From the NCBI RefSeq assembly GCF_000817735.3, contig NZ_JTJC03000009.1, positions 62,001-126,000 of the forward strand: a DNA stretch of 64,000 bases, read 5' to 3'. The DNA is from Scytonema millei VB511283. GTDB taxonomy: Bacteria > Cyanobacteriota > Cyanobacteriia > Cyanobacteriales > Chroococcidiopsidaceae. The notes under the pieces are model-generated. The model saw only the letters and a list, made by a program, of their open reading frames with translations, had not been told where the DNA came from and did no database searches. Below are positions 1 to 64,000 of this stretch, piece by piece. The number at the start of each line of letters is the position of its first letter. Position 1 is the stretch's first letter. The translations under genes and the position numbers were made by a program.

Positions 1-53
1 TTGGCAGAGCGCGATCGCATAAACTCACTATTTACTCAAGTCTTGTAGAAACC

Positions 54-1499
54 TTGTCAGCTCTTAGCAATACGCAACCTCTAGCGGCTGCAACAGAATT
101 AACCACCCACCAGCCGCCGATAATTTCCAAACCCGTCCTTCGGACTAGCCTCAAGGCTTCTACTATTGATGGTGTCTTTGCTGCTATCTTTTCTAGCGTT
201 ACCAGTGGTGTTTTACTAACTAACTTTTTGCTTCAGTTGGGGGCAAATCCTTTAGAAGTTGGGATGCTCTCTTCGATTCCAATGCTGACGAGTTTACTAC
301 AACCATTAGGAGCATTCTTAGCCGAACGAAGTAGCAGCCGTCACTTTTTTTGTTGGTGGACTTTTATCCCCGCACGACTATTATGGTTAATTCCCATCGC
401 AGGTATTTGTTGGATTGGTTGGTTTAATGCTAACTCTCACCAATTAGTCAGGTTGACTTTGGCAACTATTTTCGCTAGCAATATTCTTGCAGGCTTAGGT
501 ACTTCCTCTTGGCTGAGTTGGATGGCGGCTTTAGTCCCCCATCGCTTGCGGGGTCGATATTTTGGTTTTCGCAATAGTGCGGCAAGTTTGACGACTTTAA
601 TCGCCGTACCTCTAGCAGGATTGACAATTTCGATTCTGCCTGGTGATACGATTCAGGGATACGGTATCGTCTTGGGATTGGGCATTATTGCAGGAATCAT
701 CAGTTTGGCGTGTCAAAATTTCATGGTCGATATCAATCCCCAATTGCCACCACCGTCGCTATTATCGCCATCACAATCGCATTCTCTAGCAGTAGCAGAA
801 GTCATACAACCGCCGCCAATTTTTAGCTTGTTCCGAGATTTAAATTTCGTCAAATTTCTACTGTACTTCGGTTTGTGGGCATTTGCGGTTAACTTAATCG
901 TGCCGTTTTATAACCTTTACTTGCTAGACAATTTAAAACTAGACCTCAATTGGGTGTCTTTATATACGAGTCTCCATGCAGGCACGAACTTGGTGATGCT
1001 GCTTATTTGGGGTAAGCTAGCCGATCGCCTGGGGAATCGTCCCTTATTGTTGATAATAGGGATTTTAGTGGGAGTTTTACCTTTATTCTGGCTGGGAACG
1101 GGAAATAACTTATTATCACTGTGGCTGTGGTTGCCACTCATTCACCTAGTTAAAGGTTCGCTGTGGGCAGCTATTGACTTGTGTAGTAACAATATCCAAA
1201 TGGAATTAGCACCCAAGTCTCATCCTTCCAGTTATTTTGCGATCGCTGCTGCCACTGCTGGGGTATTTGGTGCTTTGGGGACAACGGTAGGCAGCCAACT
1301 CACAACTTTAGATGCGATCGGTGGTCTCCCTGGAGTGTTTATTATTTCTACTATTGTGCGTTTACTTGCTTTATTTCCCTTGATTTTCGTCCGCGAACCG
1401 CGCAGCCAGTCCCTCACCCAAGTTTTACGCCTTCACCTACGGAAACCGCAATTAGTAACAGAGGAGCCTGCAACAAGCGCGACTAATTCTGCACAATAG
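54..1499 (+). CDS. MFS transporter (possibly 5'-truncated by window edge)
   Basis: Major facilitator superfamily permease, 481 residues from a TTG at 54; substrate unknown. About twelve hydrophobic segments are visible in two halves. They are separated by a polar, proline- and serine-rich loop near residues 225-260. The loop between the second and third helices contains the LAERSS stretch and the second half has WGKLADRLGNRP, matching the conserved cytoplasmic MFS A-type motif (G-x-L-a-D-r-x-G-x-r). No stop codon lies upstream in this frame as far as base 3, so the true start may be outside the window. The family assignment is secure; the transported compound cannot be inferred. Confidence 0.85.
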   Translation: MSALSNTQPLAAATELTTHQPPIISKPVLRTSLKASTIDGVFAAIFSSVTSGVLLTNFLLQLGANPLEVGMLSSIPMLTSLLQPLGAFLAERSSSRHFFCWWTFIPARLLWLIPIAGICWIGWFNANSHQLVRLTLATIFASNILAGLGTSSWLSWMAALVPHRLRGRYFGFRNSAASLTTLIAVPLAGLTISILPGDTIQGYGIVLGLGIIAGIISLACQNFMVDINPQLPPPSLLSPSQSHSLAVAEVIQPPPIFSLFRDLNFVKFLLYFGLWAFAVNLIVPFYNLYLLDNLKLDLNWVSLYTSLHAGTNLVMLLIWGKLADRLGNRPLLLIIGILVGVLPLFWLGTGNNLLSLWLWLPLIHLVKGSLWAAIDLCSNNIQMELAPKSHPSSYFAIAAATAGVFGALGTTVGSQLTTLDAIGGLPGVFIISTIVRLLALFPLIFVREPRSQSLTQVLRLHLRKPQLVTEEPATSATNSAQ

Positions 1500-1543
1500 T
1501 AATTAGTTGCAAGTCATTTGTTCATTGTCAGTTGTTATTTGCT

Positions 1544-1585
1544 AATGACCAATGACCAATGACCAATGACCAATGACCAATGACT
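1544..1585. repeat. AATGACC heptamer array
   Basis: Six head-to-tail heptamers (AATGACC, the last one AATGACT) fill the spacer just before the moaA start. The same kind of seven-base array occurs in many spacers of this window. Confidence 0.9.
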
Positions 1586-1592
1586 AAACAGC

Positions 1593-2582
1593 ATGAATAA
1601 AGTAGATTACCTCCGAATTAGCTTAATCGACCGCTGTAATTTTCGGTGTCAGTATTGTATGCCCGAAGGTGCAGAGCTGGATTATATTTTGCGACAACAG
1701 CTATTAACGGCTGAGGAATTGCTAACTTTAATTCGCGAGGTATTCATTCCAGTAGGGTTTACGCGATTTCGATTGACTGGTGGCGAACCGTTACTGCATC
1801 CGCAGGTTGTAGAAATTGTCCGAGCGATCGCAACTCTACCTCAAACTCAAGACCTGGCGATGACAACAAACGCATTTTTGTTGGCAAACAAGGCGCAAAA
1901 TCTCTACGATGCAGGATTAAGACGGATCAACATCAGCCTCGACTCCCTCGATCCTGAAGTGTTCGATCGCATTGTAGGCAGTCGCGGACGTTCTCGCTGG
2001 CAGCAAGTTTGGGATGGGATTCAAGCCGCGCATCGGGTGGGTTTCGATCCCTTGAAATTGAATGTCGTCGTGATTCCTGGGGTAAATGATTGCGAAGTCT
2101 TAGATTTAGCCGCCCTTACCCTAACTCGTTACTGGCACGTCCGGTTTATTGAATTTATGCCCATTGGTAACTCGCAAATGTTTGGCGATCGCGGTTGGGT
2201 TGCTTCTGCTGAGTTACGCCAGCGCATCCGCGAGGCTTACGGCTTAGTCGAGTCGCAAGTGCGGGGTAATGGACCTGCGGATGTATTTCAAATTCCTGGG
2301 GCAAAAGGTACGCTGGGATTTATCAGTCAAATGTCAGAATGTTTTTGCGATCGCTGCAATCGGATGCGTCTGTCTGCCGATGGCTGGCTGCGTCCCTGTC
2401 TGCTCAACGAAATGGGACAAATTGACCTTAAATCTGCCCTGCGCGCTGGTGTTCCTACTGACGAAATTCGCGATCGAGTTACCCAACTACTTGCCCTGAA
2501 ATCGGATATTAACTACAAACAAAGAGAATCTGGAACATCTACCGGAATTTATGCTCGTACCATGTCGCAAATTGGTGGGTAG
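1593..2582 (+). CDS. moaA: GTP 3',8-cyclase MoaA
   Basis: Radical SAM enzyme for the first step of molybdenum cofactor synthesis: GTP to 3',8-cyclo-7,8-dihydro-GTP, later turned by MoaC into cPMP. 329 residues, the usual length. The SAM cluster motif is C15-x3-C19-x2-C22, the GGEP motif is at 63-66, and the second 4Fe-4S cluster has C252, C255 and C269. The protein ends in Gly-Gly, the conserved MoaA tail needed for activity. The ATG follows an AATGACC array and no strong ribosome binding site is seen. The molybdopterin synthase subunit moaE lies 53 kb away in this window; no other moa gene is adjacent. Confidence 0.97.
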
Positions 2583-2585
2583 AAG

Positions 2586-2611
2586 TAGGGGCGCACAGCC
2601 GTGCGCCCCTA
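2586..2611. repeat. GGGGCGCAC palindromic repeat, copy 1
   Basis: Inverted repeat AGGGGCGCAC-agcc-GTGCGCCCCT directly after the moaA stop. Related copies are at 28179, 42666 and 52060. It could fold in the moaA transcript, but no U-tract follows. Confidence 0.85.
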
Positions 2612-2637
2612 CTCAAAATCAAACGGGCAAAAATCAA

Positions 2638-2670
2638 CAAGCCCTCCAATTGACGGAATCGGAGGGCTTG
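2638..2670 (-). terminator. Probable rpsD terminator
   Basis: A perfect 10-bp stem (CAAGCCCTCC / GGAGGGCTTG) with a 13-base loop. Read on the minus strand, downstream of rpsD, it is followed by TTGATTTTTG, a U-rich tail. The plus-strand side is not U-rich, so I assign it to rpsD. Confidence 0.7.
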
Positions 2671-2744
2671 ATATTAACAATTACAAAACCTAATCATAAA
2701 ATTGTCAATGGCGCACCGCAGCCGCACGAGTGTAGCCATCGAAA

Positions 2745-3353
2745 TTAAGCCTGTCTGGAGTAGTATTCAACTACCAACAGTTCGTTCACTTGCAGAGCAA
2801 CCCATTCGCGCTCAATAACGCTGTTCACTTTACCTTCCAGCTTATTCTTATCAAATTCAAGGTGACTGGGTAGGTTTGCTAAACCAGGATACTGGAGATT
2901 ATTTTCTACTAACTGCCGCGATTGCGCTTTATTTTTGATACCAATGACCTCCCCTGGACGACACTGATAGCTAGCGATATTAACTTCGCGACCGTTTACC
3001 GTAACGTGACCGTGATTGACTAGCTGCCGCGCTGCTGGGATGGTGGGAGCCATACCCATACGAAAAACGGTATTATCCAAACGCATTTCCAACAGTTGCA
3101 ATAGCACTTGTCCGGTAGAGCCAGTTACTCTTCTTGCCCGCCGCACGTAGCGCAGTAACTGCTTTTCAGTCAAGCCGTAGTTAAAGCGGAGCTTTTGCTT
3201 TTCTTCCAAACGGATAGCATACTCAGAACGCTTCTTGCGAGCCTGTCCGTGTTGTCCAGGTGGGTAGGAGCGTCTGGCATTTTTCCGAGTCAAACCTGGC
3301 AGATCGCCCAGGCGACGAACAACTCTTAGTCTTGGTCCTCGATAGCGGGACAT
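2745..3353 (-). CDS. rpsD: 30S ribosomal protein S4
   Basis: Primary 16S rRNA-binding protein of the small subunit, 202 residues as in other cyanobacteria and plastids. The start [16 protein letters not shown] and the segment [18 protein letters not shown] are characteristic S4 sequence. The S4 RNA-binding domain follows from about residue 90 ([20 protein letters not shown], then [10 protein letters not shown]). It stands alone rather than in a ribosomal operon, which is usual for cyanobacterial rpsD. A hairpin with a U-rich tail lies downstream. Confidence 0.98.
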
Positions 3354-3427
3354 TCAATCTTCCTCTGCTTAATCTGCGCGAACTATTCCAAAACTACAAT
3401 TATAAATCTAAAATATGGTATCTGAAA

Positions 3428-3592
3428 AGCCCTGGTTAGTGGCTAGTGGCTAGTAGCTAGTAGCTAGTGGTTGGTGGCTGGCGGTTAGTGGCTAGTAGTA
3501 GAATTCTTCATCTAGTCACTAGTCACCAGCCACTAGTCACTGACAACTGGTCGCTGATAACTGATAATTGATAACTGATAGCTGATACCCTC
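3428..3592. repeat. Heptamer array with strand inversion
   Basis: Spacer made of GTGGCTA/GTAGCTA-type heptamers, which flip near 3510 to their complement (TAGTCAC, CAGCCAC) and then pass into AACTGAT units. The two halves can pair as a long imperfect hairpin. It separates the divergent rpsD and the secreted protein gene at 3631. Confidence 0.75.
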
Positions 3593-3630
3593 AAATTGTA
3601 GTTATTTACAAATTTCTTGGTGGGAGTGTT

Positions 3631-4260
3631 ATGGGGAAAACAATTTATTTGGTGGCTGGCTCATTGGCGATCGCTGGTTGGATCGGTAGCAATTTTCCTG
3701 CAACTGGGGCTGAAATTGTCACCGACTCTTTACGTAACGGTTATCGTGCTTGTACGGCGCGAATGCTTAATTCTGGAGTTTCACCCGAAGCAGCAGCGAG
3801 AGCCTGTGCGGGGGCGCTTTACCCGAAGGATGTCGCTCGTTGCGTGACGAGAATTGAGGGGCAGACGGAAATTTCTGCCCAAGATGCTTTAGCGACTTGC
3901 ACCCAAGCCCGCCGACCTATAGAGTTGTCAAGGTGTGTCGTTGGCATTAGCGAAAATAGCCAAGGGCAACCCGTACCAGGTGTACTAGATTTTTGTGGTC
4001 GCAGTTTGTTACCAATTCGTTATGCTGAATGTGTCGTTGGATTGCGGCGAGAAATTAATGAGTTAGCTCCTACCCAAGCAATGGAAACTTGTATTAGTGC
4101 AGGCGATCGCCCTTTGGATTTTGCACCTAATTTTATTCCCCAAGGTCAATTACAACAACCAGTAACATCTCCGGCTCTGACTGCACCTGCAACACCCGAA
4201 CAAACTGCTCCCACACCAGATGCACCTGCATCAGATACGCCGACTCCAGCTACGCCCTAG
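3631..4260 (+). CDS. Secreted protein with four tandem two-cysteine repeats
   Basis: 209 residues, function unknown. An N-terminal signal peptide (about 1-26, hydrophobic LVAGSLAIAGWIG, then ATGA) implies export. The mature part has eight cysteines at 41, 59, 71, 90, 102, 122, 134 and 154. Spacings alternate about 19 and 12, so the region is four tandem units of 31-32 residues, each with two cysteines and a unit start resembling RCVVGI. A proline/threonine-rich tail (about 170-209) ends the protein and looks like a flexible linker. The ATG at 3631 follows GTGGGAGTGTT, a weak ribosome binding site. I read disulfide bonding as likely but unproven. Confidence 0.75.
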   Translation: MGKTIYLVAGSLAIAGWIGSNFPATGAEIVTDSLRNGYRACTARMLNSGVSPEAAARACAGALYPKDVARCVTRIEGQTEISAQDALATCTQARRPIELSRCVVGISENSQGQPVPGVLDFCGRSLLPIRYAECVVGLRREINELAPTQAMETCISAGDRPLDFAPNFIPQGQLQQPVTSPALTAPATPEQTAPTPDAPASDTPTPATP

Positions 4261-4298
4261 AAAGGGCAAGGGAGAATTCGGAATTCGGAATTACTTCT

Positions 4299-4367
4299 GT
4301 AGGGGCGGGTTTTGACTGAAGATAGCTTGTTGGCAGTGGTGAATCTTGGGCTAAACCTGCCTCTACG
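4299..4367. repeat. MITE-like repeat, copy 1
   Basis: Starts GTAGGGGCGGGTTT and ends with CTAAACCTGCCTCTACGG, imperfect terminal inverted repeats about 69 bp apart. It has the same architecture as copies at 26531, 26602, 28101 and 32454. Confidence 0.6.
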
Positions 4368-4371
4368 GTTT

Positions 4372-4404
4372 CCTGATAACTGATAACTGATAACTGATAA
4401 CTGA
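4372..4404. repeat. AACTGAT heptamer array
   Basis: About four units of AACTGAT immediately upstream of the HAD phosphatase start codon. Confidence 0.85.
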
Positions 4405-4413
4405 CTCCCCGTT

Positions 4414-5235
4414 ATGAACCAAGAAATTAAATTACTCGTCCTCGATATTGATGGGACGATCGCGGGTAAGTCAAATCAAATTAATACCAAAGTTAAAAAA
4501 GCGATTCAAGCGGTGCGGGCAAAAGGCATACAAGTGGCTGTAGCAACAGGACGAATGTATCGTTCTGCTTTGCGTTTCCATCATGAGATAGGTTCGACTT
4601 TGCCCTTACTTGCCTATCAAGGTGCTTGGATTCAAGATCCAGCTACCCAGAAAATGCACCGTCATTGGACTGTTGCCAAGCAAACAGCAATTCAACTGTT
4701 AGATTACTTCGAGCAACCTGAATTGCGATCGCTGCTTTCGGTTCATTTCTATATCAACGATCGCCTCTACGTGCGCGAACTGACTTCTGAAACCCGACTT
4801 TACTCCGAACGCTCTGGGATTGAGGCGATCGCGGTGGGAGATTTACGCCAAGCTTTAACCACAGAACCAACGAAAGTATTGGCTCTGTGCGACGACACCG
4901 AAATCATCGATCGCTTACTCAGCAGCCTGCGTCAGCAATATACCCCCGCTGAACTATACCTGACTAAATCCGTTGCTACCTTCTTTGAAGCAACTAACCC
5001 TTCAATCAATAAAGGTGTAGGCGTGCGTTACTTAGCTGAAGAACTCCTGGGGATCGCTGCTGCTAACGTGATGGCGATTGGTGATAACTTTAACGATGTA
5101 GAGATGTTAGAGTATGCAGGGATCGGTGTAGCAATGGGTAACGCTCCAGCTGACGTACAGGCGATCGCTCAGTGGGTAGCGCCTAGCGTCGAGCAAAACG
5201 GAGTTGCAGTTGCAATTGAAAAATTCTTACTTTAA
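4414..5235 (+). CDS. Cof-type HAD family phosphatase
   Basis: 273-residue hydrolase of the haloacid dehalogenase superfamily, Cof/IIB subgroup. These enzymes dephosphorylate small metabolites such as sugar phosphates or flavin phosphates through an aspartyl-phosphate intermediate. The DxDGT motif has D11 (nucleophile) and D13. The fourth motif GDNFNDVEML lies near residue 223 and is followed by GVAMGNA, typical of the Cof group. A cap domain fits between about 85 and 190. The ATG follows an AACTGAT array with no clear ribosome binding site. The substrate cannot be assigned from sequence. Confidence 0.9.
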   Translation: MNQEIKLLVLDIDGTIAGKSNQINTKVKKAIQAVRAKGIQVAVATGRMYRSALRFHHEIGSTLPLLAYQGAWIQDPATQKMHRHWTVAKQTAIQLLDYFEQPELRSLLSVHFYINDRLYVRELTSETRLYSERSGIEAIAVGDLRQALTTEPTKVLALCDDTEIIDRLLSSLRQQYTPAELYLTKSVATFFEATNPSINKGVGVRYLAEELLGIAAANVMAIGDNFNDVEMLEYAGIGVAMGNAPADVQAIAQWVAPSVEQNGVAVAIEKFLL

Positions 5236-5299
5236 ATCAGTCATTTGTCAGTTGTCATTTGTGAGTGTTCTACTAACGACGAATGACCAAAAATCAGAA

Positions 5300-5338
5300 A
5301 GGACACCAACGACTGTCCGTGTTTCGTCTTGGTGTCCT
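5300..5338. other. Hairpin with 10-bp perfect stem
   Basis: AGGACACCAA pairs with TTGGTGTCCT across a 19-base loop between two convergent genes. There is no U-tract, so a classical terminator is doubtful. It could still limit read-through or protect transcript ends. Confidence 0.6.
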
Positions 5339-5508
5339 GACTGGTTCGCTCCTCACACACCCTTATAGTAGAGTAATGTTTTTGATTTGTCACCCCCTTG
5401 AACGCTAATTTCTACCTAAAGACAGATAAGATTTGCCTATAGAGCAAGATGCCTTTTACAGTGACCAGTGACCAGTGACCTGTTACCAGTTTTATACTGT
5501 TTGCTAGT

Positions 5509-6507
5509 TCAAAGTTCTAAGGGTGCGCAACTATTTAATACTTCTACTAAGAGTATTCTAAATAGAGATTGAGCGATCGCCACTAAGCCAAGTCGCCCTT
5601 GTGCTAAGTTGAGATTTTGATTTTTGACCTCTCCCCAAATGCGACATTGACTATAAAAAGTTTGAAAAGCTTGACTCAGATTCAGAGCTATTTTTAACCA
5701 ATTTAAAGACTTGCGAGTAGGATTGGGGCAATAAAGATCGTCTAATACTGCGATCGATTCGAGGAGTAGATTTAACTCGGATGGGTGTTGCAAACAAATT
5801 TTTGCGTCACTCAACCAAGGAATAGGTTGAGGTGATATAACCTGTAGGCATGAAGAATTAATGTCAGAGTTTCTTGACGTAATTGTAATTATTTTCTCCC
5901 GATGAGCCATGTGTAATAGAGAACAACATCGAGCATGAGCGTACTGAATGGGAAATAGGGAATTGGTAGTTGGTAGTTGGTAGTTGGTAGTTGGTAGTTG
6001 GTAGTTGTTTTTTGCTCCCTCAGCTCCCATTCTTCGAGAAGGGCTATTCTCCGAGAAGCCACCCTTCGGGTGTCTACGCCCTACAGCTACCTCAGCTCTC
6101 TTCTCCCCCCTGCTCCCTGCTCCCTGCTCCCTACTCCCTAAACTGGGTAGTGTCTCAATCCAGTGTTGCAACCAAGCAGCCAGACTGGGTTGAGTTAATT
6201 CTAAGTCGATCCACCCTGGGGGAACGACTTGAAAAATCAAGTTTTGTTGATGGTTTTGTTGGGCAATTAGCTGCGATATAGATTGGGCAACTTCTATAGT
6301 TGGGGAGTTGACAAGTTGACTTAATTTGAACGCGACCGCGCACCTGTAAACACCGGGACGCTGCTTAGATAACTGTAAAGGAATATAACTTTTGCGATCT
6401 GTTAAGGACGGAGTGTCTAATATATACAAACTTAGTGCTGCTTGTATGCACTGTAACAGCGCTCGCGTAGGTGTTAACTCGGCTGCTGGAGGTGACTGAC
6501 GATCCAC
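5509..6507 (-). CDS. DALR anticodon-binding domain protein with repeat-derived insertion
   Basis: 332 residues. The C-terminal part (about 189-332) resembles the DALR anticodon-binding domain of arginyl-tRNA synthetase (YAHARCCSLLHMAHRE, then LNLSQAFQTFYSQC and RLGLVAIAQSLFRILL). No catalytic HIGH or KMSKS motif is present, so this is a stand-alone relative, not a synthetase. Residues about 123-188 are low complexity (NYQLPTTNYQLPTTN and similar) and are encoded by the same heptamer repeats found in spacers. They read as an in-frame insertion between the N-terminal part and the DALR domain. Role unknown, perhaps tRNA binding. Confidence 0.75.
   Translation of the reverse strand: MDRQSPPAAELTPTRALLQCIQAALSLYILDTPSLTDRKSYIPLQLSKQRPGVYRCAVAFKLSQLVNSPTIEVAQSISQLIAQQNHQQNLIFQVVPPGWIDLELTQPSLAAWLQHWIETLPSLGSREQGAGSRGEKRAEVAVGRRHPKGGFSENSPSRRMGAEGAKNNYQLPTTNYQLPTTNSLFPIQYAHARCCSLLHMAHREKIITITSRNSDINSSCLQVISPQPIPWLSDAKICLQHPSELNLLLESIAVLDDLYCPNPTRKSLNWLKIALNLSQAFQTFYSQCRIWGEVKNQNLNLAQGRLGLVAIAQSLFRILLVEVLNSCAPLEL
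5944..6141 (-). repeat. Intragenic heptamer/SDR insertion in the DALR gene
   Basis: About 200 bp of spacer-type sequence inside the coding frame: (TTGGTAG)n, then a hairpin-forming CTTCGAGAAGG...CACCCTTCGGGTG segment, then (CTCCCTG)n. No stop codon arises in the gene's frame. Confidence 0.8.
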
Positions 6508-7066
6508 TTTTAATTTATAGTTAAAACCTCTATCCCTACCTGGGGGATCTACCGAGGTTTCATGTAAACCAATTAGTTAACCCCTATTTTTTGAATAGTT
6601 GCTTGAGAATACTATACTCTAGCGAAACTTACTATTGCTAGAGCGTTCGTTCATCCGCGATTGTACTGAAAAATTTATCGGCTTTCGCTGAAAAAATCTG
6701 GCGATTTCAGTAGATTTACGGTACAAAAAAACTTAGTCCCATGTTGTTGACAATCTCTTGTCACAATTTTCCCTAGCTCAACTACAATCATTTGTACAGC
6801 TGTTACTTGCAATTCCCTGGTTTGATTGTTTACACTTATCTGTTGTTTTAAATATGAACTATACGGATAAAAAACTAGAAAGTAGGAGAATTGATTAAGT
6901 AATTGAGTGATTTAGAATACTAGGATTGTGTTGCAAGAATGTATAGCTAAGTTCGCTTAGCTACGATTGCTATTACTGGTTTGAGGAGTAAAGTTCGCTT
7001 GCCAACCAATTTGGCAATGGCTGAGCTTTACAGTGACGTTTCGTCTATCGCCAACTGTTGCAAATT
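6508..7066. other. Divergent promoter region, no gene seen
   Basis: AT-rich spacer between the divergent DALR and Crp-family genes. The only ordered element I see is a dyad TGACA-N6-TGTCA at 6748-6763, extended by flanking TTG and CAA. Its layout resembles Crp/Fnr-type operators and could be autoregulatory, but the match to TGTGA-N6-TCACA is imperfect. I found no RNA gene or short ORF with a good ribosome binding site. Confidence 0.5.
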
Positions 7067-7783
7067 ATGCATTCCCCATCCGCTTCTCCAGAGTCGCAAA
7101 GACCATTTTTAACCTGGCAACGGATTCTTGACTGGGCGCAGGAACACTATCGCGTTCGCTCTTTCAGTAAAGACGAACGCATTCCGGCTCGACCTGGACT
7201 GCTCTATCTCGTTCAAAGAGGTGCTGTGCGACTTGTAGGTACAGCTCAAGTTAGCGCAACTAGTCAGCTATCATCTCGGCGCATCAACAGAACACCTGAA
7301 GAAGCTTTTTTAGGCTTTGTTGGCGCTGGACAGCCGTTTGAAATTGTTGCCCAATCTCCGTTTACGCTTCAAGCTTATGCCCATGTAGAACCTACTTTAG
7401 TAGTATGGATGTACTGGCATGACTTGGATAACTGGCCCCACTTTCGGCGGGAAGTTCTCGATGCATTTCGCTACCAACATCAGCGCAAGTTACTGTGGCT
7501 GAGTGCTTTAGGACAGCGACGGACGATCGATCGTCTCTTGGGATTCTTAACCCTGCTGGTAGAAGAATATGGGCAACCAGCGACAAGTGAAGAAGATCCC
7601 GATCTTCTGCGCGGATACTCTCTACCGTTTACACTGACGCACGCCCAAATTGGTAGTGCGATCGGTTCGACGCGAGTAACCGTGACTCGTTTGATGGGTA
7701 AGCTACGCCAACGCGGTTTACTCATCGCTCAAGAAGATAATCTCATCTGTTTGCCAGCCGATTCGATCAATCGAGCGAGTTAG
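7067..7783 (+). CDS. Crp/Fnr-family transcriptional regulator
   Basis: 238 residues from the ATG at 7067; a TTG nine bases upstream is a less likely start. The N-terminal part (about 20-125) fits a cyclic-nucleotide-binding-type beta barrel followed by a long dimerisation helix. The C-terminal part holds a winged helix-turn-helix near 190-215 (THAQIGSAIGSTRVTVTRLM), the signature of Crp/NtcA-type regulators. I do not see the classical cAMP-binding phosphate cassette, so the ligand is unknown. It is not NtcA itself by sequence. It is convergent with the phosphate-binding-like gene at 7905, and a possible operator dyad lies upstream at 6748. Confidence 0.85.
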   Translation: MHSPSASPESQRPFLTWQRILDWAQEHYRVRSFSKDERIPARPGLLYLVQRGAVRLVGTAQVSATSQLSSRRINRTPEEAFLGFVGAGQPFEIVAQSPFTLQAYAHVEPTLVVWMYWHDLDNWPHFRREVLDAFRYQHQRKLLWLSALGQRRTIDRLLGFLTLLVEEYGQPATSEEDPDLLRGYSLPFTLTHAQIGSAIGSTRVTVTRLMGKLRQRGLLIAQEDNLICLPADSINRAS

Positions 7784-7904
7784 TTACAGAGGAGTGAGGA
7801 GCGAGGAGCGAGGGTATTGAATATCACAAGAGCTGTGATTGAGAAACTAAAGCCTTTCCTGCCATTTGTCTCTCTTTCCCTCACTCCTAACTCCTAACCC
7901 CTCA

Positions 7905-8972
7905 TTATCGCATTCGCACAAATCCAGCATTGGCGATCGCCGACTGTCCTTGCTGCGTCAGCAGTAACTTAGCATAAGCTTCTCCTGCTTGCTGTGCTAA
8001 ATCGTCATCCTGCTTGACGACAACGTACAAGTTGCGTGTCAGAGGGTATTGTCCGGTTTGAAAAGCATCTGTGTTGAGCTGATTGCGCCGCTGAGGACAG
8101 TTATTTGCCGTTGCCAAAGGTTCTTGGTAGGGAGGAGTAAATTGCCCTGGCTGACGACCTAGCGGTAAGGGTCTAATCCTACACTGAGGTACGATTTCTG
8201 GAGCCGAGGCGTAGTAAATTCCGCCACGGTTACTAGCTAGCTTTTGTAAAGCTTGAGTTGTCGTACCAACCAATTCGACATTGGCAGCTAATGCTTGACC
8301 TGCTAGAACATCCTGTATGAAAAGCTCGACCGTACCACCCTCGCTCATCGGACGGGAATAAGGTTGAATCGGCAGGTTAGGACCACCGAGTTGTTTCCAG
8401 TTATTTGCCTTCCCAGTGTAAATTGCTTTCAGTTGTGCCAAGGTTAGTCCTGGTATATTTAGGCTGGGGTGAACTGCGATCGCTAAACCATCAATTGCTA
8501 CCGGAATTTCTTTTAAATTAAATCCTCTTTGCTGAGCGCGAGACACCTCTCGATCTTGTAAGGGTCGAGACGACTGAGCAAAGGTAAGCCTACCTTCAAT
8601 CAGCATCCGAATACCAATACTGGTTCCTGGGGAAGCATTTGTCGGTTCTACAAACCGTAACTGAAATTCTGGATAAGCTGCTCTAATTTGCGGATCGATC
8701 GCTTGTCGAATTGCTGCCCAAGAAGTACTACCACCATAGCTGAATAACCCTTTAGGAATGCCTGAAACACCGCTAAAACTTGAGCCACTCGATTCTGGAT
8801 CTGAAGTTATATCGGATGTGTTGGGGGTGGAAGTAGATCTTGGCTGAGGATCGCTGAGTTCGACACTAGTGCTAGAATTTTTCGTCAGCCACCAAAAACC
8901 GCCAGCTAAACCCCCAGCTATTATCAACAGAGTCAGAACGAGAACAGCTGTTTCATTTTTTTGCGACGACAT
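7905..8972 (-). CDS. Membrane-anchored PstS-like substrate-binding protein
   Basis: 355 residues from the ATG at 8972; the longer frame to 9053 adds a cysteine-rich stretch without signal character. An N-terminal anchor (MSSQKNETAVLVLTLLII and following) precedes a Ser/Thr-rich linker. A type 2 periplasmic binding domain of the phosphate-binding (PstS) kind follows, with FAQSSRPLQDREVSRA and LTLAQLKAIYTGKANNW being typical. No pstA, pstB or pstC gene is near, so a transport role is uncertain. The anchor strongly resembles that of the solute-binding protein at 15227. I infer a sensory or scavenging role at the outer face of the inner membrane. Confidence 0.85.
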   Translation of the reverse strand: MSSQKNETAVLVLTLLIIAGGLAGGFWWLTKNSSTSVELSDPQPRSTSTPNTSDITSDPESSGSSFSGVSGIPKGLFSYGGSTSWAAIRQAIDPQIRAAYPEFQLRFVEPTNASPGTSIGIRMLIEGRLTFAQSSRPLQDREVSRAQQRGFNLKEIPVAIDGLAIAVHPSLNIPGLTLAQLKAIYTGKANNWKQLGGPNLPIQPYSRPMSEGGTVELFIQDVLAGQALAANVELVGTTTQALQKLASNRGGIYYASAPEIVPQCRIRPLPLGRQPGQFTPPYQEPLATANNCPQRRNQLNTDAFQTGQYPLTRNLYVVVKQDDDLAQQAGEAYAKLLLTQQGQSAIANAGFVRMR

Positions 8973-9339
8973 AACAGAATAATAAGTGCTGTAATAAGTG
9001 CAACATATACTTGCTTGCGTACAGATTATCCACGCAGCAAAGCAGTGTTGCATCCCTGTGAGATCGCCTCTAATTCAAGCGATCGCCCTATGATGAAATC
9101 GAGTAATTCGGTTGAGTGTTTTGCTCTCAGTAATCCTATGAATTGAATTCTTATGACTGTTTTATCATAACCTAACCTTAATCTTGTTATGATGAATGAC
9201 TATTATATATTTAGCGGCTTTTAGCACAAATAATATACACACAACTATACAAAGTCACGCTCGTTGGTCATGAGAATAGGGGTAAGGGTAAGAGTTTCTT
9301 ACTTACGACTTACGAATTACGAATTACGACTTATTTAAC
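8973..9339. other. Spacer, nothing identified
   Basis: AT-rich spacer upstream of the PstS-like gene. It contains short heptamer-like ACTTACG/AATTACG repeats at about 9297-9332 and no supported gene or RNA. Confidence 0.5.
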
Positions 9340-9756
9340 CTAGTGATTAGAGTGTCTGTAAAGATCGTCGCAGTAAAATAACCAAGCTATACCTAAAATA
9401 GCTGTAGTTATGCTAGCAACTATACCCGCCATAACCCAGCCAAATGCTCCCACTAATATAACTAATCTTCCTAGTAAAGCTAAAACTGCTTTCGCAGTAA
9501 TGAATGCAGTAACGGCACAAATTATACTAATCAGTCCCAATTCTAAAAGTATAGATTTAGTATCTTTGGTTGCTAGCTCCTCATCAAAGTATATGTCCCA
9601 CACCACAGTACACATAGCAACATCAGCAACCGTCAAAAATATTTGCTTGAATAATTCTAAATTTGTTGCAGGAGTTGTTGTGACTATCCCCGCAGCAAAA
9701 ATCGTAGCTAAAATTACTATAGTGGCTCGTTTTCTTTTTGGATATATCTGACTCAT
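9340..9756 (-). CDS. Small integral membrane protein, unknown function
   Basis: 138 residues with a basic N-terminus (MSQIYPKRKRA) and four hydrophobic segments, near 10-28, 37-52, 68-90 and 95-128. No family is recognised. The start is supported by AGGA about nine bases before the ATG. A 113-residue frame on the opposite strand has no such support and is taken as a shadow. The gene sits in AT-rich surroundings between the PstS-like gene and the HPP gene, and codon use is AT-richer than its neighbours. Confidence 0.65.
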   Translation of the reverse strand: MSQIYPKRKRATIVILATIFAAGIVTTTPATNLELFKQIFLTVADVAMCTVVWDIYFDEELATKDTKSILLELGLISIICAVTAFITAKAVLALLGRLVILVGAFGWVMAGIVASITTAILGIAWLFYCDDLYRHSNH

Positions 9757-9938
9757 AATTAGTTTCCTGAATCGTAAGCTTTTTTAATAAAGAAGAGTCA
9801 GAAGTGGATATTAGATTATTTTACTAAAAGAACCAAGCTGTTCATAAGAAAAGTTTCTGCATATGTAGCATCGATTGACGCTTGTTCCACAGCTACTTTT
9901 CTTACTTCTGTCTCCTGTCTCCTGTCTCCTTCTACAGA

Positions 9939-10703
9939 TTACAGCCAGTGTTTTGGATAAGTCCTACCTGGCATGAGATTGTTAAAGACGAAAGTACAAA
10001 AGACTAAAACAATTGAACCTGCCAGTACTGGTGTAAACAGAAAACTCCATTCAGCACGGCTCATCACTCCTACTAAAGCAACTGCTCCTCCTGGTGGATG
10101 TAGAGTTTTTGTCAGTTGCATGACTTTGATGGCTGTAGCCACAGCTAAAGCCATTACCCAAGGCTCTGAGCCGAATAAATGTACCATAATTAAGCTGACT
10201 AATCCGCCGAGAAAATTGCCTACAATACAGTTGCGTGGCTGCGCTAGAGGACTATCGGGTGCAGCAAATAATAAAACAGCAGCCGCTCCAAATGGAGCTG
10301 CGATTAGAGGATAATGCGTACTAACGCTGATGTAAGCTAGCGCGGCAATGCCAATAAAGCTACCCATGTAAGAAAAAACAATTTGTTTTAAAGGAAAGCG
10401 GGGTTGATATTTAGAGCTGCCGTGAATTTTAGCTAAGAAGTTTTTGAATCGAGCCGATTTAAATTGAAAGTTCCATGTAGACTGGGGACGATTTTTTTTC
10501 AAAGCAGCTAGTTCGGCTGTGAGTTGCTCTAGTTGTTGCTGCTGAATGATTAATTGCTGTTGCTGTTGTTCTAGTTGCTGTTGATACTGCTGAAATTGTT
10601 GTTGTTTGCTAGTCAATTCAAAGGTAGACATAGCTTTGGTAAGTTTTGTCATAGAGCTAGAATTTGTATTTGGTTTTGCCGCAGTTTTACTAATGTCTTT
10701 CAT
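9939..10703 (-). CDS. HPP family membrane protein
   Basis: 254 residues from the ATG at 10703; an upstream extension to 10865 is hydrophobic but unlike the family. The N-terminal 75 residues include a glutamine-rich coiled coil (QQQQFQQYQQQLEQQQQQ type). The C-terminal 165 residues form the HPP domain with four or five membrane segments, LIAAPFGAAAVLLFAAPDSPLAQPRN and the eponymous HPPGGAVAL. Some cyanobacterial HPP proteins have been described as plastid/cyanobacterial nitrite transporters, so anion transport is possible. The glutamine-rich coiled-coil extension is unusual. Confidence 0.85.
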   Translation of the reverse strand: MKDISKTAAKPNTNSSSMTKLTKAMSTFELTSKQQQFQQYQQQLEQQQQQLIIQQQQLEQLTAELAALKKNRPQSTWNFQFKSARFKNFLAKIHGSSKYQPRFPLKQIVFSYMGSFIGIAALAYISVSTHYPLIAAPFGAAAVLLFAAPDSPLAQPRNCIVGNFLGGLVSLIMVHLFGSEPWVMALAVATAIKVMQLTKTLHPPGGAVALVGVMSRAEWSFLFTPVLAGSIVLVFCTFVFNNLMPGRTYPKHWL

Positions 10704-11582
10704 ACTTCGATCGCTAAATAATGAATTGCAAAAACTTAGATTAATTCTGTGATATTGCGATCGCACTACTATAAATTGTGTTAACTGATACGGAATATAA
10801 ACAATTATGAAGGAAGCGCATTTTGAAATTGCTCTAACTGCATACGACCGACAGAAAAGTACCATTTTATACTTGCAACTTAGAGCAAACTACGCTCGCA
10901 ATAACGCTAGGACTAATCAAATAAATTAAATGGATAAATTAATTTTTTCAAAAAATATTTACAGCGATCGCTAGTATGGGTAGGGTATATTACGCAAGTG
11001 TGTCACGCACCAAAAACTGAGAGTGATGCGTTAGCACGATCGCATAATGCATCCTACGTAGATTTCAAAAATTCAATCTGAGTCCTATAGTTCGCTAAAA
11101 TATTCATCGCTGTATAACTATATTTAATTACTGTAGTTAAAAGCTGATAAAAAATTTCAGAGTCGGTCGAAGTGTTCTTTTTTGAGTTGATGGGGTTCAA
11201 AAATTTTATTTTAAGAGAGTTAATCTTGTGTTTTAATTTTATTCATCAAGATTTTAATTACTCTTAGTGTTATGGAATAGCTTTAAGATTTATTGTAATT
11301 TTACTGTAACTTTGGTTGCAGCATGTTTGCTACACAGTTGAGTAGAATCCGAAGATTAGCTTCTTATTTTCTGTGTATCCGCGTAGAACTGCTAGTAATG
11401 CTATAAATTATGGCTCGATCCAAAGGCAGATTTGTTCGTTGGGTTAATTTTAATTGTTACGCGATCGAAGTTTAAATTGTTACGTAATAGTAGCGAAACT
11501 AAACCAAGCGATCGCGATTTAACTTGAAACTCTGAAGTTGGAATTGTTAGTTCATGGGTGCTGTTGAGATAGAACGAAACTG
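10704..11582. other. Long AT-rich non-coding region
   Basis: About 880 bases between divergent HPP and AEC genes. It contains an imperfect palindrome GATGCGTTAGC...GCATAATGCATC at 11025-11053, a type of dispersed repeat common in cyanobacterial spacers. It also holds several HIP1-like sites near 11460-11515. I see no tRNA, no convincing short ORF and no clear riboswitch. Confidence 0.5.
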
Positions 11583-12545
11583 ATGATAGAAATTACAGCA
11601 AGCGTTTTTTGTACGAGTCTGGGTGCATTCTTATTCCGAAGAGAAATAATTCCTCGTTCCGTTCCGAATTTGCTAGGTCGCCTTCTTTATTGGCTGGGCG
11701 TACCGTTGCAAATTTTAGTCCTGACGCGCAAGTCAAATTTATCGCAATCGATTTGGTTGCCCCCAATCTTGACAATTGCAATATTGCTGTTAGGTTTGGG
11801 CTTAGCTTATGTCAGTTTGCAGCTACTCAAACAACTGACTCAGTACCGCTCGGTTTCATGGGTAAAACAATTGTCCGATAGTTTCTATCCTAGCGATCGC
11901 GCCGAACGAGGCAGTTTTGTCCTCGCTTCAATTTTGGGCAATACTGGCTTCATCGGGTTAGCGATCGTTCCAGCTTTTGTCAGTCAAGACTATTTAGTTT
12001 GGGTAGTGTTGTATGGCGTAACGCACAATCTAATTGGTAGTTACGGACTGGGAGTATTTTTAGCAAGTTATTTTGGGCAAACTACAGCAAATCATAAATG
12101 GAAAGCTGCATGGCGAGACATTTTGCGCGTTCCTGCTTTATGGGCGTTTGCGCTGGGTTACTACAGTAAACCTTGGCAAATTGTCAGTTTCATCGATCCC
12201 TTACTTCAGGCAATAGTCTATTTAGTCATACCTGGAGCTTTCTTATTGATTGGGATGCAATTATCACGGCTTCAAGGAATTCAAAATCTACGCGCGGCGA
12301 TTATTCCCAGTACGATCAAAACATTTGTTTTGCCCATTTTGGCAGGAATGGCGATAACATTCTTAGGATTTCCTCACGAAGCACGCTTAGCTTTAGTCTT
12401 AATGTCTGGAATGCCGAGTGCTTTCGCCAATGCGATTTTAGCAGAAGAATACAACCTCAATCGTTCGCTAGCTGCCAGTACGATCGTTCTCAGTACGGTT
12501 TTGCTACCACTGGTACTCCCTCTATGGTTGTATTTATTTAGATAA
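11583..12545 (+). CDS. AEC-family transporter (auxin efflux carrier-like)
   Basis: 320-residue permease of the AEC (auxin efflux carrier/malonate) family with about ten hydrophobic segments in two five-helix halves. Typical features are the N-terminal FRREIIPRSVPNLLGRLLYWLGVPLQI with conserved proline, and the C-terminal LMSGMPSAFANAILAEEYN, where the GMPSA-N-x2-A-x-EY pattern is a family hallmark. Bacterial members export or import carboxylates; the substrate here is unknown. It is convergent with the solute-binding gene at 12585, only 39 bases apart. Confidence 0.88.
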   Translation: MIEITASVFCTSLGAFLFRREIIPRSVPNLLGRLLYWLGVPLQILVLTRKSNLSQSIWLPPILTIAILLLGLGLAYVSLQLLKQLTQYRSVSWVKQLSDSFYPSDRAERGSFVLASILGNTGFIGLAIVPAFVSQDYLVWVVLYGVTHNLIGSYGLGVFLASYFGQTTANHKWKAAWRDILRVPALWAFALGYYSKPWQIVSFIDPLLQAIVYLVIPGAFLLIGMQLSRLQGIQNLRAAIIPSTIKTFVLPILAGMAITFLGFPHEARLALVLMSGMPSAFANAILAEEYNLNRSLAASTIVLSTVLLPLVLPLWLYLFR

Positions 12546-12584
12546 TAGAGATTCTGCATAGAACTTTTCTGCGTCGTTTCTCGA

Positions 12585-14027
12585 TCAACGCAGGCTCGTA
12601 TCAACTGAACTAGGTAGGGGAGTAAAATCGTAACCCGTACCGGAGTATCTACCAGGCTGAACTCTGACTAGAGTTCCTGATTCTTGGCGATCGCCTGATG
12701 GTAAAAACTTGACTATCCCAGTTGCCCCTTTAAACATAAAACCAGAATTGGATAAAGCCTTCTGTAGTTGTTCGCGATTCGTACTCGCTTTTAAACCCGT
12801 GAAAACAGCAATTGTTGCATCGTAAGTCAATGCAGTTCGCCAATTACCAGCCCCACCCCAAAACCGCTTAGCATTGGCAATAAAAGAACTATTGGGGAAA
12901 GCAGAAGGATGCCAAGGGACAGAAAGCACCATAGTATTAACATCGGCTTGTCCTTGCTGCAACGTGTCGTACGTATACATTGTGTGGCTGCCGAACAAAG
13001 TCAATCGACTGCGATTTGCTTGCGCTACTTCCACTGCACGACCCATTCTATTCACATCTGGTGCTAGCAGCAAAGCTTCTGCTCCATCGCTGACTGCTTG
13101 AGAGGGAATTTCGCTAGGGTTAAAATTAGCAGCAGCAAAATCGCAGGGGGTACTGGTGATATAACCACCATTTTCAAACACGCTAGAAGTGAACTCCTCT
13201 TGAAAGGAGCGACTTGCTTCTGCCTGAGAATCCGCACAGATCGCAATTCTGGTTTTGCGTGCTGTTTTCACTACGTAGCTCGCCAAGGCATCGGCGATCG
13301 CCCTTGAATTTGGCGTAGTCCGAAAGATAAATCTACCAACTCCGCCTAAGTTTCGCGCTACGCTGGTGGGCGAGATCATCACCAAACCGCTTTTTTGATA
13401 GATCGGAGCAGCGGCGATGGACGCATCGCTAGAGTTATGTCCAATGACAGCCAAAATCTCTGGATCGTTGACAAATTCAGCCGCAATTTGTTTAACCACA
13501 ATGGGGTTATTATCGTCGTTGGCAACTTGCACTTGAACCAGCTTTCCACCAATCCCGCCACCGTGATTGATCTCGTATTGTGCCTGTGCCACACCCCGCA
13601 GCATCTCTCTGGCAACGTTTAAGTTACCTCCTACAGGAACGCTGACACCGATTTTAACTGTATTGCTAATTGCCGCTGCCGAAGCATTATTTAAATAAAT
13701 CCAAGTTTCGGGATCGTTGCGCTTCACCTGCAAAGCCGCATTAAATTTGGTGACTGCCGTGGAAAAATCTCCGGCGGCAAAAGCTTGTACTCCTGCTTGT
13801 TTGTCTGGATTATTGTCGGCAGTAAATAAAACTTTATTACCTAAACTAATTCGTTTTTGCAAAGCTGGGTTGCGGTTGGGCGGATTGAGCAATCCATTGA
13901 GAGATGGCTGAGTTGCTTGTTGCCCTCCTCTACCACTGCGATAACTCAACCAAAAAATCAGCGGACCGATCAAGCAGAGGGCGATGAGGTAGAGAACCAG
14001 GACAGTGTTTTTTTTACTTTGCAACAT
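12585..14027 (-). CDS. Membrane-anchored Leu/Ile/Val-type solute-binding protein (paralogue 1)
   Basis: 480 residues. An uncleaved-looking N-terminal helix (about 8-27) anchors the protein. A short TPR-like segment follows (AFAAGDFSTAVTKFNAALQ, then RNDPETWIYLNNA). A type 1 periplasmic binding domain (about 120-465) of the branched-chain amino-acid receptor kind completes it (KIGVSVPVGG, AVIGHNSSDASIAAAPIYQ). No livH, livM, livG or livF genes are present. It is clearly paralogous to the protein at 15227. The TPR-like and receptor arrangement is the same as in cyanobacterial proteins where this module is fused to a serine/threonine kinase, so a sensory role is plausible. Confidence 0.85.
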   Translation of the reverse strand: MLQSKKNTVLVLYLIALCLIGPLIFWLSYRSGRGGQQATQPSLNGLLNPPNRNPALQKRISLGNKVLFTADNNPDKQAGVQAFAAGDFSTAVTKFNAALQVKRNDPETWIYLNNASAAAISNTVKIGVSVPVGGNLNVAREMLRGVAQAQYEINHGGGIGGKLVQVQVANDDNNPIVVKQIAAEFVNDPEILAVIGHNSSDASIAAAPIYQKSGLVMISPTSVARNLGGVGRFIFRTTPNSRAIADALASYVVKTARKTRIAICADSQAEASRSFQEEFTSSVFENGGYITSTPCDFAAANFNPSEIPSQAVSDGAEALLLAPDVNRMGRAVEVAQANRSRLTLFGSHTMYTYDTLQQGQADVNTMVLSVPWHPSAFPNSSFIANAKRFWGGAGNWRTALTYDATIAVFTGLKASTNREQLQKALSNSGFMFKGATGIVKFLPSGDRQESGTLVRVQPGRYSGTGYDFTPLPSSVDTSLR

Positions 14028-14473
14028 AAAGTTTGGAACAGGAGTTAAGTCAAGTATTATTAGGCTTTTCTAGATAACCTTCCCAGCCTCATATTTTCTG
14101 TATCGCCATGACTTGGTACAGCCCGGATGTCGAAGAATCTATAAGGATCTAAATCATATTCTTTTTAGCAACAGCACCTTAACAACAGTACTGGGGGCGA
14201 TCGCAATAATAGTACGAGATGAATACTCACAAACAAAGCTACAGCTTGAGAGTTTGTTTTTTTAACATATAGATAAAATAATATTTAATTTGACCCATAA
14301 CCAAACAAAATAGAGCCACAACGACTTAAGTACCAACCGTAATTTTACGGAAAAAATATAATGCAGCTGATTTTAACCGTGAAATTACTTACGCAAATTT
14401 ACTGAGTCTGAGCCTATACGTAAAAGAGATTTACCTAACTATAACAGTAAAGAGTTTGGCGATCGCTTCCTAC
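14028..14473. other. Spacer upstream of solute-binding paralogue 1
   Basis: 446 AT-rich bases between mgtC-like and solute-binding genes on the minus strand. A weak hairpin ACAAAC...GTTTGT followed by T7 lies at about 14231-14263 but is oriented for plus-strand transcripts, where no gene is known. Presumably the promoter for the 12585 gene is here. Confidence 0.4.
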
Positions 14474-15196
14474 TTAATCGGTATCTTCTGTAACTACTTC
14501 CCACTTAATTGCAGTCGCTTTTATTTGCGATCGCAACTGCATGACAATCTCTTCCATAAGCAGATCGTTGCGACCGTTAGAAGTATATTCTGCCTTGATT
14601 TCTACTGAAGAAAAGTTATCTAGCTCTTTGCTGTTAATATTTTTACTAGATAATTCATTTAATATCATTTTTCCTGGTGTGGTTTGTGCCAGTAGCACAG
14701 CCCTTACAGCCACTTCATCTTCGGTTAAACAAATAAGGCGACAGCAATAGCGAGTTTCTGCTTTTGAATGCGTAATCAATTGCTCGTCTAACTGTTGAAA
14801 CCACTGTACCATCGGGCGCAAAAGAAGATTTGCTCCTACCACTGCTAAAGTGCCGAAATAAGCCTGAAATAGCAATCCCGCCCCGACTAAACTACCCACG
14901 GCAGCAGCACACCAGAGAGTAGCTGCGGTATTGAGTCCGCGCACGCTGGTTCCTTCCCGCAAAATTACGCCGCCACCCAAAAAGCCAATCCCAGAGACAA
15001 CTTGGGCTGCTATACGTGTAGGACTGGCATCGCCAGGAATCATTGCTGAGAGCATGACGAACATAGCAGCACCAAGAGACACCAATACATTTGTTTTCAG
15101 TACTGAACGAGTTCGCCGCCATTGTCTTTCGCTGCCAATTGCCGCACCGAGGATGAATGCCAGTAGCAGGCGAATTGCAAAATCTACCCAAGTCAT
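14474..15196 (-). CDS. MgtC/SapB family membrane protein
   Basis: 240 residues. The first half is the MgtC domain with about five membrane segments (LLLAFILGAAIGSERQWR, VSGIGFLGGGVILREG, VRGLNTAATLWCAAAVGS). The charged second half, about 150-240, is a soluble ACT-like regulatory tail. Family members influence Mg2+ homeostasis and inhibit F-type ATPase in pathogens; the cyanobacterial role is not established. It starts 30 bases after the end of the solute-binding gene at 15227, so co-transcription is likely. Confidence 0.9.
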   Translation of the reverse strand: MTWVDFAIRLLLAFILGAAIGSERQWRRTRSVLKTNVLVSLGAAMFVMLSAMIPGDASPTRIAAQVVSGIGFLGGGVILREGTSVRGLNTAATLWCAAAVGSLVGAGLLFQAYFGTLAVVGANLLLRPMVQWFQQLDEQLITHSKAETRYCCRLICLTEDEVAVRAVLLAQTTPGKMILNELSSKNINSKELDNFSSVEIKAEYTSNGRNDLLMEEIVMQLRSQIKATAIKWEVVTEDTD

Positions 15197-15226
15197 TGTT
15201 TGTTTAGTTTGGTTGCACCCAAGTTG

Positions 15227-16645
15227 CTATTGTCGCACTGGTACGAAATCATAGCCAGTACTTGTATTGACTTGACGCACGACTTGTACCAGCTGCACTG
15301 GTGCGTTACTATCCCCAGAAGGAAGAAATTGCACTGGATTCGCTGCGCCAGGAGTGGAAAAATCAGTACTAGTCAGAGTTTGTTGAATCCCTTCGCGAGT
15401 GGGAGACTTCTGCATTGCCGCAGTTAAAGCCTTGGTTGCATTGTAGGCAAGAGCGGTACGCCAGTTGACCTCAGCCCCCCAAAACTGTCGTGACTGACGC
15501 ACGAACTGAGATTTCGGATCGGTGTCAATATCCCACGGAATAGCGACTACCATATTCACAGCTGCGTCTCCCGCGACTTCGAGCGTGGTTGAGTTATAAA
15601 TGGCATCGCCACCTAGAAGTTGCAATCGTCTGCGGTTGACTTGCACGACCTGTAGGGCTTTATCGATAATGCTAGTGTTAGACCCAGTGTTAGGTGCTAA
15701 CATCAGAACTTTTGCCCCTTGCTTGATGGCTTGGTTAATGCTGTTAGCTGGGCTAAAACTAGGGTCTGATAAGTCAAACTCAGATGTGACTTTGCCACCT
15801 CCGAGTAAAACAGCTGTGACAAACTCAGATTTTAAGGATTGGCTGTAAGCACTTTGGGGATTAAAAAAAACAGCAGCATTTTTTTGCTGTAAATTGGTCA
15901 GCATGTAATTTGCCAAAGCTCTTGCAGCAATATAATCGCTGGGAACGGTACGAAAAATGTAGGGACTGATGCCGGAAAGCTTAACAGAAGTACTGACCGG
16001 AGAGATCGCGACTAACTTGCCCTCATCATATATAGGTTCAACGGCAAGGGTGACTTGACTTGCCCAGTGACCGATAACTGCCAAAATTTCGGGAGTGTTG
16101 ACCAAAGTTGAGGCAACTTGTCGAGCTTGGTCTTCTTGATTGTTGTCGTTGACGATCGCTACTTTCAAGGGAACACCATTAATATTCCCAGTTTGATTTG
16201 TTTCTGTCTGTGCCTGGGCAACGCCGCGTAGAACTTCCAAACTCCCATTCGGACTAGTACCAGTGGGAACGACAACAGCAATTGCGTAGCTTTTGCGATC
16301 GCCAATCTTGGCATTGTTGAGGAAAATTACGGTCTCGGGGTCGTTGCGATTTTGCGTTAGTGCTGCTTGTAATTTCTCAGTTGCAACACTCCAATTTCGA
16401 GCCGCGATCGCCTCTATTCCTGCCTGTTTTGCTGGTAAAATTTTCCCTGAAAATAATGTTTTGTTGCCAAAACTAATCGCTCCACCCGGAGAAGCACCAC
16501 CTGTAGTTGACGAGCTAGAATTATTCCCAATTCCGACAAACGATTTCCCAAAAAGATGACTGAATAGTAAAGCTCCTCCCCCTACTAATCCGAGCGTAAT
16601 TAGTAGCGATAGTAGCAGCAGCACTGTTTCATTTTTACGCGACAT
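15227..16645 (-). CDS. Membrane-anchored Leu/Ile/Val-type solute-binding protein (paralogue 2)
   Basis: 472 residues, same order as paralogue 1: anchor helix (MSRKNETVLLLLSLLITLGL), a glycine/serine linker, TPR-like segment (RNWSVATEKLQAALTQ, RNDPETVIFLNNA), then a receptor-type binding domain (VVVPTGTSPNG, AVIGHWASQVTLAVEPIYDEG). The anchor closely matches the PstS-like protein at 7905. Downstream mgtC is 30 bases away, and the kinase gene ends 136 bases upstream across a heptamer array. No permease or ATPase gene is linked. I infer a ligand-sensing role, possibly feeding the neighbouring kinase. Confidence 0.87.
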   Translation of the reverse strand: MSRKNETVLLLLSLLITLGLVGGGALLFSHLFGKSFVGIGNNSSSSTTGGASPGGAISFGNKTLFSGKILPAKQAGIEAIAARNWSVATEKLQAALTQNRNDPETVIFLNNAKIGDRKSYAIAVVVPTGTSPNGSLEVLRGVAQAQTETNQTGNINGVPLKVAIVNDNNQEDQARQVASTLVNTPEILAVIGHWASQVTLAVEPIYDEGKLVAISPVSTSVKLSGISPYIFRTVPSDYIAARALANYMLTNLQQKNAAVFFNPQSAYSQSLKSEFVTAVLLGGGKVTSEFDLSDPSFSPANSINQAIKQGAKVLMLAPNTGSNTSIIDKALQVVQVNRRRLQLLGGDAIYNSTTLEVAGDAAVNMVVAIPWDIDTDPKSQFVRQSRQFWGAEVNWRTALAYNATKALTAAMQKSPTREGIQQTLTSTDFSTPGAANPVQFLPSGDSNAPVQLVQVVRQVNTSTGYDFVPVRQ

Positions 16646-16758
16646 ATTAGAACTAGGGGTGAGGAGTTAGGAGTGAGGGGACAAGGGAGACAAGGAAGCA
16701 GAGGGGCAGAGGGAGCATTTTTAGCCACTAGCCAAAGCGCCACTAGCTACTAGTCACT

Positions 16759-16783
16759 TGATAACTGATAACTGATAACTGTC
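16759..16783. repeat. AACTGAT heptamer array
   Basis: About three units (ATAACTG phase) that reach the last bases of the kinase gene on the other strand. Confidence 0.7.
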
Positions 16784-18131
16784 ACAGAATTCGATCGAGC
16801 AGTTGATAAATTATTTTAAATAAAGCTGTGAGGGCAACTGCAATTAATCCGCCACCGATCGCCAGAACCAAAATGCTAGAAACGTTGAGATTGGCGTGCA
16901 GGGCGGGAATTAAAACGACAGTAACTGAGGAAATTACTGAAATAATTAATAAATCTACTTTTTCGATCCAGCGACGAGATAAGGCAAAAACTAGAGCGCT
17001 CAGAATCAAAGCCGCGATCGCCCAACCAATAGCGGGAGTGGGAAAAAGGCTGGAAAGCGCGATCGCCAGCAAAGCGCCTTCAAAACCGCTAAAAGCCGCT
17101 CCTGCTAAAACTTCCCACAGAGGGAAACTCGGTCGTCTGGTTATCGATGGCGGAGTAGGTGGTGTAGGGGTGGGGCGATCGAGCTGATGCAGAGCGGTAA
17201 GGACTTCGGCGGCTGACTGGTAGCGCTGCTGCGGTTGAGCTGATAGCATCTTGGTCAGAATGCTAGCCAACCCATTGCTAACCTCAACATGCATTCGCCA
17301 ATGCCATTGATTGCGACCGGCATCGTATAAATCCGTGGGTTTTTTGCCAGTGAGTAGGTTGACTGCGGTTACAGCCAAGGCATACAAGTCCGTAGAAGGG
17401 TAAACTTCCCCACCTGAGACTTGTTCTGGAGGAGCAAAACCCATAGAATAAATTCCGGTCGAAGCAGATTGCGCTCCTCCTGCTTGGCTCGTCACTTGTT
17501 TGACCGCACCAAAATCGAGTAAGTAAAGTTTACCGTGGCGATCGCGGATGATATTAGAAGGTTTGATATCCCGATGAATCGCTTTTTGCTCGTGAACGAA
17601 CTGTAAAACGGGTAAAATGGCGTAGAGCAGTTGCAAGACCTGCGATTCGGAGAACCGACCTTGAGATTCTAGTTCTGCTTCTAGAGTTTCACCGTCGATA
17701 AACTCTTGAACGAGATAAAAAAACCGTTCGTGTTTATTGGGCTGCCAACTCGGGACGCTCAATTCAAAAAAAGCCAACAAATCGGGGATTTGGTCGTGGC
17801 GATCGCCAAGTTGCTCTAAGGCGACTGCTTCCCGTTCAAATAGAGTTTGGGCAGTCATCAGCTGAGTAGCGCTCAAGTCACCAGAGGGCTTGAATTGCTT
17901 CACGACACACTGACGCATCCCAGGCGTATAGCGATCGCGTGCCAAAAAAGCCGCACCGAACCCCCCTTGTCCTAGTAGTTTTACTGGTAGATAGCGCCCC
18001 TGTAAAATCAGCGGCATACCGCAACAGGTGCAATATTTTTGTTCTGTTGTTTTGAGAATGGCGCTATTATCGAGATCGGCAAAATGATTGAGCGGACGGG
18101 GACAGCCTAAACGAGTGCAGAAAACTTCCAT
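16782..18131 (-). CDS. 4-Cys serine/threonine protein kinase with C-terminal membrane domain
   Basis: 449 residues from the ATG at 18131 (a TTG at 18140 is less likely). The N-terminal 40 residues carry a four-cysteine motif (FCTRLGCP, then YCTCCGMP) resembling a zinc ribbon. This prefix is found on many cyanobacterial kinases. The kinase domain (about 47-315) has the glycine loop GQGGFGAAF, the VVK lysine, HRDIKPSN and DFGAVK, so it should be active. A proline/threonine linker precedes four hydrophobic segments at the C-terminus. It leads a minus-strand run with the solute-binding and MgtC genes. Confidence 0.92.
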   Translation of the reverse strand: MEVFCTRLGCPRPLNHFADLDNSAILKTTEQKYCTCCGMPLILQGRYLPVKLLGQGGFGAAFLARDRYTPGMRQCVVKQFKPSGDLSATQLMTAQTLFEREAVALEQLGDRHDQIPDLLAFFELSVPSWQPNKHERFFYLVQEFIDGETLEAELESQGRFSESQVLQLLYAILPVLQFVHEQKAIHRDIKPSNIIRDRHGKLYLLDFGAVKQVTSQAGGAQSASTGIYSMGFAPPEQVSGGEVYPSTDLYALAVTAVNLLTGKKPTDLYDAGRNQWHWRMHVEVSNGLASILTKMLSAQPQQRYQSAAEVLTALHQLDRPTPTPPTPPSITRRPSFPLWEVLAGAAFSGFEGALLAIALSSLFPTPAIGWAIAALILSALVFALSRRWIEKVDLLIISVISSVTVVLIPALHANLNVSSILVLAIGGGLIAVALTALFKIIYQLLDRIL

Positions 18132-18161
18132 GAACGGCAAAGGCTAGGGGCTAGAAAGATA

Positions 18162-18236
18162 AGTGGCTGGTGGCTAGTGACTGGTGACTAGTGACTGGTG
18201 TTTTCTAGCCGCTAGCCACTAACCACTAGCCACTCC
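18162..18236. repeat. Heptamer array with strand inversion
   Basis: GTGGCTG/GTGACTA units, a TTTTCTAG turn near 18202, then the complementary units (TAGCCAC, TAACCAC). The halves can form a long imperfect hairpin between rbcR and the kinase gene. Confidence 0.75.
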
Positions 18237-18271
18237 TATAGCTTTTAATTTAGCTGTCTAGCTCAAACAAC

Positions 18272-19279
18272 TCAATTTACTTCCTCGACCTCTGGCGCGA
18301 CGACTTCTATAGTTTCCTTGGCAACTCGTGGCGACTCTAACAATTCCTTGCCCCAACCAGGAGTTGTAAATTGAGGTAAAATCTCGCGGATAAACGCATC
18401 GGCAGCTTTCGAGCGGTAACGGTTGGGGTTTAAGATTGCTGCTAGTGTCCGTCGCACCACGACCCCCTCAATTGCAGAGCGGTGCAAGATACCCATTTGT
18501 AGCTCTTTGGCGATCGCGGAAACGGAAACAAAAGCCGCTCCCAACCCCGACTGCACGGCGTTTTTAATTGCCTCAATTGAATTGAGTTCCATTTCAATTT
18601 TGAGCCGTCGCGTATCGATCTCGCAGCGAGTTAATACGGAGTCAATGACTTTGCGAATGGTCGATTGGGAGTCGAGAGCGATGAACTGAAGTTTATAGAG
18701 GTCGTCTTTATAGATTTTCTCGGCTTTTGCTAAGGGGTGCAGCACTGGTAAGATTAGGGCTAGCTCGTCTTCGGCGTAGGGAGCGATCTGTAAAGATTCG
18801 TGTAGCTCCGAGGGAATTTCTCCACCGATGATCGCTAAGTCTACCTGTCCGTTTGCCACGCTCCAAGCAGTGCGGCGAGTTGAGTGGACGTGCAACTGTA
18901 CCGCGACATCAGGATATTTTTGACGAAACATGCCGATCATGCGGGGCAAAAGGTACGTGCCAGTAGTTTGAGAAGCACCGACAATCAGAGTTCCGCCTTG
19001 AAGGTTTTGCAAATCCTCAATTGCCCGACAGGTTTCTTGACATAGGCTGAGAATTTTTTCTCCATAATTGAGCAGCAGATACCCTGCTTCTGTCAGTTGC
19101 GCTCTACGTCCGCCTCGGTCGAATAAAGGCACGTCCAATTGCCGCTCTAAATTTTGCACCTGCAAGCTCACCGCAGGTTGAGAAACATAAAGACTGTCAG
19201 CGGCACGCTTGAAGCTCCCTTCAGCAGCGATCGCTTTAAGAATGCGTAACTGATCTAAGGTGAAAGGTAGGTCAGACAT
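18272..19279 (-). CDS. rbcR: LysR-type regulator RbcR (Ycf30-like)
   Basis: 335 residues from [18 protein letters not shown] at 19279; the 13-residue upstream extension is not family-like. The N-terminal winged helix-turn-helix (about 20-60, [20 protein letters not shown]) is followed by the effector-binding domain. The sequence closely matches what I know of cyanobacterial and red-algal plastid RbcR/Ycf30, an activator of RuBisCO and carbon-fixation genes. The C-terminal end adds a short acidic tail. It is divergent from the NnrU gene. Confidence 0.93.
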
Positions 19280-19598
19280 ACAGCTATATCCATGAATACG
19301 AAAGGAGACTTCAGGCAACCTACTCGATTAGTAAGAGAACGCGAATGTGTCATCTGCTCAAAGTGGGAAACATTCTGCGAAAATGACCATAACACCACAT
19401 TAATATATAAAGTTACCTAATAATTCGCGATCGGAGCTTTACAGGAACAAAATATATAAAATTTACTAATAGTAAGTCGTAAGTCGTAAATCGTAAGTCG
19501 TAAGTTATTTCCCCCTACTTCTAGTCTCCTCAGCTCCCAGCTCCCTCAGCTCCCTCAGCTGGGCGACTCTCTCTTTCCCCTGCTCCCTTACCCCTAAA
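19280..19598. other. Divergent rbcR / NnrU spacer
   Basis: Contains AGTCGTA heptamers (about 19470-19505) and CAGCTCC units (19530-19560) close to the NnrU start. The first 120 bases next to rbcR are AT-rich and free of repeats, and probably hold its promoter. No gene is seen. Confidence 0.5.
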
Positions 19599-20312
19599 AT
19601 GAATCACAGTTGGTTAACGCCCAGCCATTTTGTCATGCTGGGTCTATTACTAGGATTTGCGATCGCCCATAGTGGTCTAGCCGCCCTGCGAATGCAGGCA
19701 GAAAAAGCGATCGGTGCTAGGCTTTACCGAGTCTTATTTGTAAGCGTCAGCTTACCTTTAGCTGTCGGATTGGTAATTTACTTTTTCAACCATCGCTACG
19801 ACGGAGCGCAACTCTGGCAAGTGCAAGCTGTCCCAGGCGTGCGCGAGATTGTTTGGGTGCTATCGGCTGTTTCTTTCCTCTTTCTCTATCCTGCCACGTT
19901 TAACTTACTGGAAATTGCCGCAGTGCAAAAACCCGAAGTCCACCTCTACGAAACGGGAATTATCCGCATCACCCGTCATCCGCAGATGGTAGGACAGTTG
20001 ATATGGTGTATTGCCCATACTTTGTGGTTGGGGACGAGTTTTACCCTCGTCACTTCCATTGGCTTAGTCTTGCATCATCTCTTTGGAGTGTGGCATGGCG
20101 ATCGCCGCTTGAGTCAACGTTATTCAGAAGCATTTGAAAAAGTTAAGTCTCGCACCTCCATCATTCCCTTTCTAGCGATCGTGCAGGGACGGCAAACATT
20201 ATCTTGGCAAGAATTTCTCCGCCCTGCATACATAGGTGTTGCCATTTTTATCTTTTTATTGTGGCGATCGCATCCACTACTGATCCAAGCTACAGCCAAA
20301 GTTCCCTGGTAA
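19599..20312 (+). CDS. NnrU family membrane protein
   Basis: 237 residues with six or seven hydrophobic segments. The NnrU domain carries the conserved pattern YETGIIRITRHPQMVGQLIWC with the RHP-Q motif, and WHGDRRLSQRYSEAFEKVKSRTSIIPF. The family includes bacterial NnrU, linked to nitric-oxide metabolism, and the plant 15-cis-zeta-carotene isomerase Z-ISO, a haem protein. The histidines at HRYDGA, RHPQ and WHGD are candidates for metal or haem binding. In a cyanobacterium a carotenoid-related role is conceivable but not shown. Lies divergently next to rbcR. Confidence 0.85.
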   Translation: MNHSWLTPSHFVMLGLLLGFAIAHSGLAALRMQAEKAIGARLYRVLFVSVSLPLAVGLVIYFFNHRYDGAQLWQVQAVPGVREIVWVLSAVSFLFLYPATFNLLEIAAVQKPEVHLYETGIIRITRHPQMVGQLIWCIAHTLWLGTSFTLVTSIGLVLHHLFGVWHGDRRLSQRYSEAFEKVKSRTSIIPFLAIVQGRQTLSWQEFLRPAYIGVAIFIFLLWRSHPLLIQATAKVPW

Positions 20313-20499
20313 TGGAGAAATCAGAAGTCAAAACTATGGAATTAAAAGTCAGGAACTATAACTAACCACTCCCGACTCCCGGCTCCCGACTCCCGACTTC
20401 CTGACAAAATCGATCTTTCCCACTTTTGAATTGATCCCGAATCGATGTAGCATAATTCCAAGTTGATAGCAAACTCAGATAATTCCGCCTAGAGGAAAC

Positions 20500-20862
20500 A
20501 TGGTATTGTCAGTTAACGAGCGGACGTTTACAAAAGAAGTTTTAGAATCTTCAGTTCCAGTTTTGGTCAATTTTTGGGCTCCCTGGTGTGGGTTGTGTCA
20601 TTTAATCCAACCTGTACTATCAGAGTTTCACAAGCATGGTGGTCAGCACGTCAAGATAGTGGGTGTAAATGCTGATGAAAATTTTAGATTATCCAATACT
20701 TATCGACTCACAACCTTACCCACACTGATTTTGATTGAGAAAGGTATTGTCAGACAGCGATTAGATCGCCTACACAGTCGAGATGAACTTCGGCAAGTCC
20801 TAAAGTCAATTCAGTACGACTACGCTAACTCTGTTCGACTTGAAATAGGGGCGAGGAGTTAG
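20500..20862 (+). CDS. trxC: Thioredoxin, CGLC active site (TrxC-like)
   Basis: 120 residues, thioredoxin fold. The active site is WAPWCGLC rather than the usual WCGPC, and the cis-proline loop TLPTLIL is present. From memory, cyanobacteria-specific TrxC proteins carry this WCGLC site, so I assign it to that group; the gene symbol is an inference. The ATG follows GAGGAAAC, a fair ribosome binding site. The last residues GARS and the stop TAG are encoded by a GAGGAGTTAG-type spacer repeat, so the tail may have been set by repeat insertion. Replacement of proline should alter redox potential. Confidence 0.85.
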   Translation: MVLSVNERTFTKEVLESSVPVLVNFWAPWCGLCHLIQPVLSEFHKHGGQHVKIVGVNADENFRLSNTYRLTTLPTLILIEKGIVRQRLDRLHSRDELRQVLKSIQYDYANSVRLEIGARS

Positions 20863-21224
20863 GAGTGAGGAGTGAGGGAAAGAAGTCAGAAGTCACAAGT
20901 CAAAAGTCGAAAGTGGGAATTGATTGTCAATTGAATCGTCTTCCTTGTCCTTTCTTGCCCTCGCTCCTCGCTCCTCGCTCCTCACTAAAGCTAAAGTCAT
21001 AGTAAATTTTCCCCATCTAGGTTCTCTCAGGTGGGGTATTTTACGATCGGAGCCATGTGTCACAATTGTTAACAGTTTGGAGCAAGCGATTAGTCGTCAG
21101 AGGTTATTCATCATCAGTTATTTGTAATCAATTCTATACAAATGACAAATGACAAATGACAGATGACAAAAAAACTAATAGCTTCAATAAGTTAGTAGTA
21201 AAGTTCTCAAAGTAGGCGCAAGTG
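20863..21224. other. Repeat-rich leader upstream of ndhF
   Basis: Holds GGAGTGA, AAGTCAC, GCTCCTC and AATGACA heptamer-like arrays. A 67-codon frame at 20924-21127 shows no family resemblance and partly translates repeats. The ndhF promoter should be within this stretch. Confidence 0.55.
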
Positions 21225-23288
21225 ATGGAAGCAATCTATCAATATGCCTGGCTGATTCCGGTATTACCTCTGGTCGGGGCGATGCTGGTCGGTCTGGGGT
21301 TAATATCGGCAAATCAGGCGACTAACCGCCTGCGGCAACTCAATGCTGTATTTGTCATCTCTTTAATGGGAGCAGCAACGGCACTGTCTTTCGCGATTCT
21401 TTGGAGTCAAATTCAAGGACACGCGCCCTATAGCAGAACCCTGGAATGGGCAGCAGCCGGAAATTTCCATTTAAGTATGGGATATACGATCGACCATCTG
21501 ACAGCCATGATGTTGGTGGTAGTGACCACGGTAGCTTTGCTAGTGATGGTGTATACCGATGGTTACATGGCTCACGACCCAGGTTACGTGCGCTTCTATT
21601 CCTACCTGAGTCTGTTTGGTTCTTCCATGCTCGGTCTGGTAGTCAGCTCCAATATCGTCCAGATTTACATTTTCTGGGAACTAGTGGGGATGTGTTCGTA
21701 CCTACTAGTTGGGTTCTGGTACGATCGCAAAGCAGCGGCAGATGCTTGTCAAAAAGCATTCGTCGTCAACCGCGTGGGTGACTTTGGTTTATTATTGGGT
21801 ATTCTAGGGCTTTACTGGGCAACCAACAGTTTTGAGTTTGGCGAAATTGGCGAACGGTTGCAAACTCTGGTTGAATCAGGTTCTATCAGCAGTTTCTTGG
21901 CGGTTGTATTCGCCGTTCTCGTATTCTTAGGACCAGTTGCCAAATCAGCTCAGTTTCCTTTGCACGTCTGGCTACCGGACGCGATGGAAGGTCCCACCCC
22001 CATTTCGGCTTTGATCCACGCGGCGACGATGGTGGCAGCTGGGGTGTTTTTGATCGCTCGGATGTATCCCTTGTTTGAAGGCATACCAGCGGCAATGAAT
22101 GTGATTGCTTATACTGGTGCGTTTACAGCATTTTTAGGGGCAACGATCGCAATTACTCAAAACGACATTAAGAAAGGCTTGGCTTATTCCACCATCTCCC
22201 AATTGGGTTATATGGTGATGGCAATGGGTTTAGGCGCGTATGGCGCGGGATTGTTCCACTTAATGACCCACGCTTACTTCAAAGCAATGCTCTTCCTTGG
22301 CTCCGGTTCGGTCATTCACGGGATGGAAGCTGTTGTCGGTCACGATCCCGTTTTGGCGCAGGATATGCGACTCATGGGAGGATTGCGGCGCTACATGCCT
22401 GTGACGGCGATTACCTTTTTGATTGGCTGTTTGGCAATTTCGGGAATTCCGCCTTTTGCTGGTTTTTGGTCGAAAGACGAGATTCTAGGGGCAGCTTTTG
22501 CCACGAATCCTTTACTTTGGGGTGTAGGTTACCTGACAGCAGGAATTACGGCTTTCTACATGTTTCGGATGTATTTCTCGACATTTGAAGGGAAATTCCG
22601 AGGCAATGAAATGGAAATCCGCCACGAACTCAAATCCGCAGCCCTCGTACCCAATTTTGGTCCAGGGGCGATGGATACGCGCGAATTGGCAGCAACCGCC
22701 AGCAGCCACGACAGTCACGACCACGGACACAGCGAACATCCTCATGAGTCCCCTTGGACGATGGCTCTACCTTTGGTAGTCCTAGCTATACCGTCGATGC
22801 TGATTGGTCTGGTGGGTACGCCGTTTGCTAATTACTTTGAGGAATTTATCTATCCTCCCAGCGAAACTGCGGCTATGGCGATGGAGAAAGCTGCCGAGTT
22901 CGAGCCGACAGAATTCTACACTTTGGCAGGGGCTTCGGTAGGGATTTCTTTGCTAGGAATTACTTTGGCTTCGTTGATGTATTTGTGGCGCAAGATCGAT
23001 CCTGCCGCGATCGCTGCCAAAATTCAACCACTTTACGAGCTATCGCTTAACAAGTGGTACTTTGACGACATTTACTACAAAGTGTTCGTCTTGGGTAGCC
23101 GTCGCCTTGCCCGTCAAGTCATGGAAGTCGATTATCGTGTGGTCGATGGTGCGGTGAACCTCACGGGCTTCTTTACGCTGATTAGCGGTGAAGGCTTAAA
23201 ATACCTAGAAAACGGTCGCGCCCAATTCTATGCCTTGATTGTGTTTGCCGCAGTTCTCGGTATGGTAATCGTGTTTGGCGTAACTTAA
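21225..23288 (+). CDS. ndhF: NAD(P)H-quinone oxidoreductase subunit 5 (NdhF1)
   Basis: Proton-pumping antiporter-like subunit of the thylakoid NDH-1 complex, 687 residues from ATG 21225 (a GTG three bases earlier is possible). About 15-16 membrane helices are visible. The conserved core HVWLPDAMEGPTPISALIHA and FWSKDEILGAAF identify the Nqo12/NdhF family. A histidine-rich loop (SSHDSHDHGHSEHPHE, about 486-503) is cytoplasmic or lumenal linker. Paired with ndhD, it fits the NDH-1L type used in respiration and cyclic electron flow rather than the CO2-uptake forms, whose ndhF3/F4 sit beside cup genes absent here. Confidence 0.95.
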   Translation: MEAIYQYAWLIPVLPLVGAMLVGLGLISANQATNRLRQLNAVFVISLMGAATALSFAILWSQIQGHAPYSRTLEWAAAGNFHLSMGYTIDHLTAMMLVVVTTVALLVMVYTDGYMAHDPGYVRFYSYLSLFGSSMLGLVVSSNIVQIYIFWELVGMCSYLLVGFWYDRKAAADACQKAFVVNRVGDFGLLLGILGLYWATNSFEFGEIGERLQTLVESGSISSFLAVVFAVLVFLGPVAKSAQFPLHVWLPDAMEGPTPISALIHAATMVAAGVFLIARMYPLFEGIPAAMNVIAYTGAFTAFLGATIAITQNDIKKGLAYSTISQLGYMVMAMGLGAYGAGLFHLMTHAYFKAMLFLGSGSVIHGMEAVVGHDPVLAQDMRLMGGLRRYMPVTAITFLIGCLAISGIPPFAGFWSKDEILGAAFATNPLLWGVGYLTAGITAFYMFRMYFSTFEGKFRGNEMEIRHELKSAALVPNFGPGAMDTRELAATASSHDSHDHGHSEHPHESPWTMALPLVVLAIPSMLIGLVGTPFANYFEEFIYPPSETAAMAMEKAAEFEPTEFYTLAGASVGISLLGITLASLMYLWRKIDPAAIAAKIQPLYELSLNKWYFDDIYYKVFVLGSRRLARQVMEVDYRVVDGAVNLTGFFTLISGEGLKYLENGRAQFYALIVFAAVLGMVIVFGVT

Positions 23289-23462
23289 TTCAGGGGCGAG
23301 GAGCGAGGAGTGAGGGGCTAGAAGAGAGCTGGGGAAGCTGAGGGAGCTGAAGGGGCTGAGGGAGAAAAACCACGCACCACTCACCACTCACCACGCATCG
23401 CTCTCTTTCCCGACTCCCGACTCCCGACTCCCGACTCCCTACTCCCTATTCCCTAGTTAGAG
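23289..23462. repeat. ndhF-ndhD spacer of purine then pyrimidine heptamer arrays
   Basis: Starts with purine-rich GGGGCGA/GGAGCGA/GGAGTGA and AGCTGAG units, passes through CCACTCA units, and ends in pyrimidine-rich CGACTCC repeats (about 23411-23455). The two sides are partly complementary and could form an extended hairpin in the ndhF-ndhD transcript. Confidence 0.75.
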
Positions 23463-25043
23463 ATGAATACAGCTAATTTTCCCTGGCTGACAATCGTAAT
23501 TCTGTTTCCAATCGTTGCCTCGCTATTCATCCCGCTACTGCCACCCTCCAAAGAGGGATCGACGGGGCGCTGGTATGCTCTGGTAGTGGGGCTAATCGAT
23601 TTTGCAATTATCGTTTACGCGTTTTACACTCAGTACGATCTGGCTAATCCAGAGTTGCAATTGGTGGAAAGGTACGCCTGGGTTCCCCAATTAGACTTGA
23701 ATTGGTCGGTAGGGGTCGATGGTTTGTCGATGCCCTTGGTGATTTTGACAGGGTTTATCACGACGCTGGCAACTCTAGCGGCTTGGCCCGTAACTTTAAA
23801 GCCACGTCTGTTCTACTTTCTGTTGCTGGCAATGTATGGCGGACAAATTGCTGTATTCGCCGTGCAGGATATGTTGTTGTTTTTCCTGGTGTGGGAACTA
23901 GAACTGATTCCTGTCTACTTGTTGCTGGCAATCTGGGGTGGTAAGAAACGGCAATATGCTGCGACCAAATTCATTTTGTACACTGCTGGCGGGTCGCTAT
24001 TTATTTTGGTAGCTGGTCTGACGATGGCATTCTACGGTGATACCGTAACATTTGACATGCGATCGCTGGCTGCTAAAGATATTCCCCTTAACTTTCAGCT
24101 TTGGCTGTATGGGGCTTTTCTGATTGCCTACGGCGTAAAATTACCAATCTTCCCGTTACACACTTGGCTACCCGATGCCCACGGTGAAGCGACAGCCCCA
24201 GTACATATGTTGCTGGCTGGTATCCTGCTGAAAATGGGCGGCTATGCCCTAATTCGGATGAATGCGGGGATGCTTCCCGATGCTCACGCTTTCTTTGCCC
24301 CTGCGATGGTCATTCTGGGGGTAGTAAATATCATCTATGCTGCTTTAACATCTTTTGCCCAGCGGAACTTGAAGCGCAAAATTGCTTATTCTTCAATTTC
24401 TCACATGGGATTTGTGGTCATTGGGATCGCTTCCTTCACCGATTTAGGATTGAATGGCGCGATCTTGCAAATGATTTCCCACGGTATGATTGGCGCGAGT
24501 CTTTTCTTCTTGGTAGGGGCTACTTACGATCGCACCCATACCCTAATGTTGGATGAAATGGGTGGTGTCGGGCAACAAATGCGGAAGATCTTCGCCATGT
24601 GGACGACTTGTTCGATGGCATCTTTAGCGCTGCCAGGTATGAGCGGTTTTGTCGCAGAATTGATGGTATTTGTAGGCTTTGCAACTAGCGATGCTTATAA
24701 CCCCACCTTCAAAGTAATTATCGTCTTTCTGATGGCAGTGGGCGTAATCTTGACCCCGATTTATCTCCTTTCCATGCTGCGAGAGATTTTCTACGGGCAG
24801 GAGAACAAAGAGTTAACTTCTCACGAAGCTTTGATTGATGCCGAACCACGAGAAATATTTATTATCGCCTGCTTGCTAGTACCAATTATCGGTATTGGCT
24901 TGTACCCGAAAATGCTGACTCAAATGTATGATGCCACAACCGTACAATTGACAGCTCATTTACGGCAATCAGTGCCAACATTAGCAGAACAAAAGCCAAC
25001 ACCAGCTGTATCTTTGAAAGCACCTCAATTGGCGATCGAATAG
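23463..25043 (+). CDS. ndhD: NAD(P)H-quinone oxidoreductase subunit 4 (NdhD1)
   Basis: 526-residue proton-pumping subunit of NDH-1, homologous to Nqo13/NuoM. About 14 hydrophobic segments are visible. Key family segments include [19 protein letters not shown] with the conserved membrane glutamate, and [32 protein letters not shown] with the conserved lysine helix. It follows ndhF after 174 bases of repeats and is probably co-transcribed with it. A strong hairpin terminator lies 23 bases after the stop. Confidence 0.95.
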
Positions 25044-25066
25044 TTGGCTTGTACGAAATTTTTCAG

Positions 25067-25098
25067 CCCTTGCCGCGTTGTCGGCAGGGGTATTTTAT
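25067..25098 (+). terminator. Intrinsic terminator of ndhF-ndhD
   Basis: Nine-base stem CCCTTGCCG / CGGCAGGGG (one G-U pair) with a six-base loop, followed by TATTTTATT. It lies 23 bases beyond the ndhD stop. Confidence 0.8.
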
Positions 25099-25336
25099 TG
25101 TCTACTAAATTTTTTGTAAAATATGCAAAGTTTCCAAGTTTAAACATATCTAATGTGGGAAAAGTCTACCAACAGTTTTTATGTTAGTAGTAAGGTGGAT
25201 ATCGCTTGCCTTATATTTGAATCTCGCTAATTGAGCCTGAATTTTTAAAAGTTAAAATTTCGATCCATACTATTATAAAAAGAGAAATTTCTTGTACTGT
25301 AAGAGAATAAATATATAACTACAGGAGCGCACTGAG

Positions 25337-25609
25337 ATGTTTCAGCTCGGCTCTATCTTCTGCTCGTTTGTTGGTTCCATCGGCGGTTCGTTGGTTGGGT
25401 CAGTTGCGGGGGCAATTGTAGGTGGTATTGGCGGTTCAATTGGTACAGCACTCCTTGGCTCTTTAGTTGGTTCTCTGGCGGGATCGGTAGTCGGATCGCT
25501 GCTGGGGGCTGTTGTTGGTTCGGTTGTGGATTCAGCAATGGATAGACTCAGGGACGAACTCACCGAACAACAGAGAGATATGTATCCGATGAAGTCTGCT
25601 GCGGTTTAA
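25337..25609 (+). CDS. Glycine-zipper small membrane protein
   Basis: 90 residues. Positions 5-67 are almost entirely Gly, Ser, Val, Ala, Ile and Leu in G-x3-G steps (SIGGSLVGSVAGAIVGGIGG and so on), a glycine-zipper pattern able to form packed membrane helices. The last 23 residues are charged (DRLRDELTEQQRDMYP). AGGAG lies ten bases before the ATG, which supports expression and favours this strand over a 73-codon antisense frame. Function unknown; glycine-zipper peptides include bacteriocin-like and stress membrane proteins. Convergent with the aldolase gene, ten bases apart. Confidence 0.7.
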   Translation: MFQLGSIFCSFVGSIGGSLVGSVAGAIVGGIGGSIGTALLGSLVGSLAGSVVGSLLGAVVGSVVDSAMDRLRDELTEQQRDMYPMKSAAV

Positions 25610-25618
25610 TTTAAATAC

Positions 25619-26521
25619 TTAATGGGAAAAACGTTTTAATCCAGCTAAGATTCGGGCATAGGGCGTTTCGTGCAGGTGTGCCTTGCCGACAGAGCCGAAG
25701 AGATGCAATTTTTCGGCAATCACTTCCTGCATAGCCGCGATCGCCACGCCTGCCATATCGAGTAAGTCGCTGCCATTACCCGCACAAACTTCTGATTTGA
25801 GCGATCGCATATAAGCTTGTCGTACTTCAGTATTGACATTAAACTTACACACGCCTAATTGGATGGAACGGCTAATCATCCACGCTGGTAATCCCGACGC
25901 GCCATGCAAGACGAGGGGAATATCAATTAAGCGGCGAATGCGAGCAAGGCGATCGAAATCCAAACGGGGTGGACTTTTATATTCTCCGTGAACGTTACCA
26001 ATCGTGACTGCCAAGGCATCCACCCGCGTTGTACGGACGAATTCCACAGCTTGGGCGGGATCGGTCATTTTGGCTTCTTTTTCCGCGATCGTTAAGCCAT
26101 CTTCAGTACCGCTGATCCGACCAATTTCAGCTTCGACGATCGCACCAGATTTATGGGCAAGGCGCGTCATCTCCCGCGTAAATCCCATGTTTTCTGCATA
26201 TGATAAGTGGGAACCATCCGCCATAATCGAGTTCATGCCTGCTGTAAGGGCTTGGCGAATATCGCTGGCGTTAGTGCTGTGGTCTAAGTGGACGGCAATA
26301 GGGACTGTAGCAGCGCGTGCGGCTTCCAAGCACATTGCTACTAACGCCGATCTCCCGTACTTTAAGGCACTGGGATGGATCTGCAACATAGCAGCACTAC
26401 GATTTGCCTCGGCTGCACTCACTACCGCTTTGACTCCCTCCAAGTTATAGATATTAAAGGCTCCGATCGCGTAAATATTCTGCCGTGCTGTTTGGAGGAG
26501 TTCTTGGGTAGAAGCAAGCAT
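25619..26521 (-). CDS. Class II ketose-bisphosphate aldolase
   Basis: 300-residue zinc-dependent aldolase of the FbaA/GatY/KbaY family, cleaving a ketose 1,6-bisphosphate to dihydroxyacetone phosphate plus an aldehyde. Visible active-site parts are HLDHST (D80 base, H81 zinc), ADGSHL (101-106), the zinc glutamate in EAEIGRISGTED (E132), GNVHGEYK and LVLHGASGLP. It is shorter than the roughly 359-residue class II fructose-bisphosphate aldolase of the Calvin cycle in cyanobacteria, and resembles tagatose- or sugar-specific paralogues more. The next gene upstream is a HAD phosphatase in the same direction, which hints at a joint sugar-phosphate route. Confidence 0.88.
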   Translation of the reverse strand: MLASTQELLQTARQNIYAIGAFNIYNLEGVKAVVSAAEANRSAAMLQIHPSALKYGRSALVAMCLEAARAATVPIAVHLDHSTNASDIRQALTAGMNSIMADGSHLSYAENMGFTREMTRLAHKSGAIVEAEIGRISGTEDGLTIAEKEAKMTDPAQAVEFVRTTRVDALAVTIGNVHGEYKSPPRLDFDRLARIRRLIDIPLVLHGASGLPAWMISRSIQLGVCKFNVNTEVRQAYMRSLKSEVCAGNGSDLLDMAGVAIAAMQEVIAEKLHLFGSVGKAHLHETPYARILAGLKRFSH

Positions 26522-26530
26522 ATTTAAAAT

Positions 26531-26601
26531 CGTAGGGGCGGTTTTTTTGAATATACCTGTACTGGAACAAATAATACTGTGGATAAACCCGCCCGTACAA
26601 C
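26531..26601. repeat. MITE-like repeat, copy 2
   Basis: Begins CGTAGGGGCGGTTTT and ends AAACCCGCCCGTACAAC, terminal inverted repeats about 70 bp apart. It is directly followed by copy 3. Confidence 0.75.
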
Positions 26602-26669
26602 CGTAGGGGCGGGTTCACCCGAAATCTTGGTCGAAGTCACAGTTAATTGGTAAACCCGCCCGTACAACC
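26602..26669. repeat. MITE-like repeat, copy 3
   Basis: Begins CGTAGGGGCGGGTTC and ends TAAACCCGCCCGTACAACC. It is tandem with copy 2, with a different internal sequence. Confidence 0.75.
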
Positions 26670-26670
26670 G

Positions 26671-27405
26671 TTAAAAAATCACCTGAATTTCATCGAGTTG
26701 GGAAATCGCCACGTCTGCTGCTTCTAAATGGGCGGCTTCTGGTCTGCCCCAACAGATACCGATACAACCCGCTGCCCCTGCGTTGCGTGCCATTTCAATA
26801 TCGGCAGCGGAATCTCCTACCATTAAAGTATCGTGGGGCGCTACACCCAAGGCTTGACAGGCTTGCAAAAATAGTACCGGATCGGGTTTACTGACACCAG
26901 TATCTACACCCATCTGTAACTGCACGTAAGCTTCTAGTTGATGGCGCTGAACGAAGGCGCGAACTCGTTCGGTGGAAGCGGCGGAAAGAATTCCCAGTTT
27001 GAGACCAGCATCGCTGAGATATTTCAGTACTTCCAAGCTGCCTACAAATAGGGGCGAAGGGGCAGTACCAATATACCGATCGGCTTCCTCAAAGGTACGA
27101 CGGGCGATCGCCAAGGATTCAAACCAACTGCGCCCAGTCTCGGCGATATAAGCAGCTGCGGCAATTTCCGTTTCGCGCCGACTGCCCACGGCTAACAGTC
27201 CTGTCGGATCGAGGCGATCGCCATTAATTCCAAATGCCATCAGCAGAGGTTCGCCAATCCCAGGAATTTGGGCATCGATCAGGCGCGATCGCTTTTGTCC
27301 TAAATTGCGTAAATACTCTTCAGAATTTTCTAACGTGCCATCTTTATCGAAGACAATTGCTTGGATATTACTGAAGCGCTTGTCTTTACACTGAATTGTT
27401 GCCAT
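26671..27405 (-). CDS. HAD-IA family hydrolase (phosphoglycolate phosphatase-like)
   Basis: 244 residues. HAD motifs are FDKDGTLENS (nucleophile Asp and DGT, about 19-28), a serine in GILSAAS (motif II), the lysine in VSKPDP (motif III) and GDSAADIEMARNAG (motif IV). A helical cap between the first two motifs places it in subclass IA with phosphoglycolate phosphatase and beta-phosphoglucomutase relatives. Substrate unknown. It lies 150 bases upstream of the aldolase on the same strand, separated by the two MITE-like repeats, whose hairpins could uncouple expression. Confidence 0.88.
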   Translation of the reverse strand: MATIQCKDKRFSNIQAIVFDKDGTLENSEEYLRNLGQKRSRLIDAQIPGIGEPLLMAFGINGDRLDPTGLLAVGSRRETEIAAAAYIAETGRSWFESLAIARRTFEEADRYIGTAPSPLFVGSLEVLKYLSDAGLKLGILSAASTERVRAFVQRHQLEAYVQLQMGVDTGVSKPDPVLFLQACQALGVAPHDTLMVGDSAADIEMARNAGAAGCIGICWGRPEAAHLEAADVAISQLDEIQVIF

Positions 27406-27561
27406 ATTTGTATTAACTTACGCTTCTACTGAAATTTATTGTAAGTTCTGTAAATGAGTATTTCTACCTTTTAATTTGCCCCATGCAGTTAGCTAGACCT
27501 CAAGTTTACTAGAGCTTTTAGTCTTTTGACTTTTAACTTTTAACTTTTGACTTTCTCGGTA

Positions 27562-28104
27562 ATGGGCTTCATTTTACGACAAGCACGCCTGGACGAGCGT
27601 GTCCAAATCGAACGATTAATTGCTGCTTCTGCACGGGGTTTGAGTCGAGCAGATTATACTGACGAGCAGATTGAAGCTGCGATCGCTTCGGTTTTTGGTG
27701 TCGATACAGATCTGATTGTAGATGGTACGTACTTTGTTGCCGAAGCGACTGAAATGTTAGTGGGGTGCGGTGGTTGGAGTAAACGCAAAACGCTATTTGG
27801 CGGCGATCGCTATAGCGATCGCGAGTCAGGCTATCTCGATCCCAACTGCGATGCGGCAAAAATTCGGGCTTTTTTCGTCCATCCTGACTGGGCAAGACAA
27901 GGTATCGGCAGAGCAATTTTACAACGATGCGAACTCCAAGCTCAAGCCAGTGGTTTTCGATCGCTGGAATTAATGGCAACCTTACCAGGAGTCAAACTGT
28001 ATCGAGCATATGGGTATACGGGTAGCGATTCCGTTACCTATACAATTGGCAACGGAGTCAGCATTGAATTTGTCCCCATGAGCAAAACAATCGCGCAACT
28101 GTAG
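27562..28104 (+). CDS. GNAT family N-acetyltransferase
   Basis: 180 residues from ATG 27562; the TTG five codons earlier is encoded by a heptamer-like TAACTTTTGACT array and is less likely. The acetyl-CoA binding segment is VHPDWARQGIGRAILQRCE (R-x2-G-x-G/A), followed by LELMATLPGVKLYRAYGY, normal for the fold. Substrate unknown. The stop codon TAG (28102-28104) is also the first three bases of a TAGGGGCGGG repeat, so the C-terminus was apparently set or preserved by that element. Confidence 0.88.
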   Translation: MGFILRQARLDERVQIERLIAASARGLSRADYTDEQIEAAIASVFGVDTDLIVDGTYFVAEATEMLVGCGGWSKRKTLFGGDRYSDRESGYLDPNCDAAKIRAFFVHPDWARQGIGRAILQRCELQAQASGFRSLELMATLPGVKLYRAYGYTGSDSVTYTIGNGVSIEFVPMSKTIAQL

Positions 28105-28160
28105 GGGCGGGTTTATTAACCATTTCCAACTAGGACAAATATTTCAGGCAAACCCGCCCT
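28101..28160. repeat. MITE-like repeat, copy 4
   Basis: GTAGGGGCGGGTTTATT at the left and GGCAAACCCGCCCT at the right, about 60 bp. The left end overlaps the GNAT stop codon. Confidence 0.75.
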
Positions 28161-28178
28161 CCGAGATCTAGCAATCTG

Positions 28179-28206
28179 GTAGGGTTGCACAACTGTGCGC
28201 CCCTAC
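28179..28206. repeat. GGGGCGCAC palindromic repeat, copy 2
   Basis: GTAGGGTTGCAC-aact-GTGCGCCCCTAC, an imperfect form of the palindrome seen at 2586. Confidence 0.7.
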
Positions 28207-28236
28207 TGCCTATTATTCCAGCAGATGCGATCGCCA

Positions 28237-28256
28237 CAAAAAAAGAGGGTTTAACC
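28237..28256 (-). terminator. Intrinsic terminator of rpsA
   Basis: Read on the minus strand: stem AGGGGGT / ACCCTCT (one G-U pair), loop TAA, then a run of seven T. It stands about 55 bases after the ribosomal protein S1 stop codon. Confidence 0.85.
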
Positions 28257-28312
28257 CCCTTTGATATAGAAACGTCAAATATAACGCCTCTACATTGAAT
28301 TGCTAAATATTC

Positions 28313-29374
28313 TTACTCAACTGCTGCTGGCAAATCCTCATCATCCGTAGCAACTGGCTCTTCCGTAGCAATTGGCTCTTCCGTAGCAACTGGCTCTTCC
28401 GTAGCCTCTGGAATTTCTTCTTCCACTGCTGCTGGTTCTTCTACCTCAGCAGGAGCATTTAAATCAATTCCTTGTTGCTTAGCTGCCATCTGTTCGCGAT
28501 ATCTTGCAGCCATTTCTTCTGCTTTATCGTAAACTAGGTCGCGGTTCTTGATCATGTCACCTGGTTCTGGCTCTAGCTGTTTTGTAGACAGAGAAATCCG
28601 ACCTCGTTCGGCATCTAAGTCAATGATCATGACTTTGACTTCATCGTTGACGTTGAAAACGCTGTGAGGTGTATCGATGTGGTCGTGGGAGATTTCCGAG
28701 ATGTGCAGCAGACCGCTAACACCTCCAATATCGATAAACGCACCGTAAGGCTTGATCCCGCGTACCGTACCGATGACGACTTCGCCAACTTCCAAGCGGT
28801 TCATCTTGCGCTCGACTAAAGCACGACGGTGTGACAGCACCAAACGATTGCGGTCTTCATCAACTTCTAGAAACTTTAATGGTAGCTCCTCGCTAACCAA
28901 CTCTTCTTTGGGCTTGCGAGTGCTGATGTGAGAACCAGGAATAAATCCGCGCAGACCTTCGATTCGCACGAGTGCGCCGCCGCGATTTGTAGCGAATACG
29001 AGCGATCGCACCGTTGCATCTTCGTTTTGTAACTGTCTGACGCGCTCCCAAGCTCGCATATACTCAATGCGGCGAATCGAAAGCGTTAGCTGTCCGTCTT
29101 CGTTTTCATCGGTAAGAATGAAAAACTCCCGCGTTTCGTTGGGTTGCAAAACTTCTTCTGGAGCATCCACCCGATTTATCGACATTTCCTGGATGGGAAT
29201 GTAGGCAGCGGTCTTAGCACCAATGTCAATCAGAGCGCCCCGTGGCTCCATGCTAAATACCGTACCAGCTACGATGTCGCCAGGGCTGAAGTGGTAATCG
29301 TATTTGTCGAGTAAAGCCGCGAAATCTTCGTGAGTAAAGCCTATTTCTGTAGTAAGTGTTTTCTGATTGACCAT
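28313..29374 (-). CDS. rpsA: 30S ribosomal protein S1
   Basis: 353 residues from MVNQKTLTTEIGFTHEDFAALL at 29374; the 25-residue upstream extension is not family-like. Three S1 OB-fold RNA-binding repeats are visible, near 30-100 (GDIVAGTVFSMEPRGALIDIGAK), 115-180 and 195-265 (GEVVIGTVRGIKPYGAFIDIGGV). The three-repeat form is normal for cyanobacteria and plastids, against six in Escherichia coli. The C-terminal tail is acidic and contains a six-residue repeat (ATEEPV, ATEEPI, ATEEPV) encoded by an 18-bp tandem repeat at 28345-28398. A clear terminator follows. Confidence 0.95.
   Translation of the reverse strand: MVNQKTLTTEIGFTHEDFAALLDKYDYHFSPGDIVAGTVFSMEPRGALIDIGAKTAAYIPIQEMSINRVDAPEEVLQPNETREFFILTDENEDGQLTLSIRRIEYMRAWERVRQLQNEDATVRSLVFATNRGGALVRIEGLRGFIPGSHISTRKPKEELVSEELPLKFLEVDEDRNRLVLSHRRALVERKMNRLEVGEVVIGTVRGIKPYGAFIDIGGVSGLLHISEISHDHIDTPHSVFNVNDEVKVMIIDLDAERGRISLSTKQLEPEPGDMIKNRDLVYDKAEEMAARYREQMAAKQQGIDLNAPAEVEEPAAVEEEIPEATEEPVATEEPIATEEPVATDDEDLPAAVE
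28345..28398 (-). repeat. 18-bp tandem repeat inside rpsA
   Basis: Three units of CCGTAGCAACTGGCTCTT (plus strand; the middle one has a C to T change), translated as ATEEPV/ATEEPI repeats in the acidic tail of ribosomal protein S1. Confidence 0.9.
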
Positions 29375-29705
29375 GCTGGTTGTTTCCTGGGAATAGTCTC
29401 CGAAAGGTTTTTCCTCCTCTCGATGTATATGCAAGTCGATCGTAGGCAAATTACACCTACATCTCTGATTCCATCCTAACGTAGGAGAAGTTAATCTAGA
29501 CGCAATTTTAAGTACAGACTCTCAATTATAACTGAGCTTTGTGAATAAATTTACTGAAAATCTTTAGATATAGTCCGAATCGACAGAGTTCGAGTGATGG
29601 ATTCGTAGAATTCAATCTATAGATGTCATTGCTTACCTTAGCAGAAAAGCGCCTAATGTGAGTTAATCGTACAAGGTTACCATAGTGCGATCGCGATAAA
29701 ATCTT
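29375..29705. other. rpsA upstream region
   Basis: 331 bases between nrdR end and the rpsA start, both on the minus strand. It is AT-rich and free of heptamer arrays, so it probably carries the rpsA promoter and leader. No gene or RNA is identified. Confidence 0.45.
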
Positions 29706-30239
29706 TCAATCGGCGATCGCCACAGTATGAGTTGGGGATTCATGGCACTGGCAATATTCATCTTCAATCGGGATATTATTTGGAGCTTCCTGACGCGATA
29801 GATCGTCCAAAGTTTCGACAAAATCTTTCATAGTTTGAAACTGGCGATAGACAGAAGCAAAACGCACGTAGGCAACTTCACTCTCGCAACGCAGTTGTTT
29901 TAAAACTAATTCGCCAATTTCCAGACTGCTAACTTCCCGTGAGACACGTTGTTGCAGTTCTGCTTCAATTTCATCGACGATCGCTTCCATCCGCAAAGCT
30001 GAAATTCCCGTTTTCTCGCAAGCACGGACAATTCCCCGTAAAACTTTAGAGCGATCGAATAACTGGCGATCGCCATTCTGTTTCAGAACGGTAATTGGAA
30101 CAAATTCAATCCGTTCGTAAGTTGTAAAGCGGCGATGACAACGCAAACATTCCCGCCGCCTGCGGATACTTTGTCCCGCTTCAGCAGAACGCGATTCTAA
30201 AACGCGATTATCTGGATGCTGGCAGAAAGGGCATTGCAT
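29706..30239 (-). CDS. nrdR: Transcriptional repressor NrdR
   Basis: 177 residues from [17 protein letters not shown] at 30239. A longer frame to 30380 only translates TAACTGA repeats, so it is rejected. The N-terminal zinc ribbon has C3, C6 and the [17 protein letters not shown] pair. The ATP-cone domain (about 47-137) begins with [22 protein letters not shown]. NrdR senses ATP/dATP and represses ribonucleotide reductase genes. It follows psbB-psbT on the same strand, an arrangement I recall in other cyanobacteria. The C-terminal tail ([11 protein letters not shown]) is a lineage extension. Confidence 0.96.
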
Positions 30240-30301
30240 GGCAAGGGGTGAGGAGTGAGGAGTTAGGGGTGAGGGAATGACAAGGGGGACAAGGGAGAAG
30301 T

Positions 30302-30358
30302 CGTAAGTCGTAATTAACTGATAACTGATAACTGATAACTGACAACTGACAACTGATA
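30302..30358. repeat. AACTGAT heptamer array upstream of nrdR
   Basis: GTCGTAA and then seven or so AACTGAT/AACTGAC units. They encode a spurious N-terminal extension if read as coding. Confidence 0.85.
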
Positions 30359-30446
30359 AAGGAATATCCGCTGCTACCAAGAGCGATAACAGCGGTGGAA
30401 AATGGATATGATTTGGCTATTTTTAGTAAATTCAGCCGAAAAAAAT

Positions 30447-30545
30447 TTACTTTTTCTCAATGCGAGGCGGTTCGCGAAAAGCTATGGCAAAGAATAGAGT
30501 ACCAATAGCCAGCGCGAGAATCAAAATGTAAGCAACGCTTTCCAT
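30447..30545 (-). CDS. psbT: Photosystem II protein T
   Basis: 32-residue single-span thylakoid protein at the PSII dimer interface ([23 protein letters not shown], then the charged end REPPRIEKK). The start at 30545 is set by family length; an upstream extension in the same frame has no resemblance. It lies 129 bases downstream of psbB on the same strand, the conserved psbB-psbT order. Confidence 0.96.
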
Positions 30546-30674
30546 GTCAGTATTCCCTAACGACTTCCTTCTTACTGATAGTTTATCAATCAAAAGAAAA
30601 GAACGGTTACATTCACTGCTAGAAAAATTGTTTCCCGACAATATATTTAACCGTTCTTAACAATTGACCTCAGT

Positions 30675-32228
30675 TTAGGCTTCCTTACGGCGAGTGGTCT
30701 TGTCACCCACTTTCTGGAACAGCCCCCATTCGACTTGTTCTTCCAGATCTGCCTCGACTCCTGCGAAGACATCGCGGAAGATCGTGCGAGAACCGTGCCA
30801 TAAATGACCGAAGAAGAACAGCAACGCAAAGGTAGCGTGAGCAAAGGTGAACCAACCTCTAGGGCTAGTACGGAATACGCCATCAGGCTTAGCAAGTGCT
30901 AGATCGCCAAATCTGGTGCTTTGATCGCCGTCAAAATTGATGATTTCGCCACCTTGAGCTTTACGAGCATACTTCTTCACGTCGGCTGGGTCGGTAAAGG
31001 TTTGACCGCCCAACTCACCGCCGTAGAAGCTAACAGTTACACCTGTTTGCTCGAAGCTATACTTGGATTCTGCCCGCCGGAAAGGAATATCAGCGCGAAC
31101 AACACCGTCTTTATCTGTTAAAACAACAGGGAAAGTTTCAAAGAAGTTAGGCAGACGACGAACTTCTAATTCTCGCCCTTCTTTATCTTTGAATACGGGG
31201 TGTCCTGCCCAAGAGAGAGCAATACCGTTGGTCTTATTCATCGGACCGACGCGGAACAAACCGCCTTTAGCAGGGCTGTTACCTACGTAGTCGTAGAACG
31301 CCAGTTTTTCGGGAATTTCCGACCAGGCTTCAGACAAGCTCTTACCCTCAGCCAGGCTAGCTTGCACGCGACGGGTCATTTCTTGTTTGAAGTAGCCATC
31401 ATCCCACTGATAACGGGTAGGTCCAAACAGTTCAATTGGAGTTGTGGCGTTACCGTACCACATCGTTCCTGCTACAACGAAAGCAGCAAAGAAGACAGCC
31501 GCAATACTGCTAGAAAGCACGGTTTCGATATTCCCCATCCGCAAGGCTTTGTAGAGCCGTTCGGGAGGTCGAACTGTCAAGTGGAATAAACCAGCAATAA
31601 TACCGACAACACCCGCAGCAATGTGGTGAGCTACCACACCCCCAGGATTAAACGGGTTAAAGCCTGCGGGTCCCCATTCCGGCGCGACTGCTTCTACGTG
31701 TCCGGTGATGCCGTAGGGGTCAGAAACCCACATCCCTGGACCAAATAGTCCGGTGAGGTGAAAAGCACCAAAGCCAAAGCAAAGTAGACCAGACAAGAAT
31801 AAATGGATACCAAACATTTTTGGCAGGTCTAGGGCAGATTCGCCCGTGCGGGGGTCTTGGAAGAGTTCCAAGTCCCAATAAACCCAGTGCCAGCAAGCAG
31901 CTAGGAATAATAAACCGGAAAGAACGATGTGAGCGGCAGCAACGCCCTCAAACGACCAGAAACCAGGGTCGTAGCTGGGAGCGCCCATGACGTTCCAGCC
32001 ACCCCAAGAGCCAACTACACCCAAGCGTGACATGAAGGGCAGTACGTACATACCTTGCCGCCACATGGGGTTTAATACTGGATCGCTGGGGTCGTAAATA
32101 GCTAGTTCGTATAGAGCCATCGAACCAGCCCAGCCTGCAACTAGTGCTGTATGCATTAAATGTACAGCAATCAACCGCCCTGGATCGTTCAGGACGACTG
32201 TGTGTACTCTGTACCAAGGTAGTCCCAT
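30675..32228 (-). CDS. psbB: Photosystem II CP47 chlorophyll apoprotein
   Basis: 517-residue core antenna of PSII, six membrane spans, many histidines positioned for chlorophyll ([36 protein letters not shown]). The large lumenal loop before the last span is intact (about 258-450). The start [18 protein letters not shown] is universal for CP47. GAGGAGGAG nine bases before the ATG is a strong ribosome binding site. It leads the psbB-psbT unit, with nrdR downstream. Confidence 0.98.
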
Positions 32229-32655
32229 CGACTACGCTCCTCCTCGATGAGTTATTTCTACAGGATAATTTTTCGGCTTTTTGTTATTGCCATCAACCGA
32301 GCCTTACTACATCTGGATTTGGACGATCCATATGGCTTGTAAAATTCAGCAATGGTATTCAATACAAAAATGAGAATTATTAAAGAAGTGTAACTATTGG
32401 CGGGACTGAATGCAAGACGAAAATCAGTTATCAGTTATCAGTTGTCAGTTATCGTAGGGGCGGGTGCGCGCAAATAGACAGACAACTGAGGCAGTAAATC
32501 TTCGCTTCATACCCGCCCGTACAGGAGCCAGGAGTCGAGAGTCAGGAGAAGACAAATAGAAATCTTATCACTCACCACGCACCACTCTCTCAGCTCTCCT
32601 CTCTTGCCAACTACCAACTACCAACTACCACTCTTCACTGACAACTGATAACTGT
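32229..32655. other. psbB upstream region with repeats
   Basis: The 150 bases next to psbB are AT-rich leader and promoter. The rest contains ATCAGTT heptamers (32424-32452), a MITE-like repeat (32454-32523) and CCAACTA arrays (32609-32632). No gene seen. Confidence 0.55.
32454..32523. repeat. MITE-like repeat, copy 5
   Basis: CGTAGGGGCGGGTGCG at the left and CATACCCGCCCGTACAGG at the right, about 70 bp apart, same terminal pattern as the copies near 26.6 kb. Confidence 0.75.
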
Positions 32656-32988
32656 TCACTGTACTACAGATTGAATGCTTTTGAGTTGGCACATGGCTTC
32701 GGCAGCTCCCAGGCGCTCTATAACTTGTTCGGCGGCGATCAATCGCTTGAGTACAACTTGTCCGATCGCTTGTTTTGTGCCATTACTTGAAGCAGTAGCG
32801 GGTCTGACTTCTACAGTCATAATCGTGTCTTCTACCCGATACAGCCATAATTTTTCGTTTGCTTCTACTAGACAAACGTTAAGTCGCTGAATGTCTGGTC
32901 GTCGCCGCCATGCTGTTTCATTCCATAGACCATCAGATGCCCAGATTCTACCTACTGTCCATCCTTCAGTGAGAAAGAAATATTTCAC
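32656..32988 (-). CDS. Conserved-looking hypothetical protein
   Basis: 110 residues, unrecognised. The N-terminal part (YFFLTEGWTVGRIWASDGLWNETAWRRRPDIQRL) is tryptophan- and arginine-rich. The middle looks like beta strands (EKLWLYRVEDTIMTVEVRP) and the end like amphipathic helices (LKRLIAAEQVIERLGAAEAM). No signal peptide or membrane span. The single complete frame and normal composition support a real gene. It may be soluble and small-ligand or DNA binding, but that is a guess. Confidence 0.6.
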   Translation of the reverse strand: MKYFFLTEGWTVGRIWASDGLWNETAWRRRPDIQRLNVCLVEANEKLWLYRVEDTIMTVEVRPATASSNGTKQAIGQVVLKRLIAAEQVIERLGAAEAMCQLKSIQSVVQ

Positions 32989-33118
32989 GGGTTTTTGCAG
33001 CTATTCGACTGGATACTCCTCGACTAGCTTAGAGGATTTAATTTTTAGAAACAAACTGGATTTGATACAGTTTTCAGGAAGATATGAGATGCGATCGCCA
33101 TGACTTCGATCGCAATGT

Positions 33119-33676
33119 CTAACCAAACAATCTTGCCACAGCACAGCTAGAACCAGGCAATAAAGGCGAAGTTAGTTCGTCACTAGCAAACAAAGTTGCC
33201 ACCATCACCAATGTTGCATTTTCGCGGCGATAAACTTGAATTTGCTGCAAGCGCGGATCTGCGATCCAATATTCACGCACTCCTTGAGCAGCATATAGTT
33301 TCAGTTTAGCCTCTTTGTCGCGGCGCTCGTTGGTTTCCCCTGGCGATAGCACCTCAACCACCAATTCTGGTGCGCCAGTCAAGTGTTCTGCTTCGTCTAA
33401 CAAAGCAGCCAATCGCTCTTTACTAATCCAAACCACATCTGGGATAACGTTATCAGCATCAGTAAAAATAATGCCAGGGGTAGTGACTGCTTCCCCTAAT
33501 CCAGTTTGTTGCGACCAAAGATTTAATTCCGTACAAATGTTATTACAAACTCTTTGATGTTTCCAACCTGGTGCGCGGGTCACAAATAATTCCCCGTCTA
33601 CAATTTCATAGCGATTGCCATTATCTGGCAACAACTCTAAATTGCTAGTTGTCCATCTTACCTGCGCCTGGTTCAT
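33119..33676 (-). CDS. Uma2 family protein (DUF820 nuclease fold)
   Basis: 185 residues from ATG 33676, seven bases after an AAGGAG ribosome binding site, which fixes the start against a TTG at 33697. The Uma2/DUF820 family is greatly expanded in cyanobacteria and has a PD-(D/E)xK restriction-endonuclease-like fold. Visible core: ELVVEVLSPGETNERRDKEAKLKLYAAQGVREYWIADP, with glutamate in VEVLSP and lysine in KLKLY as likely metal-site residues. Cellular role unknown; the family is not tied to a methylase here. Confidence 0.88.
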   Translation of the reverse strand: MNQAQVRWTTSNLELLPDNGNRYEIVDGELFVTRAPGWKHQRVCNNICTELNLWSQQTGLGEAVTTPGIIFTDADNVIPDVVWISKERLAALLDEAEHLTGAPELVVEVLSPGETNERRDKEAKLKLYAAQGVREYWIADPRLQQIQVYRRENATLVMVATLFASDELTSPLLPGSSCAVARLFG

Positions 33677-33745
33677 AGAAAACTCCTTTTTTGTCAACAG
33701 TCACGCGAATGACAAATGACCAATAACTAATGACTAATGACAACT

Positions 33746-36127
33746 TTATTCTACTTTTTGTAGCGGATCGATTTTAGGATTAACAATTTTTGGCGTGCTG
33801 AGGTTAGCAAACCGAACCGCTAAAGAAATCTTGTTACCAGAACCGAAAATGTGAGTCACTTCACCAATACCAAAGTTTTTATGGAAAATGCGATCGCCTA
33901 CACGCCAATCTCGCTCTGCGTCTGCGGCTGATGAGTTGTTATTAGCGCTATTATCTTGAGGATGACTCCACTTTTGAGTTGGTTGGTGAGTCGATCTCGA
34001 TGTACTAGAAACTTTCGCTTGACTAGAAAGATGGAAACTGAGTAATTCTTTGGGTAATTCTGCTAAAAATTGAGAGGCGATCGCAGGTTCGCGGGAACCG
34101 TAAAGGCGGCGTTCGCGGGCGTGGGTGAGGTAAAGTATTTCTTGAGCGCGAGTAATCCCCACATAACACAAGCGGCGCTCTTCTTCCAAGGATTTAGGAT
34201 CGTCAAGCGAACGATAGTTAGGAAGTAGTCCTTGTTCCAACCCCACGAGAAAAACAACGGGAAATTCTAATCCTTTGGAAGCGTGGAGAGTTAATAGAGA
34301 AACAGCAGCTTGTCCTTCTTTCAAATTATCTAAATCGGAAGTTAAGGCAGTACTAGCAAGGAAATTTGATAAATTAACTTCTTCATTTTCTTCTTCAAAT
34401 TGTAGAACGGCGTTGTAAAGTTCCTGTACGTTTTGCAGTCTATCTAAACTTTCATCTGTACCTTGATTTTGGAGGTCTTTGACATAGCCAGATTCATCTA
34501 AAACTCCCTGCACGATCGCGCTAGGAGAAAGAGTGTCTACCTGTTCTTGCCATTTGCGAATTAATTGGGCAAAATTGTTGACACCCTTAGCCGATCGCCC
34601 TGCTAAAGTGTTAACTGATGTTTCGTCGTTGAGAATTTCCCAAAAGGGTAAATTAAGTTGTTGGGCAGCATTAACTAAATTATCAATTGTAGTTTTACCA
34701 ATGCCTCGACGAGGAGTATTAATCACTCGTAATAAACTGACGGTATCGTAAGGATTGACAATTGCTCTTAAATATGCCAAAACATCTTTAATTTCTTTGC
34801 GATCGTAGAACTTCAATCCACCGACAATCGTATAAGGAATACCCTGACGTACTAGATTCTCTTCTATAGGACGAGATTGAGCGTTAGTACGATAAAGAAC
34901 GGCAAAACTACCCCAATTAAATTCTGAATGTTGCTGTTCTAAACTCCGTAAATGGTTGATGACAAATTGGGCTTCGGCGATTTCATCATCAGCTTTATAG
35001 CAATAGATTTTTTCTCCTTCTCCTCGCGTTGGCTTCAGAATTTTATCGATTCGCTGGGTATTATTTTCAATCAGTTGGTTAGCGGCTTGTAGAATAGTTT
35101 CTCTAGAGCGATAGTTTTCTTCTAACTTAACCATCGTCCGAGTATCTTCGTCAGGTAAGCCATCACCAAAGTCGGCTTGAAAGTCTAGCAGAATGGTGAA
35201 ATCTGCCATGCGAAAACTATAAATTGATTGATCGGCATCGCCAACTACAAAAATTGAGCGATCGCGCCAATCCCATTCACTTTTTCTCGTCTCGCCGTTT
35301 GTTGTGAGTAAATTAATTAAATCGTACTGAATTCGGTTTGTATCTTGATACTCATCAACTAAAATATGTCTGAATCTTTGATGCCAATAACCCAGAACTT
35401 GTTCGTTCTGCTGAAATAATTTCACTGGCATTAAAATGAGATCGTCAAAATCCAAAGCGTTGTTTTCGGCTAGCTTATCTTCATAATATCCGTAAACTTC
35501 GGCAATAACTCTCCCGCGATAGTTAGGCTGTTCTCGTTCAAAGTCGCGGGGAGAAAGTCCCTGATTTTTAGCATTGCTAATAGTGTAGCGAACGGAACGA
35601 GGTTCAAATTTTTTATCGTCTAGTTGAAGTTTTTTGGTAATAATCTCTTTAACTACAGATTGAGCGTCGGATTCATCAAAAATAGAAAAGTTTTTCGTCC
35701 AGCGTCTACCTTTCTCATCTTGATATTTTTCAATATCAAATCGCAATATACGCGAAAACAAACTGTGAAACGTACCGATCCACAAATCTTTGATATAGGT
35801 TTTGTAAACTTGCGATCGCAATCTTGTTTGTTCGTGTGGGGCTAATTTATCTAATGTTTTATTGTATTGACTCAGTGCTATTTGTTCGGCAAAGATTTTT
35901 TGAATCCTGTCTTTCATCTCCCGTGCCGCTTTATTGGTAAAAGTCACGGCTAAGATATTATGAGGATCGACACGGTGTTTGAGAATCAGATTTGCAATCC
36001 GATAAGTTAATGCTCTCGTTTTACCAGAACCCGCACCCGCAACCACTAACAAGGGACCGCAAAAATGCTCTACAGACGTACGTTGACTGGAGTTAAGGTG
36101 ACTTAAAAAATCTGTGGTTTTGGTCAT
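33746..36127 (-). CDS. pcrA: ATP-dependent DNA helicase, UvrD/PcrA type
   Basis: 793-residue superfamily 1A 3'-5' helicase for repair and replication-fork clearance. Motifs in order: Q-motif LNSSQRTSVEH, Walker A AGAGSGKTRALTYR (about 31-44), Ia TFTNKAAREM, II DEYQDTNRIQYD, III GDADQSIYSFR, IV ENYRSRETIL, V TLHASKGLEFPVVFL and VI YVGITRAQEILYL. The C-terminal 50 residues (WRVGDRIFHKNFGIGEV) form the Tudor-like domain that contacts RNA polymerase in PcrA. Length is slightly above typical. Symbol chosen for closest family; UvrD is an equivalent name. Confidence 0.93.
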   Translation of the reverse strand: MTKTTDFLSHLNSSQRTSVEHFCGPLLVVAGAGSGKTRALTYRIANLILKHRVDPHNILAVTFTNKAAREMKDRIQKIFAEQIALSQYNKTLDKLAPHEQTRLRSQVYKTYIKDLWIGTFHSLFSRILRFDIEKYQDEKGRRWTKNFSIFDESDAQSVVKEIITKKLQLDDKKFEPRSVRYTISNAKNQGLSPRDFEREQPNYRGRVIAEVYGYYEDKLAENNALDFDDLILMPVKLFQQNEQVLGYWHQRFRHILVDEYQDTNRIQYDLINLLTTNGETRKSEWDWRDRSIFVVGDADQSIYSFRMADFTILLDFQADFGDGLPDEDTRTMVKLEENYRSRETILQAANQLIENNTQRIDKILKPTRGEGEKIYCYKADDEIAEAQFVINHLRSLEQQHSEFNWGSFAVLYRTNAQSRPIEENLVRQGIPYTIVGGLKFYDRKEIKDVLAYLRAIVNPYDTVSLLRVINTPRRGIGKTTIDNLVNAAQQLNLPFWEILNDETSVNTLAGRSAKGVNNFAQLIRKWQEQVDTLSPSAIVQGVLDESGYVKDLQNQGTDESLDRLQNVQELYNAVLQFEEENEEVNLSNFLASTALTSDLDNLKEGQAAVSLLTLHASKGLEFPVVFLVGLEQGLLPNYRSLDDPKSLEEERRLCYVGITRAQEILYLTHARERRLYGSREPAIASQFLAELPKELLSFHLSSQAKVSSTSRSTHQPTQKWSHPQDNSANNNSSAADAERDWRVGDRIFHKNFGIGEVTHIFGSGNKISLAVRFANLSTPKIVNPKIDPLQKVE

Positions 36128-36185
36128 AGTTTAAAAACTAGAATTATAGTTTTATATTTAATAGCTGGAAATGTGCTATTCTTCG

Positions 36186-36653
36186 CTAAAATGTCCATGA
36201 ATCTGTTCTAGAACCGAGTTGCTGCGACATGACAATAATTTTCGGACTCCTGCAATAGCCATTCTTACTATAGAATGCCTCTGCTTGCCCGTCCCTAAGT
36301 GTCAGAAGAAAAATTTGGGACACGTTCATCGGAGTCAGCACGATTGTCAGATGATTGAGTAGCTTTGTTCCTATTCCTTGGTGCTGTTTATCGGTTTGTA
36401 CGCAAAAATCTTTCACAAAAAAGTGCTTACCATCATAAAATTGTTCGCAATAACCAAGGATAAATCCTAGCGGTTCATGATGGTGTAACACAAATCCAAC
36501 AAAACCTGGAGTATTGAGTGTCTCCCACAATCGTACCCTTGCCGTTTCAAAACTCCAACACTCGTTCCAAGGTTCTTGTTTAAAAGTTTCAACATATACA
36601 TGAGCGCAGGAATCGAGATGCTCGGCGGAGAAAGTTAAAATTTCTTCTAACAT
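36186..36653 (-). CDS. GNAT family N-acetyltransferase
   Basis: 155 residues. The acetyl-CoA loop is VQTDKQHQGIGTKLLNHL (Q-x2-G-x-G), preceded by a hydrophobic beta strand (FVGFVLHHHEPLGFILGY) and followed by FLLTLRDGQAEAFYSKNGY, as usual in the fold. The acceptor is unknown; the aromatic pocket and length resemble small-molecule acetyltransferases. Single gene, tail to the helicase gene, with no clear operon partner. Confidence 0.85.
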   Translation of the reverse strand: MLEEILTFSAEHLDSCAHVYVETFKQEPWNECWSFETARVRLWETLNTPGFVGFVLHHHEPLGFILGYCEQFYDGKHFFVKDFCVQTDKQHQGIGTKLLNHLTIVLTPMNVSQIFLLTLRDGQAEAFYSKNGYCRSPKIIVMSQQLGSRTDSWTF

Positions 36654-36816
36654 CGGGATTTATACTCAAAGTCCAGCACGTAGCAAGCTAAAGCAACTTT
36701 TCTCAGCATTAGGGTAGAGCGAACAGACTATAGAGATTATATGTTAGCGGCTTTGCGGCTGTTATAGGGATGCGAATTGAGGAGTGAGGAGTGAGGAGTG
36801 AGGGGAATCTAAAGGT

Positions 36817-37344
36817 ATGGATGATATTGTAATTGTGGAATACGATCGCAAATGGGTAGAGTTATTCGAGCAAGAAGCTATTTACCTACGAAGTCTGTTG
36901 GGAGAAGCTTCGATCCTCCGAATCGAACACTTTGGCAGTACGGCTATACCTGGAATGCCTGCTAAGCCCATAATCGATATGTTAGTGGAAATTCCCAGCT
37001 TCGATCGCGCCCAACAAGAAGCTTTACCCAAGCTAGTAGATACGGGATATGAATATCTATGGCGTAGCGATCGCCCCCCTGGGCATATGATGTTTGTTAA
37101 GCGATTGCCTGATGGTAAGCGTACCCATCACATTCATATGGCTATTGCTGGACACACATTATGGGAAAGATTGTATTTTCGCAATTATCTCTGTAGCCAC
37201 CCAGAAGAAGCCACACGCTACGCACAACTAAAGCGAGATTTAGCACAAAAATTTCCAGGCGATCGCGAAGCTTATACTAATGGTAAGAGCGAGTACGTTA
37301 ATCTAATTACTACCAAAGCAAAATTAGACACAATAAACTCTTAG
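36817..37344 (+). CDS. GrpB family protein (UPF0157)
   Basis: 175 residues of the GrpB/UPF0157 family, a nucleotidyltransferase-superfamily fold. The signature HFGSTAIPGMPAKPIIDMLVEI is present near residues 42-63; the paired GS and D-x-L/x-V resemble the polymerase-beta-like catalytic G-S...D pattern. A second block HHIHMAIAGHTLWERLYFRNYL follows. No established function for cyanobacterial members. A GAGTGAG heptamer array stands just upstream. The TAG stop overlaps the first base of a palindromic repeat (37343-37360). Confidence 0.87.
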   Translation: MDDIVIVEYDRKWVELFEQEAIYLRSLLGEASILRIEHFGSTAIPGMPAKPIIDMLVEIPSFDRAQQEALPKLVDTGYEYLWRSDRPPGHMMFVKRLPDGKRTHHIHMAIAGHTLWERLYFRNYLCSHPEEATRYAQLKRDLAQKFPGDREAYTNGKSEYVNLITTKAKLDTINS

Positions 37345-37360
37345 TCCGCGCAGGCGGACT
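37343..37360. repeat. Palindrome AGTCCGC-gcag-GCGGACT
   Basis: Perfect 7-bp stem with a four-base loop overlapping the grpB-family stop codon. A second small hairpin GCGAAT/ATTCGC follows at about 37374-37391. Together they sit between convergent genes and could act as a bidirectional transcript end. Confidence 0.7.
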
Positions 37361-37416
37361 TTCCCCGTGTAGTCGCGAATTCTATTCGCCTTATTTTAAT
37401 CCTGACCGATCGGATT

Positions 37417-38199
37417 CTAGATTGAAACTGGATCGCCAATTCTTAAGATTTTTCCTGTTTCTGACGATGGAATTTTTGTATTGATACTTAACCGATAAAA
37501 GTGGTCGAATCTCTCTGGAGTTGTCCAATCTGGTAAGGTTTCTTTACGTTTAGAAACAAAGATTTTCTGAAAATTCTCTGTTGCTACTGCTGTTTTTGAA
37601 TCTCTTGTGGGTACGATGCATCTCGCACAAGGATTAATTCCAGCAAATACAACTGCTCCAATTTGAAACTGGATACTATCCCCTACTTTGGTAAATAATC
37701 GGTCTTCCCAAAATGGAGGTACGCCATCAATTTCTATATTTGCTCGTATCCGATTCCTCATTTCCTCAACACTTATATCAGGAAACCAGGAGGCAACTTC
37801 TGCAAGCGTAGCTGCACTAATTATTGTAGGTCCAGAAGCATTAGTATCATCTGGAAATCCTGTAAAATTATTTTGCTTAATGTTGACAGGTAAACCAAAA
37901 TAATTACTCAACCAAGCTTCTAACTCCGAACGCTCTTTATTCAAGTGAAAAGTAACGCTCTCATCTGTTCCTTGGACTTGTAACGATAGCTGTTGACAAT
38001 CTGCATCGAATTGCGATCGCAGCCAATGAACCTTAGCATTGCGCTTACCATTCACAAATCGTCCCTTTTGGTCAAATAAGGCATACTCGCGATCGTGCTG
38101 GAGTGCGCCACTTGCCAATACACTGACTTGAGACAAAGTGATGCCATCAAGCGATTTAACCGGAAAAATCGAAATTTTTGCCAGATAAGGCTGTATCAT
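37417..38199 (-). CDS. MOSC domain protein (YcbX-like)
   Basis: 260 residues. The N-terminal beta-barrel (MOSC_N) has ISIFPVKSLDGITLSQVSVLASGALQHDREYALFD. The C-terminal MOSC domain has FAGINPCARCIVPTRDS, whose cysteine is the proposed sulfur- or molybdenum cofactor-binding residue. YcbX-type proteins reduce N-hydroxylated compounds using molybdenum cofactor. Unlike bacterial YcbX, no C-terminal 2Fe-2S ferredoxin domain is present, so electrons must come from a separate partner. It fits with moaA and moaE elsewhere in the window. Confidence 0.87.
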   Translation of the reverse strand: MIQPYLAKISIFPVKSLDGITLSQVSVLASGALQHDREYALFDQKGRFVNGKRNAKVHWLRSQFDADCQQLSLQVQGTDESVTFHLNKERSELEAWLSNYFGLPVNIKQNNFTGFPDDTNASGPTIISAATLAEVASWFPDISVEEMRNRIRANIEIDGVPPFWEDRLFTKVGDSIQFQIGAVVFAGINPCARCIVPTRDSKTAVATENFQKIFVSKRKETLPDWTTPERFDHFYRLSINTKIPSSETGKILRIGDPVSI

Positions 38200-38272
38200 A
38201 AGCCATCACTTTATATCGCTACTCAAGACAATAGCCGACGTGAAGTTACACGAGTTACAGCGTTAGTAGATC

Positions 38273-38464
38273 CTACACCATTTCTAACCAATCGAACACG
38301 CGGTTTAGTTGTGGCAAGGTAAGAAATCCATATTGCCAAAGTACCATCGGCAGAAAGTTTAGTTCCTGTTCTCCTTTTTTTAAAGCTAACGCGATCGCTG
38401 CTTCTGAAACCGACAATTCGTCGCGTAAAAAGCTCATCAAATCATCCCGAACGTTAGATTTCAT
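38273..38464 (-). CDS. DUF2949 family protein
   Basis: 63 residues, a small cyanobacterial family of unknown function. The sequence LMSFLRDELSVSEAAIALALKKGEQELNFLPMVLWQYGFLTLPQLNRVFDWLE matches the DUF2949 pattern as I remember it (helical, ending in QL-x-x-x-F-D-W). No signal or membrane span. It may be a short adaptor or regulator, which is inference only. It lies 73 bases upstream of the MOSC gene on the same strand. Confidence 0.75.
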   Translation of the reverse strand: MKSNVRDDLMSFLRDELSVSEAAIALALKKGEQELNFLPMVLWQYGFLTLPQLNRVFDWLEMV

Positions 38465-38819
38465 ATACGTTTATCCAATTAATGTCTTTTTTAGCTAAAT
38501 GGTAATGTAACAAGCATTGTAAAGTTATGCAACGTTTTCTCAGAATTATTTAGCTTGCAGGCAGCACTTGGACTAGCCGCTCCTGTGTAACTTGGTCTGC
38601 GACTGCGCGATCGCTTGCTCGATTAAACTACCTAATGGCGCGTGCTATCTACTGGATCGAGCGGCAAAGCGATCGAAATCGATAAGTTTCTTTACAAAAA
38701 TTAACTAGTTTGTTACATTCATTTACGTAACCAAGTGGGTACGTGCTAAAGCCCCAGCTTTAGCATTTTGCCTTGAATCTCAAAATTGACAAACATAAAG
38801 CAATCTGGAGTTTCCGATC
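38465..38819. other. Divergent DUF2949 / ocp promoter region
   Basis: 355 bases with HIP1-like sites and no heptamer arrays. It should hold the ocp promoter, which responds to high light in other species. No ORF or RNA is recognised. Confidence 0.5.
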
Positions 38820-39785
38820 GTGACTTATACTATCGAGTCGGCACAAAACATTTTCTCTGGAACTCAAATCCCCAGTCCAATTCCAGCCACCATAGCGCTG
38901 TTCGACCAACTGAGCGTTGACGATCGCCTAGCGTACCTTTGGTATGCTTACACGGAAATGGGTCGGACAATCACCCCCGCAGCTCCAGGCGCGGCTCGTT
39001 TACAACTGGCGGAAGGATTGCTCACCCAAATCAAACAAATGTCTCCTGAAGAGCAAACCAAAGTCATGCGCGATCTTGCTAATCGCATTGACACTCCGAT
39101 CAACCGTTCCTATGGTTTCTTCAGCGTGAATACCAAGCTAGCTTTTTGGTACGAGTTAGGAGAGTTGATGAAACAGGGGATCGTCGCTCCAATTCCAACT
39201 GGCTATCAAATGTCTCCTGGTGTCAAAGTCGTCCTAGAAGCAACCCAGAAACTCGATCCAGGTCAGCAGATCACAGTTCTGCGTAACACAGTTGTAGACA
39301 TGGGATTCGATACATCCGACTTGACTCCCAGCAGTTCTCGAAAGAGTGTAGAACCAGTATTTGAACGCACCGAACCCGTCACCACCAATGTCAAGATTGA
39401 AGGCATTGACGAGCCTGCGGTGTTGCAATATGTCGAAGCAATGAACGCAGACAATTTCGCCGCTGCTATTGCTTTGTTTACTGCTGATGGTGCTTTACAA
39501 CCCCCATTTCAAAAGCCAATTGTCGGTCATGAGGCGATCGCGAAATACATGCGCGAAGAAGCACAAGGGTTAAACATGATGCCGAAACAAGGGATCTGTG
39601 AAGTACAACCGGATGGCTCCAAACAAGTAAAAGTCACTGGTGTCGTCCAAACTCCTTGGTTTGGTGTCAACGTTGGGATGAATATTGCTTGGCGGTTTTT
39701 GATTAATCCTCAAGGCAAGATTTTCTTCGTAGCAATTGATATGCTTGCTTCTCCCCAAGAGCTACTCAACCTGCGCCGGATGTAA
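38820..39785 (+). CDS. ocp: Orange carotenoid protein
   Basis: 321-residue photoprotective protein that binds a ketocarotenoid, is activated by blue-green light and quenches phycobilisomes. Start is GTG at 38820. The all-helical N-terminal carotenoid domain spans about 15-165 and the NTF2-like C-terminal domain about 197-317. Key residues are present: Y44 and W110 (carotenoid contact), R155 (interdomain salt bridge). Y204, E247 and W291 correspond to Y201, E244 and W288 of the Synechocystis protein with a three-residue longer linker. No fluorescence recovery protein gene lies next to it; a pentapeptide protein follows instead. Confidence 0.97.
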   Translation: MTYTIESAQNIFSGTQIPSPIPATIALFDQLSVDDRLAYLWYAYTEMGRTITPAAPGAARLQLAEGLLTQIKQMSPEEQTKVMRDLANRIDTPINRSYGFFSVNTKLAFWYELGELMKQGIVAPIPTGYQMSPGVKVVLEATQKLDPGQQITVLRNTVVDMGFDTSDLTPSSSRKSVEPVFERTEPVTTNVKIEGIDEPAVLQYVEAMNADNFAAAIALFTADGALQPPFQKPIVGHEAIAKYMREEAQGLNMMPKQGICEVQPDGSKQVKVTGVVQTPWFGVNVGMNIAWRFLINPQGKIFFVAIDMLASPQELLNLRRM

Positions 39786-39867
39786 AACGTTCTAGATGAG
39801 GGAGTGGTGCTAGTTAGTACTGCTCTTTCAAACCCAATATATCTCGCAAGCGCGGGGAAAAAATTGA

Positions 39868-40012
39868 GGAGATCCCCCAACCCCCTTAACAAGGGGGCTT
39901 TATAGGAGATCCCCCAACCCCCTTAACAAGGGGGCTTTATAGGAGATCCCCCAACCCCCTTAACAAGGGGGCTATTATTTCCCCCCCTTTTGAAGGGGGG
40001 TTAGGGGGGATC
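39868..40012. repeat. Triple 37-bp tandem repeat plus inverted copy
   Basis: Three units of period 37 start at 39868, 39905 and 39942. Each contains the palindrome CCCCCTTAACAAGGGGG after GGAGATCCCCCAA. An inverted relative (CCCCCCTTTTGAAGGGGGG then TTAGGGGGGATC) closes the block at about 39980-40012. No spacers of CRISPR type are present. It separates ocp from the pentapeptide gene. Confidence 0.9.
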
Positions 40013-40065
40013 GAGATCTTCAACTTCCGTGCGTAACTCCTGGCGTATTTTATGAATGCCGATCT

Positions 40066-40560
40066 ATGAATGTTGATACTCTACTAGAGCTTTATACTGC
40101 TGGCAAAAGAGATTTTAGCTGTTTTGACTTGCGCAGAGTTGATTTGAGTGAAATCAATTTGAGTGGAGCCATCTTGAGTAGAGCAGAGTTAGCTGGAGCC
40201 AACCTGAATGGAGCCAACTTAAAAGGAGTCAAGCTCAGCGAGGCAAACTTATCTGGCGCTACACTCTGGAGAACTGACCTTAGCAATGCGACTTTGTATA
40301 AAGCCATCCTGAGTAGAACAATTCTCATTAAAGCCAATTTGAGCAGTGTGGATCTACGTGACACTTTATTAAATAGAGCAGATTTGCGCTTAACGAATTT
40401 AACTGGAGCCAATCTCAGTGGTGCTAATCTGACCGGAACAGATTTACGTTACGCGCAATTAAAGTTAGTAGAACTAACTGGGGTAGATCTGAGTCAAGCA
40501 TGTATAGTTGGAGCATCGCTCCAAGACTCATTATTGTATGATTATGACGAAAATAATTAG
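40066..40560 (+). CDS. Pentapeptide repeat protein
   Basis: 164 residues. From about residue 20 to 155 the chain is a run of A(D/N)LXX pentapeptides (SGAILSRAELAGANLNGANL, LSGANLTGTDLRYAQL), predicted to form a right-handed quadrilateral beta helix of roughly six or seven coils. No signal peptide, so probably cytoplasmic. Function unknown; cyanobacteria have many such proteins. A short N-terminal helix (MNVDTLLELYTAGKRDF) resembles the cap of related proteins. Position after ocp and the repeat block does not prove a shared role. Confidence 0.9.
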   Translation: MNVDTLLELYTAGKRDFSCFDLRRVDLSEINLSGAILSRAELAGANLNGANLKGVKLSEANLSGATLWRTDLSNATLYKAILSRTILIKANLSSVDLRDTLLNRADLRLTNLTGANLSGANLTGTDLRYAQLKLVELTGVDLSQACIVGASLQDSLLYDYDENN

Positions 40561-40591
40561 CTCTCTACCATCTGAGCAATGAAGCGATCGC

Positions 40592-42517
40592 TTAAAAGCT
40601 AAACTGCGCCCTTAAGTTACCTACATAGATCGTTGGGTTATCGCTAAAGTTATTTGGATTGGCAATCAGATAAAACGCTGGTACTAAAGCTATATTATCT
40701 GTGAGTGGAAAATAGTAATTCGCTTCAAACTCGTACTGCACGCCACCATTTCCGCCGCCAGCAACGAGAAAATCGCGCCCGTCCAAGATGGCAAACGGTC
40801 TGACATAAGAGATAGTTAACAGCGCCCCCTCCTTACCCAAATCGGGAAAAGCAACACCAGCCTGCATTGCTTGGGCTTCAATTTCTCCATCACCAGGCAC
40901 TAGATTTGTCTTGGCGTAGGTGTAACGTCCGAATAAACCGATACCTGGAGTGACCAACCAATCGAAGTTAACTCCAAAGGTATTGGCTAAACCAGCATCC
41001 AAACCACCATCAGCAACTAGTCCTGTCACAGGGTCGAATACTGCCGAACTGCCGTTATCTGCAATTCCGTAAATTGGCTCTCCCGTCGCTCCGCCAATCA
41101 CGCCGTTAATGGCTTGAATCCGAGTCCGGTTATATAGAAATCTCAAATTAAAATTTTGGCTGGGCGAGTAAGTGAGTTCAGCCGTTGCCGTATAAGTACC
41201 ACCAAATAAGCCAAATCTCGGATCGCTAGAGGTGTTGTACCCAGTTGCGATCGTACTAGAGAGAAATTCTGTGTTTTCTCCAAGATAAGCGACTGCAAAT
41301 TGAAATTGCTCGCTGGGTTTCCAAATTACAGCTGCTCCCGAACCTCGGTCGATCGCATTGACTAGCGTACCGCCATTGGAGTTAAAACTATTCGCACCTG
41401 TGAGGATGAAGGTAAAAGCGTTGTAGTCAAAATAACGATACCAATTAATGCGGGGACCAAAAACAATTTCAAGATTGTCTCCCACGGGAAAACTATAAAA
41501 CAATTCATGAAGGAAGATATCGTTATCTAACCCTTGGATACCCGCAGTTTGATCGAAAAAGGGTACGCCATAGGTATTGTAAAGCCCTGCGGAGGTAAAT
41601 TGATTGGCGGGAGAATCAGCATTTCCTGCGGCTAGCCTTAGTTTAAGGCTGTCTCTACCGTTAAAGGAAGTATCGAAGTTGAGCCATAGGTGATTGCTAA
41701 GAGTGATTTCTGGATCTTCTGTTAGTTCTTGTACGACTGGTCTACCAGTTACTGCATCTCTTCCCCCTCGTCTAGCCACAACACCGCCAAATGCATCTGG
41801 GGGAAAGATATCGACTGATTCAAACTGCACGTCGCCATCCGCAAAGGCTCCCGTAACGTGAGACCAAACTAGAGCGTTTAATTTCGTCGTCGTCGAGAAT
41901 TGATTGGCTTCTAGTTCTGCTGTCGCTGCTTCTAAAGTATCCACACGACCGCGCAAAGCAGACAATTCAGCGGCAAATTCTGTCTGCAATTTTTGCAGTG
42001 TATCGGCATCTTCTTTCTTGACGGTATCTGCCGATGCTGTGGCAATAAGTTCGTTAATTCTGTCCAAACAGGCATTCAAACCAGCCGCAAATTCATATCT
42101 CGTTAAAGCACGGTTGCCGCGATAGGTGCTGTCTGGATATCCGGCAATACAACCGTAGCGCTCTACCAATGACTGTAACGCTTGAAATGCCCAGTCAGTC
42201 GGTTGGACATCTGATAGCTGCGATACAGATGTGACTTGCGCCATCGGGTCACCACTTGCTGCTTCCGGTATCTCGACTCTAGGAATCGTCGCTAGATCGG
42301 TTTCAGGTTCTATGGAAGTACGATCGGTTGCGTGACGATCGCGCCTATCAGCTGGTAACAATAATTTAGCTTCGCGAGCGTAATTCGTGCTAGCTAGTGT
42401 CTGTTTTGAGCTAACTTCTACCGTGTTAGTCTCCGCACTTGCCCTATAGCTATCAATAGCATGACACGCTAATATTACCGAGGCAAGCGGCAATACTTGC
42501 AACAAGAATTTATGCAT
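40592..42517 (-). CDS. SLH-domain carbohydrate/iron-uptake-type porin
   Basis: 641-residue outer-membrane porin of the cyanobacterial SomA/SomB and OprB type. A signal peptide (about 1-28, ending near YRASAE) is followed by an SLH domain at about 96-155 (LSDVQPTDWAFQALQSLVERYGC). A short coiled coil follows (about 160-200, LQTEFAAELSALRGRVDTLEAATAELE). The beta barrel occupies about 210-641 and ends in phenylalanine (AQFSF), as outer-membrane proteins do. The SLH domain anchors it to peptidoglycan-linked glycan. Substrate selectivity cannot be read; these porins mostly pass inorganic ions. Confidence 0.93.
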   Translation of the reverse strand: MHKFLLQVLPLASVILACHAIDSYRASAETNTVEVSSKQTLASTNYAREAKLLLPADRRDRHATDRTSIEPETDLATIPRVEIPEAASGDPMAQVTSVSQLSDVQPTDWAFQALQSLVERYGCIAGYPDSTYRGNRALTRYEFAAGLNACLDRINELIATASADTVKKEDADTLQKLQTEFAAELSALRGRVDTLEAATAELEANQFSTTTKLNALVWSHVTGAFADGDVQFESVDIFPPDAFGGVVARRGGRDAVTGRPVVQELTEDPEITLSNHLWLNFDTSFNGRDSLKLRLAAGNADSPANQFTSAGLYNTYGVPFFDQTAGIQGLDNDIFLHELFYSFPVGDNLEIVFGPRINWYRYFDYNAFTFILTGANSFNSNGGTLVNAIDRGSGAAVIWKPSEQFQFAVAYLGENTEFLSSTIATGYNTSSDPRFGLFGGTYTATAELTYSPSQNFNLRFLYNRTRIQAINGVIGGATGEPIYGIADNGSSAVFDPVTGLVADGGLDAGLANTFGVNFDWLVTPGIGLFGRYTYAKTNLVPGDGEIEAQAMQAGVAFPDLGKEGALLTISYVRPFAILDGRDFLVAGGGNGGVQYEFEANYYFPLTDNIALVPAFYLIANPNNFSDNPTIYVGNLRAQFSF

Positions 42518-43072
42518 TTATCCTCACACCCAAACGCACACTTTGATATTCAGAATGCAGGGTTTAGACTAGCAAAACTAGCTTTGATTAAATGTATTTT
42601 TATATACAATTGATTTGTGTGTGCTGCGAATTCTACAGCGATTTTCATTCGATTGCAATACGTTATAGGGGCGCACAGTTGTGCGCCCCTACAGTTCATG
42701 TATCTCATCCAATTGAAAACTGCTATAAGTCAGGATCTCGATCGCGTAACCAAAAAGCAAGCAAAAAATTTAAGTTTGTCTAACGCTTATATTCATCCAT
42801 CAGGAAAATTTGAAAATATTGACTTTATACTTAAGTTCTATAATTATTTGCTTGTATAAAAAGCATGTTTCAACTAATTTAAAATTGCCAACATAGGAAA
42901 AATATATTTTTCTGAAACAGAGATATTTTCTATATTTTTAAGTTTAGCATTTTGAATCAAACATAAGTTTTATGACTACTAAACTTTTCAATTAAATCTG
43001 AGATGGAATGCAGCTGCTTAGCATGAGTAGATTTAAAATAGATAAAAAACTAACCGCACTAGTCAAACTGCC
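42518..43072. other. Porin / J-domain divergent spacer
   Basis: 555 bases, AT-rich. It includes the GGGGCGCAC repeat copy at 42666. Frames at 42592-42859 translate that repeat (GAHSCAP) and are not credible genes. Nothing else recognised. Confidence 0.55.
42666..42726. repeat. GGGGCGCAC palindromic repeat, copy 3
   Basis: ATAGGGGCGCACAG-TTGTGCGCCCCTAC followed by CAGTTCATGTATCTCATCC and ACTGCTATA. The flank is similar to that of the copy at 52060, so the mobile unit is longer than the palindrome. Confidence 0.8.
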
Positions 43073-43630
43073 GTGACTCAACACTGGGGAATGCCAAATA
43101 ATAGCGATCGCCCCATGTCAGACCGCGTGTCAGACCGCATGACAGACCAAGCCACTCACTATACCCTGCTTGGACTGCATCCCTCGGCATCGCCAATCGA
43201 AATTCGTCGTGCCTACCGACATCTCAGCAAACTTTATCACCCTGACACAACTGACTTACCTTCAGCAATTGCTACTGTCAAATTTCAGCAGCTCAACGAA
43301 GCATATGCCACGCTGAGCAATCCAGAACGGCGGACGAATTACGATATGCATATTGGCTATTCTCGTCTGTATGTCATCCAACCACCTCCAGATTTTCAGC
43401 GCGCAGCCTCACGACAAGACGGACGGCGTTCCTCTGCTTACCTCGACCCTACAGATCGTCCCCTGTCATCTGGAGAAGTGTTTGTCTTATTTATTTTGGG
43501 ATTGACCTTCATAGGTTGTATATTATTGGCGATCGCTATTGCTACGATCCGGGGTGATACCTTGCAAACTCCAGTCCCGCCAGCTCAGTTATCAATTGTC
43601 AGTTATCAGTTATCAGTAAAGAGTGGCTAG
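43073..43630 (+). CDS. J-domain (DnaJ-like) protein with one membrane span
   Basis: 185 residues from GTG 43073; internal ATGs at 43091 and 43115 are alternatives. The J domain (about 26-92) has HYTLLGLHPSASPIEIRRAYRHLSKLYHPDTT, with the HPD motif that stimulates Hsp70 ATPase. A hydrophobic segment (FVLFILGLTFIGCILLAIAIA, about 142-162) follows, so it is a membrane-anchored co-chaperone. The last dozen residues (SIVSYQLSVKSG) and the TAG stop are encoded by TCAGTTA/GTGGCTA spacer repeats, so the natural C-terminus may have been replaced. It precedes the DUF3143 gene by 54 bases. Confidence 0.88.
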   Translation: MTQHWGMPNNSDRPMSDRVSDRMTDQATHYTLLGLHPSASPIEIRRAYRHLSKLYHPDTTDLPSAIATVKFQQLNEAYATLSNPERRTNYDMHIGYSRLYVIQPPPDFQRAASRQDGRRSSAYLDPTDRPLSSGEVFVLFILGLTFIGCILLAIAIATIRGDTLQTPVPPAQLSIVSYQLSVKSG

Positions 43631-43684
43631 TGGCTGGTAGCTAGTTAATTCCAACTTACGACTTACGACTTACGACTTATTCAT

Positions 43685-43957
43685 ATGTCCTTACCTTCTG
43701 CCGATACTCCCTTATACAATCATCCTTTACCTCGAATCGAGCAGTGGTTGAAAGACCACGGTTGCCAACAAGACCAAAAGCAACTGCATTGCTGGCGCAT
43801 TCAAAAATCGAACTGGGAAGCCGAACTATGGCTAGATATCGACCAGTTGACGATCCGATACATTGATGCTGAAGGAGTAGGACAAGATATTCAACGCTCT
43901 TTTAAATATTCTCTCAGCCGGAAAGACGTAGAGCAGGCTGTATTTTCAGGTCCGTGA
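43685..43957 (+). CDS. DUF3143 family protein
   Basis: 90 residues of a cyanobacterial family of unknown function: PLYNHPLPRIEQWLKDHGCQQ, LHCWRI, WEAELWLDIDQLTIRYI. Soluble, alpha/beta composition. In many cyanobacteria this family, as I recall, neighbours a J-domain protein, and that is so here. An acidic surface and W-rich core suggest protein binding, which is inference. The ATG follows three ACTTACG units with no strong ribosome binding site, so it may depend on translation of the upstream gene. Confidence 0.8.
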   Translation: MSLPSADTPLYNHPLPRIEQWLKDHGCQQDQKQLHCWRIQKSNWEAELWLDIDQLTIRYIDAEGVGQDIQRSFKYSLSRKDVEQAVFSGP

Positions 43958-44020
43958 ATAGGAGCGAGGAGCGAAATAGGAGCGAGGAGCGAGGAGTGAG
44001 GAGTGAGGGAAAGAGCGTGG

Positions 44021-44104
44021 GGTGTAGGGTGTAGGGTGTAGGGTGTAGGGTGTAGGGTGTAGGGTGTAAGAATTTTGAATGCGTGAATGCGTGAATGCGT
44101 GAAT
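44021..44104. repeat. GGTGTAG heptamer array and GAATGCGT octamer array
   Basis: Seven units of GGTGTAG (the last GGTGTAA) at 44021-44069, then three units of the eight-base GAATGCGT and a partial one at 44077-44104. They lie between convergent DUF3143 and uppS genes. Confidence 0.9.
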
Positions 44105-44175
44105 TGTTTTGCTCCCTCAGCTCCCTCAGCTCTCTTGTTCCCCTCGCTCCTCACTCCTCACCCCTCACTCCCGAT

Positions 44176-44922
44176 CTACACTTTCCCAAACCGTCGTTCC
44201 CGTTGTTGGTAAGCAGCCAAAGCCCGATGAAACTCGGTGCGGTTGAAGTCGGGCCACAGAGACTCGGTAATATAAATTTCGGCATAAGCCATTTGCCAGA
44301 GGAGAAAATTACTGATGCGCATTTCTCCACTTGTGCGGATTAATAAGTCAGGATCGCTAATTCCAGCCGTGTAAAGGTGGCGCTCGAAGATTTCTTTGTC
44401 AATTTCTTCTGGTTGGAGCAAACCTTGCTGTACTTGCTGGGCGATCGCTCGACAAGCGTGCAAAATTTCCTGTCTACCACCGTAATTCGTGGCAACAGTG
44501 AAGCGGATACCTCGATTCGACCTCGTTTCAGCCATCGATCGCTCGATTTCCGATTGGAGACTTCGCGGTAAAGCCTCCAAATCGCCTACAAACCGAATTT
44601 GGACGTTTTCCGCTAGCATTTCCTGCAATTCTTTCCGCAGAACGCGCTCGAACAAAGTCATCAAAAATTCCACTTCTTCTAACGGTCTGCCCCAATTTTC
44701 GGTCGAAAAGGCATACGCCGTTAATGCTTGTATACCCCAATCTCGACAACAGCGTAATAAATCTTTGAGAACATCTACCCCCCGTTTGTGTCCCATGATA
44801 CGGGGTAAACCCTGCTTTTTTGCCCACCTACCATTACCGTCCATAATTACTGCAACGTGTCTGGGCAGTTTTTCTTTTTCTAGATCGAGAGGCAATTGCA
44901 ACACAATCGGCTTTACAGTCAT
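44176..44922 (-). CDS. uppS: Isoprenyl transferase (undecaprenyl diphosphate synthase)
   Basis: 248-residue cis-prenyltransferase that extends farnesyl diphosphate with isopentenyl diphosphate to make the lipid carrier for peptidoglycan and other glycans. Conserved parts: [29 protein letters not shown] (catalytic Asp, G-N-G-R-W), [26 protein letters not shown] and the C-terminal [27 protein letters not shown]. Its start overlaps the cdaA stop by four bases (ATGA type), which implies translational coupling. Confidence 0.96.
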
Positions 44923-45857
44923 TTTTTATTTCGGGGAGACGCTGGTAAGTTTAGACCAAAAAGCGCAAAAAAACGAGTCATGAGAATCCTAACTCGGTTG
45001 CCAATTTGATTTACCAGACCGCGTATGCTTGGGGCTACAGCTTCCCGTTCCACAGCTGGCGAGAATCGAGCTTCCAACAATTCTTTCAGTTTACTGCTGG
45101 TCAGCGGTTTATTTAATATCCCCCGTTCTGCAAGCGAAATTGACCCTGTTTCTTCCGAAACGACCACGCATACGCAGTTTTCTACCTTCTCCGTGATACC
45201 TAAAGCGGCTCGATGGCGCGTCCCCAATTGACGAGGAGCTGGACGTTCGTAGAGGGGCAAAATCACCGCTGCTGCGACTACCCGCGAACCTCGAATCAAA
45301 CAAGCGCCGTCATGCAATGCTGTTTTTGGATGAAAAATTGTCAGTAAAATTTCTTTTGAAACTTCCGCATTTAACTTTACGCCTGGAACTTTGAGATCTC
45401 GCTCGTCAATGGGGCTGTCTGTTTCCAAAATGAGCAAAGCCCCGATGCGATTTTGAGACAGTTCTCTCACCGCATCTACGATTTCATCAATGACGCTATC
45501 AGGTTTGGGTACGATACGTCTTCCTGGCTGCAATAACTGTCGAAATTCTCCCCTACCCAATTGTTCTAAAAAACGGCGAAACTCAGATTGGAAAGTGACT
45601 GCCATTGCTACAGCAGAACCAACCACCAATTTCTCCAAGACAAAACTCAATAGCGGCAAACCCAGTCTGGCACTGATGGCAGAAGCAAGCATGAGGAGAA
45701 TAAAACCCCTGACCATCCACAAGGTGCGGCGCTCTCCAATAATGACCAGCACCATGTAGATTAGCGCCAAAACCAAGCCCAGATCGATAGCGTAAAATAA
45801 CAACGACTGAGTCCAGCCAAAGTCTGTTGTCAGCCATTGCTTCCACCAATCTCTCAT
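44919..45857 (-). CDS. cdaA: Diadenylate cyclase CdaA
   Basis: 312-residue membrane enzyme making cyclic di-AMP from two ATP. Three N-terminal membrane segments (about 14-95, [20 protein letters not shown] and following) precede a DAC domain. The catalytic motifs are [17 protein letters not shown] (DGA) and [10 protein letters not shown] (RHR). A C-terminal proline-ended extension follows, about 265-312. c-di-AMP controls potassium and osmotic balance and day/night physiology in cyanobacteria. It overlaps uppS by 4 bp. This CdaA-UppS coupling links the second messenger to envelope lipid synthesis. Confidence 0.95.
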
Positions 45858-45960
45858 GAGCGAAATATGAAATCTGAAGAATTGAGTTTGTTGACGGTTG
45901 GCGGTTAACGGTTAGTGGCTGACGGTTAACGGTCAACTGTTAACTGCCAACCTTGTGTTC

Positions 45961-47385
45961 TTAGCCTAGTAATGAATTGGGCAGGCAATCTTGCCGAATT
46001 AAGTCTTGATAGGTTTCGCGCCGCAGAAGCAGCTTTGCTTCTTGGTTCGCTACTACCACTGCTGCTGGTCGGGGCAAGCGGTTGTAATTGGAAGCCATGC
46101 TGTAGTTATAAGCACCAGTTCCCATTACTACCAAAATATCCCCTGGTTCGGTTTGTGGTAAAGATGCCTCTTTTATTAGGATATCGCCTGACTCGCAGTG
46201 TTTTCCAGCTACTGTGACGGTTTCGCTGACTGGTGCGGACATTCGATTGGCAACTACAGCACGATAGAGCGATTGATAGGTAATCGGTCGAGGATTGTCG
46301 GACATGCCACCATCGATCGCCACATATGTCCGAATTTCCGGTACGGTTTTGCTAGAGCCAATCGTATAGGCAGTAACGCAAGCAGTACCGATTAGCGATC
46401 GCCCGGGTTCGCATAATAATTTTGGTAAAGGTAAGTTTTGGGACTCGCAGGCTGCTTTCACTGCTTGGCAAAGTGCTTGTACCCATTCGTCAATACTGGG
46501 TGGATCGTCGGATTCTGTATATCGAATTCCCAATCCACCTCCTAAATTTAACTCCGTAACTGGCAGTCCGTAACTTTTCGCTTTTTCCATCCACTGCACC
46601 ATCACCTCAGCCAAATCTTGATGGGGTTGGCGCTCGAAAATTTGCGAACCGATGTGGGCGTGCAATCCGACACAAGTTAAATTGGGTTGTTGTCCGATAA
46701 AGGCAAAAACTGCTTCAATTTGGTCGGGATCGAAACCAAATTTACTATCCAAATGCCCAGTTCTAATGTAATCGTGGGTGTGGCAGTCAATCCCTGGCGT
46801 TAATCGCAGCATTATCCGAGTTTGTTGTAGAGACGTTGCACGCAACGTCTCTACAATATTTACTAAGGACTTCAGCTCGTACCAGTTGTCTACTACAATC
46901 GTGCAGCCAGACTCAATCGCCAGCGACAATTCTTCTACAGATTTGTTGTTACCGTGAAAGTAGATAACTTCTGGCTTGACACCTGCTTGTAGTGCAGTAT
47001 AAAGTTCTCCTCCAGAAACGACATCAATACCCAAGCCTTCAGAGTGGGCGATCGCGCATACTCCCAAGCAACTCCAAGCTTTTGAGGCATAAAGTACCTG
47101 AAATTCACCAGGGTAATAGTTTTGAAATGCCGAGCGATACTGACGGCAAGCGCTGCGGAGGGTTTCTTCGTCTAGAATATATAGCGGCGAACCAAACTGC
47201 TGTACGAGTTTTGTCACATCGCAACCACCAATTTCTAGATGGTCGTGGCTGTTGATTCCTGCTGTCAGTGGTAAAAGTTCTTGGTTGGGCGATCGCTTAG
47301 CAGCGTCTCCATTGTTGCCGTTGTTTGCGTTATGAATATATTGACGACCGGAATTTTCGATTCCAGCGGGCTGAGTCGATAACAT
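45961..47385 (-). CDS. lysA: Diaminopimelate decarboxylase with in-frame palindrome
   Basis: 474-residue PLP enzyme that makes lysine from meso-diaminopimelate. Landmarks: the PLP lysine in FQVLYASKAWS, HGNNKSVEEL, LRLTPGIDCHTHDYIRTGHLDSKFGFD, GLHAHIGSQIF, NLGGGLGIRY, EPGRSLIG, and the CESGDIL cysteine near the substrate site. The N-terminal 45 residues are an asparagine-rich extension. Residues about 177-187 ([11 protein letters not shown]) are encoded by a perfect 32-bp palindrome at 46825-46856 and lie in a loop just before RIMLRL. The catalytic core looks intact, so the enzyme is presumably active. Confidence 0.96.
   Translation of the reverse strand: MLSTQPAGIENSGRQYIHNANNGNNGDAAKRSPNQELLPLTAGINSHDHLEIGGCDVTKLVQQFGSPLYILDEETLRSACRQYRSAFQNYYPGEFQVLYASKAWSCLGVCAIAHSEGLGIDVVSGGELYTALQAGVKPEVIYFHGNNKSVEELSLAIESGCTIVVDNWYELKSLVNIVETLRATSLQQTRIMLRLTPGIDCHTHDYIRTGHLDSKFGFDPDQIEAVFAFIGQQPNLTCVGLHAHIGSQIFERQPHQDLAEVMVQWMEKAKSYGLPVTELNLGGGLGIRYTESDDPPSIDEWVQALCQAVKAACESQNLPLPKLLCEPGRSLIGTACVTAYTIGSSKTVPEIRTYVAIDGGMSDNPRPITYQSLYRAVVANRMSAPVSETVTVAGKHCESGDILIKEASLPQTEPGDILVVMGTGAYNYSMASNYNRLPRPAAVVVANQEAKLLLRRETYQDLIRQDCLPNSLLG
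46825..46856 (-). repeat. 32-bp palindromic element inside lysA
   Basis: TTGTAGAGACGTTGC, two bases, GCAACGTCTCTACAA: 15-base perfect arms. On the coding strand it is base-for-base identical to the element at 61737 in anmK, loop included, but read in another frame. Confidence 0.95.
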
Positions 47386-47532
47386 AATCGTGTAAGCTAT
47401 CCTCTTGCAGGACGTGAGTGGGTCTAAACTTTAAGTTTACAATTGCAGCCTGTCAGTTATCAGTTGTCAGTTATCAGTGAGTAGTGAAAAAACAAACGAT
47501 CGATGACAAATGACCGCTACTCCCCATCCAGA

Positions 47533-48156
47533 ATGAGTGCTAGCCTGTCAATTCAACCAATATTGCCATCTGTCCTACCTGCGGTACTGGAACTCGACAA
47601 CCTTTGTTTCGGTAAACTGTGGACTCTCGAAGCCTATCAACGGGAAATAGACAGCCCAAATAGCGAGTTATTAGGGTTATTTCTTCAAAAAAACCAGGAT
47701 CGAGAAAATACTTACGACTTACGACTTACGACTTACGACTTACTCGCAATGGGCTGTCTCTGGGCAATTTTAGATGAAGCTCACATTACCTTGCTGGCGG
47801 TTCATCCCGATTACCAGGGACGAGGTTTGGGACAAGCACTGCTTTGGGGATTGATGCAGGTTGCACGCGATCGCGCTTTGTCACGAGCGACTTTGGAAGT
47901 GAGGGAATCTAATCAACCAGCTATCTCTCTTTACAGCAAATTTGGTTTTCAACTAGCTGGGCGCAGGCGGCGTTACTACAAAGATACGAATGAAGATGCC
48001 CTGATTCTGTGGCAGAGTAGGTTGCAACAACCGGAGTTTCAAGCCCAGTTGACAGGCTGGCACGATCTGGCAAGCGATCGCCTCCAACAATCTGGTTTCA
48101 GTTTAAACGTTCAAAAACTGGAGATTATTCATCCAGAGTCAAGAAATTTGAGCTAA
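47533..48156 (+). CDS. rimI: Ribosomal-protein-alanine acetyltransferase-like GNAT (RimI-type)
   Basis: 207 residues from ATG 47533; the ten extra codons upstream have no support. GNAT domain: acetyl-CoA loop VHPDYQGRGLGQALLWGL (Q/R-x2-G-x-G), then ATLEVRESNQPAISLYSKFGFQLAGRRRRYYKDTNEDAL, the classical RimI-like run. Residues about 58-70 (ENTYDLRLTTYDLL) are encoded by an ACTTACG heptamer array at 47711-47743, inserted before the strand AMGCLWAILDEAHI. A C-terminal extension of about 45 residues follows the domain. Located upstream of clpC. The exact substrate, N-terminal alanine of a ribosomal protein or another, is not proven. Confidence 0.86.
   Translation: MSASLSIQPILPSVLPAVLELDNLCFGKLWTLEAYQREIDSPNSELLGLFLQKNQDRENTYDLRLTTYDLLAMGCLWAILDEAHITLLAVHPDYQGRGLGQALLWGLMQVARDRALSRATLEVRESNQPAISLYSKFGFQLAGRRRRYYKDTNEDALILWQSRLQQPEFQAQLTGWHDLASDRLQQSGFSLNVQKLEIIHPESRNLS
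47711..47743 (+). repeat. ACTTACG heptamers inside the rimI-like gene
   Basis: Four or more units of CTTACGA in the reading frame. Because seven is not a multiple of three, all three frames are used in turn, giving TYDLRLTTYDLL without a stop. Confidence 0.9.
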
Positions 48157-48553
48157 AAAGCTTGACAAGTGACTGATTTTATCCACATAATTTCTGTTTG
48201 GAAGCAATTACGCGGCTGAAATACTGATGGATTTATCCCGAACTAAGAGCGACAAGCAATCGCTCTTTCAGGCTGAGTCAAGGACAGCAATTACAGCAGA
48301 TAAGCGGAGCTTCTGACTTGAGGCAAAAATTTTGACTGCATAAGGCGGTTTTTGCCAGGTTAGGTGGCGTAGTGACGCTCTCACAGATGAATTGCAAAGT
48401 AGGCGTGGATACAAAAACTATTAACAAAAGATAAAGATTGCGATCGCAGTAGGTGAATCCTGAGCTGGTTGTCGGTAATATCAATAGACAGCCAGATAAT
48501 TAGCATGTGCTAAAATCAGCGTACCGGCACGACTCAGGTGATGGAATACAGCC
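48157..48553. other. clpC upstream region
   Basis: 397 bases before clpC. A hairpin AGAGCGA-N7-TCGCTCT followed by TT lies at 48246-48266 and may end the rimI-like transcript. The rest should hold the clpC promoter. I see no CIRCE-type inverted repeat and no gene. Confidence 0.5.
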
Positions 48554-51028
48554 ATGTTTGAACGCTTCACAGAAAAAGCAATTAAGGTGATCATGCTGGC
48601 CCAGGAAGAAGCTCGCCGCCTGGGTCACAACTTCGTAGGCACAGAGCAGATCCTCCTGGGTCTGATTGGAGAAGGCACGGGCGTAGCAGCTAAAGTCCTC
48701 AAAACGATGGGTGTCAATCTCAAAGATGCCCGGATCGAAGTAGAGAAAATTATCGGACGCGGCTCGGGATTTGTAGCTGTAGAAATTCCCTTCACCCCAA
48801 GAGCGAAGCGGGTTCTGGAGCTATCTTTAGAAGAAGCTCGCCAATTAGGGCATAACTACATTGGCACTGAGCATCTCCTGTTGGGTCTGATCCGTGAAGG
48901 AGAAGGCGTAGCGGCTAGAGTGTTGGAAAACTTGGGAGTTGACCTATCGAAGGTACGCACTCAGGTAATTCGCATGTTGGGAGAAACGGCTGAAGTATCG
49001 GCAGGTTCCCAGTCTGGACGCACCAAGACCCCCACGTTGGACGAGTTCGGGTCCAATTTGACCCAAATGGCAGGAGAAGGCAAACTCGATCCTGTAGTCG
49101 GTCGTGAAAAAGAAATCGAGCGAGTGATTCAAATTCTGGGTCGGCGCACGAAAAACAATCCCGTGCTGATTGGGGAACCAGGGGTAGGTAAGACCGCGAT
49201 CGCCGAAGGTTTAGCCTCGCGGATCGCCAACAAAGACGTACCCGACATTTTGGAAGAAAAGCGCGTCGTCACCCTTGACATTGGCTTGCTGGTAGCAGGT
49301 ACGAAATATCGAGGTGAATTTGAAGAGCGCCTGAAGAAGATTATGGACGAAATCCGTTCTGCTGGGAACGTGATTTTGGTAATTGACGAGGTGCATACCC
49401 TCATCGGTGCGGGCGCAGCAGAAGGGGCGATCGATGCAGCAAATATCCTGAAGCCAGCCTTGGCACGGGGTGAATTGCAGTGTATTGGTGCGACAACCCT
49501 TGATGAATATCGCAAGCATATCGAGCGGGATGCAGCCCTAGAACGACGCTTCCAACCCGTGATGGTGGGCGAACCTTCCGTTGATGAAACTATTGAAATT
49601 CTCTTCGGACTGCGCGATCGCTACGAGCAGCACCACAAGCTGAAAATCTCCGATGCGGCGCTAGAAGCAGCAGCCAAACTGTCCGACCGTTATATTAGCG
49701 ATCGCTACCTGCCAGACAAAGCCATTGACTTAATTGACGAAGCAGGTTCGCGGGTACGGTTAATTAATTCCCAGTTACCGCCAGCGGCGAAGGAATTAGA
49801 TAAAGAACTGCGTCAGGTATTGAAAGAAAAAGACGATGCCGTTCGCACCCAAGACTTCGACCGGGCGGGAGAACTGCGCGATCGCGAAATGGAACTGAGA
49901 GCAGAAATTCGGGCGATCGCTCAATCCAAGACTGGTACTACTAAGAGCGAAGGTGAAGACTCCCCCGTAGTCACCGAAGAAGATATCGCTCAAATCGTGG
50001 CTTCTTGGACTGGCGTACCAGTTAACAAGCTGACTGAATCCGAGTCTGAAAAGCTGCTGCACATGGAAGACACCCTGCACCAGCGCTTGATCGGTCAAGA
50101 AGAGGCTGTAAAAGCAGTTTCTAAGGCAATTCGCCGCGCCCGCGTCGGCTTGAAGAATCCTAACCGTCCAATTGCTAGCTTCGTGTTCTCCGGTCCTACT
50201 GGGGTTGGTAAAACCGAGTTAACAAAATCTTTGGCGGCTTACTTCTTCGGTTCCGAAGATGCGATGATCCGCCTGGATATGTCGGAGTACATGGAACGGC
50301 ACACCGTTTCTAAATTAATTGGTTCGCCTCCTGGTTACGTCGGTTATAACGAAGGCGGACAGTTAACAGAAGCCGTGCGTCGTCGTCCTTATACCGTAGT
50401 GCTATTCGACGAAATTGAAAAAGCACACCCCGATGTCTTCAACATGCTATTGCAAATTTTGGAAGACGGGCGGTTAACGGATGCCAAGGGGCGTACTGTA
50501 GACTTCAAGAACACCTTGATCATTCTTACCTCTAACATTGGTTCTAAGGTAATTGAAAAAGGTGGCGGTGGAATCGGCTTTGAATTCTCTTCGGAAGATG
50601 CAGCGGAAACCCAATACAACCGCATTCGTTCCTTGGTAAACGAAGAATTGAAACAATACTTCCGTCCAGAGTTCCTCAACCGCTTGGATGAAATCATCGT
50701 CTTCCGTCAGTTGAGCAAGGCAGAGGTGAAAGAAATTGCCGATATCATGCTCAAGGAAGTCTTCGGACGCTTGGATGAGAAAGGCATTACCCTCACTGTT
50801 ACCGAACGATTCAAGGATCGCTTGGTAGAAGAAGGCTACAACCCCAGCTACGGTGCGAGACCATTACGCCGCGCCATTATGCGCCTGTTAGAAGATAGCT
50901 TGGCAGAAGAAATTTTGTCCGGTCGCATCAAAGAAGGCGATGAAGCTGTGGTGGATGTCGATGACACTGGTAATGTAAAAGTGTTATCGCAAGAGCGCAA
51001 AGAGTTATTGCCTCAAGCAGCCGAGTAA
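48554..51028 (+). CDS. clpC: ATP-dependent Clp protease ATPase subunit ClpC
   Basis: 824-residue AAA+ unfoldase that feeds ClpP/ClpR proteases. The N-domain has two Clp-N repeats (about 1-150). D1 has Walker [14 protein letters not shown] and Walker [12 protein letters not shown]. The UVR motif (about 420-455, [21 protein letters not shown]) marks ClpC rather than ClpB. D2 has [15 protein letters not shown] and a C-terminal D2-small domain. It is essential in studied cyanobacteria and plastids. AT-rich leader upstream, intrinsic terminator downstream. Confidence 0.97.
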
Positions 51029-51075
51029 TTAGTTTAGTTAATTAGGCTAGCTCGATCGAGTAGATAATAAAGTAG

Positions 51076-51099
51076 GGTGGGCAATGCCCACCTTTTTTT
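51076..51099 (+). terminator. Intrinsic terminator of clpC
   Basis: GGTGGGC-aat-GCCCACC stem followed by seven T. The same hairpin, GGTGGGC-att-GCCCACC, recurs after moaE at 56074. Confidence 0.9.
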
Positions 51100-51169
51100 A
51101 TTTACTAATTTTTATTGGCTAATCGATAGTAGTGACTAGTCGTACCGTTACCTTCAGCTCAATACAAGT

Positions 51170-51910
51170 TTAATTTGCCTTCAACATTGCATTTTTAATA
51201 GCTTGATGCCCGAAATCATTAGGATGAATGAAATCGTTGCTAACTAAAGAATTAGCGCCACGATTGAGCATGTACTGGTAAACGTCTGCCCATTTCGTAT
51301 GATATCGCTGAGCGATCGCTTTTGTTGCATCCCGATATTGCCGATGTTTTGTAGTAGAACCTGCGTTATAGGGTGCGTAAAGAGAATAACCAGTGGGATT
51401 TATGTAAGGGGGAGAACCAATAACAATGTGACTGGAAGGGATTCCAGCTGAAATTAGTCCCGCTACTACTTCATCTAAATCATTTTGAAAATTCATTGTC
51501 GAAAAATAAGCTCCGTTGTAGCGCAGATCGTTTAAGCCGTAGAGAATATAAACATAATTAGGAGAGCGCTGAATGATATCTTGCTGATAGCGATCGCGAC
51601 CGTTGTTTGCTAAAATTGGAACAGTATTTTGTAAAACTGTAGCGGAAATTGCTTGGTTATCTTCTCGTAAATTCAAAGCATTTGCTACTAAAGTAGACCA
51701 GCGAGTGTTGCTATTTAATGCACCATCACCATATGTAATGCTATCACCAAAAAAAATTGCAACTTGATGACTAAAAGTTACACTCTTACTACTATGTACG
51801 ATTATTATTATCGCTACGCATAGTATACCTAGTAAAATCGGTTTTAGTAATAAGAAAACTGGCTGTTTGGAACGAGTTTTGTCACTGTTCAATAGAAATA
51901 CGCTCCTCAA
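51170..51910 (-). CDS. SGNH/GDSL-type hydrolase with N-terminal anchor
   Basis: 246 residues. An N-terminal hydrophobic helix (about 21-42, LLLKPILLGILCVAIIIIV) anchors or exports it. The SGNH blocks are FFGDSITYGDGAL (block I Ser in GDSI), the glycine in block II, YGLNDLRYNG (block III, G-x-N-D) and DFIHPNDFGHQA (block V, D-x2-H). So it is a likely periplasmic esterase, lipase or deacetylase acting on acylated glycans or lipids. AT-rich compared with flanking genes. Substrate unknown. Confidence 0.87.
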   Translation of the reverse strand: MRSVFLLNSDKTRSKQPVFLLLKPILLGILCVAIIIIVHSSKSVTFSHQVAIFFGDSITYGDGALNSNTRWSTLVANALNLREDNQAISATVLQNTVPILANNGRDRYQQDIIQRSPNYVYILYGLNDLRYNGAYFSTMNFQNDLDEVVAGLISAGIPSSHIVIGSPPYINPTGYSLYAPYNAGSTTKHRQYRDATKAIAQRYHTKWADVYQYMLNRGANSLVSNDFIHPNDFGHQAIKNAMLKAN

Positions 51911-52059
51911 CTGACGAGATTTTTTTCAAACTTGTAAATATATAGCGTTTCCTATCCTGAGAAAATATAGCAGGGAGCAGGGAGCAGAGAAAAAAACTTG
52001 GCTAATATTGCTCGTAGACAATTGAAATGTCCCGATCTATCCGCCTCTGTTATACATTC

Positions 52060-52122
52060 GTAGGGATGCACATCTGTGCGCCCCTACAGATCTATGTACC
52101 CCATCTAATGGAGAGTTATAGT
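52060..52122. repeat. GGGGCGCAC palindromic repeat, copy 4
   Basis: CGTAGGGATGCACATC-TGTGCGCCCCTAC then CAGATCTATGTACCCCATC and AGTTATAG, an element related to that at 42666 including the flank. Confidence 0.75.
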
Positions 52123-52142
52123 TAATTTTAAAATAACTATAG

Positions 52143-54956
52143 CTATTCTGTATCCAACAACTGGCGAATAGTTCTTAGTAACTCTTGAGCAGTGTAGGGT
52201 TTGATCAAAAATGCCTTGACCCGATCGCTTACAGATGTCAATAATCGATCGTTTGCTGCCAACCCACTCGTCGCTATAATTTTGACCTCAGAATTTAGTT
52301 TCTGTAACGTGCGAATCGTTGTTGTACCATCCATTGCAGGCATCATCATATCGACCATTACCACGCTAATTTCCGAGCGATGTTGCACGTAAATTGCGAT
52401 CGCATCAATCCCATCAGCCGCAGTCAGAACTCGATAATTATGCGCCTCTAAAGAAGTTTTGATAATCTCGCGAATCGCTACTTCGTCATCTGCAACTAAA
52501 ATTAATTCTCCATGACCAAATGGAATTTCTGGTTCGGGCGATCGTGGTTGTTCTACAGCCTCTTTTGCAGGTAGATACACCTGAAATTGAGTTCCTTTTT
52601 TCTCCTCACTCGTGACTTGAATAAACCCCCCGTGTCCTTTGACAATTCCAATTGCGGTAGATAGTCCTAACCCAGTGCCTTTTCCAATGTCTTTGGTCGT
52701 AAAAAAAGGCTCAAAAATTCTCTCTTTCACCGCTTTTGACATTCCCATTCCTGTATCTGCAATGGTGATAACAACATATGCACCAGCCTTTGCTTCTAAA
52801 TGCATCCTTGCATAGTGTTCGTCTACTAACAAGTTCTCAGCCGCAATTTTTAAAACTCCACCATTCGGCATTGCATCGCGAGCGTTGACGCACAAATTCA
52901 TTAATACTTGATGCAGTTGCGTAGCATTGCCAGCCGCCGCCCATAAATCTGGGGCGATATCTGTATAAACTGCTATTGACTTAGGAAAAGTCTCTTTGAT
53001 AACTTGTTTGATTTCTGCTAATAAATGTCGCAGTTGTAAAACCGTTTGTTGTCCTTCAACCCCACGGGCAAATGATAGCACTTGCTTGATCAAAGCCGCG
53101 CCCCGCTTTGCATTAGTTTCAATTGCCTGTAAAATCTGCAAGTTGCGCGTGTTGTTGGTTTTCAGTTGCAACAGTTGGGCTGACATTAAAATTGGAGCCA
53201 AAACATTGTTTAAATCGTGAGCAATACCGCTTGCTAAAGTACCAATACTTTCCAATCGCTGAGCGCGTAAAAATTGAGTTGTTAGTTGTTTTTTCTCAGT
53301 AATATCTGTATCGACGCATAAAATCGATTTGGGTTGTCCTTGTTCGTCGCGTATCAACGTCCAACGGCTTTCGACGACGATCTCTTTGCCAGCTTGCGTG
53401 ACTTTTTCTAACTCGCCATACCACTCACCTGTGCTAAGAACTGAGTGCAAAGCCTGGGTGTGTAAAGATGCTCTTTTGTATAACAACTCAAATGCACTCG
53501 TGCCTATAGCTTCTGCTGCTGTCCAACCATACAGCCGCTCTGCACCGCGATTCCAATATAAAATGCGATCGCTACTGCAATCTTTGACCAAAATAGCATC
53601 GGTAGTGACATCTAATAAAGCAGCCTGTTGGCGAATCTTTTGCGCCGCTTGCTTGCTTTCCGTAATATCTTCGACAATATAAGCAAACCGAGCATGATGC
53701 TCTCGTTTGCCAGCAATTGCCGAAACTGTGGCTGAGAGCCATTTTTTCCCTGCTGGTGTTTGGTGGGGATAAACAAATTTAACTGGAGTTTGGCTGCGTT
53801 CTGCTTCTCGGTAACGTTCGAGCCAAGTATGGATGTGATGCTGCGGTACTCCCATCTCGCTCGCAAGTCGGTGCTGCATCATCTGAGGAGATAAGCCAAA
53901 AAAATTGGCAGCAGCAGCGTTGTCAGAAATATGTAAAATATCGTTTTCGCGCAGTTCTACGATCCCCATCATCATAGATGCACTGTCGTAGAAACTCCGC
54001 AGAATCGATTCGCTTTCTCCCAGTGCAGCAGCGGCTGTAACGCGATCGCTAATATCGGTTAAAATGCTAACGAAATAGAGCAAACTTCCCGTATTCTCAA
54101 ATACGGGGATAATTTTTATCTCGCTCCAGAACGTTTGTGCATCAGCTCGATAATTTAATAGCGTGGTTTGCACTTCTGTATTGTGAGCGATCGCTCGCTC
54201 GATTTTGGCGATCGCTTGCGGATCTGTAGCTGTTCCCCAAAGCAAGCGCCAATTTTTGCCTAATACTTCTGTTAGTTGGTATCCCGTCATGCGGCAGAAA
54301 ACTGAATTAGCATAGACAATCGGACACCCATGCTGATGCGGATCGGTAATGAAAACCCCTTCAGAAACAGCAGCCATTGCTTGAGCCAGCATCAAATTTT
54401 CTGCCGATGCTTGTTTCAGAGCTGCAACTGAGCGATCGAACTGAGTATGAGCTATGGTTAAATCTGCTAACTTACGCTGTAATTCAAACTGGGTAACGAT
54501 CTGCTGGCTGAGAACTTTGAGTATGGCAATTTGTTCGGGATTTAACTCTCGCGGTACGTAATCAATGACGCACAAAGTTCCTAAGGCATAACCTTCCGGC
54601 GTTACCAACGGTGCGCCAGCATAAAATCGAATTTGCGGATCTGTCGTCACGAGAGGATTAGTCGCAAATCGTTCGTCGTGCAAAGCATCTGGAACGATGA
54701 ATACATCTCGTTGTAAGATTGCGTGAGCGCAAAAAGCTAAATCGCGATGCGTCTGAGGGACGGTTAAACCAACTTTAGACTTAAACCATTGCCGATCGCG
54801 ATCGATCAGACTAATCAGAGCAATCGGGGTAGCGCAAATCCGAGCAGCGACATGGGTAAGACTATCAAATTCAGCTTCAGGCTGAGTGTCTAAAATTTGG
54901 TATTTATTGAGGGCTGCAAGCCTCATAGCTTCATTTATAGGCGCTACAGCTTTCAT
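52143..54956 (-). CDS. Hybrid sensor histidine kinase / response regulator
   Basis: 937 residues from ATG 54956, preceded by GGGAAGAG; a TTG six codons upstream is less likely. Domain order: N-terminal GAF (about 20-160, [18 protein letters not shown]), three PAS domains (about 180-310, 315-435 and 440-560), HisKA with phospho-acceptor His in [19 protein letters not shown], HATPase with [21 protein letters not shown] and [13 protein letters not shown], and a C-terminal receiver ([11 protein letters not shown], phospho-acceptor in [17 protein letters not shown]). No membrane span: a cytoplasmic, multi-PAS sensor. The signal is unknown. GAF lacks the chromophore cysteine pattern of phytochromes as far as I can see. 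Confidence 0.92.
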
Positions 54957-55564
54957 ACTCTTCCCTACGCTCAACTACGCTCTTTGATTATTTTTCCCCT
55001 TCGATCGCTCTGGAAAAACAAATAGCTTTGATTCCGTTTTTGCTGGCAGGTTATCTATCCTGAATCTTAGCGAGCGAGGCAAATATATCGCGATCGCTAG
55101 TTTATGCTATTACTCTACTCTATTTATTTAGATAGATGACAGATACGTGAATACTGCTTTTGAATTACCGAAATCGCTATGGGGATCGCTAAAAAACCTT
55201 TTCTTATAGTAATGTTTTTATTTGACTTTTGTTATATTTTTTTTGACAATTTTTAATTATTTTCAAACAAAATACATAAAGCTAGAGAGTAATTATTGTG
55301 AGTAAAATTACTCAAATCGTTCCTTGATTTGAGTATCGAAAAGCTAGTATACGCGATCGCTTCCCAAAATCAATTGTCTCAATAGATAAAAATCTATATA
55401 GAACTAAATCGCGAATGCTAACAAATTTGTTGAGAAAAGTTAAGAAAGTGAGTAAGGAGCGCACGAGCAGTTAATTCTTTACTTACGACTTTTGACTTCC
55501 AGCGACAAACTTCTCGTGCCACTAGAATAAATACAGTCCTTCTGAACGCAGAGAATAGAAAAAC
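54957..55564. other. Divergent histidine kinase / moaE spacer
   Basis: About 600 AT-rich bases. No heptamer arrays except a short ACTTACGACTTTTGACTT near 55480. Several GCGATCGC sites. I see no molybdenum cofactor riboswitch fold by eye and no short gene with support. Confidence 0.45.
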
Positions 55565-56062
55565 GTGAGCAACGCGGGAGTTACTACTAACTACCTCTCA
55601 TCTCCAGTCAAAGTGAGGTCGGAAGATAGCTTTGCGATAACTTTCGCACCTTTGTCTTTAGATGCAGTCTATGCCCTTGCCGATGACCCAGGCAATGGAG
55701 CGATTGTCGTTATGAGTGGGATGGTACGCAACCAAACTGACGGTAAACCAGTAGTATCGTTGGAGTATCAAGCGTACGAACCGATGGCAATGCAGATCTT
55801 CAAGCAAATTGCAGCGGAGATTCGCCAACAATGGCAAGACGTGAATCGAGTCGCTATTTACCATCGCATCGGTAAGTTAAAAATTGGAGAAATTAGCGTT
55901 TTAGTCGGCGTAGGTTGTCCCCATCGTTCTGAAGCGTTTGAAGCCTGTCGCTATGCGATCGACACCTTAAAGCATAATGCCCCAATTTGGAAGAAAGAAC
56001 ATTGGCAAGACGGATCTTCCAGTTGGGTGAGCATCGGGGCGTGCGAGACTCAAGGATGCTGA
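55565..56062 (+). CDS. moaE: Molybdopterin synthase catalytic subunit MoaE
   Basis: 165 residues from GTG 55565. MoaE, with MoaD, adds two sulfurs to cPMP to form molybdopterin. Characteristic parts: GNGAIVVMSGMVRNQTDGKPVVSLEYQAYEPMA, RVAIYHRIGKLKIGEISVLVGVGCPHRSEAFEACRYAIDTLK, then the active lysines APIWKKEHW. The N-terminal 20 residues are a lineage-specific leader. moaD and moaC are not in the window. A hairpin follows the stop. Confidence 0.95.
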   Translation: MSNAGVTTNYLSSPVKVRSEDSFAITFAPLSLDAVYALADDPGNGAIVVMSGMVRNQTDGKPVVSLEYQAYEPMAMQIFKQIAAEIRQQWQDVNRVAIYHRIGKLKIGEISVLVGVGCPHRSEAFEACRYAIDTLKHNAPIWKKEHWQDGSSSWVSIGACETQGC

Positions 56063-56073
56063 AGTTTGGGTAT

Positions 56074-56090
56074 GGTGGGCATTGCCCACC
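56074..56090 (+). terminator. Hairpin after moaE, same as clpC terminator stem
   Basis: GGTGGGC-att-GCCCACC. It is not immediately followed by a T-run (CCACACTTGATTTTTG instead), so termination may be weak. It could also serve the converging 36-residue gene. Confidence 0.55.
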
Positions 56091-56112
56091 CCACACTTGA
56101 TTTTTGATTCAA

Positions 56113-56223
56113 TTAGTTGCTAAAACCCAAGGCAAAAATTAGTAAAGCACCTACTACTGCTAAGATTGAAAGCACCATACCTGCATTTGGACTACCTTTG
56201 AAGGAATAGTTTTTATCATCCAT
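56113..56223 (-). CDS. 36-residue single-span membrane protein
   Basis: A short frame that encodes MDDKNYSFKGSPNAG, a hydrophobic span (VLSILAVVGALLIFALGF) and a two-residue end. The start is supported by AGAGAGG, about nine bases before ATG, and codon use is ordinary. It does not match the small photosystem or cytochrome b6f subunits I can recall (psbI, psbM, psbX, petN, psaM). It could be an unnamed thylakoid complex subunit. It is divergent from crtO and convergent with moaE. Confidence 0.7.
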   Translation of the reverse strand: MDDKNYSFKGSPNAGMVLSILAVVGALLIFALGFSN

Positions 56224-56418
56224 TAGGTATACCTCTCTTTTACAAAGCTACACGTATTGTTACATTTAGCCGTTGTCGAGTCATCGGTCCTACGAGAGAA
56301 ATAGACTCAATGCGGCAGGAAAACATAGCCCTTATCTTTTCTTCTACCCCCAGACAATTGTATATTCTTTGACTTCTGCCTAATATCGGAGAGAGATAAT
56401 CTGGCTGGAGTAGAGAAT

Positions 56419-58119
56419 ATGCAGGCTTATGATATTGTCATCATTGGAGCAGGACACAATGGCTTAGTGTGCGCGGCTTATTTATTAAAAGCCGGATATA
56501 GTGTTTTATTATTGGAAAAGCGCTCTGTTCCTGGTGGAGCAGCAACGACAGAAGAGTGCTTACCTCAAGAAGCACCAGGATTCAAATTTAACCTTTGCGC
56601 GATCGATCACGAATTTATTCATCTCGGACCAGTCGTTCAAGAACTAGAACTAGAAAAATACGGATTGGAATATCTTTATTGCGATCCGGTAGTTTTCTGT
56701 CCGCATCCAGATGGCAAGTACTTTTTAGGTCACAAATCTGTTGAAAAGACTTGTGCGGAAATTGCCCGTTATAGTCAACGAGATGCAGAAAAATATGCTG
56801 AATTTACAGATTATTGGCAACGGGCGCTCGGTGCGATGATTCCGATGTTTAACGCTCCACCTAAGTCATTATTGGATATCCTCGGTAACTATGACATTAC
56901 AAAAATAAAAGATTTATTCTCTGTTATTGGTTCTCCCTCAAAAACTCTAGACTTCGTTCGTACCATGCTCAGTAGTGGCGAAGACATGGTAAACGAATGG
57001 TTTGATTCTGAATTTTTGAAAGCACCTTTAGCAAGACTCTCATCAGAACTGGGTGCGCCTCCTTCACAAAAAACCCTTGGGATTGGCGCAATTATGATGG
57101 CAATGCGTCACGATCCAGGTATGGCTAGACCGCGTGGTGGTACGGGTGCATTAGTGCAAGCTTTAGTGAATCTAGTCAAAAGTAAGGGTGGTGAAATTCT
57201 TACCGACCAGCATGTAGAGAAGATTTTAATTGATAACGGTCAGGCTGTGGGTGTAAGAGTTGCTAATGGTAAAGAATATCGGGCGAAAAAAGCGGTTATC
57301 TCCAACATTGATGCTCAGCGAATATTTCTACACATGGTAGATCCGAGCGAACTTGATGCTGCCGAACCCCATTTACGCGAAAGATTAGAACGTCGAATTG
57401 TCAATAATAATGAAACAATTCTCAAAGTCGATCTAGCAATTGATAAACCACTGTGTTTTGAGCATCACGAACACAAAGATGAGTATTTAATTGGCTCAAT
57501 TTTAATTGCCGATTCCGTCAGCCATGTAGAACAAGCACATAGTTTGTGTACGCTGGGGCAAATTCCCGATTCTAATCCGTCCATGTATGTCGTCATGCCT
57601 ACAGCACTCGATCCTTCAATGGCTCCGGCTGGAAAACATACAGTTTGGATTGAATTTTTTGCGCCATATCAAATTGCTGGGGCAGAAGGTACGGGGTTAA
57701 AAGGAACGGGTTGGACAGATGAATTAAAAAACAAAGTTGCCGATCGCATCATCGATAAACTAGCAGAATACTCTCCTAATGTAAAAGACTCCATTATTGC
57801 CCGTCGAGTCGAAAGTCCGGCTGAATTAGGGGAAAGATTGGGTGCATATAAAGGTAATTATTACCATATTGATATGACTCTCGATCAGATGGTTTTCTTC
57901 CGTCCTTTGCCAGAAATAGCTAACTATAGAACTCCGATTGATGGCTTATTTCTTACAGGTGCGGGAACTCACCCAGGTGGTTCGATTTCGGGGATGCCAG
58001 GGCGCAATTGTGCTAGGGTATTTTTGCAAACGCAAAATCCGCTATCGCAAACGTTTAAGGATGCAAGAGAGTCGGTGAAGTCAACTTTTGAATCAGTGTT
58101 TGGCACGAAACAAGGTTGA
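56419..58119 (+). CDS. crtO: Beta-carotene ketolase, CrtO type
   Basis: 566-residue FAD-dependent enzyme related to phytoene desaturases. It adds a keto group to beta-carotene to make echinenone. The dinucleotide fold IIGAGHNGLVCAAYLLKAGY is at about 7-26, and the C-terminal FAD contact LTGAGTHPGGSISGMPGRNCARV is intact. The run HEFIHLGPVVQELELEKYGLEYLYCDP, then MRHDPGMARPRGGTGAL, matches Synechocystis CrtO as I recall it. Ketocarotenoids are the chromophores of orange carotenoid protein, whose gene is 17 kb away. It stands alone, not in a carotenoid operon. Confidence 0.94.
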   Translation: MQAYDIVIIGAGHNGLVCAAYLLKAGYSVLLLEKRSVPGGAATTEECLPQEAPGFKFNLCAIDHEFIHLGPVVQELELEKYGLEYLYCDPVVFCPHPDGKYFLGHKSVEKTCAEIARYSQRDAEKYAEFTDYWQRALGAMIPMFNAPPKSLLDILGNYDITKIKDLFSVIGSPSKTLDFVRTMLSSGEDMVNEWFDSEFLKAPLARLSSELGAPPSQKTLGIGAIMMAMRHDPGMARPRGGTGALVQALVNLVKSKGGEILTDQHVEKILIDNGQAVGVRVANGKEYRAKKAVISNIDAQRIFLHMVDPSELDAAEPHLRERLERRIVNNNETILKVDLAIDKPLCFEHHEHKDEYLIGSILIADSVSHVEQAHSLCTLGQIPDSNPSMYVVMPTALDPSMAPAGKHTVWIEFFAPYQIAGAEGTGLKGTGWTDELKNKVADRIIDKLAEYSPNVKDSIIARRVESPAELGERLGAYKGNYYHIDMTLDQMVFFRPLPEIANYRTPIDGLFLTGAGTHPGGSISGMPGRNCARVFLQTQNPLSQTFKDARESVKSTFESVFGTKQG

Positions 58120-58139
58120 ATTTCAGTTGAATTTTCAAT

Positions 58140-58907
58140 TTAGCTATGGTCTAGATCGGGATTCAAACGACTCAAAAACGTTCGCAAGCGATCGCTTTTC
58201 GGACTAACTAAAACTTCCCGTGGCGATCCTTGTTCTTCAATTTGCCCTTGATGTAAAAACATAACGCGGTTGGCGACTTCCCGCGCAAATAGCATTTCGT
58301 GGGTAACGACGATCATTGTCATTCCGTCAGCGGCGAGTTGTTGCATCACGCGCAAAACTTCCCCTACCAGTTCTGGATCTAAAGCGCTAGTAGGTTCGTC
58401 AAATAGCATGATCTGGGGATTCATGCACAAACTCCGAGCGATCGCGACTCGTTGTTTTTGTCCGCCAGAAAGCTGTTCGGGATAAACGGTAGCTTTTTCA
58501 GATAAGCCAACTTTTTCTAAATATTGTGCGGCAAGTTGGGCGCTTTCTTTTTTCGATTTTCCTAACACCTTTTGCTGTGCCAGGGTTAAGTTATCTAATA
58601 CATTTAGGTGAGGAAACAAATTAAATTGTTGAAATACCATCCCAACTTGCGATCGCAATTGACGCAGCACGTTGCGGTTGAGGTTGGGACGCGATATGTC
58701 AATATCATTGACGACTAAACGCCCGCCATTAATGGCTTCTAGACGATTGAAGCAGCGTAGCAAAGTACTTTTGCCACAACCAGAGGAACCAATAACGGCG
58801 ACAACTTCACCGCGATAAATTTCACCGCTAATTCCTTTGAGGACTTTGAGGGAACCGAAGTTTTTCTCTACACCTTCAAATACGATTGCGGGGGTAGCAC
58901 TATTCAT
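58140..58907 (-). CDS. Polar amino-acid ABC transporter ATP-binding protein
   Basis: 255 residues of the GlnQ/HisP/BztD type. Walker [12 protein letters not shown], signature [15 protein letters not shown], Walker [15 protein letters not shown] and the H-loop VVTHEM are all present. Length and the sequence [12 protein letters not shown] are typical for amino-acid systems. It is divergently oriented to the binding-protein and permease genes at 59073-60634, with a 165-base shared promoter region, unlike the usual single operon. No substrate assigned (glutamine, glutamate or basic amino acids are typical). Confidence 0.93.
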
Positions 58908-59072
58908 ACCTACGTTGGAAGTGGGTTGAGTTGGTTACAGGGTATTTTAATTACACTCCAATTGATTGTATTCTATGGCACAATACTCTGGTGCAGAAGG
59001 GGATAAAAGGAAGTTTAACTCACTGAAGTTTAATTCATTACTGCAAGTACAGAAAATGCACAAGGAAAAGGA

Positions 59073-59909
59073 ATGATGGCTCTAAGTGTTATCCGTCGGT
59101 TGCGTTGGAGTTTATTGGTCGGCTTGTGCTGCTTGTTGGTGCTACTGACAAACTGTGGTGGGAATAATTCTAGTACGAGTGGGACGGGAGATACAGGTGG
59201 TGCGGCGAAAACTTTAACAGTGGGAACCGAACCCGCATTTGCGCCATTTGAGTTTAAAGGTACGAATGGTGAGTTGCAGGGGTTTAGTATCGATTTGATG
59301 AATGCGATCGCTAAGTCGGCTGGATTTACAGTCAACTTTCAAAGCTTACCCTTTGATGGTTTGATTCCCGCCTTACAGGGAAAAACGATCGACGCAGCCA
59401 TTAGTAGCATGACGATCACAAAAGAGCGATCGCAAACAGTTGATTTCTCTCGTCCGTATTTTAAAGCTGGGTTGGCGATCGCGGTTCGGAGCGACAACCA
59501 AGATATTACGAATTTTGTCAGTCTCGAAAATAAAAGAATTGCCGTTCAAATTGGGACAACTGGGGCAGAAGAAGCCAAGAAAGTTGCAGGGGCAAAAATC
59601 AGTAGTTTTGATTCCGCACCTTTAGCTTTACAAGAATTAAAAAACGGTAATGTGGATGCAGTTATTAACGATGCACCTGTTACTTTATATGCGATTAAAA
59701 CTGCTAACCTTTCAGGAATTAAGGTTGTCGGTCAATTGCTGACAGAAGAGTTTTACGGTATTGCTACGGCTAAAAATTCTCCTAATTTAGCTACGATTAA
59801 TCAGGGGCTAGGAACAGTTTTAAGTAATAATACATATGCTCAAATCTATAAAAAGTGGTTTAATGCCGAACCGCCTAAGTTACCAGAAAAATCGCCCTTT
59901 GCCAACTAA
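59073..59909 (+). CDS. Amino-acid ABC transporter substrate-binding lipoprotein
   Basis: 278 residues. Signal peptide with lipobox LLTNC (cysteine at about 27), so a lipoprotein in the periplasm. The SBP_bac_3 domain runs from about 50 (LTVGTEPAFAPFEFKG) to 270, with GFSIDLMNAIAKSAGFTVNF, FDGLIPALQGKTIDAAISSMTIT and DFSRPYFKAG as typical steps. AAGGAAAAGGA precedes the ATG. The permease gene starts five bases (TTG) or twenty bases (ATG) later, so they share a transcript. Confidence 0.93.
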   Translation: MMALSVIRRLRWSLLVGLCCLLVLLTNCGGNNSSTSGTGDTGGAAKTLTVGTEPAFAPFEFKGTNGELQGFSIDLMNAIAKSAGFTVNFQSLPFDGLIPALQGKTIDAAISSMTITKERSQTVDFSRPYFKAGLAIAVRSDNQDITNFVSLENKRIAVQIGTTGAEEAKKVAGAKISSFDSAPLALQELKNGNVDAVINDAPVTLYAIKTANLSGIKVVGQLLTEEFYGIATAKNSPNLATINQGLGTVLSNNTYAQIYKKWFNAEPPKLPEKSPFAN

Positions 59910-59929
59910 AAAACTTGTATCTCGCAATT

Positions 59930-60634
59930 ATGACTAATGCATTCGAGATTATTTTCCAGGCAATTCCTACTTTACTAGCTGGTGCTTTAGTCACGCTCCA
60001 ATTAACAGCCTTTTCTGTCCTTTTGGGATTAGTTGGTGGTTCGTTAGTCGGAATTGCGCGGCTTTCTCATATCGTACCTTTGCGCTGGGTGACGAGGGCA
60101 TATGTCGATTTTTTTCGAGGTACGCCGTTATTAGTCCAAATCTTTATGATTTATTTTGGCTTGCCCGCGATCGCTCAACAAATCGGGTTTGATTTTTCTC
60201 TGGATCGCTTAGCTGCGGCAGTATTAGCTTTGAGTTTAAATAGTGCGGCATATATTGCTGAAATTGTGCGTGCGGGGATTCAATCAATTGAGTTAGGACA
60301 ATCGGAAGCTGCTGAATCTTTGGGCTTAGATTCAGTCCAAACTATGCGCTATGTCATCTTTCCCCAAGCCTTCCGCCGCATGTTACCACCTTTAGGAAAT
60401 GAGTTTATTACTTTACTTAAAGATACGAGTTTGGTAGCAGTCATTGGATTTGAAGAGTTGTTCCGCAAAGGACAGTTGATTGTTGCTACCAACTATCGCG
60501 CTTTTGAGATTTATGCAGCTGTAGCGATCGTCTATTTGTGTTTAACTCTGCTGTCTTCTCAAGGATTTTCTTGGTTAGAAAAGTGGCTTAACCCTGTGGC
60601 TCGGCAAAAGCAGCGATCGGCTAAGCTGAGTTAG
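59930..60634 (+). CDS. Amino-acid ABC transporter permease
   Basis: 234 residues from ATG 59930; a TTG at 59915 would add five. Four or five membrane helices and the polar amino-acid permease signature VDFFRGTPLLVQIFMIYFG (about 63-81), then SAAYIAEIVRAGIQSIELGQSEAAESLGLD (the EAA loop that contacts the ATPase) and LGNEFITLLKDTSLVAVIG. It is the only permease gene here, so it may act as a homodimer. The ATPase gene at 58140 is the probable partner. Confidence 0.93.
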   Translation: MTNAFEIIFQAIPTLLAGALVTLQLTAFSVLLGLVGGSLVGIARLSHIVPLRWVTRAYVDFFRGTPLLVQIFMIYFGLPAIAQQIGFDFSLDRLAAAVLALSLNSAAYIAEIVRAGIQSIELGQSEAAESLGLDSVQTMRYVIFPQAFRRMLPPLGNEFITLLKDTSLVAVIGFEELFRKGQLIVATNYRAFEIYAAVAIVYLCLTLLSSQGFSWLEKWLNPVARQKQRSAKLS

Positions 60635-60728
60635 GAAGTTTGTGAAATTGCAATCGGAAGTTAATGATAGTGTCACGCAAAGACGCAAAGACGCAAAGTA
60701 ATTTTTAAGCGTCAGCGCCAGGGGTTAT

Positions 60729-61289
60729 TTACTTTTTAGCACTGCGATACTTCCAAGGGGTGACAAATTGAGCATCACCCCACACGCCTCGGCGCTGTTC
60801 CCGTGCTTGGGTTGCGGCTCGTTCTATGGCTGTAGCGCTGGGGCAGTTTTTTAAATAGGGTGTGTAGACTAGTGCCAATCCTTCCCGCGCCATAACTTCT
60901 TGGACGAGAGTACCATCACCCAAACGCACTTCGCTCACTTTTCGCCCGTAGCGATCGCGATCGGTAATTGTCAGATTAACGCGATCGCCTCCTTGTTGAA
61001 TCAATTTTTGTAATCGCTGCTGTGCCTGAAGTCCCCACTTATATTGATCGACATCTATACGGCTTTGGCTGGATCTTTCTTTCGCAGAATGAGGTATTTC
61101 CGGTGCATCCACGCAAGCAAAACGGACGGTAAACTCATCGCCCTTAGCGTTTACTACCCTAATAGTATCGCCGTCACTGACGCGCTTAACTGAATATGCC
61201 GCAGCACCATAGCGCGGCTGACATCCTGTTAAAAACAAAATAAAAATAATTGTGAATAAATACGCTAATAGCTTTTGGATGAGTTGCAC
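60729..61289 (-). CDS. Thermonuclease-family (SNase-like) lipoprotein
   Basis: 186 residues. N-terminal signal with lipobox LTGC (cysteine at about 22) implies attachment to a membrane outside the cytoplasm. The SNase fold has VSDGDTIRVVNAKGDEFTVRFACVDAPEIPHS, where the D-G-D-T, R and D-A-P-E residues match catalytic and calcium sites of staphylococcal nuclease, then RYGRKVSEVRLGDGTLVQEVMAREGLALVY. It should cleave DNA or RNA outside the cytoplasm, maybe for nutrient scavenging. A heptamer and hairpin block lies upstream. Confidence 0.9.
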   Translation of the reverse strand: MQLIQKLLAYLFTIIFILFLTGCQPRYGAAAYSVKRVSDGDTIRVVNAKGDEFTVRFACVDAPEIPHSAKERSSQSRIDVDQYKWGLQAQQRLQKLIQQGGDRVNLTITDRDRYGRKVSEVRLGDGTLVQEVMAREGLALVYTPYLKNCPSATAIERAATQAREQRRGVWGDAQFVTPWKYRSAKK

Positions 61290-61416
61290 TGGTAGTTGGT
61301 AGTTGACGGTTGACGGTTGACGGTAAACGCTGCGCTACACTACCCCTTCGGGGAAGCAAGCTACGTGAAGACGGTTGACTGATAACTGACAACTGATAAC
61401 TGATAACTGATAACTG
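61288..61416. repeat. Heptamer and CTTCGGGG hairpin block upstream of anmK
   Basis: GGTAGTT and GACGGTT units, then a hairpin-like CCCCTTCGGGG element (about 61341-61351), then six AACTGAT units. The anmK start codon is formed inside the last heptamer. Confidence 0.8.
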
Positions 61417-62586
61417 ATGACCTTAGTAGTTGGTTTAATTAGCGGGACTTCTGTTGATGGCATAGATGCCGCTTTGGTAAATATTACAGGCAGAACTGAA
61501 GATATTCAGGTAGAACTGTTAGCGGCAAACACTTATCCTTATCCTACCGATTTGCGATCGCAAATTTTAGCAGCTTGTAAAGGTGAAGCCATCTCCATAC
61601 CTCAATTAGCAGCTTTAGATGATGCGATCGCGCTTTGTTTTGCTCAAGCTGCTCAAAATATCCAAGCCGGACATCCTCCCGCCGAATTAATTGGTTCCCA
61701 CGGACAAACTGTTTTCCACAGACCACCTGCTTTAGGTTGTAGAGACGTTGCGTGCAACGTCTCTACAACTCAATATTCGCTTGGCTACAGCCTGCAACTC
61801 GGACGCGGGGCGGCGATCGCGCAACTCACAAATACTCCAACGGTCAGTAATTTTCGGGCAGCAGATATTGCTGTGGGAGGTCATGGAGCGCCTTTAGTGC
61901 CGAAAGTTGACGCTTACCTGCTCAGTCACCTTTATGAGGCGCGATGCGTCCAAAATCTCGGTGGAATTGGAAATGTAGCCTATCTTCCTCCCCGCAGTCA
62001 TGTCAACTGGGAGGAAAAAGTCAGAGGTTGGGATACGGGACCAGCCAATACTTTATTAGATTTAGCAGTCCAGCACTTAACTGATGGCGCGCAAACTTAC
62101 GATCGCGATGGCAATTGGGCAGCTAGCGGTACTCCTTGTCATCCTCTTGTAGAACAATGGCTCAGTCAAGATTTCTTTCACCTCCCACCACCAAAATCGA
62201 CAGGACGAGAGTTATTTGGCTGGGAATACTTACAACAATGTTTAGTTGATGCTCAAAGTTACCAATTGAGTGCAGCTGACTTGCTGGCAACTTTGACAGA
62301 ATTCACTGTCGTATCAATTGTGCATAGTTACCGGACATTTTTACCGCAAATGCCAGCACGAGTTCTTTTATGTGGCGGTGGTAGTCGAAATTTATATTTA
62401 AAGCAGCGACTGCAATTTCATCTAGAAGTACCAGTCTTGACCACAGATGAAGCGGGATTGAGTGCCGATTTCAAAGAAGCGATCGCCTTTGCCGTTCTAG
62501 CCTACTGGCGACAACAAGGCATACCAGGCAACCTACCTCAAGTGACTGGAGCAAAGCAAGCAGTTTTGTTAGGTGAGCTTGCGTGA
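61417..62586 (+). CDS. anmK: Anhydro-N-acetylmuramic acid kinase with in-frame palindrome
   Basis: 389 residues. AnmK opens and phosphorylates 1,6-anhydroMurNAc during peptidoglycan recycling. Conserved blocks: [88 protein letters not shown] and [12 protein letters not shown]. Residues about 107-118 ([12 protein letters not shown]) are encoded by the 32-bp palindrome at 61737 and lie in a loop after HRPP. Active-site blocks look intact. The ATG arises within an AACTGAT array and has no visible ribosome binding site. Heptamers follow the stop. Confidence 0.95.
61737..61768 (+). repeat. 32-bp palindromic element inside anmK
   Basis: TTGTAGAGACGTTGC-GT-GCAACGTCTCTACAA, 15-base perfect arms, identical to the coding-strand element in lysA at 46825. 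Here it is read as [10 protein letters not shown]. Confidence 0.95.
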
Positions 62587-62670
62587 GTGGTTGGTGGCTG
62601 GTAGCTAGTGGCTGGACTTTTCTCTCTAGTCACTAGCCACTAGTCACTAGTCACTGATAACTGATAACTG
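62583..62670. repeat. Heptamer array with strand inversion
   Basis: GTGGTTG/GTGGCTG/GTAGCTA units, a turn near 62615, then CTAGTCA/CTAGCCA units and two AACTGAT units. Begins at the anmK stop codon and could fold as a long hairpin. Confidence 0.8.
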
Positions 62671-62735
62671 ATTTTGGGAAGAATACTAATGACAACTAGA
62701 GACCACAAATTTTTGCTGTGGTGGAACTTTAATTC

Positions 62736-64000
62736 ATGCGAGATCCCAATCTCAACCGCATACTTGCTAACCGCTATCAACTTCAACAGGTACTTGGAGC
62801 AGGAGCAATGGGTCAAGTCTATCTTGCCCACGATAAATTGTTAGGAGGGGTTCCCGTTGCTGTCAAATTACTAAGTATATCGATTCATAATAAAAAACTT
62901 CGCGTGCAAGAACGTTTTGAACAAGAAGCAAAAACCTGCGCGATCTTGGGTCAAAAAAGCATTCATATCGTCCGCGTCATGGATTATGGTGTTGTAGAGG
63001 AGAATGGTACGCCATTCTATGTGATGGAGTATTTAAAAGGGAAAAACTTGAGCGATATGATTCGCAATTATGCTCTATCGCTACCGAGGTTTTTAAGTAT
63101 CGGACGGCAAATTAGTCTTGGTTTAGAATGCGCCCATCAAGGAATTCCAGTTGATGGAAAAACTTATCCGATTATCCATCGAGATATTAAGCCAAGTAAC
63201 GTTTTATTAATTCAAGATAATAGTTTGGGAGAATTAGCAAAACTGTTAGATTTTGGCATTGCTAAATTACTCCAAGCAGATAGCAGTCAAACTCGATACT
63301 ACATGGGAACGTTTGCTTATTCTTCTCCAGAACAAATGGAGGGTAGCGAACTTACTAATCGTTCTGATATCTATAGTTTGGGAGTCATGCTATTTGAGAT
63401 GCTGACGGGCAATATTCCAATTCAAGCCAATACGGACTCTTTTGGAGGTTGGTTTAAAGCCCACCACTATCAACCGCCCCGTTCTTTTGAGACATCGGAA
63501 CCAAAGTTTCCCATTCCGCCACAGTTGAAAGATTTGGTCATGAGCTGTTTGGCGAAAGCACCAAGCGATCGCCCGCAAAACGTCAGTGAAATTATCAAGG
63601 TTTTTACCCTGCTCGAACAGCCACGCGATCGGTCTTTACCTTTAACAACTCAACCCATAACACCACAAACGCCAAGTAGCAGTATTGAGCCAGCGAATAC
63701 GATTGTTGCACCACAGCAAGGTCAACTCACCACAGATGCTATTTGTCGGCTAACTCGTTGGCCGCAAAATAAACCAATCGCAGATATTGTTTTTCCTCAA
63801 TCAATCCAAATTAACGGTGAAGAGAGTCCTGCTTTGTGGGTAATGTTATCCCAAACAGAAGTAAATAAACGTTTAGTGAATAGAACATACAACCACTTTT
63901 TATTTATCACTTCTCCTTCTCCCATGATGCTATGGATTACTGCTCTCCATCACCGCACTTACGGGACAAAATGGTTGACTTACTATCTCGATTTAAAAAA
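62736..64000 (+). CDS. Serine/threonine protein kinase (cut by right edge)
   Basis: A frame from ATG 62736 stays open to the window end (at least 421 residues). The kinase domain (about 14-285) has LGAGAMGQVYLA, the lysine in VAVKLLS, IHRDIKPSNVLL, DFGIAKLL and SDIYSLGVMLFEMLTG, so it should be active. The four-cysteine prefix of the other kinase is absent. A proline/threonine linker (about 300-335) leads to a second region that begins LTTDAICRLTRWPQNKPIADIVF and has no family I recognise; it is truncated here. No membrane span seen in the visible part. Confidence 0.92.
   Translation, partial: MRDPNLNRILANRYQLQQVLGAGAMGQVYLAHDKLLGGVPVAVKLLSISIHNKKLRVQERFEQEAKTCAILGQKSIHIVRVMDYGVVEENGTPFYVMEYLKGKNLSDMIRNYALSLPRFLSIGRQISLGLECAHQGIPVDGKTYPIIHRDIKPSNVLLIQDNSLGELAKLLDFGIAKLLQADSSQTRYYMGTFAYSSPEQMEGSELTNRSDIYSLGVMLFEMLTGNIPIQANTDSFGGWFKAHHYQPPRSFETSEPKFPIPPQLKDLVMSCLAKAPSDRPQNVSEIIKVFTLLEQPRDRSLPLTTQPITPQTPSSSIEPANTIVAPQQGQLTTDAICRLTRWPQNKPIADIVFPQSIQINGEESPALWVMLSQTEVNKRLVNRTYNHFLFITSPSPMMLWITALHHRTYGTKWLTYYLDLK

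Follow-up and report, generated by a model that had tools for sequence, protein, structure and literature searches.

A dispersed palindromic repeat inside lysA of Scytonema millei, with paired changes suggestive of template switching

How does a perfect palindrome come to lie, in frame, within the gene for diaminopimelate decarboxylase, and what keeps its two arms alike? The question is raised by a stretch of 64,000 nucleotides from Scytonema millei VB511283 – the window – in which the sequence TTGTAGAGACGTTGCACGCAACGTCTCTACAA resolves into TTGTAGAGACGTTGC-AC-GCAACGTCTCTACAA, two arms of 15 bases about a 2-base centre, covering codons 177–187 of lysA (Table 1). The arms, the centre and the in-frame position, all reported in the first-pass annotation, can be read directly from the DNA, as can the identical coding-strand 32-mer in anmK that it had placed in another frame. 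A comparison of the two genes (lysA, ..GTA GAG ACG..; anmK, ..TGT AGA GAC..) bears this out: the core is translated into 10 residues in each, from different frames, and the remaining forward frame, used by neither gene, is the only one of the three to carry a stop (TAG), just as had been said. At up to three mismatches the 32-mer occurs at these two places in the window, and in 100 shuffles not once. The predicted RNA hairpins (-20.9 kcal/mol in lysA and -25.3 in anmK, with 0 of 200 shuffles folding as well) are strong enough to make an effect on translation of the two genes possible.

Table 1. Two intact repeats, the genes that hold them and a decayed relative within the window.
Feature	Position	Strand	Remarks
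Palindromic repeat in lysA	46825–46856	-	28-bp core 46827–46854 plus 2 further pairing bp per side
lysA, diaminopimelate decarboxylase, 474 aa (repeat host)	45961–47385	-	Pfam PF02784/PF00278
Second copy, in anmK	61737–61768	+	identical coding-strand 32-mer; 28-bp core 61739–61766, pairing 3 bp further
anmK, anhydro-N-acetylmuramic acid kinase, 389 aa (host of second copy)	61417–62586	+	PF03702
Decayed family copy (locus 57, C9:90266)	28266–28293	.	3 outer-arm mismatches; outside frames >60 codons

The host gene clusters with cyanobacterial genes in a quick LysA tree, and a search of the window's genome (G000; 5.97 Mb in 17 contigs, 99.95% complete) found no second close lysA, the nearest other match being 27% identical over 136 residues. 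The gene is still under purifying selection: between G000 and the sister genome G001 (489-codon open frame) there are 31 synonymous differences at 344 sites and 8 nonsynonymous differences at 1123.

The palindrome is not peculiar to these two genes. That the 32-mer might occur nowhere else in the genome was a possibility raised at the outset; it falls away with the anmK copy and with a host of dispersed relatives, because the exact core shared by lysA and anmK, its centre left free, is found at 3 places in G000, the pattern TAGAGACG-N(2-30)-CGTCTCTA at 44 (control 0) and GTAGAGACG-N10-CGTCTCTAC, at up to three mismatches, at 143 (control 2). This last pattern gives the build of the family: a 28-bp palindrome present in many copies. 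The inner ten bases are near-palindromic too, but vary among lineages. The commonest inner word in G000 is TTACATGTAA, whereas the lysA and anmK copies carry TTGC-N2-GCAA; words across genomes include TTCCATGGAA, TTGCATGCAA, TTTCATGAAA and TTGTATACAA. A phylum survey with GTAGAGACGTT-N6-AACGTCTCTAC returned 53 of 386 genomes and 33 of 143 genera, a patchy distribution. Among 88 of the 89 places listed, the six inner bases that the pattern leaves free are paired in 83, 80 and 77 cases at the three inner positions, with all four pair types present at the outermost. In both copies of the window, and in most of those examined, the GTAG at one end pairs with the CTAC at the other, paired ends being what the search pattern favours. 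Several copies sit within arrays of the TTATCAG type, and at the matching place of G001 the decayed copy of the window has an intact form.

Nothing ties the family to a means of movement in the places inspected. The genome has 8 Y1_Tnp matches, and in the 3.4-kb loci around them we found no family element at up to four mismatches, only a single arm-like word at one (L251). Eight loci inspected in wide view showed neither a clean empty site nor a target-site duplication, and in these two sets of loci neither an insertion mechanism nor a target duplication nor a transposase could be linked to the family. Some individual elements have features of their own. G000 also contains a second 28-bp family, built alike (GTAGGGGCG...CGCCCCTAC), with a copy at 2585–2612 of the window and a variant, GTAGGGATG...CGCCCCTAC, at 52060–52087; the stretch containing the latter is absent from the matching place of both sister genomes. 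The element at C5:18380 (L117, G000:C5) pairs for 18 bp past the core on each side, so that the inverted repeat there measures 64 bp about its 2-base centre; at G000:C3:461025 and G000:C7:84293 the second arm is apparently repeated about 15 bp on.

With one frame closed by a stop, it had been argued that the palindrome can enter coding sequence in most phases. This puts the weight in the wrong place. Long open frames hold fewer copies of this dispersed family than expected: 10 of 61 examined copies fall in a frame of at least 150 codons (stop to stop), against 7108 of 9139 (77.8%) 28-mers sampled from the window, although a search that prefers intact copies could have missed broken genic ones. 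The 61 came from the places listed in the genome searches together with the surrounding stretches; 68 rows in 350 kb of G000 sequence were reduced by five GTAGGGG copies and by two rows that overlapped a nested copy, and two hybrids with the GTAGGGG family were retained. By our reading of the translations, three of the ten in-frame copies are within the body of a protein (lysA, anmK and a 721-codon FAD-cyclase-like frame) and five upstream of a likely start codon; of the remaining two, one forms a C-terminal tail and the other is in an N-terminal region, in a frame that runs off the end of the stretch. From their translations we take the products concerned to be FAD-cyclase-like, DnaJ-like, PanD, P-type-ATPase-like, GlgA, AtpG, PsiE-like and PIG-L-like; no Pfam family was found for the cyclase-like protein. 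The copy at G000:C7:84293 is in an open frame upstream of the likely glgA start. Beside lysA, an array of ACTTACG heptamers (47710–47745) is read through in ORF 47503–48156, presumably a gene for an acetyltransferase-like protein.

The copies that do lie within proteins occupy loops that accept inserts and are very variable in length. In a 29-row alignment the invariant columns L174 and R194 enclose the whole LysA insert, and the predicted model, of moderate confidence (mean pLDDT 68.7), has a helix at 168–181 and a strand at 189–195, which would place the insert at the end of the helix and in the loop ahead of a core strand, where it had been put from the sequence. The further claim that the element adds about 11 residues does not survive comparison: the segment from D166 to R194 measures 28 residues in the window, 3 above the median of 25 among relatives and 4 above 1HKV. 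Alignment with orthologues thus gives a mixed answer. The repeat does sit in a variable loop, but a clean gap of 11–12 residues is absent, because in relatives the segment can be as short as 20 residues or as long as 71 (91 of 119 loci parsed). Other genomes hold other sequences at the same places. The lysA of G002, a member of the same genus, has an unrelated, longer insert at the loop, and that of G005 has another. The AnmK loop, which follows an 11-residue segment, carries the repeat in G000 and G002, several in-frame heptamer arrays in place of the palindrome in G001 (L077), and other repeats in G005, G006 and G008. In the cyclase-like protein G001 and G002 have a partly duplicated form that keeps the frame and is longer by 7 and 8 residues, and tandem arrays occupy the place in some other genomes (16 of 30 loci parsed). 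The presence of so many unrelated repeats in the three loops indicates that they accept varied inserts.

What happens to a copy after its arrival is recorded in its orthologues, which show complementary paired changes beyond controls. The lysA repeat is itself an instance. In G001 it reads GTAGAGAAGTTGC..GCAACTTCTCTAC, and both members of one base pair differ from G000: the two differences between the inserts are exact partners (GAGACG/CGTCTC in G000, GAGAAG/CTTCTC in G001), one of them changing Thr to Lys and the other, four codons on, silent. A search allowing two mismatches found the G001 form once in G001 and in neither G000 nor G002, others among the matches listed differing by 2; unique in the three genomes, it arose in place and not from another intact copy there.

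For a wider view the 100-nt flanks of the 61 copies were searched against G001 and G002 (with 40 matches in each genome scored), giving 76 orthologous places for 45 copies and, with lysA and anmK, 47 aligned loci; 10 orthologue rows with flank identity below 85% were left out. A first batch of 29 loci, each with at least two intact copies, contributed 377 pairs, of which 10 had changed on both sides, 6 being complementary in both species, and 32 on one side; sliding the 3′ partner by 1–4 columns left 0–4 both-changed and 0–1 complementary. The second batch (13 further copies, 10 loci aligned, 6 usable) supplied 78 pairs with 5 both-changed and 4 complementary, against 0–4 and 0 after sliding. 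Combined, 35 loci and 455 pairs yield 15 both-changed, 10 complementary and 40 one-sided pairs, against 1–8 both-changed and 0–1 complementary in the slid control (315–455 pairs), the upper figure of 8, with 1 complementary, coming from a slide of -4. These events are few and all come from one genus.

Several details accompany the excess. Locus 30 shows G-C, a one-sided G/G and C-G in the three species, as expected of passage through a mismatch. At two of the 29 first-batch loci (36 and 54), and at none of the six of the second batch, the copies are reverse-complemented between species. At loci 5 and 36 complementary changes extend into the flanks, and outside the main count the anmK flank shows one as well (TT..AA against TA..TA). 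Of 59 copies, 13 continue to pair for 3 bp or more past the core, where shuffles average 3.5 and not one of 2000 comes as high, and 4 do so for at least 5 bp (reached by 8 of 2000 shuffles); the excess symmetry lies at offsets 1–4, weakly at 6, 9 and 11, and is lacking at 5, 7, 8, 10 and 12. Across 62 comparisons, which are not independent and include the later-dropped locus 46, the arms differ at 91 of 1612 sites (5.65%) and the flanks at 686 of 12249 (5.60%). Mismatched arms also persist – in all three species at locus 28, and as a shared mismatch at locus 2 – and this, combined with the preponderance of one-sided over complementary changes (40 to 10), indicates that any copying of arm to arm is infrequent.

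The lysA site has a history beyond the genus. A scan of named genomes, confined to the best 80 of at least 585 confirmed LysA matches, showed the repeat occupying one and the same codon of lysA in three lineages or more. Anabaena lutea FACHB-196 and A. catenula FACHB-362 have it at the same codon and in the same frame, perfect and with the inner word TTTCATGAAA; Nostoc sp. MG11 (L286) has it with TTGTATACAA; and altered repeats occupy the codon in Nostoc sp. B(2019), aff. Roholtiella LEGE 12411, Komarekiella atlantica, Nostoc XA010 and an uncultured Nostoc. Sphaerospermopsis, Nostoc WHI and Coleofasciculus LEGE 07092 retain remnants, an uncultured cyanobacterium (L317) has a copy elsewhere in the loop, and Trichormus M33 (L273) has a look-alike in another register. 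The inner words vary by lineage (TTGC, TTTC, TTGT). The MG11 element, a perfect palindrome of 40 bp, is the longest in lysA among the loci parsed. Recent transfer of the lysA segment was considered and is not supported, since the flanking DNA resembles the window's lysA to about the same degree in 9 genes that bear the repeat and in 14 that lack it. For anmK no reuse of the site was seen outside the genus: 2 of 48 parsed loci (of 58) carry the repeat, those of the window's genome and G002, which shows that site reuse is not general.

Our explanation, which we consider probable, is that the lysA element is one copy of a dispersed family of cyanobacterial palindromes, tolerated where it lies and made symmetrical again from time to time by template switching. 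The insert would be a passenger in a free loop, with no part in the enzyme's work. During replication its single strand would fold into a hairpin, and the polymerase would occasionally copy one arm from the other, which is how the palindrome would regain its symmetry: through copying of this kind a mutation in one arm becomes a change of the pair, and it can also flip the element or extend its symmetry into the flank. In lysA one such step would have exchanged Thr for Lys and altered the silent site four codons on. Template switching is here deduced from the pattern of changes alone; arms that diverge like their flanks yet change in pairs suggest that process rather than selection for the hairpin.

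The same pairs could have been produced by selection, were the hairpin of use, whether as RNA or by binding a protein, and a mutation in one arm followed by a selected partner in the other. The strength of the predicted hairpins, the five copies that our translations place just upstream of likely start codons and the very occurrence of paired changes all speak for this. We nevertheless think it quite unlikely, for the equal rates of arms and flanks argue against selection for the hairpin, one-sided changes are common, no Rfam family reaches its gathering score within the window, and the hairpin has no evident use inside the lysA coding sequence. Replacement of one palindrome by another copy of the family, whether by gene conversion or by a further insertion at that spot, may account for some events: the new form at locus 5, TTGCACGCAA, with that at locus 26 (both TTGC), matches other copies in the genus, so that either change could be a replaced copy, and locus 55, the source of two second-batch events, may be another, its close flanks being different. 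Inner words also differ among the lysA lineages. As a general account, replacement seems to us rather unlikely, given that the G001 lysA form was seen at no other place in the three genomes and that complementary changes run on into the flanks at loci 5 and 36 and in anmK. There remains the protein. The insert might be a working part of LysA or AnmK whose peptide is selected, and it has been kept in the lysA of G000 and G001, a gene under purifying selection, as well as in several Nostoc relatives. But the LysA loop is conserved in neither sequence nor length, G002 lysA and G001 anmK hold unrelated inserts in its stead, and lysA and anmK read the element in different frames; a role for the insert in LysA is unlikely, and selection on the peptide as the explanation very unlikely indeed.

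How the lysA codon came to be occupied is a separate matter, on which the evidence divides. A single gain in a distant common ancestor may have been followed by loss in most lineages: the window's genus shares codon and frame with Anabaena lutea and A. catenula and with the Nostoc/Komarekiella/Roholtiella clade, and decayed forms are found in Sphaerospermopsis, Nostoc WHI and Coleofasciculus. Against a single old gain, the repeat-bearing genes do not form one clade (p-AU 1e-6, on a quick tree and for a group chosen by the trait), and the inner words follow lineage. On the LysA tree, built without the loop from 118 of 119 genes, at least 5 state changes are needed for the ten clear cases and 6 for the thirteen that include remnants, counts that are blind to the difference between gain and loss. 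We regard the single gain as doubtful, if far from negligible. A bolder reading joins the two halves of the problem: one codon boundary of lysA would have been captured independently in at least three, perhaps four, lineages and then kept symmetrical by template switching. Reuse of the boundary would call for a target preference, such as short homology of the repeat's ends to the native codons (GNAGAG ... TCTCTA). We put this combined account forward tentatively, at rather less than an even chance.

Parallels with known systems are of likeness in feature. The palindromic elements of Rickettsia (RPE) are repeats inserted in frame in unrelated proteins, and the first-pass annotation drew the comparison. 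It holds as an analogy, with the 28-bp repeat in frame in the unrelated proteins of lysA, anmK and the cyclase-like gene, the difference being that 3 of the 61 copies examined are in a protein body. Closer to home, the small dispersed repeats (SDR) of Nostoc and its relatives are reportedly 21–27 nt long, often in heptamer arrays, with some stems said to be supported by compensatory changes. The 28-bp family is likewise dispersed in cyanobacteria, with several copies in TTATCAG-type arrays, and is set beside the SDR by description only. That work, Elhai et al. 2008 (Genome Res. 18:1484), is cited by PMC4390886 and PMC6513891.

A palindrome of this sort in coding sequence was not known to the first-pass annotation as described for this family; the kind, at least, had already been reported. 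The accessible part of Di Nocera et al. 2013 (PMC3733652) describes palindromic repeats inside ORFs of several species and such families in cyanobacteria. Its REPs tagged GTAG or CGTC are palindromes of 20–40 bp, mostly intergenic, whose subfamilies differ by alternative complementary residues in the stem, and those of two Xanthomonas species occur at about the same recB site. The 28-bp family resembles the GTAG REPs – and the cyanobacterial families GTAG-12, -15 and -16 among them – in size, in being a many-copy palindrome and in having some copies within ORFs; it differs in that the REP GTAG is an unpaired tag at one end, whereas here GTAG stands at one end and CTAC at the other, and the two pair. 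GTAG REPs are linked to RAYT (tyrosine transposase) genes; here no transposase gene was found beside a copy at the 8 Y1_Tnp loci, and a link to a more distant gene may exist. With GTAG-12, -15 and -16 the comparison is by the description in the text of PMC3733652, and the 28-bp family may be identical with one of them. Nematomorpha mitochondrial genes likewise have perfect inverted repeats embedded in coding sequence, but these are mitochondrial, reach 284 bp and are not the 28-bp family (PMC6649704, in its accessible part).

The mechanism, too, has precedents. Homogenisation of arms and inversion of the spacer are given as marks of template switching at inverted repeats in the accessible parts of PMC8604942, where yeast genes show amino-acid changes from such events in coding DNA, and of PMC8794818, which concerns template-switch mutation in RNA genes. 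The 28-bp family displays both an excess of paired changes (10 of 455 against 0–1) and inversion of the element (loci 36 and 54); the difference is that it does so in a dispersed bacterial repeat, among orthologous copies in three species of one genus. A literature search, thin in its coverage of subscription papers, found no report of the 28-bp repeat in lysA, and for the letters GTAGAGACG the titles among the matches listed were unrelated to cyanobacteria. Dispersed and intragenic palindromic repeats are thus known as kinds; what is new is the apparent reuse of a site in lysA and the paired change in place inside a constrained gene, neither of them visible to the first-pass annotation.

Two arms that change in concert, as though one had been copied from its partner, make it seem that a habit of DNA copying, and not protein function, shapes this piece of LysA. 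Compensatory base changes are commonly read as proof of a selected RNA structure. Paired changes in a repeat whose arms evolve like its flanks, once within a constrained gene, argue for a mutational origin, and the family offers a countable natural system in which to measure arm-to-arm template switching in bacteria. The findings also point to protein loops as landing places for small repeats, one such loop being usable in separate lineages. Should template switching indeed maintain the symmetry, two codons would be coupled at the level of DNA inside a protein: in a constrained gene they would change together by mutation alone, imitating the coevolution of residues.
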